DNA of 64,000 nucleotides, taken from Rodentolepis nana (lineage: Eukaryota > Platyhelminthes > Cestoda > Cyclophyllidea > Hymenolepididae). The stretch spans positions 18,554 to 82,553 of the forward strand of contig UZAE01012034.1 in assembly GCA_900617975.1 (NCBI GenBank), given 5' to 3'. The notes beneath the pieces were generated by a model. It had not been told where the DNA came from. It saw nothing but the letters and a program-made list of their open reading frames with translations, and made no database searches. The position numbers and the translations under genes were made by a program. Below, piece after piece: positions 1 to 64,000 of this stretch (its first letter is position 1; every line of letters begins with the position of its first letter).

Positions 1-514
1 GAGTTCCTAGACAAGCTATTTTGACAAGTTTCAATATTAATGAAGAAAGTAGATAATTAATTAGAATAAAATTGATGTCAGAATCAGATGGCAAACTTGA
101 AACGAATCTCATTTAATAAACAAATATTATCCATTATATACCGAGTCTAAATACAAATCGCTTTTCTACGTCAATTGATTCAATGATTGGAAACTTTCAG
201 TTTAAAGTGTATAATGATATTGGCAATGATGCACAAAAAAAATATTCCCTCTAATCATAACCAGTGACTCCATTCACTGAAACAAATAAAAAACAATAAG
301 GTCATCTAAGGAGTTATGAAGGAACATCTTTCCGTTTTCTCAAAAAAATATCAGACTTTATTGAAAAAAGGTAATTCTTATGAAAAAGCCGAGAGTTACT
401 TCGATTTTTTCGTAGCGAATTTCTAAACGAAATCCTGGAGACGAAGCATCTAAAGTACCCTATGGCATATTCGAAATACCTTTATGATGGGCATACATCA
501 AGTATATAACTTAC

Positions 515-3500
515 ATCACGAATCTTTCCAGAACGATATTCCAATGGCATTCGTCCATCACCCGGTTGTCGAACATTCTCCAAATCACTCATCAAAGGCT
601 TTGTCTGGACTTTCTTTAAATATTCCTCCCGAACTCGACGAAGCTTTTCAGCTTTCTCCAGCACAATGTCAATTGCGATTTCAAAATTGGCCCGAATATC
701 TCCCCAATGGTTGCCCTTGGCCGCGTTAGGTTGGCTCAAGTCTAACAGAAAGTTGCAAAGCAGACTAATCAGACTTAACTCTCACACTAAAGTTCACAAG
801 GACTTTCAGAAAAGTATTTTCCAGCTCCGATTTTGGGTAATTGGCTGAAGTCAGTTAAACCTGTAACGATTCCTAGAATAGGTCAGATTTTGTACCCTAT
901 CTTATATTAGGAAAACGCCCACTTTGTTCTGGCCTGTCTGGAAATTTATATCAAGCTATCCCCCAAAAACACAATCCCGCTTGCACTTAACAAGAATAGG
1001 TGTATTCAGGTAAACTCCATTCTTCTGGCTTTGAGTATATTAAGGCTGACAGGTTAGCAGTCATGGGATGGGGGGAGGGGAGGGGTTATTTGTCCCAAAA
1101 TAGAAGATCAGTTCCTCACAAATTTCGTTGTCAGAGCGGTCGGCTCTCTGAAACTCTCGTATCTGAGTCCATCAAGCGATGCTTGATTGATACACAGTTC
1201 ATACACTGACTTCTTTTTACTTTTATGATTTCCAAGACAGATATGAAAATGAATCAAAGCGAGCACTTATGTAGGTAGGCATAAAGTTGTAGGGGCGAGA
1301 AAATGTGAGAAATACCAGGGAAACAAACTTACTCTTCTTCATCACCGCAGTTTTGGTATGCTTCTCGGTTTGCTGTCGCATATTGGCTCGACGTCCTGCC
1401 AACTGAATCGTCGCAAAAACTTGAAGCATAGTCAACGCTCGAGTGATTAGACCTTCCGATTTCTGTAAAACGTGTGGTGATAGAGAAAGCAAGCGGTTAA
1501 TGTACTTAGTTGCAAAACTCTGAGAGCCAAACTTGTTAGCGTTCCTTCTGCGTTCGTGATTAAAATAAGGACAGGAAGTAAAAAGAAAGCAGTGGATGAG
1601 CGAAAGCGATCCTAGTACTTTGCTTTCACTCCCTCTCTATTAAATACAGTCCGACCACACCCAGTTGTCAGTTGGATCATTTGAATAACTCCTCTTTCCA
1701 CTATCATAGCAAAGAACAAACAGCGCCTCAAAGCCTTTTTAACATCCTCTACCTATCACCATCCGAATCGCCCTTCATGAGTCGCAACGCCACCCACTCC
1801 CCCCCTCCTTTATCCAAATTCATACATAATAATTCAATTTCTTTCGAAATTATCCAATAACGCTGTGTTCCTAATAACTTGTGGTCTTCTCGCTCAGAAA
1901 AGGCTGTTAACTATTAACCTTGTGAATCATGTAAGTTCTGCNNNCCCCCCCCCCCCCCCCCCACCCTCTTGAAGTAGACTTAGTTGGGATTAAAGCTACT
2001 TTATTGGTGAGGGTAGCGCTTCCTGGACTCAACACACTATTATTTCACGACCATTTTGTCACAACCCTCCCAAGAAATGTGGAGGCTTGGATGGATGCAC
2101 CTCAAGTTCTAACGGTCGATAATCTCTTTCCATGTTGATCCAAGCTCTCCACTCAAATTAGTCCGCGTGAAGGAGTTTGTGCTTCTGTAATCAGCCGACA
2201 AGGTTGTTGGCCTATTTCCAATTCTTCAATAGTAACGCGCTTTGAAGATTAACTCTAGGCCACGTCCTTTTGCTTTTCATTCAAGGAACATGAGTAATCA
2301 ACTCATACCAATACATGGCGTTTGAAATGTGTTTGATTTTAATCCACGTAGCCTATTATTCAGAGATGATAATGACAAATTAGAAAATGTAGCTTTCTTT
2401 TAAAATACTTAATTTGGTGACCCTTTGCACTTAAATGTGCAATTGAACTGCAATTTTGCCGCGGAGTGGAATTTACCCATTTCAGATGTCTATCCTAAGT
2501 TATGTGAAACGCCCCTTTGTAGCATCTTATTGTATAGCCATATCTCAAATGCCCGACTCATATTAAAATTATCAACTTTAGGCACCTAAGTCCCCTGTAA
2601 ATGAATAAGAATCTTAAACATGTAAGAACAAAACAACTTTCGAATATTTCAATTTGGTATTTCTTGACTCATCATCTAGGTACAAAAAATGTAGTTGTAA
2701 GGTCTAAATAAATTTTCGTTGGGGAATACCACATAGGCGAGACAAGTAAATATTAAAGAAAGGATGAAAAATGAAAGAAGAGATCAATAACTATGAGGAT
2801 TACAGCTGTGAGAACAGGGGCCCATCAGCCTTATTCGCTTAACTCCACTATGAGCAAAAGTGATGGCTGGCTATGCAGCCAAATCTACCCAATGCCACAC
2901 TGAGCTCCCAGTTCGGCTTCCTCATTGGTTCACTCTGTGTGCAATGTGTGCTTCAGTTTGACCCAGCAAGATTGAGAACCTACATTTAACGCACTTGAGG
3001 CTGTGATTTAACATTGACTACCTGTAAAATCTTAATTGGCTTGAGCACATTGACTAGCAGGTTTACTGATTCTACCTCTATCCTTACTATCAATGAAAAA
3101 TGGAAAGGTAAACCAGCCAACCACTTTTTTGCACCAAATATTGACGACTTCAACTACCCTCTTCATCCCTCCCTCAAGTTTTCCTCTCATTCATTCCCAA
3201 TTTGCCTAATACTCACTTATACAAGCCAATCCTTGATTTTTTTTATTCCGTATCTTGCTTTCAAAGGCTAATTTGGTCTGACCCCTAAATTAGCTTAAGT
3301 TGGGTCAAAACTACCTTACCTTCCAAATTTGTAAATTACCGAGAACGTGTTAAATCTAAAATCATGCTTAGATTGATACGTATATCGTGGAGAACAACTG
3401 TGCATCAAAATGTTAATTAAAAAAATTAATTTTGTGGAGAGAGTTAATCTTCAAGTGGGTTGTTTTTATAAAAACACGAACGAAAAGTTTGAGAAACATT

Positions 3501-6500
3501 CTTTCGTTTTGGACCTTTTATACATCTTCTATTCTACTACAATAAACATTCGCATTAGAAATAAATACATAGCTTAAGATTGTTGATCAAAATGGAGATT
3601 AGACTCCAAGGTATGGCTCATTCCATTTTTGTAATAAGCTCTGAAATCGATCCCCTATTAGTCCCCGCAAATTTCTACCAAAACCACCTGAGTGCAAACC
3701 AATTGAATAAAGGTTCCAATTGGCAATTATAATAAAAAACCCGAATGCGTAAGGTATGAATCACACCAAATTCTGGCTCAGTAACAGAATCACAATAAGT
3801 TACTGATTCAGAGTTACAATAAATTTTGCCAGGCGGAATCAAAAAAAGTGATCTCACTAAAATCTCGATGTCCTTTAAATCCCATATTGCCTCAACCTTT
3901 TGGCAAGGATGGGAACATAGGCACTCTGATGAATGGGCCAGCAAGTATAGATTAACACTGATTACAAGAGGCGAAAATGGGAAAACTTGAGCTCAAAGTC
4001 GATTGGCTCAGAGGGTGGACGAGGACAGAAAGAATTGACCAGTAGGATTGCACGTGATGCCAGCGACGTGGCACTCCTACAGCTGCTTCTCTCTTGCAAT
4101 TACCCAGCCTCATGCATCGAATTTGCTAAAAATAGCCCACGATCAAATTTAGTTATTCACAATTTAGTTACGGTCAAAAACCAACCTAATTAAATTTCAA
4201 ATGAATACAAAACTCTCCAATCAACAACTTCCCACAAGGCATGTCATTCTCAAAAGATGAAAGAAACCAAGAGGTAAATTTGCTGCTTCTAATTCGTGAC
4301 ACATTAACTAACCGATAAACTCACTTGATTTTCAATTTCCTTCTTTGACTTTGAGAAGTAACTCGAAGATCGATCAAAAGAGCCCTAAATAGAGACAAAA
4401 AAGTTCTAATTTTGAAGTTGAAGATCTACATTAACGCGCGTGAAAGAAAATGCATTTGCGCTTAAAGCAGGTTTTAGGAATCAGGGGCCGATGAATAAGA
4501 TGTGATTGCAAATCACACTTGAAGGGGGCCTGAGAAGTTCACAAACTTTGCGAAGTAAAATATGACATTGTGTCAATGATTCTGTATCTTTCCAAACATT
4601 CTAAATCCAAGACAACATGGAATATTTAAAATGAAAATTAAGCATTTATTTACACTACCTGAAGAGGCATGTGTCGAAATAGCTCAGATTAATATTTAGT
4701 AATAGCAATGTTTGTCCCTCAAATCTATAATGGCTCCACATCTCCAATCATCTTTTGTGTTAGATTAAATTGGAATGGGTTTTAATAAATATAATTTAAA
4801 TAACTTTAGCCCACAATAATTGGGCTTTGTTATACTTAATATTAGTTCAAAACGCGAAGAGCACACATTTTAAATTGAATGAAATAAATCAGAAAATAAA
4901 TGTTTCAGGTTCAAGAAAATCAAACTATCATTTTTTAAAGTCTCGTTCATGTTGATTCATATATAAAGCCCAAGTAAATTAATTGAAGGTGCTTAAATCA
5001 AAATCAGATAACCTCTGAACCAATATTATCTTGAACTCAAGTTATGCTATGGGCCATAGGTAGCATTTATCTTCTTAAAAGCCTCCACTACGCGTCCAGC
5101 AATAATTCCATGGCTTTGATTTATGATTTGAAAACATAATGCAGGCACGAATCGATGCTCTTTTTATTTTTAAAAAGGGAACTGAAAAGTACTATCATAT
5201 TACTAAATTTATTATAAAATTTCGTTTGCAATATTACCATAGAAACACGAAAACCTCTGATCTGTCACAATAGCGTGACATCGTTTGAAAAAGAATTTTA
5301 AGTTTTAGAGGTGCATATTACAGCAAGCTGTTTTAACATCAACATTAATCAATTATTTGCCAAATTTCCTCTATTCATTTCAAATTGAATCAATTATCTG
5401 CAAAAAATTTCGTCATTTTTTTCAATGTAACTATATCTGTGAATCAACTACCGCGGGTCGATCCGATGTCATAGATTTCATTTTGATGATAGATACTCCC
5501 CGATGTCATTTCGATCTAATCCAATAAACTTAACTGATGCCAAAAGTAGATGCCGATTTGCTAAGTCTGCCTCACCAGACTTGTCGATCACGTGTTTGGT
5601 CTGAACCGACTGGGCTGTCTACAACTCACGATCACTTATGCTCTTTAAAAATTGTATCATTTTGTCACTATTTTATCAACTTCAGATTCAAGATCCTCTA
5701 TCTTCCCCACTTTTATTGTCACTGCTATTTCTAAATAAAGCAATTTGGCAAAATTTGGAATTCTCTCTCTCCCTCACTTGGCAATCTTGCGCATAATAGT
5801 TGACAGCTAGCAGGTTATGAACAAAAGAAAGGAAAAATTTCTTCCAAAAAATGCTAGCCCTGTGGATAAAAATGTCTGAAGACGACACTAGAAGATTGCA
5901 TCCAATGCCCCGGAAATTTCACCATGCAAATTAATATCGCAAAAGCAAAATATTGATAAAACCGTGGAGTTTAAATACAGGCACTGACTCCGACCCAAGA
6001 AAAAAGGGCGAATTGAAGCAAATGAAAAACGAAGGTATCATATAAACAGTCGGCTAAAATGTTCCTAATGTAGTCAATTCCATAGATTAAGAAAGTGTTT
6101 GTCATTTGCCACGATCCATTGCCTCAAAGCAAAAGAGGCAAGAAAAATTTCAATTAGTAAATTAAAATTTCAAGGGTATCTTTAAACGGGTATAGTCGAA
6201 AAAGGTTGAAATCGAGTAAACGCACCCGAGCCGTGCGAGGTCTCCGCCGCGACAAACCAATGTGATATCCACCTTCTCCATAATCCTGACCGCCTTCATC
6301 TTTTTCGTATTGCTGCCTACTAGAGACAGCCTTGCTTCCTTGATCCTGCTGGGATCGCCTAAAAGCCTCAAGGGCTTTTACAATGACAGAGTCAGGCGTC
6401 CCCTCGTCTATAATAACAAATGATAATAAAAGCAACATTCACAATAAAGCAAGTAACTTATAGTGTCGGGATTGAGCTCACCATGCAGGAAATCAATGAA

Positions 6501-7641
6501 ACGCTCGAGGTCAATAATCTGCGTTTTCAATTGATTTACCAAAGCTTCATTCGTTTTAATCGGATTTGTGAGCTGCATCGATTGCAACAATTACTTATTT
6601 TGATCAATAAAATTTAAAAGCAAGTCAAATATGTTTCCAGACCTAACCTGATTTAGACCGGCGTTTACACGCTCCTTAATTTCCTCCTCCGTTAGAGAAG
6701 GAAACTCAGATGCATTAAGACCTAGGTGCTTTCCGAGCTCCTCAAGAACAAGCCGCTGCTTTTCAAGAATGCTTTGTGTCGGCGGTTGCTCAATTTCTCC
6801 TGACTAAAGTAAGAAGTCAATTGTTATTTTGCTCGAGAAGGTAGTGGGGATAGGTGATATTACATCTTATACCTTATAAGCAAACTGCTCCAAGTCGTTT
6901 AATTGGGATTTTAACTGATCAATGATAAAAGGCATATTTTTCTTCTGCTGATCTTCCAGGGGTTCATTGTTACCATCCTAATATGAATAATAATTTATGT
7001 GAAACAAATAAAGTTGTAATAAATAAAACAAATGTAAGAACTAAAATGTTGCGAGCGGTGTAAAAGATGTGTACCTGATAGTTGGATTGAATAGGCTTAA
7101 GAGAAGATAAATCAGGAACACCTTTCCATGCAAACTGCTCCAAATCTCTCAAAAGTGTTTCCTTTTCATTTGGATCTGCTTGCAGAACTTGTTCTAGCCG
7201 AAATTGAACCTGTCATAATTTAATTAGACCCATGATAAGTTTCAATGGTATCAACTAGAAGCTCAAAATATTCTACCATAGCACAGCTGATAAAAATAAA
7301 AAAACCAAATAATTTAGACATTTTGGGTTTTATTAAAGCAGAGGGCTATTTGGTAAGACATACTTTAACACCTAACATATATTTAATAAAAGCAGATATA
7401 CCTGAGCAAAATGAGAGGTTAAAAGAAGTAATGAAGAGTTTAAAATCTCGTGTTCCTCGGTCATATTGCGCATCTTGTCAGACGAAGCGCTATCGGTTCC
7501 GGATAAATTATCATCCATGCTAAGATCAGGGCTGTCATTAGCACCCAGAGGAGCCCAACGTTCAATAAGCTTTCCTTCTTCATCAACTGGAGCTTTTGGG
7601 TCCAGAATTGTGGCATTGTCGAAATCTGCAAAAGATTCCAT
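515..7641 (-). CDS. RUNDC1: RUN domain-containing protein 1 orthologue, 8 exons, C-terminus off the left edge
   Basis: Exons (minus order): 7641-7402, 7209-7075, 6977-6873, 6803-6648, 6572-6482, 6407-6226, 1462-1333, 741-515. All borders are GT-AG and all phases agree, giving about 422 residues. The ATG at 7641 has a good context (AAAAATGG). Matches to vertebrate RUNDC1 run in order: the ERWAPLG motif, SSLLLLTSHFAQVQFRL across exon 1/2, RDLEQFAWKG, QLKSQLNDLEQFAYK, LEKQRLVLEELGKHL, LVNQLKTQIIDLERFIDFL, then RALTMLQVFATIQL and the segment after it. These are coiled-coil segments in front of the RUN domain, which would lie left of position 515; the last visible donor is GTAAGT at 514-509. Known of the family: RUNDC1 has been linked to p53 inhibition and to restraint of autophagosome-lysosome fusion. 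The fusion of exons 7-8 to the rest rests on homology and phase across a 4.8-kb intron. Confidence 0.88.
742..1332 (-). other. Intron between RUNDC1 exons 7 and 8
   Basis: Donor GTAAGT at 1332-1327 and acceptor CTTTCTGTTAG before 741. The phase 1 join makes an Asn codon. It holds a G-rich stretch near 1069-1085 and nothing else I can name. Confidence 0.6.
1463..6225 (-). other. 4.8-kb intron of RUNDC1
   Basis: The donor is GTGCGT just after codon 60 of exon 6 and the acceptor is TTTTACAG in front of exon 7. I see no second gene inside. It contains an assembly gap (NNN, 1942-1944) followed by an 18-base C run. ORFs here are short and lack recognisable domains. Confidence 0.6.
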
Positions 7642-7999
7642 TTTTGTAAGACTCCTAAAAACGCGCCCACGATATCTGACCGAAATGGGAGTAGTTAATA
7701 ATTGTTAAAAATAACCTTGAGAAAGTAGATTAAAAGTGTGATGTTGAAATTATGGTTAAAATAATTTTTAATTTTATGCATACAAATAACTTGAGTACAA
7801 TCAAATATCCTTTTATATTTCATATTATGTGTGAAGTCATTTAAGTTAGTACATTAAATATCAAGTGTATATATATATATATAATAGCGCTCACGACATA
7901 ATATTAATTAAATCTCCAATGAAACATTAATTGTGTATATTTTTTAATATTTTTGAATTCTCACATTTGATTTAAAATTGTAGGTGAATTTATATCCTG
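7642..7999. other. 5' flank of RUNDC1
   Basis: AT-rich DNA upstream of the RUNDC1 start codon, with a (TA)n tract at about 7869-7883. No promoter element is convincing. Confidence 0.4.
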
Positions 8000-9010
8000 A
8001 TAAATGAACGTTCAGGGGAGAACGGAATTTGCCCTAAATTATGCACTTAAACTTTTAGCAAAATGGTGCGACAACAATGGAGTGGTTATCAACACCTCGA
8101 AGGGCTTCCCGCTTTCTTTTCAGTTTCCCAATGTGTTTAGACAGGAACACTCTATAGTGTTTAATCTTGCCACGGGAAATAATTTTCTTAGCACATCTCA
8201 TCATAATATTTGTGCTATTGTTGCACAGTTTGTCAGGATGTCGGTCAAAGTTTATGGGACTTGCGTGAAGTTCGTTCTTTAAAAGGTTTGTGAATCTAGG
8301 CCAGTCGGCCTTCTTAAAGTTCTATTTTAGCTTATTTAACATTTTGGGTGTAATGCATTTGCTGCTCGTGGTAATTCTAGCAATGAATGGTTTGTGACCA
8401 GAACCAGGATCGCCAATTATTTTGTGATGTGTATGCTCGCTGATGTTGTTTGAAGCCAGGAGCAAGTCAGGGATTGTTCTGGTTCTATTGTAGTGCAGAT
8501 ATGTAACAGGATCCTCATCGCTGTAAATAAGTACTAGAGGGTTGCTGTTAAGCATGTCTTCGATTTCCTTTCCAGCTATGTTTATGTTCTTATACCTCCC
8601 TCTGGTGGAATGGGCGTTGAAGTCGCCTAGTACTACAGTTTTTGTGAGATGTTCAGATGATCGAAGTTGGGTCTCTTCTGGGGTGGATTATAGACCACGT
8701 ATAAATTGAAGTGATTTAGATATTTCCAAACATTTAGTCTGATTATTTCGCATATATCTTGCTTCGAACCCATACTCTTGATCAGATAGTAATGTGATGT
8801 GAGGCCTTCTTTTACTCCAGTCAAAATTCCACTTGGTACTTGCCGATCGTTAGGTAGGAGATATCAGGTGTAACCTGGGAATTAGTAGTATTTGAGTTTA
8901 TCATCCGTATGGTTAACTTCCATGATTGTGATCTTCTTGTCCTGTGACATCTCTCCAACATCCCACTAAAGGATCTTTAGAAGTTGTGATTCGCCCTGAC
9001 AAGAGTGATT
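8000..9010 (-). pseudogene. Decayed endonuclease domain of a non-LTR retrotransposon
   Basis: Broken minus-strand coding sequence of an apurinic-like endonuclease (EEP fold). Near 8960-8820 a remnant reads like LQWNVG...SQDKK with stops, then GVKEGLTSHYYLIKSMGS (8824 downward). The hallmark VVLGDFNAHSTRGRYKNI lies near 8640-8590. Next come TIPDLLLASNNIS and DPGSGHKPFIA (8500-8390), then FKKADWPRFTNLLKNELHAS (8320-8260). GDFNAHS and SGHKP contain the conserved Asp and His positions of this endonuclease family. In-frame stops (for example just after LNKLK at 8322) and frame changes show it is dead. No reverse transcriptase follows it on this strand, so it is a 5' fragment without the rest of the element. 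The LINE clade (Jockey/RTE/CR1-like) cannot be decided here. Confidence 0.75.
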
Positions 9011-10633
9011 TCTCTTATAGCTTCGTTTCAGGCTGATCATAATAGTTTGAAGTCAGCTGCCGAGTTATAGTCTTTTTTGCCGTATGAGCATAAGTTGTCC
9101 TGGGTACACCACGCGGAGGTAAGTCTAGTGCCCATCTCAAATGCTTCAACATTTAATTAGACTTCATTGTCACTAGCTGTCATTAATTTTATTCTCACAC
9201 TCACATGTGAATATGAAAGACCACTTGTGAGTGAGTTGTCGCTGCCGAAATTAGTGGTTAACTAGGCAAACAGTCAGGCAGACATTACTTATACAAGCCT
9301 GGGCAAGTCCACTTATTTTGCTAGAAAACAATATCCTTTTCTACCTTGAGTGCCTGTGGCTGCAATAAAGAGCGACTGAAAAGTCGTGATTGTGAAGCAT
9401 GGTTGAGAATCAGTTGACATGCGCTTAAAGTGCATGGCCTTAGCTAGAGGAAGTGACCTCAAGTATTAAATAGTTCTGCTAATTTTTCCGAGCGTCACCT
9501 AAGGTAGCACAGTACAGGTGCGCCTAAATGAATTTATCGGCTGGTTACAATTACCGACTCGCGTCAAGTATGTGCCTACTTTTCAACTTGCGGAACAGAA
9601 ATTGCAGAATTGGAATGCGGACAGGATGCACTTCAAGTAAGTCAGAAGCCGCAACCAGGGAAGCGGGAAAGTCAATTACACTGGCTAATTCGTGCTGTTC
9701 CCTGCGAATAGGAAGCTATCGCTCCTGACGATAATTAAGGGACTTCATCAAAATTTTGGAATTTATTATATGTGCGGAGGTCTCGAATTAATAAGAACGT
9801 TGTATTCTCTCTTGCATGTGGAACACTGATTGCTGATGACATTGTCCGGTAAAATGAGTGCAAACAGAGCATCCAAAACACAGTTCTCGCACCAGATAGA
9901 CATATTCGACTATTCTTAAGTAGATTGACATCAGGGTAGTGTGAGATAGGCTGAGAGATTTCTGCACGCCACACCTTCCAGGCTGTTCTACCTCATTCGA
10001 GATCTCATTAAACTGTCCCCTCCCCTTGTATTACGTTCTCCAAAACTCAAAACACATCACTTATTTAATTTGGCCATTGGGTATAGATTGTTTTTATGTA
10101 CCCTATCTCTACCTCGCCTTTGAAATGACAAAATTTGCTTCCTTTTTGTGACACATTCTCTGATCTGACACAAACTTATCCAGGAAAGTTCAATTTACAC
10201 CCTTGATGAGATATGTTATATAAGGCTGATTGAAGATGATCTTTTACAAAACCCCGAAAAGAGATAATTAGTGGCCTGGGTGACCTGATGTTTGAGTAGA
10301 ACTGCTAAGCTGCTTTAAAGAAATGACTTTTTTTCCTAATTAGCAAGTGAGACGAATTTGTGCTTTCGGTCCGTTGTTGATTTCTCGTCAATCCGATGTA
10401 CACTCGGGCCATGCCTAATTTAATCAAAATAGAACTTGATTTTAACATTCTAAACACAGAGAAATTGGAATACGTGCACTATCCGCATGTTTTCGTCCAA
10501 AATTGGGTGAGATATTTGCTTAAAATATGCATTTGCGTTTCTAATAAATCGAAAAAGTGGGCAAATACTACGTCAACTGTAAGGGAAAAGGAATACGGAA
10601 CATTATGAGGACATCGGCCACAGAATCAACGAT
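9011..10633. other. Intergenic repeat-zone DNA, nothing recognised
   Basis: The open frames at 9528-9728 (+) and 9735-9974 (-) show no family motifs, signal peptide or splice structure that I can support. It separates the endonuclease fragment from the RNase H fragment, so the two are not one intact element. Confidence 0.4.
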
Positions 10634-11379
10634 GATATTTATTTTTTTATTTCAAATGGCATGCTTTATGATATTTATCATTAGCCCTTAAACTTTGACT
10701 TCAGCTTCCCCCAAGGGTGGGGGGTACATATATAGCAGTTAATTAATGGCAATTCATTAGCTGTCTTCTTGCTTCCCAGTATCTCTGGCTTTCCGCCGTT
10801 GCCTTTAGGGCTGGACACCGAATCAGGTGGGTCTTCTCCATTTCCTCATGTAAGTTACATAGAGGGCATATGGATTGAGTGTATACTCCCAATCTGTGAA
10901 GATGTTTTGCCAAGCAATCGTGTCCGGTACGTAGTCTAAACTCAGCAACGGCTTCGATTCTTGGCCAGTCGGCTATGTCGGAGAGTGCCACTGTCCACTG
11001 TTTCTCCTTTGTTCGAGCTTTAAGTTCGTTGCACCTTGAGGTCTGGAACTCTCTTCTGATTAAGGCCTTCATTTTGTGGAAAAACATCGGCCGGTCCATG
11101 CATTGCAAAATCGTTGTCCCCTTCTTAGCAAGTGCGTCAGCAAGCTCATTGCCTTTAATGCTACAGTGACCAGGACTCCATTGTAGGACCACTGTTTTGT
11201 TTTTCTCCCTCAGCAGCTCATAGAGTTTTCTACATTCCTTTATCTCAGCTGTTTTGGGTGGCTCTCTGTTTCCAATTGAGTTTATTGCTGACTGTGAGTC
11301 CGAAATTATCACCGCTTTGGTGAATTTCGTATCCAGGCAACATAATTGGCATAGTGTTATCCTAATGGCCTCGACCTAT
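10634..11379 (-). mobile_element. 3' end of a non-LTR retrotransposon with RNase H domain
   Basis: The open frame 11312-10743 with in-frame upstream VEAIRI (to about 11379) encodes an RNase H fold. Visible residues are Glu in VEAIR, Asp in ISDSQSAINSI, the block VLQWSPGHCSIKGNELADAL (last catalytic Asp) and AKKG. A C-terminal CPLCNLHEE..HLIRCP zinc-knuckle-like motif follows, typical of LINEs that carry RNase H. The stop is at 10743. A 3' UTR of about 100 bp runs down to an A/T-rich tail at 10655-10634. The piece is 5'-truncated: a stop or frame change lies just before VEAIR and the reverse transcriptase is missing. Its 3' UTR matches the ends of the SINE-like family at 18193, 34275, 40410 and 46358. 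Confidence 0.88.
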
Positions 11380-11668
11380 TGTGTCCCGCTGCTGCGTAGA
11401 AAGAGGTATCAACGATGATAGAGGTAAGGAAGTATACTTTCCACCCAGGACTTAGAAATGAATAACCTGGTTCCACGCGCCAATGAGGAAGGGCTGTTTG
11501 GATACACAAACCTTGTTCTCGACTTCTATTTGACAGAACCACTACCCTTCACCTTGTTCTCACTACTTAACTAGTTTGTCAACTTCGTTGGCTTTGCCAC
11601 GCTGTTCAACTGTCCTTCAGAGATAGTTGAAGAGCCTTCTATGTTCACGTTGCCGAAGAAGTCGATCC
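11380..11668. other. Spacer between LINE fragment and solo LTR
   Basis: Probably degraded RNase H upstream sequence merging into unassigned DNA. A frame ending in FYAAAGHN (minus) could be a frameshifted continuation of the LINE. Confidence 0.35.
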
Positions 11669-12094
11669 TGTAGCGGATTGCTACACTAGTAAAGCCTGAC
11701 TGACTCAGAAATCTCTATGACAGATCCTCCTACATCTAGCTAGACTCCCAGAACCAGCTAAGCTATGGCCCAGCTATAAAGGAAGCAGACGCGTAACACG
11801 GAGAATTCTCCTACATCTAGCTAGACTCCCAGAACCAGCTAAGCTATGGCCCAGCTATAAAGGAAGCAGACGCGTAACACGGAGCACGTTTATTCAGGAC
11901 GTATATTGCGGATCAAGTGTACACGCGGGGAGCTACTCGTGATCAGGATGGGGATTAGGTTAAACAAACAGAGGTTAATGATTGGTCACTGTTTGTATGG
12001 TCGCTGCACACAGAGTTGTACGACCGCACCTCCCAATCCTGGCGAGCAGACATGCAGGCTTACGATGATGCACACAGCGATAACGTGTCCCACA
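11669..12094 (+). mobile_element. Solo LTR-like element, copy A (426 bp)
   Basis: It begins TGTAGCGG and ends GTCCCACA, so it has TG...CA borders. The same 4 bases, ATCC, flank it at 11665-11668 and 12095-12098, as expected for a target-site duplication. A second copy with a different duplication lies at 60710-61076. Copy A carries an internal 81-bp tandem duplication (about 11728-11889) that doubles a TATAAA motif (11775-11780 and 11856-11861). No internal region, primer-binding site or coding sequence is attached, so I read it as a solo LTR. It could also be a terminal repeat of a TRIM-type element, a class reported from taeniid tapeworms; the family link is not tested. Orientation is nominal. 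Confidence 0.75.
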
Positions 12095-14358
12095 ATCCCT
12101 TTGCCTTAGCATATATTGGCTTCTTGGACTAAGGTTTTTGTTTGGAAAGTGAATGACATGCTTCGTAAATTGTGGAGTGGTAGGATCTTCTGCCTGGAAG
12201 CATGTGTTCACTTAATAGTTCAATGGTTGCCTTGGCATTAGCCATGACTGGACGACTCGCCCACACTTTGCATGTAATAATCCAATTATGTCCTAAAAAA
12301 TACCATTGGTCAGTATAATCAAGGGGGCAAGTTGCATGAAAATGAAAATTATTAGCACTTCTACTTACATCCCAATGAAATATAGACAAAATGAATCTCG
12401 AGTAGGAAGCAATAGGTACTTTCACCTCCTGATTACACACATTGTTTTAATTTTCGCCAGCTTCGGTTGACTCATAATAGGGAATGAGACACAATTATTC
12501 TCAAAAAATTAAATTCGAGTTACTCTAGACAATGGGTAAAGTGAAATAGTGTTGAAGACCGTAGATTCACTGTTGAGAATGCAAACGAATGTAACCGAAC
12601 GGAGACAGATTAATATGGGAATGAATATGAAAAGGAACCTAAGAAACCCACGGCATTTACGCCCATACATAAATTAGCGTTGACCCATCTCTGTTCCATC
12701 TTCCACGGTCCTCAAGACAGAAAGTAGGCAGAGTATGTGACACAAGTAATTGTATCAGAGGAGTGATTGATCCCTAGGAACGATTCTCTCGACGATGCTT
12801 TGTAGGTTATTCAAGTTTGTGCTGAATTATTTGCAAGTTCTGGATGTTGAAAGCATGGCGAAATTCACTACCTCAGTGTCCACCTTTACTACGCATTGTC
12901 TAACACGTACTTAGCCACCAAATTGGCAACGAGCATTTTCGGTAGCCATCTCTGCTCATCCCAACCAATATTTAGTTTGAGCTATCGAAGTGCACCTTAT
13001 TCACTAACACCCCCCCCACCCACCCCTACCCCAAGTAGCTTGTCTCGCTAATCGCATCAAACTGCTCTCTTTGACACTTCCCTTTCCAAAGAAAGTGAAC
13101 GCGTACACAATGTTCCACTGGGATTTAGTGGTAATGTTAAGCACAAACGCGTAGAGTAGTCTGGATCGGGTGTGGCTTCCTACGAGCTCCATATAGCGAC
13201 CATGTAGCTATTTCGAAATATCACTCCACGTCCTATATAGTGAAGAGTGGGCAATTTTCTACAGCACAAAGCTGAGTTGGGCATAGACGCAGTCTTATGC
13301 CCTGAACCAACCAACCCTGCTATCACACCTATTTTCTCTACATAAGACCTCTTCTTCAGGAACTACCTTATCGTCAGCTCTCGTAGTACCCATTGTATTT
13401 GACTAAATTAGGCACACTCTAGAACACTCATAGTTACCACGAGGGTAGCATTTCTTTTATTGATACAGTAAAATAGACATCAGGAGGTAGACATATCTGC
13501 TGAGGCGCTTCCTTTAAGTGGCCTGAACACGGTGCCACTGGTGGCCTTGCTTTTCTGCCTTTGATCATTATTCGTATCATCTGGTCGTTCGTTGTTGACG
13601 TATTTGAGCACAATATGAATGCAGTCTCCATAATCACCATAGATGAATAATATAGTCGCTGACGACGGCTTCTGATTCACCCTTCTGCTGAAGGTGTAGA
13701 AGGGAATGCACCTACTAGGGACTACCAGCAGGGACTGAAAGGTTGCCTAATGGATAACGCTATTTTTAGCCACTGATATTCCGATGCCAATGCAGTAAGT
13801 ACCTCCACTTGCGGTCGCCTGTCCAACTCTTCAAGTGCTTGGGAATTCGGGTGGAGTTCTTCTCGGCTACTGTCCGCGTATGAGCCAAGCCCATCGACGC
13901 CCTCACCCCCGTCAATACCAGCTTCTGAAATTCTGGGTCTGCTGGGAGGAGATTCCTCATCGAATGATTAAGGGCTAAAGGGTTGGCCAGTTTGATATCT
14001 AATAGCCATTAGTACGATTAGGACGTAGAACGGTCCTCGGATTATTTAATTTTGTGATAGGCCATTCGTTGCCTTCTCATTAAACCTTGATGTTCGCGAA
14101 CCACCCGTCGCTGGATGCAGGTGGGTGGATGTCATGAACCAATCAGCATGGGCGGGAGGGCGCAAGAAGTGATTTGACACACTCAGTATGGAGAGCTGAA
14201 CTAAGAGCAGGCAATGAGAGAGGGAACATAATCACATCGAAAGACAGGGTCGCTCAATTTCAATTGGGGTGGAGAGGAGTTGTCAAAGTAGGTAGGAAAG
14301 ATGCTTTGCATGGTGCACAGAGCAAGAAGTAGCAAATGGGATAGTCTGACAGAGATGA
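12095..14358. other. Intergenic DNA without recognised genes
   Basis: The minus frame 12440-12129 is open for 103 codons but matches no family I know and has no clear splice partners. A C-rich tract lies at about 13009-13032. No RNA gene recognised. Confidence 0.35.
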
Positions 14359-15800
14359 CTATTGTTCCCGATTTCCGTCATTTGGACGATGGTTGCCATT
14401 AGGAACATACTTGCCCCGATCACCACTGTTTTGGGAGTTGTGATTATTATTCACACCTCCATTCACTGTTGCCACTGCACCACCGTTCGGAGTTCGGTCA
14501 TTCCTCTGGCGTTGATTAACTGACTACCTTTGTTGTCCCTATGTGTCCCCGAACTGATCTTGCTGGTGTTGTTGCTGGTTCTCAGGCTGAGCCATCGGGG
14601 CATCCAACACCCTAACAACTTCACCATGGGGCTTTCGATAATGCACCAAAGCCTCGTACACTCTCGAGTAGGGACAGAAATAGTAGGCTCTTTAGCTTCC
14701 ATTCAGCTCAAATTGCTCATCAAGGTTAATGATCATCCCAGCAAAGCGATACGAACCCTCTTTCGCGGCTTTGACGAGGATGTCTTCATAATGGTACTGG
14801 CGATCGGGATTCGGCTTTTCAATTCTATTAAAACAGATCACGTCCAAACGACAACAAGTCTCATTTCTAACTGGAAAGACATAGAGACTGCTATTGTTAA
14901 AATATCTTCTCAACAAGAAGTCATCTGGTATATCAATAGGAGCAGGTTGAGCATGGGCCCACACCACCGAAACTGCCTGGAATGGAGTCCGCATATACCG
15001 CACCCTAAAAGAAACATTAAGAGACACGTCAACCACCAGCAAGCAAACTGAAGGATTGCAAGAAGGCAAAAAAACCTACTTTATTCAAAACAAACCGCCT
15101 ATGCAGGCAACGGCAAATGTGCCATGGTCGAGAAGAAAACAAATCGCGCATCTGCACTGCCGTCCACAACGTCTAGTATGCAGACTCTAGAATAGACGCT
15201 GCCAGTTTTCAGAACGGCTATCGAAGTCGCAAATACTGGTTCATGAAGCCATTATTGTGCCCCATTGTTCGCATAATCAGCACTTATCTCTGCCTCCATC
15301 TCCCGAAACTCCTTGTAACTTCTATCCACAATTGTGACGAAAAGGTGCTTCCGAGAATACCACGACTGAACATATACACGCGTTAGTTCACCTAACGAAA
15401 GTTTGCGCTGTCCAAAGAAGAAGTAGCATTAATTTAAATTTCTGACTTATTGAAATAACACCACATGTTAGGAGAGACTCACCACAAGTTTGGTTGGATC
15501 GCCGATTTCTGAGGTTGAGGGCACACTCTTAATTCGTCTTAAGATCCGCCTTGAATTTCAGAGGATAACATACTACAAATCTTGCAATAGTGGCATTGGA
15601 ATCGGTCAGTGGCACAAGGACCCCTGCTTGGTACCGCGCCTTCAGAGTTTTAGCATGTATGCCCTTTTTCCACAGAATGGGCCTAGAGTATTGAAGGGGA
15701 TGGTCAGGCTGTCTACACAAATTTGAATTCGCATCCAAACAGGATAAATCATCTCTGACAAGAACTTGGGCAACCCAAACACCATCCACCAATACCGGTT
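14359..15800 (-). pseudogene. Broken gene resembling Tudor-domain (TDRD-type) proteins
   Basis: Minus-strand segments: about 15800-15485 (contains KGIHAKTLKARYQAGVLVPL, then needs a 1-base frame change); a junction at GTGAGT to an acceptor TTTGGACAG before about 15409 (RKLSLGELTRVYVQSWYSRK..FVTIVDRSYKEFREMEAEI); and a last segment 15004-14359 after acceptor TTTCTTTTAG. The pattern of ..FREMEAEISADY.. followed by YSRVCILDVVDG and ..ARFVFF, then TPFQAVSVVWAHAQPAP, follows the extended Tudor layout, where the PFQAV..LA.V.P motif is characteristic. The 3' part is Gln/Asn-rich. Breaks seen: one frameshift, TAA after NNGAQ, TAA after ELNGS, and two TAG codons near 14540-14520, each followed by coding-like sequence in the same frame. 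The family call is by eye. Other readings are an unrelated lineage-specific gene or sequencing errors. Confidence 0.4.
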
Positions 15801-18192
15801 CAGTCTCTACAATGCCGTGCTCATGTGGTTAAGTCCCCAAATACTCATAATTATGGCATTGCACACGTTATTCACGAGTCGAATGTCTAAAGACAAAGGA
15901 AACAACGCTAGTAAACGCAGACAATACAAGTTAAAGCACCTAGCCAAATAAGATCAAATGACTAACATCTGTACTCAGAGGAACCAAAACACGACCCGCA
16001 AATGCATTTTTTTCAACAATTGTGTCTCATTCCAATTTCGAAGTGAATCACAATCTCTAGAGGAAGAAACCTATCACTATTAAAACAGAATCCAAATAAC
16101 ATTTTAGTAAAATAACATTGTGTGAACTGGAAAAATATCTTCTAACGTGTCAGTTTGCTCAAACTCACTAGTAGTCAAGAAAGTCGAGAATGTCCTCAAG
16201 ACACAAATGCACTAATCACAAATGCACAAATCCAGTGGGAGCCTTTCTTTTGAGAATCGGTATATTTGCATATTATGCCCTCTTTTCGGATGAATACAAA
16301 ATCGAAAGACATGCAAAACTTTTCATTTATTGAATTTGTCGAATAGAATTTAATAATGGGTTGTTTGTTTCAACGAATTGAGAGAAGTCAATTTCAATAA
16401 ATTGCACAGGCAAAACGTTTTAAGTTTTCATAATTGCGGTATTTCTATGACTACTTTAAAATAACAGGGTGGCCAATGAGAAGATGAAATTTTCAAATTC
16501 AACAAACTTTACCAACAACATCATTATAGCACTCTGATTCGATCAATCGCTTATTAAAACAATAGTAGATAAGTGAGCATTAATTCGGGACATCTTAGGA
16601 TCATCTCTCTTTCCGTATTGTTTATATATAACAAATCTGTCACGTAGTTCAATTGACAATGGTCTACGGATATAGTCTAACAAAGATGAAATAAGGATTG
16701 CATCAAAGATAAGAACGTTGCCTAAATGGTTACGGTTTCGCCTTCTGCTGCTGCTCCTCCTCCGCCTCCTCCTCCTCCTCCTCCTCCTCAAGAAACACAT
16801 TTATCTAAATGAAAATAACTAAAATTAATAATTTATTAAGATGCCTAATTTTCCCTAGAAATGACGACGGCCATCTTCCAACTGCTGCAGAGACTGAGGA
16901 GAAGGTGGAAAATTACAAACCAGTGCCACGTGTAGAGGCAGAGGTGGAACAGTCACTGCTGCTTCTTCTTCTTCTTCTGCTGCTGCTGGACACTGCTATT
17001 TCATGCATAATGAATAAAGATCAGGTGCTGCTAGCCTTCCCTTTTGCCACCCACCCCCACCCCACCCCACCCCAATCCTTCCTTGCTTAACCTCTCAATC
17101 CTCCCCCCCCTTTATGCTCAAACAATCGAGTTGGCAATGCTCGTACTTGCTGTCCCCTTCCTCCCAATTCCGAATAACTCTCTCCCCTCTCTCACCATTC
17201 ACTGCATATGTCCTCCCCTACCCCCCCCCCTCCCCACCCTCCCCTGTAGGGTGTTCACGCAGCATGACTCCTCGTATATTAGCAGGCAGAAAATTATGCG
17301 ATAATTTGATTAGAAAGGGCAGTGAATAATTTCCTAAGACTGTGATATCTTATTATAATTAATAAAAATATGATTTAACCAGGGTAGTAGATTATGGACA
17401 CGAAGTTTTCAATAGACTGGGACAAAATTCAAAAATATTACGCAGAAACAAACGTAAACGTAAATTCCGGAACTCACAATTTTAGAGCAAGAGTTTGCAA
17501 GTTGAAACTTTTGTGCTTCATTTCTAACTCCCATCTCAAATTTCGACTAACAGGTTGCGACAAATTGCAGAGTTTATGGGTCATTCATGAGTAATTATTA
17601 ATTTCGGCCATTCTATTTACTGGGGAATTCAACAGAAGCAAATAAACACCAAGAAATCAAAGAGACGTGCATAATCTGAATCCTCATTTAATCAGGTTAT
17701 TGACTACAGACGAATCTAAACTAAGTTTTCGTAACCAGTTCTCAATTTGAGAAATCGGCCTGCCTTTTGAGCTTATTTGAATCATCTGCTTGTAGAGAGG
17801 GCAAGTTGATACCAATCACGATGCTGTTAATGAACCGAGTTCGACACACTTTATTCACTATGAAAATAAGCTATGCTGTGTTACATTTCTCTCTAGTTTA
17901 GAGTAGTAAATGGCTTTTAAAGCCTTCTAGCGAAACCACTTCCTCCCCTATTTTTTACCACACTATCAAAAGCCAGATCAGCTTTCTATCAGGCCAATTC
18001 CATTATGAATATTATTCCATTTAAAACAATCGCTATATGATAAGGATGGCAAAATTTGTTTAAGTCCATTTTAAGAATTGGTCTGATTTTTCTCGGTAAA
18101 TCGTCTGAGCAATAAGTATTTTATATATTGTTTCGTAAGCGCCTTAACGCACGACTCTCGTAGAAAAAATCACCACTTAACTATTGACTGAT
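15801..18192. other. Low-complexity intergenic DNA
   Basis: It contains a (CCT)n tract at about 16755-16789, a CTT/CTG-rich stretch at about 16957-16990 and C-rich runs at 17048-17075 and 17101-17245. The long frames here translate to runs of Arg, Leu or Pro and are composition artefacts. No gene recognised. Confidence 0.5.
17048..17075 (-). repeat. C4-run cluster, possible G-quadruplex on the minus strand
   Basis: Four or more consecutive C4-C5 blocks separated by single A bases fit a G-quadruplex pattern on the complementary strand. Confidence 0.4.
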
Positions 18193-18526
18193 GGGGTGTG
18201 AGATGGACTTACCTCCTCGTGGTTCACCCTGGGCAACGTATAATCATACGGCAAAAAGTCTATAAACTGGCAGTTGACTTCTGACTTCAAACTACCATCA
18301 CCCCACTGTATGTCATATTCGACCCCTACTACAGTACTCATCTTACCCTTTCTGAGCCTTGGTGTCTGTCTGTTTCTTTTACATCTGTGAATCACTCTTC
18401 TGTTCTCCCTCTCGAATTCTTCTCACTTTGATGTTCCTCCCACCCCCCACCCCTCTGTGAAGCCCGAAGTCAACTATAGGGCTAATGATAACAATCAAAA
18501 CGCCTGCCATTTATTATAAATTAATA
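18193..18526 (+). mobile_element. SINE-like element, copy 1
   Basis: First of four similar copies. It starts GGGTGTGAGATGGACTTACC, has CACCCTGGGCAACGTATA near the 5' end, a CT-rich middle, then GAAGTCAACTA.AGGGCTAATGATAA, TGCCATTT and a TATAAATTAATAAA tail. Flanks share a 13-base repeat with one mismatch, AACTATTGACTGA (from 18179) and AACTATTGACCGA (18527-18539), read as a target-site duplication. It lies about 350 bp beyond the probable poly(A) signal of the POU4 gene. No protein is encoded. Confidence 0.82.
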
Positions 18527-19026
18527 AACTATTGACCGACAGAGTCAATACTTGGTCAATCTACTTTGATTACATTCAAAGCACAAAATAATTACTCAAA
18601 CTTCAGGCTACATAATTTTTCCATGGAAGCGCTCAATGTACTTCATCTTCTGTCATCTTCCCTCTTTCAGCTAGCAATACTTGACTATTTGGATGAGCAC
18701 GTTTTGCACCAACCCGCCTGTTGAGTGGGCCTGTTGAGCACTGACATCATACACCCTAAATCAGTTGACATGCATGTTAATCCCTGCGCCACAGCCATAA
18801 ACGAAATGGACTCGGACATTAATAAGAAAATGATATTCTATTGCATTTAAAGTAAATATACTGGTGCAGATGATTGTTTATTTACATAAATCAGGAGTTA
18901 AGGAGAGAGGGTAGTCCAAAGTGGGATCATTGCACATGCGTGTTGCCATATACTCAAGAAGTAGAAAAAAGGCCTTGATAAAAGCAGGGGTAGGGAAATA
19001 CAAAGGGCAACTCAATCCGCTTACAA
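18527..19026. other. 3' flank of POU4
   Basis: It holds the second half of the SINE-like target duplication (18527-18539) and the probable POU4 3' UTR. Nothing else recognised. Confidence 0.4.
18877..18882 (-). promoter_or_regulatory. Probable poly(A) signal of POU4
   Basis: AATAAA on the minus strand, about 145 bp beyond the POU4 stop codon. It is the first perfect hexamer I noticed downstream. Confidence 0.4.
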
Positions 19027-20802
19027 TCAGTTCACCTGATGTAGCAGTCCCACCGTGGAAAATTTCATTCTTTTCTGTTTCTGTCTCTGATTACAAAACC
19101 ACACTCTCACAACATTTTTCTTGAGATTCAATTTCTCCGCAATTTGGGCTATCTTCTCACTAGAAGGCCGTGGTTGGATTCCAAAAAAGGCTTCCAGAGA
19201 TCGTTTCTCTGGATCGGTTATTGAAGTGCGTTTTCGCTTTTTGTCATCCTCTTCGAGATCATAAGCACTTGGATTCTTTTGTCGTGCAGTCGCTTCTTGT
19301 TCAGCTTCATCTAACCAAGCTTGTAAGATAGGTTTCAAAGCCAACATATTGTTGTGACTGAGTGTGAGAGACTCGAACCGGCAAATTGTCGATTGAGAAA
19401 ATGAGCCCACTCCTGCAAGATTAAGACGTCCAAGAGCTTTTCCAACGTCCGCTTGAGTAACTCCTAACTTTATCCTTCTTTGCTTAAACCGCTCTGCAAA
19501 TGCTTCCAACTCCTGGGGGTCACAATCCACTGCTGGAACTGCCGCAGCCACAGATAATCGATGGGCTTCCGCTTTGTGACGGAAAACCACATCTCCAGCT
19601 GTTGAATACCTCGAAGGAGCGAAAAAGAAGTCCTTCGTATCTTGTACACCTGGGTAGCCTTGATAGACATTCGCTGCAATGGCACTTCCTGGCATTCGGT
19701 AGCTCCCATCTCCGTAAAATCGGTTCATTTCAAGTAATCTTGCATCATCATCACCCATCACTGTGCCGCCATTCCATTCTAGCTGGTTGATGACCGGAGG
19801 CCATAAACCAGAAGTGAGGTAGCGTGGTAAGGCTCGCATTGGATCAACCAGACACAAACCATTATGCAAATCACCTCCCCCCGATTCTGGATACACCGTA
19901 TTTTGATGTGAAGTCGCTGTAGATGGCACACAACAGCCAGGACATGAAGGAGCATCAGGAGCTGAATTGTTAGCAGTCTGGGAAAATGTGACTTCCTCAC
20001 TTATTTGAGGGGAAGAGGAGTTGCCTGTAGGTGCCACTGGGGCATCAAATTGTTGTTGTGGATAAAAGGCAGCTGGATTAGCAACTGGATTTGTGTTTGT
20101 GGTTGGATTTGCCTCAGTCCACTCTTGAAAATACTGTTGATGGTATCTATTTTGGTGGACTTGTTGTTGCTGAAATGCCACAACTGTTTTACTGGGAGAG
20201 TTGGACTGTGGAGGAGGGGTCTCAGACTTGGAAGCCTCACTTTGAGATCCATGAGCTGTTGGCCAGTTGGCATCATTACTGTAGGCTTCATTTGTAGGTT
20301 GTGAAACATCATTGGCATTTCGGGGATACCACTGCTGAACACTCCTGACCGCGTTTGTCTCCCAGTTGTTGAAATTTTGTTGTCGGTGTATCTGATGCGC
20401 ACTTAGATCTTGTTGTTCAGAGAGTTTCGCCACATTTTCTCCTTCAAAAGTCCCGTTAGATTCAAATTTTAGATTCGCCGCAGTCTGATATCCTTGATAT
20501 CCATGCCGGAAGACTTCTTCAACTTGTTTATTCGAATTTTCACTTCCTACTGTGTCCTCTACAGTTTGTACGAGTTTATAAAGTGGATTAGAAACTGATC
20601 GATAAATCTGATCAGCCAAGAATGAGTAACCCCGCATGAGATTTCCAGCCTGTTGCTGTTGATTCTGATTAGACTGATCGCTTGCTGAAGACTCAGAATA
20701 ATTTTCGCGTTGAGGTGGGTACATCGATTGTTGTTGGGTAGGAACAGGGTTTTTCGGAAAACTATCAACTCTTGGAACGTGTAGCGGTCCTTCTGTGGCC
20801 AT
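19027..20802 (-). CDS. POU4F: POU class IV (Brn3/unc-86 type) transcription factor
   Basis: A continuous 591-codon frame. The POU-specific domain spans about residues 426-503 (ELEAFAERFKQRRIKLGVTQ..VGKAL..STICRFESLTLSHNNM..LKPILQAWL). The homeodomain spans about 521-580 (KKRKRTSI.., ..KNVVRVWFCNQRQKQKRMK, with W568 and the recognition-helix C-N-Q). The wording of both domains, such as TSITDPEKRSLEAFF.IQPRPSSEKI, is diagnostic of class IV. The N-terminal 425 residues are Gln/Asn/Ser-rich and low in order; a POU-IV box is not obvious. The start is the first ATG after an in-frame TGA, in context AAGAATGG. Known of the family: neuronal and sensory specification, DNA binding in the nucleus. Unusual: no intron in the whole coding region. 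A 5' UTR exon or trans-spliced leader is possible, since an AG-rich acceptor-like site (TTTGACTAAAG) lies just upstream. Confidence 0.93.
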   Translation of the reverse strand: MATEGPLHVPRVDSFPKNPVPTQQQSMYPPQRENYSESSASDQSNQNQQQQAGNLMRGYSFLADQIYRSVSNPLYKLVQTVEDTVGSENSNKQVEEVFRHGYQGYQTAANLKFESNGTFEGENVAKLSEQQDLSAHQIHRQQNFNNWETNAVRSVQQWYPRNANDVSQPTNEAYSNDANWPTAHGSQSEASKSETPPPQSNSPSKTVVAFQQQQVHQNRYHQQYFQEWTEANPTTNTNPVANPAAFYPQQQFDAPVAPTGNSSSPQISEEVTFSQTANNSAPDAPSCPGCCVPSTATSHQNTVYPESGGGDLHNGLCLVDPMRALPRYLTSGLWPPVINQLEWNGGTVMGDDDARLLEMNRFYGDGSYRMPGSAIAANVYQGYPGVQDTKDFFFAPSRYSTAGDVVFRHKAEAHRLSVAAAVPAVDCDPQELEAFAERFKQRRIKLGVTQADVGKALGRLNLAGVGSFSQSTICRFESLTLSHNNMLALKPILQAWLDEAEQEATARQKNPSAYDLEEDDKKRKRTSITDPEKRSLEAFFGIQPRPSSEKIAQIAEKLNLKKNVVRVWFCNQRQKQKRMKFSTVGLLHQVN

Positions 20803-21423
20803 TCTTATCTTCTTCTTCTTTAGTCAAATTTCTTTGCACAAGACGACATTAATTGCACTAGAATAGACAAGTATTTGATCACTTCAGATAATAACAGTTC
20901 ACTAATAATAACCAAGGAAAGTTACATTATTATTATTATTAAATCAATCAAACTAAAAACAGATATCATAAACCGATAGGAAATCACTTATCAATGATGC
21001 AGGAAAGGTTGTCGTTAAAATCTAACTAATTCAAAAATAAAATATGGATTTTAATAGTAAATTAGAAACATTTTATTTTAAAATCAATATTTTTACTTTT
21101 TAAAGTTAAAAGGACGGAAAATAACTTTTAAGGCTTGTTTTAATATCGTAGGTTCAAAAGTTAAATATCGCATCACATACCAGTTATTAATAAAGCGGCA
21201 GAAGATCCAAGGTAGCACAAAAGCGAATGTTTAATTCAGATGGTTGGAGTCTCGATGTACGAGGGAAAGATGAATCGGTAGTCTTAATGCTCTAACCACC
21301 TCCAAGAAGGTTTTAATAATGTACAAGACGACTTTAGAGTCCTTTATTAGCTATTCCGTACGTAGAATAGCGATAAATATTGGATATGCTCACGCGCACG
21401 GTGTGTACTCAAGCAGGACAGTA

Positions 21424-21530
21424 CAACTGGCCAATAGAAGTGCCGCGCGTATTTTAGAGGTGAGTCGGTCGGCCACTTTGATTGGTTGAAAGTTTATTAG
21501 ACATGGTAAAGCTCCCCATTCGACCAATAG
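21424..21530 (-). promoter_or_regulatory. CCAAT-motif cluster, possible POU4 upstream region
   Basis: Two CCAATAG motifs and one ATTGG within about 100 bp, 630-730 bp upstream of the POU4 start. Motifs are seen directly; the regulatory role is a guess. Confidence 0.2.
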
Positions 21531-22671
21531 CAATGTAAAGGGGGAATCAATAGGGCCAGGGTGAGAAAAGAAGGCTTGTGTTTATTCAGGCATGCTGCGA
21601 AGTGAAGGTGGTTAATTTTTGAACAGACTTACTTCGCTTATCTGGAAAGACCTACATTAATGTATGTATGTGCTATCAGCTGATGAGAAGTACAAATCAA
21701 CTTTCTATTGACTAAAATACTACGCAGAATTTCAAAAGACACATTGGAATCAAGATACGATATTTCAAGTTATAAGTATTACGAATTGTAACAAGTTAGA
21801 GGAATAGAAAAGAATGACTAAATTATAAGGAATTCTTGAGAATCTTATCATCTTACTATGTATGGGGAACGTTTATATTAGCCAATGGCACTGGCTCATG
21901 TAAATCGAAAGAAATCAGTGGGAAAAACTCACAGAGAATTAATGAAGCTCTTCCCTCTAGACAAATAAGACATTTTTTATTACAGCAATAAAGAATGCCA
22001 AACACTATTCGTTTGAGGCAATTAGTGAAATCGATTAATTATTAATCACTGATTGGTATAAACTAATCCATTTTCCTTTATTAGATTGCACAACCCCAAG
22101 TAATTGCTATAATGAATTCATGTATGTGTAAAAATCATCACGTATTTTTCACCTTTAGGAGAAAATGAGTGTACATTTTATCCACCCAGAGTATTCTATC
22201 TGCGTGTACAAGCACGTTAGGTACAGCAAATATTGCGTCCACTGTCCCTCCTTTCGTATCCTTACCTCCCTCCCAACCTAAACTCCACACAACCACCTTC
22301 TCATTCTTCACCACTTCTGTCGCTACTGCTACTGCCTCAGCAGAAACACTCCTTGCACGCACATAACCTGATCAAAGATTCATTAGGTAATAATTATTTT
22401 GACCAAAGCATCTCCTGCTCCTCCCCTTCTTCGCCTCCTCCTATTCCTCAGGGGGGAATGAACACTGCATCTCACTCCTCCTCTCTCCCCCCCCCCACTC
22501 CCCCTTTACACGCGTGCTCATAGTATTCGTCCTGCTGCTGAAGCTGCCTTTTTTGTCATTGGTGCTCGCAACTGCACGTGCCGCACTGCTTAGCGTATGA
22601 AATATTAATGCGGCTTGGGGATTGAAGGAGTGAGATGCAGAGATGGTATACACACGTAGAAAATGGGATGT

Positions 22672-22697
22672 GGGGGTGGGGGTGTTGGGGGGAGGGG
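22672..22697 (+). repeat. G-run cluster, possible G-quadruplex
   Basis: Successive runs of five, five, six and four G separated by short spacers on the plus strand, a canonical quadruplex pattern. Confidence 0.45.
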
Positions 22698-25600
22698 TCG
22701 TAAGAGGGGAGCTGGAGACTGAAGATGAGTGCTAAAACTGCTGCCAACGCTGTTGGTGAGCAGTGAAGACCGCTTGTCTGGAAACAAATCACGCAAGTTG
22801 TCTCCGGAGAACAACTTTTCGCTGAGAAGGTGAGAACAACTCAGTGTGCAGTTATTTACTAATTACACTTATATTATCTCCATTGGTTAATTAGAACTAT
22901 TAACGCAGGTAAGTAACTACCTCCTATAGCTTAAACAGAATGACGAAGTGCATTTTCTTGTTGAATAATACTTGTTTACTAATTTAAAGTAAAATTGTTA
23001 TCACTGATATATCACAACTTATGAAGTGTAAATATTGGCTAAGCGATAGTTAAAGCCATTTGTGTAAAATTCTGAGCTCCAGAATGATCTAAAAATGTGG
23101 ATCTAGTCCAAATAAAATACAGAAATTTATCGTTTAAACTCAAAAGATTTTATATTTAATAAATTAGTGAGTACAACTTTTTGGCTTAAAATTACCTATT
23201 TTGGAGGTAAATGTTGAACCCCATAAGGAACGGTTTTAAAGATCAGTAAATCTTTCGTAGTACTTAGTGATTGGAAGCAATAATTTGGTGTTTTCAAACA
23301 AGGAAAACCATGATCAATGACTACTATTTCTTTCCTCGAGAGAAATAATGAGTCCCTTTGAAGTTCATGCGTGTATATTTTGTACTTTGACTAGTTTTAG
23401 GAATGATTAAAAACATAAGATGATTGATAAAATCCGAATGAATGAACTATATTAAAACACCTATTAGAATACAATTAAATAGATTTGTTACATGAATTAA
23501 CACTAGGAATGAATAGAATATAGAAGAATCAATATTCATTTAGAGGATGTGATTGAAGATAAAATTTGTGAACAAAGTAGTTGATCTTGCACAGTGACTC
23601 AGTCTTCATAGATTGCACTGCCACATTCGTCAAAATTAAGCAGATAAGGTTTGAGTCATACAACAGGTGTTTGAAAAATTTTGTAAAAAAGTTATTGAGA
23701 AGAGTAAAACAAGGAATGACTGTCTGGGCAAGCTGGGAGAAGAACGCCCCGAACGTTCATCTCAAAGGGCGGATACGTAATCGAGCGCCGAGGGTATCAC
23801 ATTTGCTAGCTCAAAGTACCTCTTTAAGCAAGTAAAGCAGGAGTTTGACAAGTTAAATGTTACAGATTTAATGGTAATCGTCACTTATCCAGTAAACGAA
23901 ATCACAAGCCACACTAATTAAATGAATCGATTAGATAATTGACGGAACCTAGATTTTTCAACCGACAAACAACAGGATAAGGCTTCTTTTCCCTGAATGT
24001 GCTGTAAAATCGACTTCGTTCTATTGTCTTCGAAATGGTAAAATGAAAATGATGGCGGAACTCTCAATTGAAAGTTTTCATCAATCAATCGTAGATAAAC
24101 TCCCTCAGTGGCACTTGTAATCGGCATTTCGTCTTCATTCACTTATCACTTCTAAATATTATAACAAAAGGGGAATAAAAAAGCAATAATCTGTAGACAA
24201 CTGGTGAAGTAGCGACCTCGTATCCTAGAATTTTCACAAAACATTGGAGTATGGCTTGTGAAGGACAAAACCCGACGTCGATTCGCTTCGAGTTGTGAAA
24301 AATCAATTCAAAATAATTTCTTCATGGTATTCATTGGTGGCTGCATTTCAATGAGCAAATGGTTTTACATGCCGTTCTCGCTGGAGGTATTCAAAAAACT
24401 TATAAACGGCTTCAAGGGTGAATTTCGAATGAAATAATCGACAGAAAAATCCAATTTTTGCAATTCCTAAGTGTAGGGGGAGAGAGAGAGTGCAGTAAGG
24501 GTTGTATGAACGTGTGCATTGCCATGAATCGAGTAACTCCTTTCATGCGTGTAGAAATGTGAACGTCTGTCTTCTTTTGCATAATTCAAACGTTAGAGAG
24601 CGTTATCGCAATTGGCCATTCCTGCAAGTTCTTCTTTGCTCTCTCTCTCTCAAAGACGACCAACTCGCTTCAAAACATTGGATTCTTTGTAGGAGAAAAA
24701 CGTTGGCATTACAAAATGATTTCTAAAACAGATATAGGGTATTTACGTTGCAAAAAAATATGTATTTCAATATAAGAAAATCGCTTCTTTGGCCAGATGA
24801 ATGAGCTGTAGCTCTAGAATTGGCAATGGTGTCACTTTTCAGTCGCCAGCATTTATTTAATTTAAAGATGTTAAAACAGAGTTGTAAATATATTTCCTAA
24901 ACAGACTAGTAGTCCTCAGTCCCGTCTACAAACATTCATATTAGGTAATATCAACTTAGTTGCTCTTTGTTAACCGAAGTGGGACTTACGGCATAGCACA
25001 ATCGGACTCTGAATTTAATTAATTGGTCAATAAAGTCTACATTTCGCGGACATGAGTTCACTCAAGAACCCGTGATGTACTGATGTGGTTTCCAATCAAT
25101 CAGCTCCTGTTTGCCAACTAACTAATCTTTGTGTGCTTTCCATAATTTCGTCTCCTCTCCCAAAGTTAGACATGGTTTCGTCCTACTTAACTTCAACTAC
25201 CTCGAATCCAAGACCTGGGGGTCAAATCCTAACTCTTGAACACGTCACTACGAAGTTTTACTTGTTTCCTTACCTGAAAACTGCAAATCTTTGCGTCGTA
25301 CAAGTCTTCACGCATGAATAGTTGCATTATCATTCTTGTGTGATCAGATTTGGTAACACTGAGTGAAGGTATAATATCTTAGAATCATATTTAAAACTAT
25401 AACTTCACTGCCTGCACCAGACAATAGAAGTAAAGTTGGTGGTCAAGCAATCATCCTCAGGATTTTGAGAAAAATTCGATTTCTCCTGGTATCTAATAAA
25501 AAATTGTCTAGTTCGTTAGATGTATGACAAAGAAATGGCAGATTACCTGCGACCTTCATCCAGATAAGCCCATTTAACTTAAACATCAATCAATCAGTCG

Positions 25601-26010
25601 AAATTAACTCCATAAGTGCCTCGAATTGAAGTGAAATCTTTACTTTATTTCACAAAATTAATCTTCTTACCCTACCAATGGATTTTGCCATTGAAATTAT
25701 TGTGGATAAGTCAAGACCTATTCGTGTAGCAATCGCCTACAACTCCTGTGAATGAAATATAGAACGTCATTGTGCCGAACTCACTTCTGACGGGATCACT
25801 AACCGATCATTCTCGTTGACAACTTTGACAAATTTGATGTATTACTATACTTAGATATGTTATAGTCCATTATACACTTAAGACAAATGTATCAATACGA
25901 AACTAGCAATGAATTAGAGTTATTTTGCTCCAAGCATTGTGATTCAAATACTCAAAAACTGTCCTCCGTGTTAGATCAAACACAACACAATTTAACCAAA
26001 TAAATACAAT

Positions 26011-26016
26011 TTTATT
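26011..26016 (-). promoter_or_regulatory. Probable poly(A) signal of the MATE gene
   Basis: AATAAA on the minus strand about 100 bp past the stop codon at 26113. Confidence 0.4.
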
Positions 26017-26112
26017 ATTTGAATGACGATTTCTAACAGGAAATTTCAATATAACATTTGCAGTATATTTTATAAGAAAAGCGTGTAACAAATATGACAA
26101 AACACGCAAAGA

Positions 26113-29100
26113 CTAGGGAATAAAGATGGTGCAGTTTTCACTGGTGGCAAAGGCGTTAAGATTAATGGGATCCGAAGCACTAGCTTCTGGAACCCAAAAG
26201 AAGGTTCCATTCTTCCGTAGGCAAGCAATTCCAAACAAGTCTGAGAGAGGAATGCACAATTTGAGAACTAGACCCGCTATGAATATTAGTAGCATCCCAG
26301 CTGTAAAGAGACCTCTTGAGACAATGACACACCATACAGACTGCTCCTTCTCGGATGTTGATCCTGCCACCTGAGTCCGTTCGACCAGATTTGAATCTGT
26401 TGGACAAGAATAAAAGGTGCCGAAACAAAACAACATGAATCACGTATATGCATAAACAGCAATTACCGAAACTAGTCTTCTTAACTGTGCTTTCTTCCTC
26501 ACTTGAAATACCTGAAATTTCAATGCTATCAAAGCTATCAGTTTGAGGTATTTGCTTTTTTGTTCGCTTCGCCGCCTTGAAAGAAAAAAAACGACATAAG
26601 AGAAATTAATAAATTGGAAATGGTGATGTAATTTAGTAGGCTATGGAATATTCAATTATATTTGAAACGTCCCATTCGATAATAAAATCGGTGACTTGAT
26701 CAAAGAAACGAAAAATCAACGAAATTAAATCACATGACTTTACCAGTTCGATTTGTTTATGCCAGTTGGTTCGTAGGAGCAAACTTAGGTAAACAATTGA
26801 GATCAGGATAAGTCCAGTCATAGAGCCGATCCATAGACCTAGGGAAGTAACGTTAAGTTCATCTTTAGATTCAAATATGTTTAGAGCACCTGCCAATAGT
26901 TAATTAACAATAATAATGTTAATTACGTGCTATTTTGGTTGGAATAAACTTGTTGTATGCTTATTCGTTTCACACCAGTCTATTTTCCGTCGTCATTAAC
27001 AGATTCAATTATATTACAAGATTTAATTTAAATAAATAAAAAATGCTAAGAAACAATTTAAATGGAGAATACTCCCATCAATTAATGACTAAATCAAATC
27101 GAGTAAATGCGATTTATTTTCAAAAAGTGAGAAAATTTGTCATTTTTTAAGAGAGCAAAGACTTCATTGAAATAACAAGCTTTATAAAATGCATAAAACC
27201 TTTAGCAGAAACATGGATCCTATTTGCTAGCCAACTTTAACTGGAAATTTACAGTCTCCAAAACGCATGGGTACCACGGTCTGAATTAAGCATCCTCTTT
27301 GTTATCATCTGTGAGCTGTTACCTGTGAGCTTGAGGTTTGACTTTAGAAGAAGTGTGAATCCCAACGGCGCAGAAATAATATAGAGGCACACGAAAATGA
27401 CCAAAGCGCCCACGGGCTGCAAACCAGATCCTCGTATTGCTCCGCCCATAACACCCTGAAATTTAAATGGATTTCCAGTATTCCTGACAAAAATACATTT
27501 AAACTAACTCTACTTACCACGGCCCCTTCGAATACGAGGAAGACACAAAACAGGGGCATGCACTGAGCAGCAATGGCGATAACACTTCTACAAATATACA
27601 GATTAGCGAAATACTCGTTACTATCAACTCATAAGTAGCGCTCTATAATGATAAGTGAACGCACGGATCTGAGGTGAATATCTTCGAAACCTGCCAACGA
27701 AGAGCTAGCAATAGAACAGCAGCTAAAGACATACCAGTGCCTAGAGAAACAAAAAATGAATATTGATGGAATGAATAATAATTGGAATTGGAAATAGGGA
27801 TAAGAGGAGGCATTCCTACAAGTAAGGAACAATCCAGCTAAAATGGCCACAATCGGGACATCGGCTTCACCTGAGCCCAGACTCTGGCCGACAATTATGC
27901 TGCAAGCAATGGCCAGACCGACAGAAAACTAAAGAGGTGTTCATTTAGTTGTTAGTAATTCTCTCAGTTAAATTCGTGGCATATTATAGTGATCACTAAC
28001 CAGATTGTAGAACGCTTGATTGAGGTTTATTAGAAGTGTTTGTGCTGCCAATTCCGATACTCCGACAGTACCTTAATGAACAAATAAAATTTTAGTACAC
28101 TACAGCACAAAATTTTTTTAAAAAGCGACAGGGTTCTTTACCAACAAGAATCAGGCCGATTTCGAAATACCACCATTTCAGAGCAATCATAGCAAGACCT
28201 GGAATTCCAAGTTTCAACCAGCTACCCCAATCATACCACATTGCGTGGCTGTATCCTAAAATTGAAATACTGAGTAATGTGGAATAGAAAAAATATAAGA
28301 AGTATTTCATATATTTTTCTTAAAGATAACACCAATAGCAAATTGGGTTGGGATGAGCTAGGAGGGAATTAAATATCGATTTTGGATATCGTGAACACAA
28401 TCTAATACACATCTTCGTGGTTTCAAATTCATCAGTTTTAAGCTGATTTTTTTTGTCAGACAATCTGATTCAAACTCTTTTTTATACTTGGTTCATTGGG
28501 AATTTTCTGTAGTTGTAGGGCCTAAAGTGACATAACTATACTACTTAGAAATTTAAACGAACATAAATGAGTAGGCATTTCAAAGAAGTAATGAACAGTA
28601 ATGAACACAAATGCGGTCCAAATGCTCTCATTAAATATTTATCAAACGCCATATTGAAAATTGTTCATCCCCCTGTCAAGTTCGTATTTTGACAAAAACA
28701 TTGTCATATTGGTTTCATTTGGTCAAATATTACTGAATTTCAACCAGGGAAGATACATCTGATTTCGATTTAAGCCGAGTACAGTACTTACCATTCCAAG
28801 TAGCCTGGTAAAGTTTAGAGAAGTAGAGATAGGAAATCATCAGGATTGTTGCACAGAGATAGCTCACCGACTGGGCGATAGCAGAGCCCCTACAGACAAT
28901 CAAATAAAAGATCAAGAAATTATCGAGACGAAGCTCTTCAGAGATTTGTATAATATTCCCTTTTATTTTAACGCAGTAAAACGAAATTTCATTGACCCAA
29001 GGAAAACCCTATAGAAATAGACATCTGGGATTCGAAAATAAAACAAATTATAAGACTTGAAATCGATAGAAAATTTGTTTAATTTATCACGCCCAATTCA

Positions 29101-31128
29101 CTCTGAAAAATTTGATTATTTAATATCATAAAATCATAAATAATTTACTTGATTCCAACTTCCAGCGGGAAGAGAAGAAGGTAGTGCAGTAAAGCGTTCA
29201 AAATGTTCACAGTTGCCCAGATGACTAGAGGTGGTAGCATCTTATTCTGAGATTGAATGTATTTCTCCATAACGCTGACTCCTGATGCAAACTATTGGAG
29301 AAGAAGAGCAAGAACTAATAAGCAGGATACAATCAAAATCCAGTTCCCTTCATATCTCAATGTTGGTAAGCTACTGATGATTCCGAGGCTCAAAACACCT
29401 TGAATCGATTAGTTAATGTGTACGTTGTCAATATCTGTGTAGTCTGTGCCGACTTTTGGAACATTCGTAGCCTCTTCTGCATGCTGAAAATTCGACTTCG
29501 ACATTCCACATCTTAAGGCGCAATTTACAAGCAGCTTAGTGTCCCACAATTAAAGGGGACTTAGAAAATGCAAAAAAGGAACATTCTAATTTATTTCCAT
29601 GAACTTGGTTACGCAAACACCTATGTGGATTGCAACTATTTACTTGAGCAAATGATAAGGAAATTAAAAGCATACAACTTACAAATATTGCAGGTATCAT
29701 GTAGACTAGATACTCGGCTGACATTCTGCAATACAAAGAATGAACACATATAAACCCTATACGCATAGAAAGCGTTGGAAAACTCTTCTACTAGCATAAG
29801 ATAGAAAACATTTGCCTGAACAATTTATATGCATCCAGCTACAACTACAAAAGAGATCCTTCGTACGATTAGATAACTGAAAAGAGACAAAGTGGAACGG
29901 ATCAGCACTCAATAGCCATGAGCAATAGAGTGGAAGAGTTGAGAAGCTTTCGCTTTAGGAAGCAACGAGTCATTCTCGTGGCTAATAATTCAGTCTTATT
30001 CCACAGAATTCTACGCTTTTCATTCCAATTTATAAAAATATGCATCATGGTGCCAGTATTTTTATTCTGCCAATGAGAAGAATTTATCATCGCCTCACCT
30101 AATAAGTTAGCCAATTATCGTTTAAAGTAGTAAAGTTATTATGCCTGCATTCTAAAATTAAAAAATGGGTATTCCTAAACTTACTTTGCAATCCGCGGAT
30201 TAATTTTAATTGCCAGAAGAAGCGGTTCAATACTCAGAAAGATACCCCAACAACAGACGCAGCATATCGACGTGATGTAGATTGCTGATAAAACATAAAA
30301 ATCGTATTTTTTGAAGCTAAAACACACTAAAAAATTACGACTCTGGTCGTAGAAGGTAGCCCACCTTTTTGAAGTTCAATTCCCATTCGATATCTATTAC
30401 CGCTACCGAATGTCTACAAAAAAAATGGAGAGATAAGCAAAGTGGAAGCACAAATTCTCCTGAGTTAATCTAAATACATGACGCAGATTTAGCAAAAATA
30501 GCTGTCTACTGAAAGAGCAGCTTTGGCGCCATAAAGGGTAGTGTGAAGAACCAAAACTTTTTGTTCAACTTTTCTCTACCTCTTCATTGAACTAGTGCTT
30601 GATACGCGTCAGTATCAACGGGAGTTGGTGAAGAACTAATTGTTTACTTTTGTGTTTTCATCGAAAATCAGCACAGAACGGTCTAGCGCCCCCTGGAATG
30701 GTTTATAACTAGGATATGTATTTGCAGTGCCTGGTGGCAGAGCGCTTAGCTTGTAAACACCGTCATGCTGACGCAAAGTCTCCGTGACCCCTGACAATAC
30801 ACACGTATACATTGTCATGACCAAAGTAAACTACAAAAAAATTGATAAATTTCATTTCCATTTTGAAAACGTAAATAGTCCTATAACTTATTCTAAGCCT
30901 CTATTGTTACGCATAAGTAAATCTACAAAGACTAAGACAATAGGACAAAGTCATTGCCTGCGAGAAGACAGTGATGCACGTGGAGAGAAGACCATGCATG
31001 ACAGAGAAGCCAGCGACATTGAAGATAGACAGGGCCAGTCCGACGGCTGCAAGCTCATTTTCCCCAAGTCGACCCACGAATATCACACAGGCTATCGACA
31101 TCGTTGCCGTCAACATACCCGTCAGGGT
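26113..31128 (-). CDS. MATE family multidrug/organic-cation exporter (SLC47-like), extreme N-terminus not located
   Basis: Exons (minus order): 31128-30958, 30413-30365, 30284-30185, 29725-29683, 29291-29149, 28889-28792, 28255-28142, 28071-28001, 27928-27820, 27740-27665, 27587-27518, 27455-27323, 26889-26744, 26575-26467, 26396-26113. Phases close exactly, giving 571 codons plus stop. MATE hallmarks in order: GRLGENELAAVGLA, FSQ|TFGSGN (the SQ..G..N motif), LQSQ-type segment KYIQSQNKMLPPLV, NILNALLHYLLL, GSAIAQSVSYL, WGSWLKLGIPGLAMIALKWW, ELAAQTLLINL, FSVGLAIACSIIVGQSLGSG, GGAIRGSGLQPVGA, and a last hydrophobic segment after a charged linker. Known of the family: membrane antiport of drugs and organic cations against H+ or Na+. 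The first intron (30957-30414) uses a GC donor (CAG|GCAATG), forced by the conserved SQ-TFG join. An initiating exon upstream of 31128 is required but was not found. It could be an SLC47 orthologue or a flatworm-expanded paralogue. Confidence 0.92.
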
Positions 31129-34100
31129 CTAAATTCAATGAGACTAAGTTTAATGTAACGTATATAAAACTTCCACAATGCTCCCACCCCCACTCCCATC
31201 AAAACAATTTACTAATCTATCAATGACCATTCACATGAAGCTATCTTCATGTAATTGATCAATTGAGTCAAACTTGCGCTAAGCCCAGTTTCGTACCACA
31301 ATTGTACTGTGTTCTCGCATACACAAAAGACTGAATGGCTAAAGCGAGACGAGTAAGTTGTTGCCATATTTTCAAAGTATTTTCAACCCAAATTGCCACC
31401 CAATAGGACTTTCTGTAATGGAAACAAACCAATAACTAGTCAAAAGTGTCTTGACATCAGTGACATAAAGAAGACCCCCATTCTTTTGCCTCTCTTTAAT
31501 GGATTTCAACAGTTTTCCGATAGCGTGAACCACATCAGCTGTGGCTCAACGCGACATGAGTTCCAATACCGCCCGTTAATGATAAATGACACGCCTTTCT
31601 CTTCTGCATAGTCTCATATTTCCAGTTTGCATGCTTAGTGGCGGTGTAAATATACAAGAATGAATAACAAATGGCGTTCAGTAATGTGCAGTTGCGTATT
31701 TACAACGCTATTGGGTGGGAAATGAAAATGAGTTTTTGAGAGAAAGTCACATAATCAGTGGTCTTGTGGAATAAAGTACTTATTAAAGCGAAAAAAGTCT
31801 GAAACATTGCTTGAATCCAATCGACAAAGGGGGGGAGGGCACAGTCCTGCGTGTTCTACTGGTTCTGCCTTCCAGTGCACAACTAGACGAAACCTTGTTA
31901 ATCTAAGAACCTAGATAATTTACCTTTAAAAAATGGCCTTTTTAATTGAATGAAATTGTGAGAAATATTCGAACCAGCGTCCCAATTACTAATGGTAGAC
32001 AGTTATTTTAAAACGTAAAATGATCGATTACCCCAATTCCAAAATATATCTGATGGTCCTGGAATTAAAGTTCAAATTCCAAAATGGTAGAGCATCGATT
32101 TTGACTAACTTAATAAACGTTAGAAAATAGCATTAAGTTGTTCCTTCCAACATGGCTAACTCAATCTCTTTTGAGATCTCATCTAGAAACGTACGAAGTT
32201 TTAATATAGTCCTGCGTATTCGTTTACGTAAGAAGAGATTGATCCAGCGTTGGCTGGTTCCTATAAAACAGTAAGAAGATAGCAAAAAATAGATCATGAC
32301 TAGCCTTGAATTCTACGACTGACCTAGGACAAGATATCTGAGGGGGAAATTGACAAATTTTAACTGGCACATTTCCAATCACGGTTGAACTTATTGAAAA
32401 TGAGTCACTATGACATGAAAGCAGTCTTTTTCAAAAATATCGGACCACATATTGGCTGCTAAAATACTCTCTCGTGTTCCTTTCTCAAGGGGAAGAAGTG
32501 GAGGGGCGGGGGGGGGGGGTCCTTCTTCCGCCACGGCTGACTACTAATACAACTCCCCTCCCCTCCCCCCATCCCCAAATAATAACCAGCCCTCATTAAT
32601 CATTGTAAGTTCTAAGGTACAACTCGACTGAATTAACTTGCTTTAGCTACCTTCCGTTGTGAGTAATCGTTGAAATTACTAATAATTTCTCTATTGATCG
32701 TAAACCTCACACCGAAATGCTCCCTTTCTTCTAATAGCCGCTAACAGTTGGCATTGTACATTCTCACTGATAATAGAATGTTATTACTGTTCTCGGAATT
32801 CATGAAACAAAAAACATAAATTACAATTAGATTTTGGTACGTCAAGGTTTGGCATAGAGCATTGTAGATCAATGCTGATCTGGATCTATCTTAAAATATT
32901 ATCTCACCAAAAGGCCAAACTACTATTAAACAGTCCCATAAATAGCTGGAAAGACATTTATTAGATTTCAATCCATGGTAAGAGGAGATTGGATCTTCGA
33001 TAAAGAAAATTTTATTCAAATGAAAAACCAGCCGACGACGTAACAGTGGTATTGAAGATTCTTACTTGAAAGGATGTCAAAGGTAACCTATTTACTAATA
33101 TAGACATGAGCAAGATAGTTATTCGCACTGAAAACACCAAGGAATAGCTCGGCTCTGATCTTAATTCAGAAAAGGCCGTAGATGTAATGCGTATAAGAGG
33201 AGCGATTTCATCCTTAAAGATACAAAGCACAAATGCAAAAAATGGAATAACTTAGGAAATGAATATTGAATTGTATTTCTCATCGATACTCGAACATACT
33301 CAGACGCAAGGAATTGTGTGATACAACTAAACTTACGATTGGGACTGCAAAAGTGCAAAGTTTTTTCATTTCCCGAAAAAATAAGCCAGAGACGAGTAAA
33401 CTGTCGCAACATTTTCTACTTGACCGAGAAGATTCTAAGCCCTCCATTGTTTAGCAGTCAGAAGCGTCTTCGGAATGGGATATATGAACGGCAGATTGGA
33501 GCAACCTAACCGAGCTCGCAGCCACTGCGCCTAGACAGTAAGTGAGGCCGGCTATGCTGATGTGGTTTGTTATATGGTCTCGTAGCCTATGATCACCCAA
33601 GACTAGGTAAACATTGTAGGCGTCTCATTGGCCATCATTTAAATAAAAAGTTGGAGGTCTGTGGAGCGCACAACGCTGTCATCGCTGAACAAAGGAATCT
33701 CATACGCACTCAAACAGGCTAGAAGGTGCGTTCGTGCTACTTAGCATAGGGAGTAAGTGCGGCGTGAGCACGGAGACCACCCAGGTAACTGACAATTAAT
33801 AGTCCTTGTTTAGTTTAGCAAACCCTCCACTGTGTCATAATGACTAAGTTCCTGTCTGTATTAAAATCCGATATAAGCATATTCAGCAAGTCTATTTCTT
33901 CTATAGTTTTAGGTACTTTATCAAGTCCTGGAAGCCTTTAAAAATAAGGAGAACGAGTCATAGGATTGCTGAACATGGGTAGTCAGAACACATTAGTGTA
34001 GCAATCCGACAGAGATTTGCTGGGATAAATACCATTTCTGTTTAAACACAAAATTAGTGATGATTTGGGCTTTTAGTATAATGGTTTCAACCAACTCATT

Positions 34101-34274
34101 GTTGGTGTCCGGACGTTGAACTCACCGGCAAATTCATGGTTATTGCAATCATGCCAATTGATTCTTAATTGAACATTCTGCCTTGAAATTTTACGTCTTT
34201 CTAAATTAGAAATTACCCTACTCATGCAATTGTTTTAATTAGCTTAACATAAGCGCAGTTATATTTTAAATTGA
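31129..34274. other. Upstream region of the MATE gene; missing first exon(s) should lie here
   Basis: The acceptor TTGAATTTAG ends at 31129. A minus frame near 33240-33012 contains DEIAPLIRITST, vaguely like the start of MATE proteins, but no GT donor fits, so I do not assign it. G/C homopolymer-rich sequence lies at about 32500-32575. No other gene recognised. Confidence 0.4.
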
Positions 34275-34565
34275 GGTGTGCGATAGACTTGCCTCCACGT
34301 GGTGCACCCTGGGCAACGTATACCCATACGGCAAAAAAGTCTATAAACAGGCAGTTGACTTTTGACTTCAAACTTTCACAGTACTCAGTTCACCTTTTTT
34401 CTACCTATGTGTCTGTCTCTCTTACATTTTTGAATCACTCTTCTCTTCCCCACCCCTCTTGACTTTTTTCCCTTTGATGTTCCTCCTCCTCTCTGTGAAG
34501 CCTGAAGCCAACTAATGGGCTAATGATAACTATCAAAAGGCCTGCCATCTGCTATAAATAAATAA
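34275..34565 (+). mobile_element. SINE-like element, copy 2
   Basis: Same family as 18193-18526: GGTGTGCGATAGACTTGCC start, CACCCTGGGCAACGTATA, CT-rich middle, GGGCTAATGATAACTATC, TATAAATAAATA tail. Flanks ATATTTTAAATTGA (34261-34274) and ATATTTTTAATTTGA (34566-34580) look like a diverged target duplication. It lies about 390 bp beyond the CFAP43 poly(A) signal. Confidence 0.82.
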
Positions 34566-34580
34566 ATATTTTTAATTTGA

Positions 34581-34952
34581 TTTTTAAAGTATGACAACTT
34601 TTTACTATGTCATTTTAAAGAAGTAAGCTGAAAGTTAACAGAAAAAAGACAAGTTCCCCTCCGGTATTTTCGCTTGAAGGTTTGTGACCTTTCGAGTGTA
34701 TTATTAAAAGTTACAAAAAAATGTATACAAGCTGGCAAGCCCTCATGAATTAAGGAGTAGAATCTACTATTAAGTCACTTAGGTGTTATTTTTAAGTTCT
34801 GAAACTTGTGGCTGATTTATGACGGAAAATTTATTAATTATTTATTGATTCGCTACCATTTAGTCAATCAAAATCCCCCTCCTCATTGAGATAATTAGTT
34901 AAAAATCAATAATTCCGGTCACTTTAACCAGTAGAAGGGCAAGTATGACTTT
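34581..34952. other. Intergenic spacer downstream of CFAP43
   Basis: AT-rich DNA between the SINE-like copy and the CFAP43 poly(A) signal. Nothing recognised. Confidence 0.4.
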
Positions 34953-34958
34953 TTTATT
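34953..34958 (-). promoter_or_regulatory. Probable poly(A) signal of CFAP43
   Basis: AATAAA on the minus strand, about 57 bp past the stop codon at 35015. Confidence 0.55.
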
Positions 34959-35014
34959 TTAATCAATCCACAAATACATAACATTAAATATATATCCACT
35001 ACGGTGTTGAAGGG

Positions 35015-38000
35015 CTAAAACTGGTCTTGAATTGAGGGAGAGACACTCCCGCGCAACTGTTCCAATTCTTCACAGAGGGTCTCCAGTTCAGATTTTTGAA
35101 GTTGAGTAAGCGTCTCTAAATTTACCTTCCGAAGAAGCGACTTATAACAGATTTCCGCTCTCAGAACGTCGCCAGTAGCATGAGCTAAAGAGGATAATGG
35201 GGCATTTCAAAATCATAAATTATAACTGTCACGGTCGATTTTAAAAGGATCCATCGGATGACCTCTACTGAACTCTTTAAGGAGAAGTGAATAAATTGCG
35301 ATAGCAGTGCCATCCTTGTATGACTAATAAGATCTGAAAATCATAGAAGGGCCGCATTCTAACACCTGAACTTTGAATCATCAGGACATGACAAAGCAAA
35401 CAAGAAAATGAGATAAAGGTTGCTAGCTGAAATCCTGTTTCTACCCAAGCCATCAATTATTGGACTATTCTACTACGTTTGTACCTCCTAATGGCTGTTA
35501 GAAGATAGAAATGAATAAAAGTCACTTAATCAACCAGTCAATTAAATCGATCGGAAAATAGATACTAACTTTCACCGACATGAACTTACACAGAATACCA
35601 GGGATCAATTTCTGAAAAATAGACATTGAAATATTATAAATCGCCAAGCAATTTGTACTTCTTAAGAGAAAGTGAAAATAGTAATGCTTTTAGAAAATAA
35701 CAGAGGCTATGCGATATTCCTCCATTTCGAAGTCTCCTTCCATCACATACACGCCATTTTTGGTACTTCGAGCGTTCGATATAATATCTCACTAATTAAA
35801 CGTGTAAAGGTTTTTTGTCTTGACATAGGTAATATTAATGAAATAACTGCCATTCCATGGATAAAAATAAAAATTTCAAACTATTAGGTGGGCAACTAAG
35901 TCATTGCCGTTTTTGTTGACAGATTCACTCTATACTTTCTTTTGTTTTGTTAACGTGGCCAGAGCATCTAACCTATTTTTTTTTCTTACTGTATGGGCTT
36001 CTAGGTTAATTAGTAAAAAAATTTTTTTGTTTACTTCTTTAGTTTTGTTTTTATCCCAATTTAAAAATGAAAGAACAGGACGTGCACTTCTGACACATTT
36101 TATTGTATTACTTCCGAAAAGGCAAGAACGCATCGCAAGCACAAAAGAAGTTATGTGCCGTATATGGAGATGAAGCCTTAAAAGAAAGGCAGTGTCGAAA
36201 TTGGTTTGAAAGATTTCGTTCCGGTGATTTTTCACCGAAAAATTCACAACGATCTGGCCGCCCAGTCGAAGTGGATGAAACCCATATCAAGGCCATTATC
36301 GATTCAAATCGTCACAGCACAACACGAGATATTGCAGAGAAGCTCAATGTGTCGCATACATGCATTGAAAAAAAATGAAAAACCCTTGGTTATGTCAAGA
36401 AACTTGATTTATGGATCCCTCACCAGTTAAAGGAAATTCATTTGACGCAACGGATTAGCATCTGTGATTCGCCGCTACTGAAACGCAATGAGAATGATTC
36501 ATTTCTGAAGAACCTAGTTACTGGCGGCGAAAAGTGGATAGTTTATAACAATGTTACTCGCAAGAGATCATGGGTGAAGCAAGATCAACCAGCCCAAACA
36601 GTATCAAAAGCAGAGATTCACCAAGAAAGGATTATGCTGTCAGTGTGGTGGGATCACAAAGGAATTTCGTATTTTGAACTCATGCCGCAGAACCAAACGA
36701 TGATGTCGGATCACACCTAATTCAGTTTTTTAATAGCAAAGACCAGACATTTTACGAACGGGGAATTTGTACTCTGCCAGAAGGATGGAAAAAGGTCATC
36801 GACAAGAACGGCCAATATCTAATTGAATAAAGTTATATTTTTAAGCAAAAATTGCGAATTTGCCTTCTTATTTGAAATCGGCAATGACTTAGTTGCCCAC
36901 CTAATATATAAATTCTACTAACAGGCCTATATGTAAGGTATAATCCCTTCGAAGTATTATGGAGGAAAGTATAATCGTGGAGGCGGGGAAATCAGTTGTT
37001 AATAAAGTGATAGCTGCTATTGACAGAATGAGTGCTGATAAACAATCCGACTGTGATTTGACCTCCAACATTCAACGCGGTTAATCGGTGTCAACCAATA
37101 GATAAAGCGCCTTCCTTTCATCCATTCACTAAATTTTGACTAACACTGGTCCAGCCATTATTTCATAAATCTTTTGGCGATGTATGTGATTCAATAACGG
37201 CTTTTATACAACTTCTATCAAAATGCTAGCAAATGGTAAGCCAATTAATTTTATATACGTTATCAAGCCTTGTTTAGGTCAGAAGGCAGAAGTGGGTGAT
37301 GAAAAGGAAGTAACTAATATTTGCAAAAAATGTCTCAAAACTCAATATGATTTACGACATGTGAATTGGTGAGGAGCCATTTTAATAAATGACTTCAGTG
37401 TAGAGGGCATAGTTACTCTTTATTATTTATAGAGAACTTACGCGTCTGCTCATATATGCTCCTAACTCGATTCACATCCACATTCATTTGCTCCAAATCA
37501 AGGACCAACTTCTCATTTTCCTTCTTTATTTTCTTTGCCTGTTTCTCGCTATAATATCTTATCTTTTCTTCTATCTTGGCCATATTCTTATTGTGATTCT
37601 AAACGGTATCAGGTAAAGCAGAACGCTGAACATTGTTACTTACAACTTTCAGTTGGGCATAGGTACGCTCCGAATCCTTCATCTCCTCTGCAATCATGCT
37701 GTCGTAATTTGAACTACGGAGATACTGTCAAAAAATGGAAATGTATGAAAATACATTCAGAAGAGATTAAAGCAGAAATTTACGCGTTGAATTTCTCGAG
37801 AGATGGTAAAGTTAGTTATCTCCTTCTGTTTTTCTAAAAGGTCTTCATAACGCATCAGCATCTCCCGCAGGTCCCTTAAATTAATGAGCGATAAATATTG
37901 GTTGAATTAGCCCTACCATTCTAACATCTTGAACCGTCTTTTGTAGGCTTTGATGAGCTCCATATGGTCAATCTTCTCATTGCTCAATTGAACTACTCGA

Positions 38001-41000
38001 ACATTAAGATCCTCAATTTGCTTCCGATTGATAAATAGACAGCTATTGAAATCTTCAACAAGAGCTCCGGGTTCAACACAAACCTCATCTTGACCTTGTG
38101 GCATGATAATGCTAATGACAACGTTGGTCATTGCTTTGTAGGTCTTGAGTTTCAGTTCACTTAGAGCCTTTTCAATTTCATTTAATTCTGCTACAGCATC
38201 TTCTATCTCCTGTTCTATGCGCTTAAGAGAAACAAAGAAGACGTTTTTAACGCTGAGCATAACTTCAATGTGGCAACAAATTGTCAGGTCATATAGATGA
38301 TCGCTTACTTCGAAATGGTATAAAAATCTACCCTCTCAAAATATCATTTTAAATCGTTACCATTTCCATCTCATTTGTTTCCTTGTAATTCACAACTGTT
38401 TGCATTTGTTTAGATAATTGTTATGAAAGTATATTTTAGGCCATAAGTCAATTCTAGATGGCTACACACCGTAAACTAGTCATTAACCAATCTCAAAACA
38501 CTTTAATAAATAGGTATTTCTAATTTGAAGATTTCTTTGTCTGCTTTAATCAAATATATTCCAAACCTCATTGCTTTTCAACTTATGTGCTTTACTCTTG
38601 TATTATGTGATCGTTTTGACCTACAAGCAATGTCTTGGTAATGGAGAAGATATAGTTTGAATGATTTGTCGAAAAATTCGACAAAATTTCTATCTGCACC
38701 TCTGAACGCTTAAGTGCAAGCATTTATAAGCATTGTTTACAATTCCTTTCGAATTGTAAATCTGGAACATAATTGATGATCCGAGTTATTGGACAGGGTG
38801 ACTAAATATCAGAACGGCAACTATTTCTGGCATGTTTACAAACCTAAAAGGGACAATATATTACTATATTTCTTTCATGAAGTTTTTTATCTTATGCAAA
38901 TTTTATGCAACATTTTCAATTTATGCAAATTCTGCAAAATTGTGTACTTTGAAATTTTACTTGTAAATTGTCCTTTTTGTATTTTTTGAATTTACTTATG
39001 AAAAGGGATCAAAATTAGTAAAAACACATTGTATTATGAACTAATAATTAAATATTCCACAGTTCTCTTATTTGGTTATGTTCAGAACCTACCTGAAGGA
39101 AATCCTTGGCGATTTCGAGCTTATAATCTGTCATTTTCAGTTCCATTTCTTTCGAGGCCTTCTTCATACGAGCTTTGTAAAGTCGGTTCCAAATTGCAGG
39201 ACTAATGTTATATTCGGGCAACTTGTTGGCCTCATCAAATTCATTCAATGCCCTTTGCATGGCCGCCCATTCGGCTTCTAATGATCGGTTTTGGATCACT
39301 GCTTGCTTGTAGGGGTACGCAGACTCCGGAGAGCTGATGGTTTTACCCATTTCATTTACCTCATCACCCAATTGGATATCCAAATTCCTAAAACATCAAA
39401 TTCAAAGTAAAAGATGTCTCAAGTACGCATAAGCCTGTTTGCCTCAAGTGTCACTCCTTTTATCATACTTCGTCCTGTTTCATACGCACCCCTTTGGAAG
39501 TGTATGGCAAGCTCCTCAATCCCTAATTTTGGGCACCCACTGTCACTCTCCAACCCTCAACTCATTTCTAATGATTCAACGAAATTCACTTGACCCGTAA
39601 GGGGAGAGCTCTAAACCAACCTCGATCACATTTTTATTTTCGATTTTCTGCTGAGATTAATGACATTTTACCCAGGACTTACTTAGGACGTCTTCTGAAA
39701 GCCTTGAGGAGAATGTCATAAAGCTGTCCATGAACGTCGTGGAAGTCTTTACGGAAATTTTTTTCCAACATGTGATCTTCCACATTTATCAACTCCATAT
39801 TTTCTTGAAGTCCTTCAATCAAGTTCTTGGTCGTTTGGATGATATTGTGCAACTGCAAGTAAAAAACATTTATCATTGGAAAAATGTCGCACTTTTGAAA
39901 TGAGCACTATATGTTCAAATTCTGAGTTCATACCTTTTCGATCCTCTGTTTAAGGTCATCCTTCCTCTGTCCATAATACTTTTCTTCGTCCTGTAACTCT
40001 CTGGCCTGTAGAACAGACGCTTTTAACTTCCACACTTGGATTTCTTCCATTTTCAGTGCCACCTCGTATTTTATATAGGACTTGAATAGATTTATAACCT
40101 CTTCATCAACAGTGGACTTTATCTCTTCAATGGCTGTCTCATTCTTCTTTATTTCTGTTTCTAGAGACTAAAACAAGACAGATTTAGTATAATTCAAAAC
40201 AAAAAAATCATCTTTACAGCGTTTAGATTTTGTCTCGGGCTAATCAATTCTTGCATGTTGTCCCTAAATAGGCCACCAAACTTATTCATATGCGAATGCG
40301 AATGGCTGGTGACAGGTTGGCAGTTATCAAGGGCAAACCTATTAACCCTCTGAAGGTGTTTTGATCTCCGGACATCGGTAAAGTGAAGACAGTTTATATT
40401 TGCATATAAGGGGTGTGCGATAGACTTACCTCCACGTGGTGCATCCTGGGCAACGTATACTCATACGCAAAAAAGTCTATTAACCGGCAGTTGACATCTG
40501 TGTGTCATATTCGACCACTTCCACAGCACTCATCTTACCCTTTCTCTGCCTTTGTGTCTGTCTCTTTTGCATCTTTAAACACTCTTCTGTCTCAACCCCA
40601 TCTCGACCTTTTCCCCTTTGATGTTTCTTCCCCTCTGTGAAGCCTGAAGTCAACTAAAGGGCCAATGATAACTATCAAAACGCTTTCCATTTGCTATGTA
40701 TAAATATTTGCATATAATACCTTCGGCTAATATTGTTTATTGAGTTAATTCCATCACCCCCCTCCCTCTAGAGATATCATATGAGCAGATGAGTCATAGA
40801 AACAAAAACTAGTTGCTCTGCTTGAGAATTCACTAACAATATATCTTATAGCTTGTTCAATATTGTAATTAGACTTCAGATCTGTACAATTCGATCTCTA
40901 TGTTTTGAATGGACTCACTTTACGATATCTCGCGCGTTCTTCTTCTAATTTTTTGCAAGCCTGGAGATAATTTCGGTAGATTGTAAGCTCTTCTAACGTC

Positions 41001-44000
41001 ATATCACTTTCCTTTTTGCCGGCTTCGACAAAAGATGGCACTGGGATGTCCTTTCGTAATTCATCTTCCTTTGTCACCTCCAGAACACCGCCCATCATAT
41101 CATCCAAACCACGTTCTCGCCAGTTGTCCAACTGTTCCCGCCTTAATCTCTCCTCCTCTGCACGTCTTGCCTCCTCCATTGCGGCAATTTCTTCCGGTGA
41201 ACGGTATCTCTCAACATCGACCTCTTCATCAGTGCATTCCAAAAGATTTTCGGGACTTTCAGTAGGCCGTAATTTGTATTGGTCTAACGAAAGCAGAGGC
41301 GCCGTGGGATCTAACTTCGGAATTATTTGATTGATATTCGCAACTCGTTTCATTATTTCCTCAATATGTTGACGTTTCCGTTTCAAACACTCGTCAAATT
41401 CCTTATTAAACTTGAGCTTCAATTGGCGAATCTCTTCCTACATATGGGCAGAAATTACCAAAGGAACAACTTTCACTAACCTGGATGAGAATCGCTTGAG
41501 TAATTTTCTGATCATTCGTATATAGTTCCATTTGGTTGTAGAGCAAATCTGTGGATACCCCAAATTTGGCAGCTGAAAATTAAGGAAATTAATCTAAATA
41601 TGTGAAGTCATGAATTCTTCCATGGTTAAGACTTACCAACAGAACCTATGTGGGGATCTGTATTTTCAGAATTAGTGTCTTCCTTGGAGATATCTTCAGA
41701 GCCATCCTTTTCACCTTCCTAACAAAGAAGAAATGGCAGGGAAGTCCAAGGCGATGAACAAAGGGAGTATCAGACTTATATAATCTTGATAATTCAGTAG
41801 TGTTTAGTAGTAGTAAATAAGATATTCATATCCTAACCTTTAAATGCCCACACATTGTAGTATCAACAAGTATGAAAATTCACTTCAATCGTTCCTCTTT
41901 ACTGGTAGCCACGAAAACTTATTTATTCAATGAAAATAAACATCATTATATGGTAATTTTAATTATTCTACTTTCATTTTAGTAAATAATATTTTTCATG
42001 ATAGCTCCAAATGGGTTCAAAACAGTTCAGCAAATAAAGGCCTTGTTTACTACTGGACGCCTTCCATATAAAACTTCCAAAATTGACCGTGGACATAAAC
42101 ACATTTCAAGCCATGCAAAATAAATGCGGTCTAATGAGAATATTCGATGGTGATGGGTGATGCCGACCAACAATCAGGGTAGTGGGGGAAGCGAGTTTCC
42201 TGCTTAGAGTGGTTCCAGAATCCGTGCGCCCTGTTTAAGTCAGGTATTGGAACACATGGGAAGTTTCACTTCAAAGTATTCATGATAAATCAAAAACCCG
42301 AAGGTTAACCGACTTAAATAAAGTGTCTAAACGGGCTGAGGCAGATGCTCACGTGGGGAATAACCATAATTATTAATAATTATAATTATATAATAATAAC
42401 TAGAGTGTTCAGAACTATTCCACCTGAGTTCCCATAAAGGCAAACTACTGCATTTTTCAAAACAAGAGTACCATTAAATCGTATGATCACACTGGAAAGG
42501 TAAATTGACATTGTCGGGAATCTTAAGTACGTCTAGACGTCTGCTTTGTTCACAAATGATATTTTGAGTAACCTAAACATCGTCTTGGGTACGGACGCTA
42601 AACTTAACTTCTCGGAGAAGATAAAGGTAGATATTTGAATTAAGCGGGATCCGGTTTACCAAAAGTTCACTCAAAAAAGTTTATGCGTTTGGTGACTGTT
42701 CAGCTGGAAGATAAAAATTTCTAATATTCTAATACCACTCTAATGAATGAAGGTATTTCCGTTTTGTATTTTCTTTAAAGTACAATTGTTTTCGAGCCTT
42801 TCAAGCTATTTTAAACATGAAAATTGAAAAGGACGAACACGACCATCGATCAAATGAGAAAAACACTAGAAAGACCTGACCATCCTTCCAATTATGACAA
42901 ATTTCCAAAGAAATTTCAAAGCTTTATCGCGATCTTGTCTACAGGGATTTTTCATTGGTATAATATTTACTAACGTTGATTAATTCCTATCTATAAATTG
43001 TCATTCAGACATGCTGTAGATTGTTTGGACAATTCCCTCCAGGGTAAACTATTTTGCGTAAACAAAAGTCAAGTCACACGAACTCCAAAACATGTGGCTT
43101 ACACCTCAGCCAAATATAAAAATGGAAAGTTTTGGGGAAGAAAAAATTTAAGAAAATTCCGTGAAATGCCAGAAGCCTCATAAACACATAAATGTTTTTT
43201 TGCATCAAGGCGCTGCGATTGATGTCACTTGTAAATTAGAAAGTAACATTTACCGTTTTTAAAGTCTTATCACATTCTCGCCTATACAAAACACCAACTT
43301 TCATTTCAATTTTCCTTCGAAGTTTTGCTTGATCTAAAATTCTAACTTCTTCCTCTGTCCTGGAATGAATAGGATAATTAGAGACCTCTATGGGGCTATT
43401 ATAGGCCAGAATGCTTCGACCTTTGACCTCTTGTGTTTCCCAACAGCAAGATTTGAGTGCATTATGAGTAAAGTCCTTGATCAGGTTATTTTGTTCAATC
43501 TCTTCTCTTTTCTACATGAATAGAAACACGGTTACTAAGACACAGGTGTCATACCTTCTGTAAGATTTTTTTCGTTTCTTCAGTTACCGCGTTTCTTTCT
43601 TCGGAGTCCAATTCGAATTCTGTTAATGCAATCTTTTCAAGATCTGTTAGCAGGTTGTTCTTCTCTGCCATAGTTTCTAGCTGAATAAGTCAAAAGCAAT
43701 AACCAAGATTTCCAGTTACCTCTTTCTTAATCTGCTTAAACTCTTTCAAGACATGACTCTTGGTATCAGCAAACAGTTCTTCGTCAATCGCTTGTTGATT
43801 TTGAAACTGTTTTTCAAGCCAAGTTACTGCATTGGACTTCCTGATCACTTTGATAATCTTAAGGTCATCGTCAATTATCGAAGTTTCGCTTTGACTGTTT
43901 GTGATCAAAAAGGCATTAGTTTTCTTAAACTGATGGAGTTTGGTTGCAAACTCATTCTTGATAACGGAAAACTCGAAATCTTCCATTTGCGGCATCTTAT

Positions 44001-47000
44001 CTCTAGGATGAAAATATTTTTTGTGAACAATTTTAATTTAGTCTACTTTATATACATCATACCTAATTTCACAAAGCCAAATAAAGTTACTCCCCAATAT
44101 AGGGGAGAGGGGAGGGGGGGGGGGCAGTTTAGAGAGAATTCAAACCAAGGTCAAATGAAAATCGATTCTAAATTATCACCAACATAACAGATACTAAGAT
44201 TACTATTATAAATGAAATTGAAAAGAACATCAGACGTTTCCAATGGAAATATCCGAAACATAAAGATAATGAAAGGCAATAAACGGTTCAAGTCAATCAG
44301 CATGGTCGGTATATTTCTTCACACTATATGGATCAATGAGGATCATATTCACGACCTCAAGAGGGACCTGTTAACAGTTGGACTTTACGCCGCTACCACA
44401 ACAAGAATAAGAGCTCCTAATTACTAGCTAGTGGAAATTATAATTGGCCGCAACTTCCAATACTTTCAATGATCGAATGAGGACTCATGTCTTCAATGAT
44501 TAATTGTGACGAACACACAACCATTGCCTTCTATGAGTGCTCTAATTACCCAAGTTAGTAATACCTTTGCTCTGTCATTAAATTTTGCATGGGTTCCATA
44601 TGACCATGTTAGTTCTGTGAATGGATTACTTACTTACTTGTGGATTCTACTATATTATAGAACTTTTGTACCCACCAAGATTCAGGAATAACTGTTTGGT
44701 GTTCTAGTTAATTTTATCGTTTAGTTCGCTTATTTAGCCTACAAAATCAAAAATTTTTCTTTGGCACATGCCAAAAAACTTTTTAATCGACAAAATTTTG
44801 TAATTAACTTACGCCAAATTTATCGCACAAATTGAACCATCAGACTTTATGGCTGCAATGGTGCTGAAATCCATTGTCACTGCAACTTGAATTGGGAGAT
44901 CAGTGTATTCCGTAAGCGGAAAATGTTTGGTTAACATTTTTGCCTGCAAGAGGTAAGTGAACAAGCATCAAGCTAGTAAGTGGTGGTAATGAAATAAATT
45001 TGTGTGGCGGTCATAATCGTGTTATCTGTGTAGTAGGATTGCTTCTTGCTTTCCATTTTAACATTTGCCACTACCCTGAAAGAGGTCATCTTTTGCGTTA
45101 AAATCGCTAACGTAAATTCTGGTCTGCATCGGTTTTCACTGCTTCATTTCCTATGGACTCATTGCTTTTTTATCCATTTAAACTGTTCCTCACCTTACTA
45201 GGACACGCTTCCGCTCTTATTACAGTCAAATGGAAGTTAGCAGATTGCTCCTTCTATCTTTTTTAACAATTAGCATATCAAGCATTTGTGAGAGGCTATA
45301 CTGCGACTCCATGGAAAATCAATACATTCTATCGCTCATATACTCTAAATTGTAAGTAAAAAAGAATTATTATTTAAGACTGAATAGCATGGTGCTATAC
45401 GTCCGCTCAGATTGGTGGTATCCAAGTCAAAAATGGTGCACCTTGCTAATCTCCCCAAGAGACACGGCGGTCATATTTTTAGATCTTCCACAGTGTAGCT
45501 CAAATCACATTAAATATTCTCAACCTTCTTTCGTAGTAATAAGTTTCGGCACTTCCAAACAAGTTTGGCATATTTTTTTAATTGCCAACACTTCTGCGTC
45601 ACTAGAGCGAATGCGCGTGAAATGGCACTGTCTGTATTTACAGTGCTTTGTCAAATTGGTAATAATCCGCATTTTGTCCATAATTTATGGTATAGAGCAT
45701 GTTAGAGAAAAGCCACTTTTGTTTATGAACTCTCTGCTAAAACAATGTGAAACAGCTTTCCTAACACGCAATCTTCTCCTAGCTTGGGAAGATTAGGCTT
45801 AGCACTCTTGTGGCGCGGAGTGAAGAGGTTTTCAACCGTCTCAGTCTTAATACTGTGGACATTCTAGTTAGTAGCTAGTATGTACTCAATAATAACGAAT
45901 TTCAATTGTAATTTATAAAAGAGAACGAGTGTCCACCAAGGCGTTCATGACTAAAATGTGTAGATCTTAAGGAAAACTGTCATGAGAAGATTTTTAATAA
46001 TCATGGGATAGAAATTCAAGTCATCCTATTTGAAAATACTGCGTAATTGTTAACACTCTTGGTTATACATTGTCTTAAGATAGTGATTAGAGATGATCGC
46101 GGCGCCTTTTTAAGTTGTACGTCTTAATCCAAAGAAATTGGACCTAGCTATAAGATGCCTCTCCAAAAGAAAATTTGAAAATTTTGAACAATTATTCAAA
46201 ATTGCTGTTTGTTGTTGAACGTTTTCTATTATCTTCTGTTTACTTAAATCATGTTGGTCTGCAAAATGAACTACGGTAACACTTTGAGGCGATCTTGGTA
46301 CCGATCTTGTCGGCTTCTAACTATGTCTGGGGTGGGGTGGGGGGGGGGGGGGGGGGGTGCGCGATAGACCTACCTCCCATTTGGTACACACTGGGCAACG
46401 TATACTTATATGGCAAAAAAGGTCTATTGATCGGCAGTTGACTTCTGACTTCAAACTACTATGGCCCTACCATTTGACATATTTGACTCCTTTCACAGTA
46501 CTCATCTTACCTTTGTTATGCCTCTGTGTCTGTCTGTCTCTTTTGCATTTATGAATCACTCTTCCGTTCCCCCTCTCGACTTTTTGTCACTTTAATGTTC
46601 CTTCCCCTCTCTGTGAAGCCCCGAAGTCAGCTCCAGGGCTAATGATAACTATCAAAACGCCTGCCATTTGATATAAATAAATGTCTTGTGGGGGGGGGGG
46701 GGGGGGGGGGAAGGGGGTAATTTCAGGTCGAAAAGGATTTTCATTATGAAGGTTAAAAGTTATTTTCTCTTGTCCTCAAAGAAACTCACCGAATCGTTCA
46801 GATTAAGAATATATGCTATTCCAGATTGTGAAGTTACGATAACATAGCCAGGAATGTGGGTTGAAAGTAGACTCATAGAAGAAGATACAAACGAGACACT
46901 CGTTGTCTGATAGTCAGCCAACTCTGGGATTGCACGTTTCACCTAAAAGAGACGTATTTAAATCAGAAAATTTAAAAAGGAATTTTAGATTTGTAATGCA

Positions 47001-50000
47001 ACCCGAAGGGTGAACTAGGCGACTAAAAGAACATAACCCAAACTCAAGACAAGAATTTCAAGACCTCTTTCTTTAAAACCCTTTCCTTCTCCTCTTTTCG
47101 TTTTTGAGTAAGTCGAAGGAAGTTAACACTATGTCGAGTTGATCGAAAGCGAGCGTTAGTTACCGTCGAAACAGCCGGCAGACGACGACCAGAATTTTGA
47201 CTACTCAGAGAACTCCATCTATTGAGCAGTCCGGATTTTGAGCGTATGCGGTTTGTCGAAGTCTTTTAAATGCAATCAATAATTTAAATCCAAACTGTCT
47301 TGTTTATGACGAAAGTATTTATAACACTGGAGTTGATATTTGTATTAAAATACCTGCCCAATGATTTCTTTAGTGAGGTTAATTGTGACAAGATTGTAGT
47401 TGAAACTGGAGTCCTTTGTCAATGCGTAGAGAATGAACTGAGATTCTGGATCAAACTCTTTGTTCTCACTAATAGGATCGTTTGAGTCAGAATCAGTACT
47501 CTTCGATTCAATTACAGACAGATAAGCATCAGAAATCTCTAAGAGAATCTTCAATGAAAATTGGGATATAGAATCGTCACGAAGTTGATAGGTGTTCGGA
47601 AGCAGGTAACTCGTAGCATCTAGATAAAATGTTTTTTTCATGACAGAGTTTGCAAAAAAATGGACGTCACAATGATAAGTCATTGACATTAAGGCATACC
47701 GTTTAATATCCGATCTGTCAGAATAAAATAAGTTGCCATGGTAAAATTGTCGGGTTTCTGTTGTTTGTCCAAAATGAGACAGTGAATATTGCCATTTGCA
47801 GATCCCGCGAATGTCACGGAGTCGATTTCCTTTTCATGGGCTACAACAAGAAGGAAAGATTATTAATGTTAGTGCTTAACTTTACATGTTCTATAATTTA
47901 CCTATGTAGCCCACTGGTTGGAATTTCCTGCTCGGCTCGCAGGGAACTATGTAGAGCTTCGTCTCCGAGCCTTTTATCAGCATTAGATCTCCCTTTCTAT
48001 CCATACTGAAAGCAAATTAAACGTTATGCTAATATCTAAAATCAAGATAAGAATATCTTCACAAATGTGCGACATGCAATCGGAACTACCTCGATCCCTA
48101 ATATAACTAATGTTCCGTCGTCTTAAGTATAGTGTGACAGAGAAAATTCTGAGCTAGTTTAAACATAGAATGTGTTAAACAGTACATGAATGGAAAAAGA
48201 TCATACAACAAAGGACTGGCCCAAATTTCTTAAAAGCTCAGCCATTCAATTAGGTAGAAAAGCTCATGAGTGAACAAAAAGCTTTACAAATTTCAGCTGA
48301 ATATAATTAATAGGCATTTACCGAGCTCTGCCAACCATCAGTTATTAATACCTGCACTTAAAATACAGTTAAAGAGAAATTCAGTATCTTCTATCAAACT
48401 GAAAGTGATTCTGAGCACTTGAACGAGATCACGTACTAGTTTATCTTTATTATTCACTGTATTCGCACGGAACCACGTGACAAAAAGTCTAGAGGCTACT
48501 TTTTTTTCTGGAAGTGCGGGAGTCAGTAATGCGACTTCAATTAGAAATTGTTAATTAAACCGATAAGAAAGGGAGAGGCTCCAGTCTCGAAGATACTGTA
48601 CGAAATAATAAACCCTGACCATGGTAGCGCTATTTTCATTAGAACGAAATCAGCTCCCCCAGGGCAGGAATGAGCCAGATTGCGTTTCCGAATATTGTAA
48701 AAGGGAAGAATAGTAAGAAGGTGGGAACCATGCAAGCACTAAGCTCAAACTAAGCTTGAGTTCAGGAGGATAAATCACCAAGTCGTTGATGGATGATTAG
48801 GTTACTGGGTGTCTTAAAATAGGCGCACCTGTTCATGAGTTCGACCATGACAAAGGGACAATGAACTGTATGAAAGTCGATTACTAAATCAGGATAGCAG
48901 TTAGTGTAGATATGCACGTATCAATATACTCATTACACAGGACATAGTGGTATGGGGAATCGGATAATAATGCCGAACTTTACAAAATGTCGGAGAATAG
49001 ATGGGGGACACTTGATATAACTGATGTAACAAATTGGAATGACCACTTTTTTCTCAAACGCCACTTGTAATGAAATTTAGAGTTATTACTTACTAAATTT
49101 CTTTAATAGCAGATTGAAATATTTGAATCGTCTGGATAATGTAAGGTTTCTGGCGATCTTCCCAGAAAATCATGCTTAGACTTCCATCTTCAAATCCAAT
49201 AGCTGTTAACGGTAAACCTGGAATCGCTTTAATGCATGTTCCCTACATTAATCGAAAGGCATCAAGAGGTTATGATGAAAATTCTATGAAACGCCTAAGT
49301 TAGATCGCTTACTGCACTGCTAAACTCCATCGAGCAAATCTGCTTTCCCGATTCAGTAAGCCAAAGGGAAACTTGTCCACCTGAATTACATGTCTATAAA
49401 GGAGTTATTTTGTCACCATAATTTTCTTATTCCTCACCACAAAGTAAGATATCTCCTCAATATCAATACTGCATATGCCAACAAAAGCTGAAATATTTGA
49501 GTTTATAGTTTTCAGAAGCTTGAGCGCGGTATTTTGCCTCCGTAGAATTTGCACAAGTCCCGAGTTACGAAGAATCGCCAAGTTATTGTAGTCTGGAGTA
49601 GGTGACATAAATGCAATGCCTCTGAGATCCGATTTCAAGTTGTGAAGTAATTCTTCATTCAGTAAAACCATTTTTGATTGAGCGATTGAATTGATCTTGC
49701 GCACAAATATTGGGGGAATATTTTGAGTAATCCTTGATACCGCTGCATCTATTTCAAGTGATTTAGATGTCTCAGATTCAGTCTGAGTCCAGTCTAGTAG
49801 TCTTAAGTGACCATCACCACCGCCGCACAAAAGCCCACCATTTGTGTAGAGTACAGTATCTACATTACCCACTGTCATCACACGTATTACTTCATCTTCT
49901 TTATGTATATTATTGGAAAATGGGTTGGATATTATTCCAAGTACCATAGATTCCAGATCAATCTAAGAGAGCATTTAATAATTATGTTCGAAATACCATA

Positions 50001-50880
50001 AAAACTTCACCATCACGGCAACCGAAAATGGCGAAGCCCTCTTTAGTCCAGGTTAAGCTGACGGGTTTCATTCTTTTAGCATTATCTTTATAGTTTTGAT
50101 ATTCTTCATATGAATTCTTAAAGGAACCTATATTCGCCTGAATAAAACTTAAATACAGTTTCTACCTGCAACAACCTCTTTAGTTGTTGGATATATATTC
50201 GGATTTTCCTCAGGGTATATTAAATCGAGTGGGGTACCGTTATTCGGCTCTTCATAAATACCAATTTGAGCGTCAGTACGCGGTGTGGTAGTTTCACTAG
50301 GAAATTTTCAGAGAATTTTTGAAAGTACCTGCAGGTTAGATGATAATTACTCCCGTATGACTCTAGAGTCCAAACATACACGAACTCTTCGGTTGCTCCG
50401 ACAAATGTATTCGCATTTACAGCACTAAATCCGAAGATATCAGGACAAACGGAGTTCAAAAAAGATTCGATAAGTAATACGTTGTTCACAAAATCCCATA
50501 TTGTTAGTGAATTATCGGGAATCGAAGAAATACAAGCAAGAAGATTTTGATTTGAAAATTTTAAGTGATGAACCTGACTGTTTTTGATTTCTTGTAATTC
50601 ATATGTTCTTTAAGTTTACTCGAACTTACTTCCAATACTTTTGGATTTAAAACTTGGATAGTTTACAATAACTATGCTTCCGGATGAAATATCTGTTTCT
50701 GCAATAGCGAAAACGGAATAAAGGGGATGTACTGCGGAAACAGTACGGAGGGAACCTTTAAAATGGAAGGTCGAGACATTGCCATTTAATTGAGAAAATC
50801 GGAAATAGTTTCCAGATTTTAGACATAATGTGTCATTATTAATAAAATCAACGGAATAATTCGAAATTCCTTGACTCCAA
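35015..50880 (-). CDS. CFAP43: Cilia- and flagella-associated protein 43, 27 exons, first exon not located
   Basis: Exons (minus order): 50880-50630, 50590-50329, 50296-50166, 50127-49997, 49962-49438, 49393-49313, 49242-49094, 48005-47902, 47840-47700, 47619-47354, 46942-46790, 44943-44813, 44002-43720, 43680-43555, 43511-43254, 41718-41637, 41572-41481, 41437-40919, 40349-40218, 40167-39934, 39852-39683, 39387-39093, 38221-37917, 37874-37784, 37724-37644, 37598-37442, 35184-35015. Every phase closes, giving about 1,772 residues; human CFAP43 is about 1,665. The N-terminal half is WD-repeat-like (WSQGISNYSVDFINNDTL, DNSLTIWDFVNN, FVYVWTLES, GGGDGHLRLLDW). The C-terminal half is coiled coil with the family signature LDDMMGGVLEVTKEDELRKD (exon 18). 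Known of the family: part of the tether/tether-head complex holding inner-arm dynein f to the axoneme with CFAP44. A small first exon carrying the ATG should lie beyond 50881. Introns in the 5' part are as short as 32-44 bp; later ones hold transposons. CFAP44 is the only serious alternative, but the N-terminal match favours CFAP43. Confidence 0.93.
35884..36904 (+). mobile_element. Mariner transposon copy A, internally deleted (1,021 bp)
   Basis: TA target duplications at 35882-35883 and 36905-36906 flank terminal inverted repeats beginning TTAGGTGGGCAACTAAGTC. It lies in the last intron of CFAP43, opposite to that gene. Compared with copy B it lacks about 270 bp of the transposase between QNQT and DVGSHL; the junction falls in a shared GAT, so a microhomology deletion is likely. 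Confidence 0.95.
36067..36830 (+). pseudogene. Mariner transposase remnant, copy A
   Basis: The ATG at 36067 is followed by an in-frame TGA after eight codons, then YYFRKGKNASQAQKKLCAVY (helix-turn-helix region) and a second in-frame TGA after HTCIEKK. The catalytic motif normally TGDEKW reads TGGEKW, so the first catalytic Asp is lost. The HDN and SPDLAPSDY blocks are removed by the deletion. The C-terminus GICTLPEGWKKVIDKNGQYL remains and ends at TAA 36828-36830. Confidence 0.93.
40410..40703 (+). mobile_element. SINE-like element, copy 3 (in a CFAP43 intron)
   Basis: Bounded by a perfect 14-base direct repeat, ATATTTGCATATAA, at 40396-40409 and 40704-40717. Same structure as the other copies: GGGTGTGCGATAGACTTACC at the 5' end, GGGCAACGTATACTCATACG, CT-rich middle, AGTCAACTAAAGGGCCAATGA near the 3' end, TATGTATA tail. 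It lies antisense within the intron between CFAP43 exons 18 and 19. Confidence 0.9.
46358..46680 (+). mobile_element. SINE-like element, copy 4, flanked by poly-G
   Basis: Same family: TGCGCGATAGACCTACC, GGGCAACGTATACTTATA, CT-rich middle, CCAGGGCTAATGATAACTATC, ATATAAATA tail. Both flanks read ATGTCT followed within a few bases by a long G run (46321-46357 and 46681-46710), so the target duplication includes a poly-G tract and explains the paired homopolymers. It lies in the intron between CFAP43 exons 11 and 12, antisense. Confidence 0.85.
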
Positions 50881-53800
50881 CTAAAATTGATTTATATTAA
50901 AAATATGTTAGCATAGGAAGCATTGGAGGCAACAAACAAAACCCGAAATAGGACACCATCTGGCAAGAAAGTGATCAATCATCCGATGTCATATCAATAT
51001 GTGCATAAACAGAGAAACAACAGAAAATATATATAGGTAAGTATGCCACTAACTAAGACTATTCGATTAATTCTAAGGAAATACAAACTGAGAAACTATA
51101 TAAAAAATAAAATTTATTGTAATACATATTTCAAATACAGAATTCTAATTAATTATGATAATTGGTCAGTAATTATTATATTAGGTTCACGATAAGGATA
51201 CAAGTAAGAATTAATAAATTTATCGCCTATTACACACTTAGCGTCCATCTTATATATGTGCGTTCGTAAATGGACATGATTTAGGCGGTTTGAACAAATG
51301 AGGTGTAAGGAAAATCTATTTCTTTCAAAATACTTTACAGACATGAAACTGAAATAAAATTATATATTTCAATTGAAATAATTCAATTGCGCTGAAAATG
51401 CAGCTATAAACCAATACTGACTCTGAGGTTTCAGAAGAAATTTTGAATTACCTAATTTATCTATTTTACAATAAAATGTAATTCAATCAATGATTTATCA
51501 AAACATATTTCTGAGCATAAAAATTTTTAAAGTAAATTTAGGTCTGAACGGAATCTGAAAGATATTTTTGAATAACATTTTTAGATAAAATCCAGCAACA
51601 ATTAAATCTATACGCACTTCGATTAAAATGTATTTCAACCAAAAATAGTGCACAATAAAAATTGAATTAATTTTTTTCTGCTACAGTAAACGAGTAGAGA
51701 TAAGCGGCAGTGAAGATGAAATACTGTATTTGGAAGTCAACTTAAATTTATTCTGTATTTTATTTTAAATTTAATCATCACTTAATGAAAATAATTGTAT
51801 GTATTTATTCCAGTTATGTAGACCGTGACTACGTCGACTGGGTAGGAACTTAAAATGAAGTCATCCATATCACTGAATCAGCTCGGAGTGTCCTTGAAGC
51901 AATCCGATTAGCTGAAAACTAATCGATATATCCTTGAACGTTACTCAGGTCTCCTCGTCGCTATTGCCGCTTGATAAACGACATATGATCATGTATCTAT
52001 GCTCAATTAACCACAAACACTGATGCATCTTCTATGGACACTGTAGTCGAGTTAGTATTGCCAGTCAATCATTCTGATCTCCAATTTTTAACTAATGTTC
52101 TCTATCATTAGCATCCCCGTTCAAATATGGAATGTCTCGTATCTGAGCCTTGCTTTCAAGGACCCTTGAAATATTTTCAGGTATTTAGCTTACAAACCTT
52201 AAGGTCTTATAAATTGTAAAACTGCAGAATTTTCTTTTAGGGGAATATTATTTCCTTTTAGGCAGTATGTCTGTTCGTAGATTTGATCACCCGTTGGTCA
52301 GTAATAGTGGGGTTGATCGGTAGAAGTGTAGAATATCATTAATTCCATGGTGGCAATTTACTGGTCGTTTCTGTGGGTACCACAGGCTGTCCGACAGTAA
52401 GGGATATATGCGGTTTCGAAAACAAAAACATAATGCCATCAAAACTAGTAAGTGATGGTATTTTTCATATTTCGGGAAATCAACGCCTCTTCATGTGTCG
52501 TAGTAATCGTGGTAGTTGTCATTAGTGATTTAAGCGACAACTTAGGACATATTCACGGTCGCCCTATTCTAATATCACTCCACTTGGAAATATCGTTATT
52601 TTTCATCGTCATATATCATCACACACTGCCCTTAAATCTTGATCTTTAGATTTATTCGCGATAGGAGAGTGATCTTATAAGATGAAAAATGTCCTTGGGT
52701 AATCAATGGATATGGTGAACAAAACCTTGCAGAATGTAATAAACCGTTTACCTGGGTCCGTAACCATCATTTTTTGAAGATGGATACGATTGATTACCTT
52801 GTTGTAGGGGAAAGTAGAATAACATCAGATACCTTCGTATGCTTTTCTACCATCTTTAGATATTGGACATCATCAGTGGGTACGGATATGATAAGTTGGA
52901 ATCGAGTCCTTTGGGAAACCGGTTTTGAAAACTGAGAAGGAGTTACTGGATAGCATATTTCTAAACATGTAAACACATTTTGAATCCTTTCACGAGTCTT
53001 CCCTCATTTGTAGATTCTAGAGAAAGTGACTAATATGTTTCTTTGCGTCTGTAAACTATATGAGAATTTGGTCGTCGATCTAAAATAGGTTTATGGGGTC
53101 GGTACTTGAATGGATAACGTATCACTTCTTGGTGATCGTATTTTTTCGAATTTAAGTTCCACATCGCATCGGTAGGTGGAGACACTCTTCATCACTGGGG
53201 GTATTAAAAACGGAGGGGCGACGATGCGGATATAAAACCAGCGTCGACTTGCAGCCCAAATAATATATGAATTTTGAAATATTTGGCCCCATTATTATCT
53301 GCCTACACAATTGAGCTCTAATTTTGAACAAGTATTTCAGAAAAGTATGGTTTGAAATGTTATCAGAACGTAAGCATACAGGGTGCCCAAGACAAATGAA
53401 ACAGTCTCATCACGAAAAATACAAGTTGATTGGACACGCATGAAGAGTGAATAGATCTGAAAGGAACGCAATTACCAATGGAGCAATACTATTAATGACC
53501 AATAGAGTTTTGTTCGGTCACGGCCCGACTACGGATTTGGAACCCGAGCAAACTGATTTCACACTTTACCCGGGAAGGGTCGCAAAAACTGCTCTCATTA
53601 TGCCCGTTAACTGGCGTAACTGACAGCGTCTTGCCACACGACGCCAAATACACGCACGCATTGGGTGAACAAAGACATATTGAGACTGGTGTAGATATAA
53701 TCATTGTCTGGCAACAAGTCATGACTTTCCACCGAGGTGTGATTAGGGGCTGAGTCCTGTTGCCTTCATACATATGCACTATTATTTGCTATTTTTATGG

Positions 53801-54282
53801 GTCATATAGGGCCTTACTGTTACATTAATCGGTATTCATAAGACAATTCACCCTACGCGCCACTTTGAAATGTTGATGGAGCTTATACAACAGTCTTAGA
53901 GGTGAAGGACACCCATTGGCATACCATTACAGGTCGGAAAAATTTAGTTTCGGTGACAAGGAGAGTGAACCTCTCTCTCTCTCTCTCTCAATACCAGCTA
54001 TCCCATATTCCGTGCGATATGCTTCTGATTTTGGTAATAGGTTTTCTTATTGCGAAAGAACTAGGTTGTTCGTGTCTCAGCTTGATGTTTCACATTGTTC
54101 GGATGTTTTTCGAGATACTTTTCTACGAGAACTTTTCGCCTCAACACTTGCATACATATATATTTTTTCTCATCTATTTTGTTTATGAGAGTTGAATTAT
54201 ATCAATGATCAATTTATTTCTATAGCTAATTAGCCAACTTCCTAAAGGAACTATTTTGCATACAATTCTTTTGCTTATGAAA
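50881..54282. other. Region upstream of the located CFAP43 exons; missing first exon expected
   Basis: The acceptor CAATTTTAG abuts 50880 and the preceding exon must end with two bases of a split codon; I could not pick it out. The sequence is AT-rich to about 51800. The minus frame 53779-53492 is open but matches nothing I know. A (CT)n tract lies at 53971-53989. Confidence 0.4.
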
Positions 54283-55248
54283 TCACAAAATAAATATAGT
54301 TAACTTCGATTTATTTTTATTTGAAATATTTTTCAAAGTAGTGAAGACATTTTTGGAACTTTTTCTCTTCGTTATAAGTAAGTTGCTAAAACCAGGGAAA
54401 GTTTTATAAACTTATATATACAGAAAATGAAATAAATTTAAAAAATTCGTTCACCTTGTCATTGTTCGAATAAGTAGTTCTCTCGCAAGATACAGAGCGG
54501 ACAGTATTCGGTTTTAAATAAATATTTCTTTGCAAGTCAATTTTTTTCATACTCGGAGGCAAGTCATAGGTACCAACACTAAAATTCAAGTGATAATTAT
54601 TCTAAACGCCGCGTGACGCCGTAAAAAACTATTCATAATCCATTTTAATAGTCAAATTATACCATTTTATCGAATCGTTTTTGCGTTAACTATTAAATAA
54701 AAGGTGATAATTATAATGATTGCACAAGATTAACCCATTAAATCCAAGTACAAGATTTCATCCAAAATGGTAATTATTCGTATGGTGCTTTGGTTACTAA
54801 CCTCGGTGAATCTTTGCCTTGAATATTATAAGGGAGAGTTCGGGGACATTTTATATTAAATGGATAACGGTTTTGCTTGACAATTCCATTTGAACTACTG
54901 TCGATTTGGTAGCTGGCTGGACCAGGAGTATTATTCTAAAAGTAAACGAAAAGCGAAAATTCGATATATTTTACAACTACCAATTTGTAAAAATCTCGTT
55001 TCGTTGTTGACCAGCCCGTCTTCTTATTGCAACTTGACCGTAAGTCGAAATCGATGCTTTTATACTAAGAAAATAAAGCAATTAAAACATTAATACATCA
55101 TTTGTGTAGGTTCCAGGACCTAGGTTCGGATTTGCACTAGAACGGTGTTGAGTAATTCCAAATCGACTCGGAACAGTTTGTTCGAAGAATGTCTTACGTT
55201 CAGCACAAGAACCGAAGTTGAAGATGCTTTTATTTTGGCTGAAAATAG
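54283..55248 (-). CDS. Sperm-tail PG-rich (SHIPPO) repeat protein, partial gene
   Basis: Exons (minus order): 55248-55097, 54935-54802, 54578-54455 and a tentative last exon 54384-54283 ending in TGA; phases agree. Repeat motifs: NLGPGTYTND (exon 1 shown), NNTPGPASYQID (exon 2), SVGTYDLPPS across the exon 2/3 join, each of the PGPGxY type and each followed by a basic stretch such as RYPFNIKCPR. Known of the family: such proteins bind microtubules in sperm tails and cilia. The 5' exon(s) with the start codon were not found; the first donor (GTATTA at 55096) is weak. Which member of the STPG/ODF3/LEXM-like group this is cannot be decided. It sits on the same strand as CFAP43, directly upstream of it. 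Confidence 0.65.
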
Positions 55249-56062
55249 CTGTATGAAAAGATGTCGGTTAGTTTCCGATATATCAGCAATTTTTTTCAGT
55301 TATTTTTTGTGAAGGGTGACTATTCAATTATAATATTTCATTGATGCACTGTTGAAGAAGTGAATAAATGCACAGATTAAAAAAACGGCAAAAATTGATA
55401 CAAAATTTCTTATTCATATCAAGCTTTAATCAGCATAGAGTTAAATACTCTGCTGTTCCTGAGGAATTCACAATCACCAAAATTTGCTCAAACGTTTAGA
55501 AACATTTCGTTTATTTAATTACATGAAACTTTCTTCAAGATTTCGTCCTCGCTCTCATCAAGCATTTTTTAATCTTGAAGAGAGCGGTATTTGAATCCAA
55601 GCCTTCATAAGGTCAATTATCGTATAAATGATAAAATTTTCATCATGAAAAATAATGCAACATAATGTCAGAATTTGTAATAATTTTATGAGATATTTGT
55701 TAGTCGAACCATGTTTTATTGCCTATTAACTTTCTCAACTTTTATGGCAACTATTTTTTGCATTAAAAGCTTTCTGTGTTAAGGGATTTTCCGTTGATGT
55801 AGCACTTAAAAACTATACATTTATTTATTATTCGAAAAATCTCTCTTATCTATCATTTTTTGGGTGTCCTTGACGTTGGTTAGCCTTTCTCTAGCTTCGA
55901 CTGCTGTACGTGATTGCAGTTTGTCCTTTTTATATGTTTAAGTATCTTTGCTTTCGAAATGAATCTGCAAAATATTAATTGATTCTTCGCTCAGATATTA
56001 ATTCCTTAATTACATTTCTTTAGATTATTTCCATAGAAATGGGACACTAATAATTTCTGAAT
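55249..56062. other. Divergent intergenic region between the PG-rich gene and the SDR gene
   Basis: About 800 bp that must hold the missing 5' exon(s) of the minus-strand gene and the promoter of the plus-strand SDR gene. No clear TATA box. Confidence 0.35.
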
Positions 56063-57124
56063 ATGGTCAACTGGTTCGTACTAACATTTGGGATATCAAC
56101 TGTTTCTGCCGTTGTTTCTTTAATTATGCTACGGCGTATATTAAGACAAACGACTCTCTTCTGTGACTGTTTTTCTCCCCATCGTTCCCGTCGTGCTGTT
56201 ATCACGGGAGCAACATCTGGGATTGGTCTAGCCGCAGCACATGAGCTTTCACGTCGAGGATGGAATCTTATTCTCGCTTGTCGAAACCTTGAAGCTGGAT
56301 TGGCCGTCCAAAAATCCCTTTTAGAGCTTTATAAACCCCCCTCCATCGAAGTTCATCATCTGGATCTCGCTGATCTCTCCTCTATAACTCAATTTGCTGG
56401 AAAGTTATCTCCAATTGAGTCCATTGATGTATTGATTAATAACGCTGGAATAATGTCAGGTAGTCGCGTTGTCGTTCCTAGTCTTCAAGTTGACACTAAT
56501 ATGCTTGTCAACTTTATTGGCCAATTCTGCCTCTTTCAAGAACTTCTCCCCTTCCTTAAAAGTAGCCCTGAGCAACCTTCTTCCTTGCCTCGGGTCATTT
56601 TTGTTAGTTCAGCTCTTGGTGCCCGTGGAACAATACATACTTTCAATTCAAATCCCTTTCTGAAATGTCTTCCCCAGGAATCCTGGAATGCTCAAGCATC
56701 GTATGCAAACTCGAAACAAGCTCTCAATCTCTGTGCTCAAGAAATTGCAAGACGTTTTGGAGAGGGATCTAGCCGTTCTCTGAATGTCTACACAGTGATC
56801 ACTGGTGGAATGGTTAATACTAATCTCAATCGGGATATTCTAATGGATTTACCATCTCCGGCTAGATGGTTTCTTCGGCGTCTTTCTGGACTTGTGCTTA
56901 AGACGCCTAAAGAGGGCTGTCAAAGTATAATCCACTGTGCCATTAGCGAAAATGTTTACGGAGCTCATTTGTTGGATGAAAGTGAAATGGATTTGAATCA
57001 AGGTAGTGGTCGTCTCTATCGAAACTGTTGTCCTGTTGAATGGCCGGACTCCTCTCAATCTGTTAAACTTGCCGCATCGATTTATTCAGAGGTGGATTCT
57101 ATTTATCGTAAATACAGAAAATAG
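56063..57124 (+). CDS. Short-chain dehydrogenase/reductase, retinol-dehydrogenase-like, membrane anchored
   Basis: An intronless 353-codon frame. An N-terminal hydrophobic segment (about residues 4-22) is probably a membrane anchor. The NAD(P)-binding motif TGATSGIG is at 48-55, NNAG at 126-129, the catalytic Ser in VSSALG (about 182-183), and YANSK with Tyr214 and Lys218, the classical SDR active site. HLDLADLSS (about 99-107) and ACRN (about 72-75) match the RDH11-14/DHRS13/WWOX-type group, which generally uses NADP(H) on retinoids or lipid aldehydes; the substrate here is unknown. The start is the first ATG (AATATGG). Lack of introns is unusual beside its neighbours and could mean a retrocopied but intact gene. 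Confidence 0.93.
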   Translation: MVNWFVLTFGISTVSAVVSLIMLRRILRQTTLFCDCFSPHRSRRAVITGATSGIGLAAAHELSRRGWNLILACRNLEAGLAVQKSLLELYKPPSIEVHHLDLADLSSITQFAGKLSPIESIDVLINNAGIMSGSRVVVPSLQVDTNMLVNFIGQFCLFQELLPFLKSSPEQPSSLPRVIFVSSALGARGTIHTFNSNPFLKCLPQESWNAQASYANSKQALNLCAQEIARRFGEGSSRSLNVYTVITGGMVNTNLNRDILMDLPSPARWFLRRLSGLVLKTPKEGCQSIIHCAISENVYGAHLLDESEMDLNQGSGRLYRNCCPVEWPDSSQSVKLAASIYSEVDSIYRKYRK

Positions 57125-57227
57125 TCATATTTTTTATTAGATTGATTTTAGAGTGAGGAGATATTTGTACTAGTTATGTATTGCTTTTCATCTAAGAACT
57201 TAATTTTTTCTCTTTATCTAACGTCGA

Positions 57228-57233
57228 AATAAA
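57228..57233 (+). promoter_or_regulatory. Probable poly(A) signal of the SDR gene
   Basis: AATAAA about 100 bp after the stop codon. Confidence 0.5.
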
Positions 57234-57440
57234 TTTGTTGAATTGTTTATTAGAAACTATCGACTAAGGAAATAAGGTGTTAGAGTTCTATGTTTAACTC
57301 CCGAATCGATTTGTTAGTGTTTTCCAACACTGCTTATTCACTGATATAATTTGAACTCGCACAGACGGAATAGTATCGTTTAATCACCCTGGGAGGATTA
57401 AGATAAGCAGAACAATAAGGACTGATTAATTCATTAAATA

Positions 57441-58030
57441 CTGGGTGTCCCAAAAATGCATACACACTTAAAATAGTTGTAAACATAGTGTCTACTATTA
57501 TTTCAGTTCAAATGTGAAGCAAATATTTAGAAGCAACATATTATTTTTTTGTTTTTAATGACAATGATTCAGACCGAAGAGTACAGTATCGCGAGTTGTG
57601 TTTGGAAGAATGTGTGCGAAAAGTAGAATTTTTAAGGAAGATTCTGTAGAGTGATGAGGCCACATTAACCGCCATGATTGCACCTGATACTCCATACGCT
57701 TCTGTCGACCGTCATGTAAATTTACCTTAAATTACAGTGTGGTGCGGTTTAACATCAGGAGGATTATTTGGACCATTCTTTTTAAACGCTACTCTAACAG
57801 GTCCCATTTACTTGAACATTCTACAGCAGTCTGACATGCCAGGCCTCAGAGAAGACTTTGAAGATGAAGAGTTTTATTTTCAGCAATATGGGGCACCCCC
57901 ACCTCACCATCGCGGTTTTGTTGAATATCCTCCTCGTTCACCAGACCTCATACCACTAGATTTTTCTTATGGGGCTACTTAAAACACCAAGTCTACGCTA
58001 CGAAACCTACAACATTTATTGTAAAAGAGA
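57441..58030 (+). pseudogene. Relic of a Tc1/mariner-superfamily transposase
   Basis: A left-end-like GGGTGTCCCAAAAATGC at about 57443 is followed by transposase remains: SDEATLTAMI (first catalytic Asp kept) after a TAG stop, another stop before [30 protein letters not shown], and [11 protein letters not shown], where related elements have QQDGAPPH (catalytic Asp changed to Tyr). Then comes [14 protein letters not shown] one-base deletion in the T run of [15 protein letters not shown] breaks the frame at about 57961-57966. The right end was not found. This is a different family from the mariner copies A-C. Confidence 0.7.
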
Positions 58031-58775
58031 AGCCTTTGAGCATGAATGTGTCCAATTCCCAAGGGAATTATTATATAATGTGCGCGTTTCCATTATTTGA
58101 CGTTGTCATCAGTGTCTGGTTCAAAATGGACTTCAGTTAGAGAACAAGAAGTGAAAACCAATAAAATGTTACGATAGTTGATCTAAATACGATCTTGCTT
58201 TATGAATAATCGAAATTTTTGTGTGAATAAAAATTGTCTAAATGTGGACTAGCTGACTTAAATCAAATAGATGCCAACCGCGGTCTATCCTATCCTTAAT
58301 TGAGATGCTTTATCTATCATGCTATGTCACGAATCACGAATTCAATTTACTTTTGACGTCGTCCTTACTCGGGGCTTGTCTTTCTATCTTCTTTCTTTTC
58401 TCCCAAATAACTTGTGTAGATTCATTCTTGTACACATTAATATTCCTTCTTATAAATTTACTGATGGCATCTCAACAAAGGAGATCGCAGAAGTCATTCA
58501 ACTAATCCATGGGGATTTGAAATGGAGCAGATTGTGGAAAGACCCGTAGGAAACAAGGCGGTATAATTTTATTTGATTGTTAAACACCCATCATTTTTTA
58601 TCCACTTCTGAAATCAGCCATCAACAGGGCCAGAAGGTTATCAGTTTGTGGTTTGTCTGCACTTGGGTGATGGTCTGTTTGCCGTGCCTTCATACGCACG
58701 CATTTGCGAAAAACTGATGACAGATATCATCTAGGCGCATGATTTCGTGTTTTCTCATACTGTTAGTTGGCATTC
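58031..58775. other. Spacer between two transposon remnants
   Basis: Short frames at 58305-58549 (+) show no recognisable domain. Nothing else seen. Confidence 0.4.
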
Positions 58776-58777
58776 TA

Positions 58778-60065
58778 TTAGGTTGGCAATAAGTCATTGC
58801 CGATTTCAAATAAGAAGGCAAATTCGGAATTTTTGCTTAAAAATATAACTTTATTCAATTAGATATTGGCCGTTCTTGTCGATGACCTTTTTCCATCCTT
58901 CTGGCAGAGTACAAATTCCCCGTTCGTAAAATGTCTGGTCTTTGCTATTAAAAAACTGAATTAGGTGTGATCCGACATCATCCGCGTTGTTAAAAATTTG
59001 AACATTTAAAGAGTTTTGCATGGAACGAAACAAATGGTAATCCGAAGGCGCAAGGTCAGGGCTATATGGTGGGTGCGACAAAACATCCCAACCCAGTTCC
59101 AATAATTTTGGCCGAGTAACCAAAGATGTGTGGGGCCTTGGGTTATCATGATGGAAAACAACACCCTTCCGATTTGATAATGTCGGCCGCTTATCTTCAA
59201 TTGCATCCTTCAGTTTTTCGAGTTCTTCAACATACACATTTGAATTTATCGTTTGGTTCTGCGGCATGAGTTCAAAATACAAAATTCCTTTGTGATCCCA
59301 CCACACTGAAAGCATAATCTTTTTTTGGTGAATCTCTGCTTTTGATACTGTTTGGGCTGGTTGATCTTGCTTCACCCATGATCTCTTGCGAGTAACATTG
59401 TTATAAACTATCCACTTTTCGCCGCCAGTAACTAGGTTCTTCAGAAATGGATCATTCTCATTGCGTTTCAGTAGCGGCGAATCACAGATGCTAATCCGTT
59501 GCGTCAAATGAATTTCCTTTAACTGGTGAGGGATCCATAAATCAAGTTTCTTGACATAACCAAGGGTTTTTCATTTTTTTTCAATGCATGTATGCGACAC
59601 ATTGAGCTTCTCTGCAATATCTCGTGTTGTGCTGTGACGATTTGAATCGATAATGGCCTTGATATGGGTTTCATCCACTTCGACTGGGCGGCCAGATCGT
59701 TGTGAATTTTTCAGTGAAAAATCACCGGAACGAAATCTTTCAAACCAATTTCGACACTGCCTTTCTTTTAAGGCTTCATCTCCATATACGGCACATAACT
59801 TCTTTTGTGCTTGCGATGCGTTCTTGCCTTTTCGGAAGTAATACAATAAAATGTGTCAGAAGTGCACGTCCTGTTCTTTCATTTTTAAATTGGGATAAAA
59901 ACAAAACTAAAGAAGTAAACAAAAAAATTTTTTTACTAATTAACCTAGAAGCCCATACAGTAAGAAAAAAATATGGGTTAGATGCTCTGGCCACGTTAAC
60001 AAAACAAAAGAAAGTATAGAGTGAATCTGTCAGTAAAAACGCCAATGACTTAGTTGCCAACCCAA
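58778..60065 (-). mobile_element. Mariner transposon copy B, full length (1,288 bp)
   Basis: TA duplications at 58776-58777 and 60066-60067. The inverted ends begin TTAGGTTGGCAATAAGTC (left) and TTGGGTTGGCAACTAAGTC (right, complement). It is near-identical to copy A where they overlap, except that it keeps the central transposase region. Confidence 0.95.
58851..59882 (-). pseudogene. Mariner transposase, copy B, inactivated
   Basis: One frame from ATG 59882 to TAA 58851, interrupted by the same two TGA codons as copy A (after codon 8 and after HTCIEKK). The helix-turn-helix region and VEVDETHIKAII linker are present. TGGEKW replaces TGDEKW, so the first Asp of the DD34D triad is missing, while VVFHHDNPRPHTS and PPYSPDLAPSDYHLF keep the other two. 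The family resembles insect-type mariners with the RISICDS..KRNE motif. It cannot make a working enzyme. Confidence 0.93.
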
Positions 60066-60067
60066 TA

Positions 60068-60705
60068 GTTAGTGCTCATCATAAATGCTTATCGTATTCT
60101 CTTTTAATTATGCATTTTGTGAAAATTCTATTCATGCTCAGGAAGCCACGTTTCTCCACAAACGGCAGGCATTTTAAATCGGAGTCTGAATTTGGGAGGA
60201 AAGACGTGCCATAAAGTTTATTCAATGCGTTTTGCAATACTAACTTGCAGAATTTGAAAGGAAAGCAAAAGAATTTTGTGAAATTTTAATCATGCATTAC
60301 AATAAAGAAGGAAACTACAGTACTTAAAATAGTAGCTTCATAAAAAACAAAGAAATTAATTTATAGTTTGCTATGAAAATCGTAGCCATGGCATTAAGAA
60401 TGAGCTATATAAATTCAAGAATAGAAAAAACGGAATTGAAATTTCTAACAGACATCTTAAAATAAACATCCATACTAAATAAAGAATAGATAAATTAATC
60501 TCCAAGTTGAAAGAGTTAAAAAGAAGGTGCTGTGCTCGATTAATTTTGCACAAAAAAGGGAAAAATATTGCCAAATTCAAGCGCCTTCCTTTGCTTTGAA
60601 TGGAAGATTTGGAGGCAAAGCTATTCAAAAACTTGGAAATTTTATTCTTCTGGTCTATTGAGAAATCAGAGCCACCTTCCTAGTCAGTACAAGTCGAAAT
60701 TGATA
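60068..60705. other. Spacer, nothing recognised
   Basis: AT-rich DNA between mariner copy B and the second solo LTR. The minus frame 60628-60371 has no identifiable motif. Confidence 0.4.
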
Positions 60706-60709
60706 GACA

Positions 60710-61076
60710 TGCAGCGGATTGCTACGCTAGTAAAGCCTGACTGACTCAGAAATCTCTATGGCAGATTCCCTAAGTAAAGCCTGACTGACTCAGAAATCTC
60801 TATGGCAGATTCTCCTACATCTAGCTAGACTCCCAGAACCAGCTAAGCTATAGCCCAGCTATAAAGGAAACAGGCGTGTAGTACGGAGAACGTTTATCCA
60901 GTGAGTATATTGTGGATAAAGTGTACACGCATGGAGCTACTCATGATCAGAATGGAGGATTAGGTTAAACAAACAGAGGTTAATGATTGGTCACTATTTT
61001 TACGGTGGCACCTCCCAATCTTGGCGTGCAGGCATGCGATGACGTGATGACGCACAAAGCGATAACGTGTCCCACA
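60710..61076 (+). mobile_element. Solo LTR-like element, copy B (367 bp)
   Basis: Begins TGCAGCGGATTGCTACGC and ends GTCCCACA, same order as copy A at 11669. It is flanked by a 4-base repeat GACA (60706-60709 and 61077-61080), different from the ATCC of copy A, so the two inserted independently. It has one TATAAA (60860-60865). A 44-bp segment starting TAAAGCCTGACTGACTC is tandemly duplicated (60731 and 60775), whereas copy A duplicates a different 81-bp segment. No internal region. Confidence 0.75.
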
Positions 61077-61080
61077 GACA

Positions 61081-63820
61081 TCAAATCCCAAGATGGAAAT
61101 TCCAAAATATTCGAAAGGGAGTGAACCGAAACTTCAATTCCGAAGAACAAAACATCGAAGCCCAAGCGTCCATTTGTGCCCAAAACTACGTTTCGAGTAG
61201 ATCTATTAATCAACGATCTATTTGAATAAATTGATCAGTTCAATAATTCTTAAAAAACACAGAACTATAGTGAATAAGATCAACCTTGTGACTTGCAAAG
61301 TTACAGTGATTTGGAAGTAAACAAAAGTGGATTCCGTACTCGTCTATTTTGGCATTGCTAAAATGCTAGTAAGCCCAATTGCTACCCCGAGGTACTGTTA
61401 ACATCCTTTTGATTCAGATCCGGAGGGAAACTTTTTATAGAAAGAACGTAAGTAAAGTTTGAAGGTCAGGGCATTATTTAGACAGCGAGAGGTTTATCTT
61501 GGACGTTAATCTAGATATCTGGTTGTCTCTTTCCTATTGCCAAACTTAAACGCATATTCAAAGAGCAAATAACATGTCTGAAGCATGAATGCTTGAAAAA
61601 AGTGATTTGCGTTGCCCTCTTTCTGCATGGCACGTAGAAGAAGGCATATACCTTTTCAAGCAAAATTAGAATGAATTTAATTTGTCGCCTCAGTAACGCT
61701 TTCAATAACCCTCGATCTTGAAATATGTGATTGGTCTGATTTTCGAGTTGTCTCCTGCCGAGGAGATGCGTTCCAACGTTTATGTATTCCACAATTCATC
61801 GACATGTTTTAAAAGTAAAATTTTAAATGTTAGCACAACTTTCGCCACTAATTTAGAAAATAAAAGAAAATAGAGCAAGAAACCGTAAAATTTGAGAAAA
61901 ATGTGTAATGTTCAAGTATGTGCAAGCACACGTAAAAAGAATGAAGCTGAATAGAGTTTAAATGGAAAATCGGAATGGAAAATTGCATGCATGAGTTGAA
62001 TTTATCTTGCATCAAAGTTTTACTCTTTTAGAACCTACCTGAAGTAGAAAATACTTCTAATATTGGGACCATCAACTGTTTGGCAAACGGATGCGAAGGC
62101 AAAGCTGTGGGGAAAATATTTTTGAATGGATGGGGAGACTTAGAGTTCCAGAGCTGTTGCCAATTCTGAGAATGGGGATCTGATACTCGAGTACCCCTTT
62201 CATTTATAAGACTTTAGTCTATCATAAATCGGACAATGTAAGTCATTGTTTATTGTTGTGGCCGAAAAGTAGTGACCTAGTGGCGAATGCAATGGTCTTG
62301 TTTTCCTTTCCACGAGCATTCGCTAAGAGTTTGCCAGGTTTCAGTTCACAACGATTTTACTCGAATTCATTGAGGTGGGTATTTATGCAGGTAGTGACGG
62401 AAACACAGGGGTGTCTTGCTGTTTTAACAATTACTTACTGGTCAACTAATGGGAACATGGCATCAGGATTCGTTGGGCTATTTGCTCTCTAACAAACTCC
62501 TTCACCATTTTTGAATTCGAACATCGGGTTGCCGAATTTAATAGTATACATTATGAACATTTGAATACTTGAAAATCTTTTTGTACGGAGTTAGCTGCCA
62601 ATCCCTTTGAGTACTGCGGGTAGTTGGATCGTGAATTCTAAAATATACTGCAAGTAAGATGGAATTAAAGCTCAATTCAGAACAATAACTACTCAAATTC
62701 GACTAGTGTGAAATCAAGTTATACCGATAAACCATCCATTCAGTCGGTATGCCTAGTAAAGTGGTAACCTGGCATTAGATCTCCCAGTAAGGCTACATAA
62801 GTTGTCCAATCAAACTGGTTTTGAAATAACCCCAATAAATTTATGTCTAGTGGGAAGCATGAACCTTTCCCAAAAAGATAAAAACCTAAGCTAATTGGAA
62901 CAGTAAAGGAGGGACTGAATAAGAAAGGAGTATTCGATGAGGCAGCCATCAAATTTATCATTTAAGGAAGGTCATCTAAAGGAATGATAATGATAAACGA
63001 AGATATAAACCACGTTTAATAATTTGAGGAGACCAATATAAGATCATTGAGTTCAGAAGCAAATAGATAGTAAAGAGCTAGTGGAATTGGCCAGTTTTTC
63101 CGGATAAGCTAATCGAATCCTCTTAAAAATGTTTCCTTTACCTTATCCAACCTTTTTACTCATATTTTGCTTAAATTTCGACTAATTTGAGGCGAAAATA
63201 GCATTGGGAAAAGATGATGTAGTAAGCCAGGGCGTATAAAATAAGGAAGAAAAGACAGGGTTGCTTGAGACGAAGCATAAAATGCCAATCGATCAATTTG
63301 AATTTGACAGATGGATGTTGGGCCAGCCGAGCCTTAACAACCTTCACTCAAGGACTACTTAATTGGCTTATCCCCATTAATTAAAATAAACCACGCGATG
63401 ACAATTAAAGGGAAACTTGAGGTCAAGGTAGTATTAGGTACTTCAAGTACTATAGTGAGCTTGATTGCACTTCAAGCGTCACTGTGAGGACGCGATACCT
63501 AGGTCCGAGAGATTAGTGAATGTTGTAGATAAAATGTTGGAAAAGTATAGATTGTAAAGCGGTTGATGATAAAATTAGGTCGGGTCAAAATATTGCTCAA
63601 TGACATATAGCGCAGGAAAATATAAAGTAGGATTATCGACAAGTTATCAACGGAAAGGTGATAGAAGTGCCCAACACTCGATGATTGCCTAGATACCGAA
63701 AGCGAGAAAGTCAAATGATTCTCACACAAAGAGCAGTCGTGGACACTTCAAACCGTATGCGATCCAGGCGTTCGATAAGAAATGTTGCAAGTTTCAACAA
63801 GTGCTCTACTTCAAGCTAAC
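61081..63820. other. Intergenic DNA without recognised genes
   Basis: Frames at 61792-61511 (-), 62253-62492 (+) and 62961-62740 (-) lack family motifs or convincing splice partners. Confidence 0.4.
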
Positions 63821-63822
63821 TA

Positions 63823-64000
63823 TTGGGTGGGCAACTAAGTCATTGGCGTTTTTGTTGACAGATACTTTGTTTTGTTAACGTGGCCAGAGCATCTAACCTA
63901 TATTTTTTTCTTACTGTATGGGCTTCTAGGTTAATTAGTAAAAAATTTTTTTGTTTACTTCTTTAGTTTTGTTTTTATCCCAATTTAAAAATGAAAGAAC
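63823..64000 (+). mobile_element. Mariner transposon copy C, cut by the window edge
   Basis: A TA (63821-63822) precedes TTGGGTGGGCAACTAAGTC, then the same 5' UTR as copies A and B, up to the start codon ATGAAAGAAC at the last bases. It lacks about 17 bp of the 5' UTR present in copy A. The transposase state is unknown. Confidence 0.88.

Follow-up and report, generated by a model that had tools for sequence, protein, structure and literature searches.

The window, by which we mean the entire 64-kb stretch of Rodentolepis nana DNA that was analyzed, carries on its minus strand a 5'-truncated LINE insertion (10638-11407), which was delimited by its PF00075 match and its target-site duplication and consists of the RNase H C-terminal part of the reading frame and the 3' UTR. 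The open part of this frame, including the stop, encodes 189 aa of the C-terminal RNase H part (10743-11312) and contains a CxxC..H..C zinc-like motif that was recognized by eye; about 28 nt at the 5' edge of the fragment fall, also by eye, outside the assignment to reading frame and 3' UTR. The fragment is bounded by a perfect 13-bp duplication, an exact 13-mer found at 11408-11420 (5' copy) and at 10625-10637 (3' copy). Because the duplication covers 10625-10637, the element proper ends at 10638. We also identified a decayed LINE 5' end on the minus strand by blastn and alignment (8885-9138, with the 8885 edge set by eye), which comprises a predicted HDV-like ribozyme (9064-9138), the 5' UTR and the start of the endonuclease frame. 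This 5' end, which was absent from the original prediction, matches the heads of the SINE-like copies described below with blastn E-values of 1e-6 to 1e-17.

The original prediction started from the 3' end of the LINE fragment, whose sequence blocks were said to recur in the same order in a SINE-like family of the window. All of the blocks it named are indeed present in the window sequence at that place on the minus strand, and they occur in the same order in the SINE-like copies. A local blastn search with 10600-10900 gave four plus-strand matches (E 2.6e-12 to 5.7e-8), at 34497-34569 (80% of 75), 18442-18528 (76% of 89), 46635-46682 (88% of 48) and 40639-40706 (77% of 70). Together with the alignment of consensus 3' ends that had been proposed as a check, this places the common tail at 10638-10725 of the minus strand. 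The consensuses were derived from 40 LINE tails and 63 SINE tails after duplicates and short or N-bearing tails had been dropped. Outside the A/T end, 58 of their 72 aligned columns agree, so that the similarity is not an effect of A/T-rich ends. Aligned without the A/T tail, they scored 71, whereas 5000 dinucleotide shuffles averaged 13.8 and did not exceed 29 (z about 25).

The repeat finder puts the four short copies of the window, all on the plus strand, in one group. The copy at 18193-18528, which was recognized by the Rfam HDV models and as a repeat, has a head (18193-18264), a center (about 18291-18441) and the tail (18442-18528), and it is flanked by a 13-nt target-site duplication with one mismatch. 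Head and tail are likewise present in the repeat copies at 34273-34566, which has a 12-nt duplication with one mismatch, and at 46354-46685, where the duplicated flank is mostly a run of G. Of all places in the window, only the copy at 40410-40703 satisfies the strict descriptor of an HDV double pseudoknot that is described below; it lies within a perfect 14-nt duplication (40396-40409, with an exact 3' copy at 40704-40717 by hand count). The short element is about 315-335 nt long, non-coding, and has a center of about 150 nt between head and tail; in the loci that we collected, the common center occupies this position in 68 of its 80 occurrences.

Several other features were observed in the window. 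Two element copies with 98% identity, at 35879-36906 and, inverted, at 58776-60070, contain a Transposase_1 (mariner-type) gene, and a third, partial copy (about 90%) is found at 63816-64000. A dispersed repeat occurs at 11669-12094 and 60710-61076 (75% alike), the former including an 81-bp tandem duplication at 11724-11884. An uninterrupted open frame of 591 aa with POU and homeodomain is present on the minus strand at 19027-20802.

We then determined how abundant both families are in the assembly, which contains 107,105,815 bases in 4,701 contigs. A 35-mer of the SINE-type head, with up to two mismatches, gave 10,570 matches and its reversed-pattern control none; these are matches and not whole copies, and they include a few LINE heads, given that those with an ATTCA loop fit the pattern with one mismatch. 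With up to one mismatch, the SINE-type tail was found 2,878 times and the LINE-type tail 940 times, while both reversed-pattern controls gave no match. A count of 4,390 for the LINE head was rejected as a measure of LINE abundance because many SINE copies fit that pattern at two mismatches, and the tail counts were preferred. The short-family matches are spread over many contigs, and the flanks of the copies are mutually unrelated. Rfam found no rRNA family in the window, and taken together these results do not fit the 28S rDNA insertion characteristic of R2 SIDEs (short internally deleted elements).

The tails of the two families are related and yet distinguishable. We sorted 131 tail occurrences by their upstream context, using 101 loci fetched with queries from the LINE and SINE-like families, plus the window, and keeping overlapping loci. 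The LINE reading frame preceded 45 of them, the SINE-like center 74, and neither of the two 12; the last class includes L046 and L108, which are one place (C2850). In every case with an assigned context, the best match was the tail subtype of that context (45/45 and 74/74), and none of the 45 LINE-context tails was exactly of the SINE type. The LINE fragment at 10638-11407 thus differs from the SINE family in its tail subtype. Among 25 SINE tails that were by-catch, in the sense that the query was not centered on them, 22 have a head, three of these with a displaced or damaged start.

The original prediction had further suggested folding the shared tail in search of a conserved stem-loop, and such a structure receives little support. 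Both tails can form a small hairpin: TGAT/ATCA with an outer GGGCT/AGCCT stem is paired in 83.7% of 520 cells, as compared with 33-54% when the partners are slid. However, among the 52 distinct rows, two of its 10 pairs are disrupted in 35 and 37 rows, respectively, and no covariation was detected. Single-tail folding was little or no better than that of shuffled sequences (z from -1.0 to +1.2 for five window tails), and the consensus tails reached z values of -2.2 (LINE) and -1.2 (SINE). The LINE tail also has a C5/G5 hairpin that is absent from the SINE tail. Given folding near the shuffle level and no covariation, a strong conserved stem-loop was set aside.

Next, we examined the LINE in the whole genome. 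A query from its RNase H part matched in all 150 of the best candidates scored, out of 3,289, with 82-100% identity. When a 321-base query from the LINE 5' end was used, the best 40 of 2,098 candidates were scored, and the other 39 matches all reach query base 297-299. These were found with a query that contained both the head and the endonuclease start; in the copies retrieved in this way, the two adjoin, with no ORF1 between them. The LINE copy from which this query was taken (L073, minus strand) shows a SINE-like head followed directly by the endonuclease start. In eight of 10 LINE 5' ends that we read, an ATG is located at nt 100-105, and the frame continues without interruption through the whole piece in two of the 10, whereas stops or shifts break it in the remaining ones. 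Reverse transcriptase and RNase H of the LINE were recognized by Pfam. The endonuclease start was assigned by eye; a Pfam search of its 107-aa piece gave no match, and PF14529 is carried by some relatives of the LINE protein.

Among R. nana proteins, those most similar to the protein of a LINE copy show 88% identity over 53% of the query (rank 1) and 85% over 50% (rank 2), and another shows 97% over 32%. Matches in H. microstoma are weaker than those in Rodentolepis (Hymenolepis) nana. The nearest named relatives outside the hymenolepids are from the psyllid Diaphorina citri (41% over 63%) and from spiders (about 42-45%), and several unnamed metagenome proteins score between the hymenolepid and the named outside relatives. 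No flatworm outside the hymenolepids occurs among the closest named relatives, and horizontal transfer of the LINE is one possibility that this distribution may suggest.

The head of the short family is the part that most changes its interpretation. The SINE and LINE consensus heads share 83 of 97 positions, a length that covers nearly the whole LINE 5' UTR. In a 501-base search, the first 72 bases of the 18193 copy matched RF02682 with 39.1 bits (E 8.3e-6) and RF00094 with 34.1 bits (E 2.9e-3), both matches beginning at the first base of the element. All six LINE 5' ends searched matched the same models, with E-values of 7.8e-5 to 5e-4 for RF02682 and 0.0055 to 0.14 for RF00094. These scores are under the curated cut-offs of 44 and 50 bits (39.1 and 34.1 bits for the SINE, at most 37.6 and 36.1 bits for the LINE), and a search of the window at the gathering cut-off listed nothing. 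In the LINE head, RF02682 starts two bases inside, and the P1 pairs there are non-standard, so that the model and the P1 register are offset by two bases. A tRNA or known small-RNA origin of the SINE head was also considered and set aside, since neither a tRNA nor an Rfam family at the gathering cut-off was found in the window.

The structure itself was examined with a structure-only descriptor written for this test (a P1 of 7 bp, P2, P3, P4 and the catalytic C). Both typed consensus heads satisfy it, and none of the 3000 shuffles made from each does; within the 64-kb window only the 40410 copy gave a hit, and three shuffled windows gave none. Many single copies of the head are decayed, and in the window the strict descriptor is failed by the LINE head and by all SINE heads except the 40410 copy. 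To a total of 113 head matches we applied two filters, the first removing 21 (duplicates, those with no P2 strand and those too short) and the second 12 of the remaining 92 (rearranged or truncated). The 80 aligned heads that were left (25 LINE, 50 SINE and five unclassified short ones) have standard pairs in 94.4% of 1816 pair cells, versus 32-57% when the partners are slid, and the catalytic place is a C in 76 of the 80. Covariation is weak, with double changes in three pairs, a number reached by 119 of 500 shuffles and by most of the slid versions, which have two to nine such pairs; this is expected because the copies are young. Judged by structure, the heads of the short family and of the LINE are thus predicted to be an HDV-like ribozyme with a nested double pseudoknot, for which self-cleavage is predicted.

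Variation of the head by repetition was also observed. At L102 (C2883), L103 (C2020) and L104 (C2813), the 3' half of the ribozyme (P1' to J4/2) is repeated several times head to tail within the LINE 5' end, with the same repeat layout and different flanks in L102 and L103 and a shorter form in L104. A junction-specific pattern located four copies of this LINE variant in the genome. The copies at L003, L020, L035 and L050, most of them of the SINE type, contain comparable partial repeats of this half.

The 5' junctions agree with what would be predicted for a self-cleaved 5' end, in that the elements start at G1. Bases 1-4 of the heads are 84-96% G, and conservation begins at the first G of the ribozyme; at position -1, the most frequent base accounts for at most 34% in the 50 SINE heads, and T reaches 56% in the 25 LINE heads. 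A T-rich stretch is present at -12 to -8. It should be noted that this statistic is sharpened by the selection of the heads, which were anchored on the P2 strand and did not include rearranged or truncated ones. We also searched the flanks of 60 head-plus-tail copies, several of them decayed, from 66 rows not classed as LINE. A duplicated flank with a score of at least 8 was found in 35 of the 60, as compared with 0.5% of 1200 mismatched control pairings, and 22 of the 35 duplications are 12-14 nt long. Short copies thus insert by a route of the type of target-primed reverse transcription (TPRT), as their target-site duplications demonstrate.

What, then, is the origin of the short family? Because its head as well as its tail is that of the LINE, the short element can be regarded as a LINE derivative that has lost its interior. 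Deletion by itself does not seem to account for its form, because the center found no counterpart in the available LINE sequence: against seven LINE-derived stretches, with part of the LINE reading N in several loci, the SINE center gave no match except a 16-nt one on the opposite strand (E 0.07). A strong center match in L044 was rejected as LINE sequence and taken for a neighboring SINE copy, whose head is found at L044:27. We thus propose, with a probability of roughly 85%, that the short family is a SIDE composed of the LINE 5' UTR and a 3' UTR tail with a replacement center of about 150 nt, and not a tRNA-type SINE. Given the common tail and the TPRT-type insertions, its copies would best be read as mobilized in trans by the RNase H LINE family.

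Traces of the route by which such a SIDE may have arisen are visible in the genome. A pattern between both tail subtypes was found at 98 places with up to two mismatches, and its control at none. Four of these places were inspected; at three of them the tail follows an RNase H frame that is 60-81% identical to that of the window, and the fourth is L108. Since the best 150 RNase H matches are 82-100% identical, the LINE copies at these three places are more diverged and probably older. Over the block GAAGTC..CATTTG, L107 and L108 have a tail that agrees with the SINE tail at 44 of 48 positions without a gap; its agreement with that of the recent LINE is 46 of 51, and the SINE and recent LINE tails agree at 43 of 50. 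A more diverged, probably older lineage of this same LINE appears to be a likelier source of the short family than the recent LINE. L108 itself (minus strand), by reading, consists of LINE parts only, namely the predicted ribozyme, the 5' UTR, 50 endonuclease codons, the last codons and the 3' UTR, with 358 nt from G1 to the GCCATTTG block. It has the form that the birth of a SIDE would be expected to take, and a deletion after insertion could also have produced it.

These observations have to be weighed against other explanations. The original prediction regarded the short family as a SINE mobilized by its partner LINE, which in the classical sense would mean an unrelated head derived from a small RNA and a grafted LINE tail. 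The tail sharing and the target-site duplications would fit this equally well, and the center of about 150 nt without a LINE match could be taken in its favor. However, the head agrees with the LINE 5' UTR consensus at 83 of 97 positions, and neither a tRNA nor an Rfam family at the gathering cut-off was found in the window; because the head is common to the LINE, we consider this explanation largely refuted and very improbable. Mobilization by the partner LINE is the part of the prediction that retains its support, from the common tail and the TPRT-type insertions, whereas "SINE" in the usual sense no longer describes an element whose head is also that of the LINE. The reverse course, in which a short element with a ribozyme head existed first and supplied the LINE with its 5' end, is hardly more probable. 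SINE-type heads are the more numerous, and similarity alone gives no direction, but the intermediate LINE tails and L108 show that a deletion route is present in the genome.

It might also be argued that the shared ends are merely decayed LINE fragments that resulted from independent deletions, with no propagating family behind them. L073 and L108 can be cited as individual internally deleted LINEs. This is nevertheless refuted by the common center, which lies between head and tail in most of its occurrences in the collected loci and has distinct flanks, the copies having duplicated flanks of their own; we regard it as extremely improbable. More serious is the possibility that the short family was mobilized by a LINE lineage other than that of the fragment at 10638-11407, perhaps one that is extinct or unseen. 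The complete sorting of the tail subtypes by context would be in line with this, as would the closer agreement of the L107/L108 block with the SINE tail than of the recent LINE block with it. On the other hand, all LINE-context tails belong to one family and no other LINE with this tail was seen, in loci fetched with the family's own queries, and the intermediate tails resemble the tail of the recent LINE about as closely as that of the SINE. We consider this explanation a real though rather unlikely one, and mobilization by the RNase H LINE family the preferable reading.

If the short family is indeed a SIDE of this LINE, its copies may propagate as follows. The element would be transcribed from its own or a neighboring promoter, and the predicted ribozyme would then cut the RNA just before its first G, leaving an exact 5' end, as the structure and the 5' junctions suggest. 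The endonuclease and reverse transcriptase of the LINE may recognize the common tail, and the RNA would be integrated by target-primed reverse transcription, a type of route that the target-site duplications demonstrate. Full-length insertions would start at G1 again. The ribozyme would thus let a read-through copy regain the correct 5' end, and this could help to explain the thousands of copies. Under these assumptions, the R. nana genome would carry thousands of potential self-cleaving sites in host transcripts, and the few LINE copies with tandem half-repeats of the ribozyme (four found) would look like a head that evolves by gaining repeats. In addition, a dispersed and abundant SIDE, LINE lineages, intermediate tails and a form made of LINE parts only are found in a single assembly, which makes the birth of a SIDE testable. 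The pair should also allow the requirements of the LINE protein in its RNA to be tested, and the short family offers a large natural set of variants of one predicted HDV-like ribozyme.

Finally, we compared the R. nana pair with known systems. SINE/LINE pairs of the stringent type have a 3' tail in common with a co-resident LINE, with a repeat-rich end. The present pair resembles them in its common tail and differs in that the head is common too; as far as tested, that head is not a derivative of tRNA, 5S or 7SL RNA, unlike those of stringent-type SINEs. Animal retrozymes are non-autonomous non-LTR elements with hammerhead ribozymes (PMC7229834); the short family is likewise a non-autonomous animal retroelement with a self-cleaving ribozyme, here a predicted one, but its head is HDV-like.

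HDV-ribozyme-headed short elements have been described from trypanosomatids (PMC4035085) and from Drosophila rDNA (PMC3414825). The Drosophila R2 SIDE joins a 5' HDV-like ribozyme to the 3' end of a LINE and is held to move by TPRT in trans (PMC3414825), and the short family has the same composition, with a predicted ribozyme, and the same type of insertion. R2 SIDEs are found in rDNA and are rare (PMC3414825), whereas the R. nana family belongs to an RNase H LINE and has thousands of dispersed matches. Among non-LTR elements in general, SIDEs are said to be rare, and TbRIME and Ag-Sponge are also named in the Discussion of the same report (PMC3414825). In the H. microstoma genome, LINEs make up 1%, and 14.8% of the repetitive sequence is unclassified (PMC7653826). 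A search of titles and the beginnings of abstracts, with few subscription journals and preprints among them, revealed no earlier report of a LINE and short element pair with an HDV-like ribozyme head in tapeworms or other flatworms.

The closest parallel is provided by the trypanosomatid L1Tc/NARTc and ingi/RIME/SIDER systems, in which the short derivatives of a LINE have the LINE ends and, like the LINE itself, a 5' HDV-like ribozyme (Pr77) (PMC4035085). The L1Tc/ingi LINE encodes endonuclease, reverse transcriptase and RNase H, and its short derivatives are abundant (PMC4035085). In R. nana, too, an RNase H LINE and an abundant short form share a predicted ribozyme head and their ends; the host in this case is a tapeworm, and the short form differs in its center of about 150 nt without a LINE match. 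SIDER2 has two Pr77 signatures in tandem (PMC4035085), a doubling with which the ribozyme-half repeats of the R. nana LINE may be compared. We would thus give an even chance to the view that the R. nana pair is an animal counterpart of L1Tc/NARTc, in which a tapeworm short element was amplified to about 10,000 head-bearing copies and a ribozyme, not a pol III promoter, defines the 5' end. Ribozyme-headed SIDEs themselves are already known; the R. nana pair is set apart by its tapeworm host, the dispersal and abundance of the short family, its center, and a likely origin that is visible in the genome.
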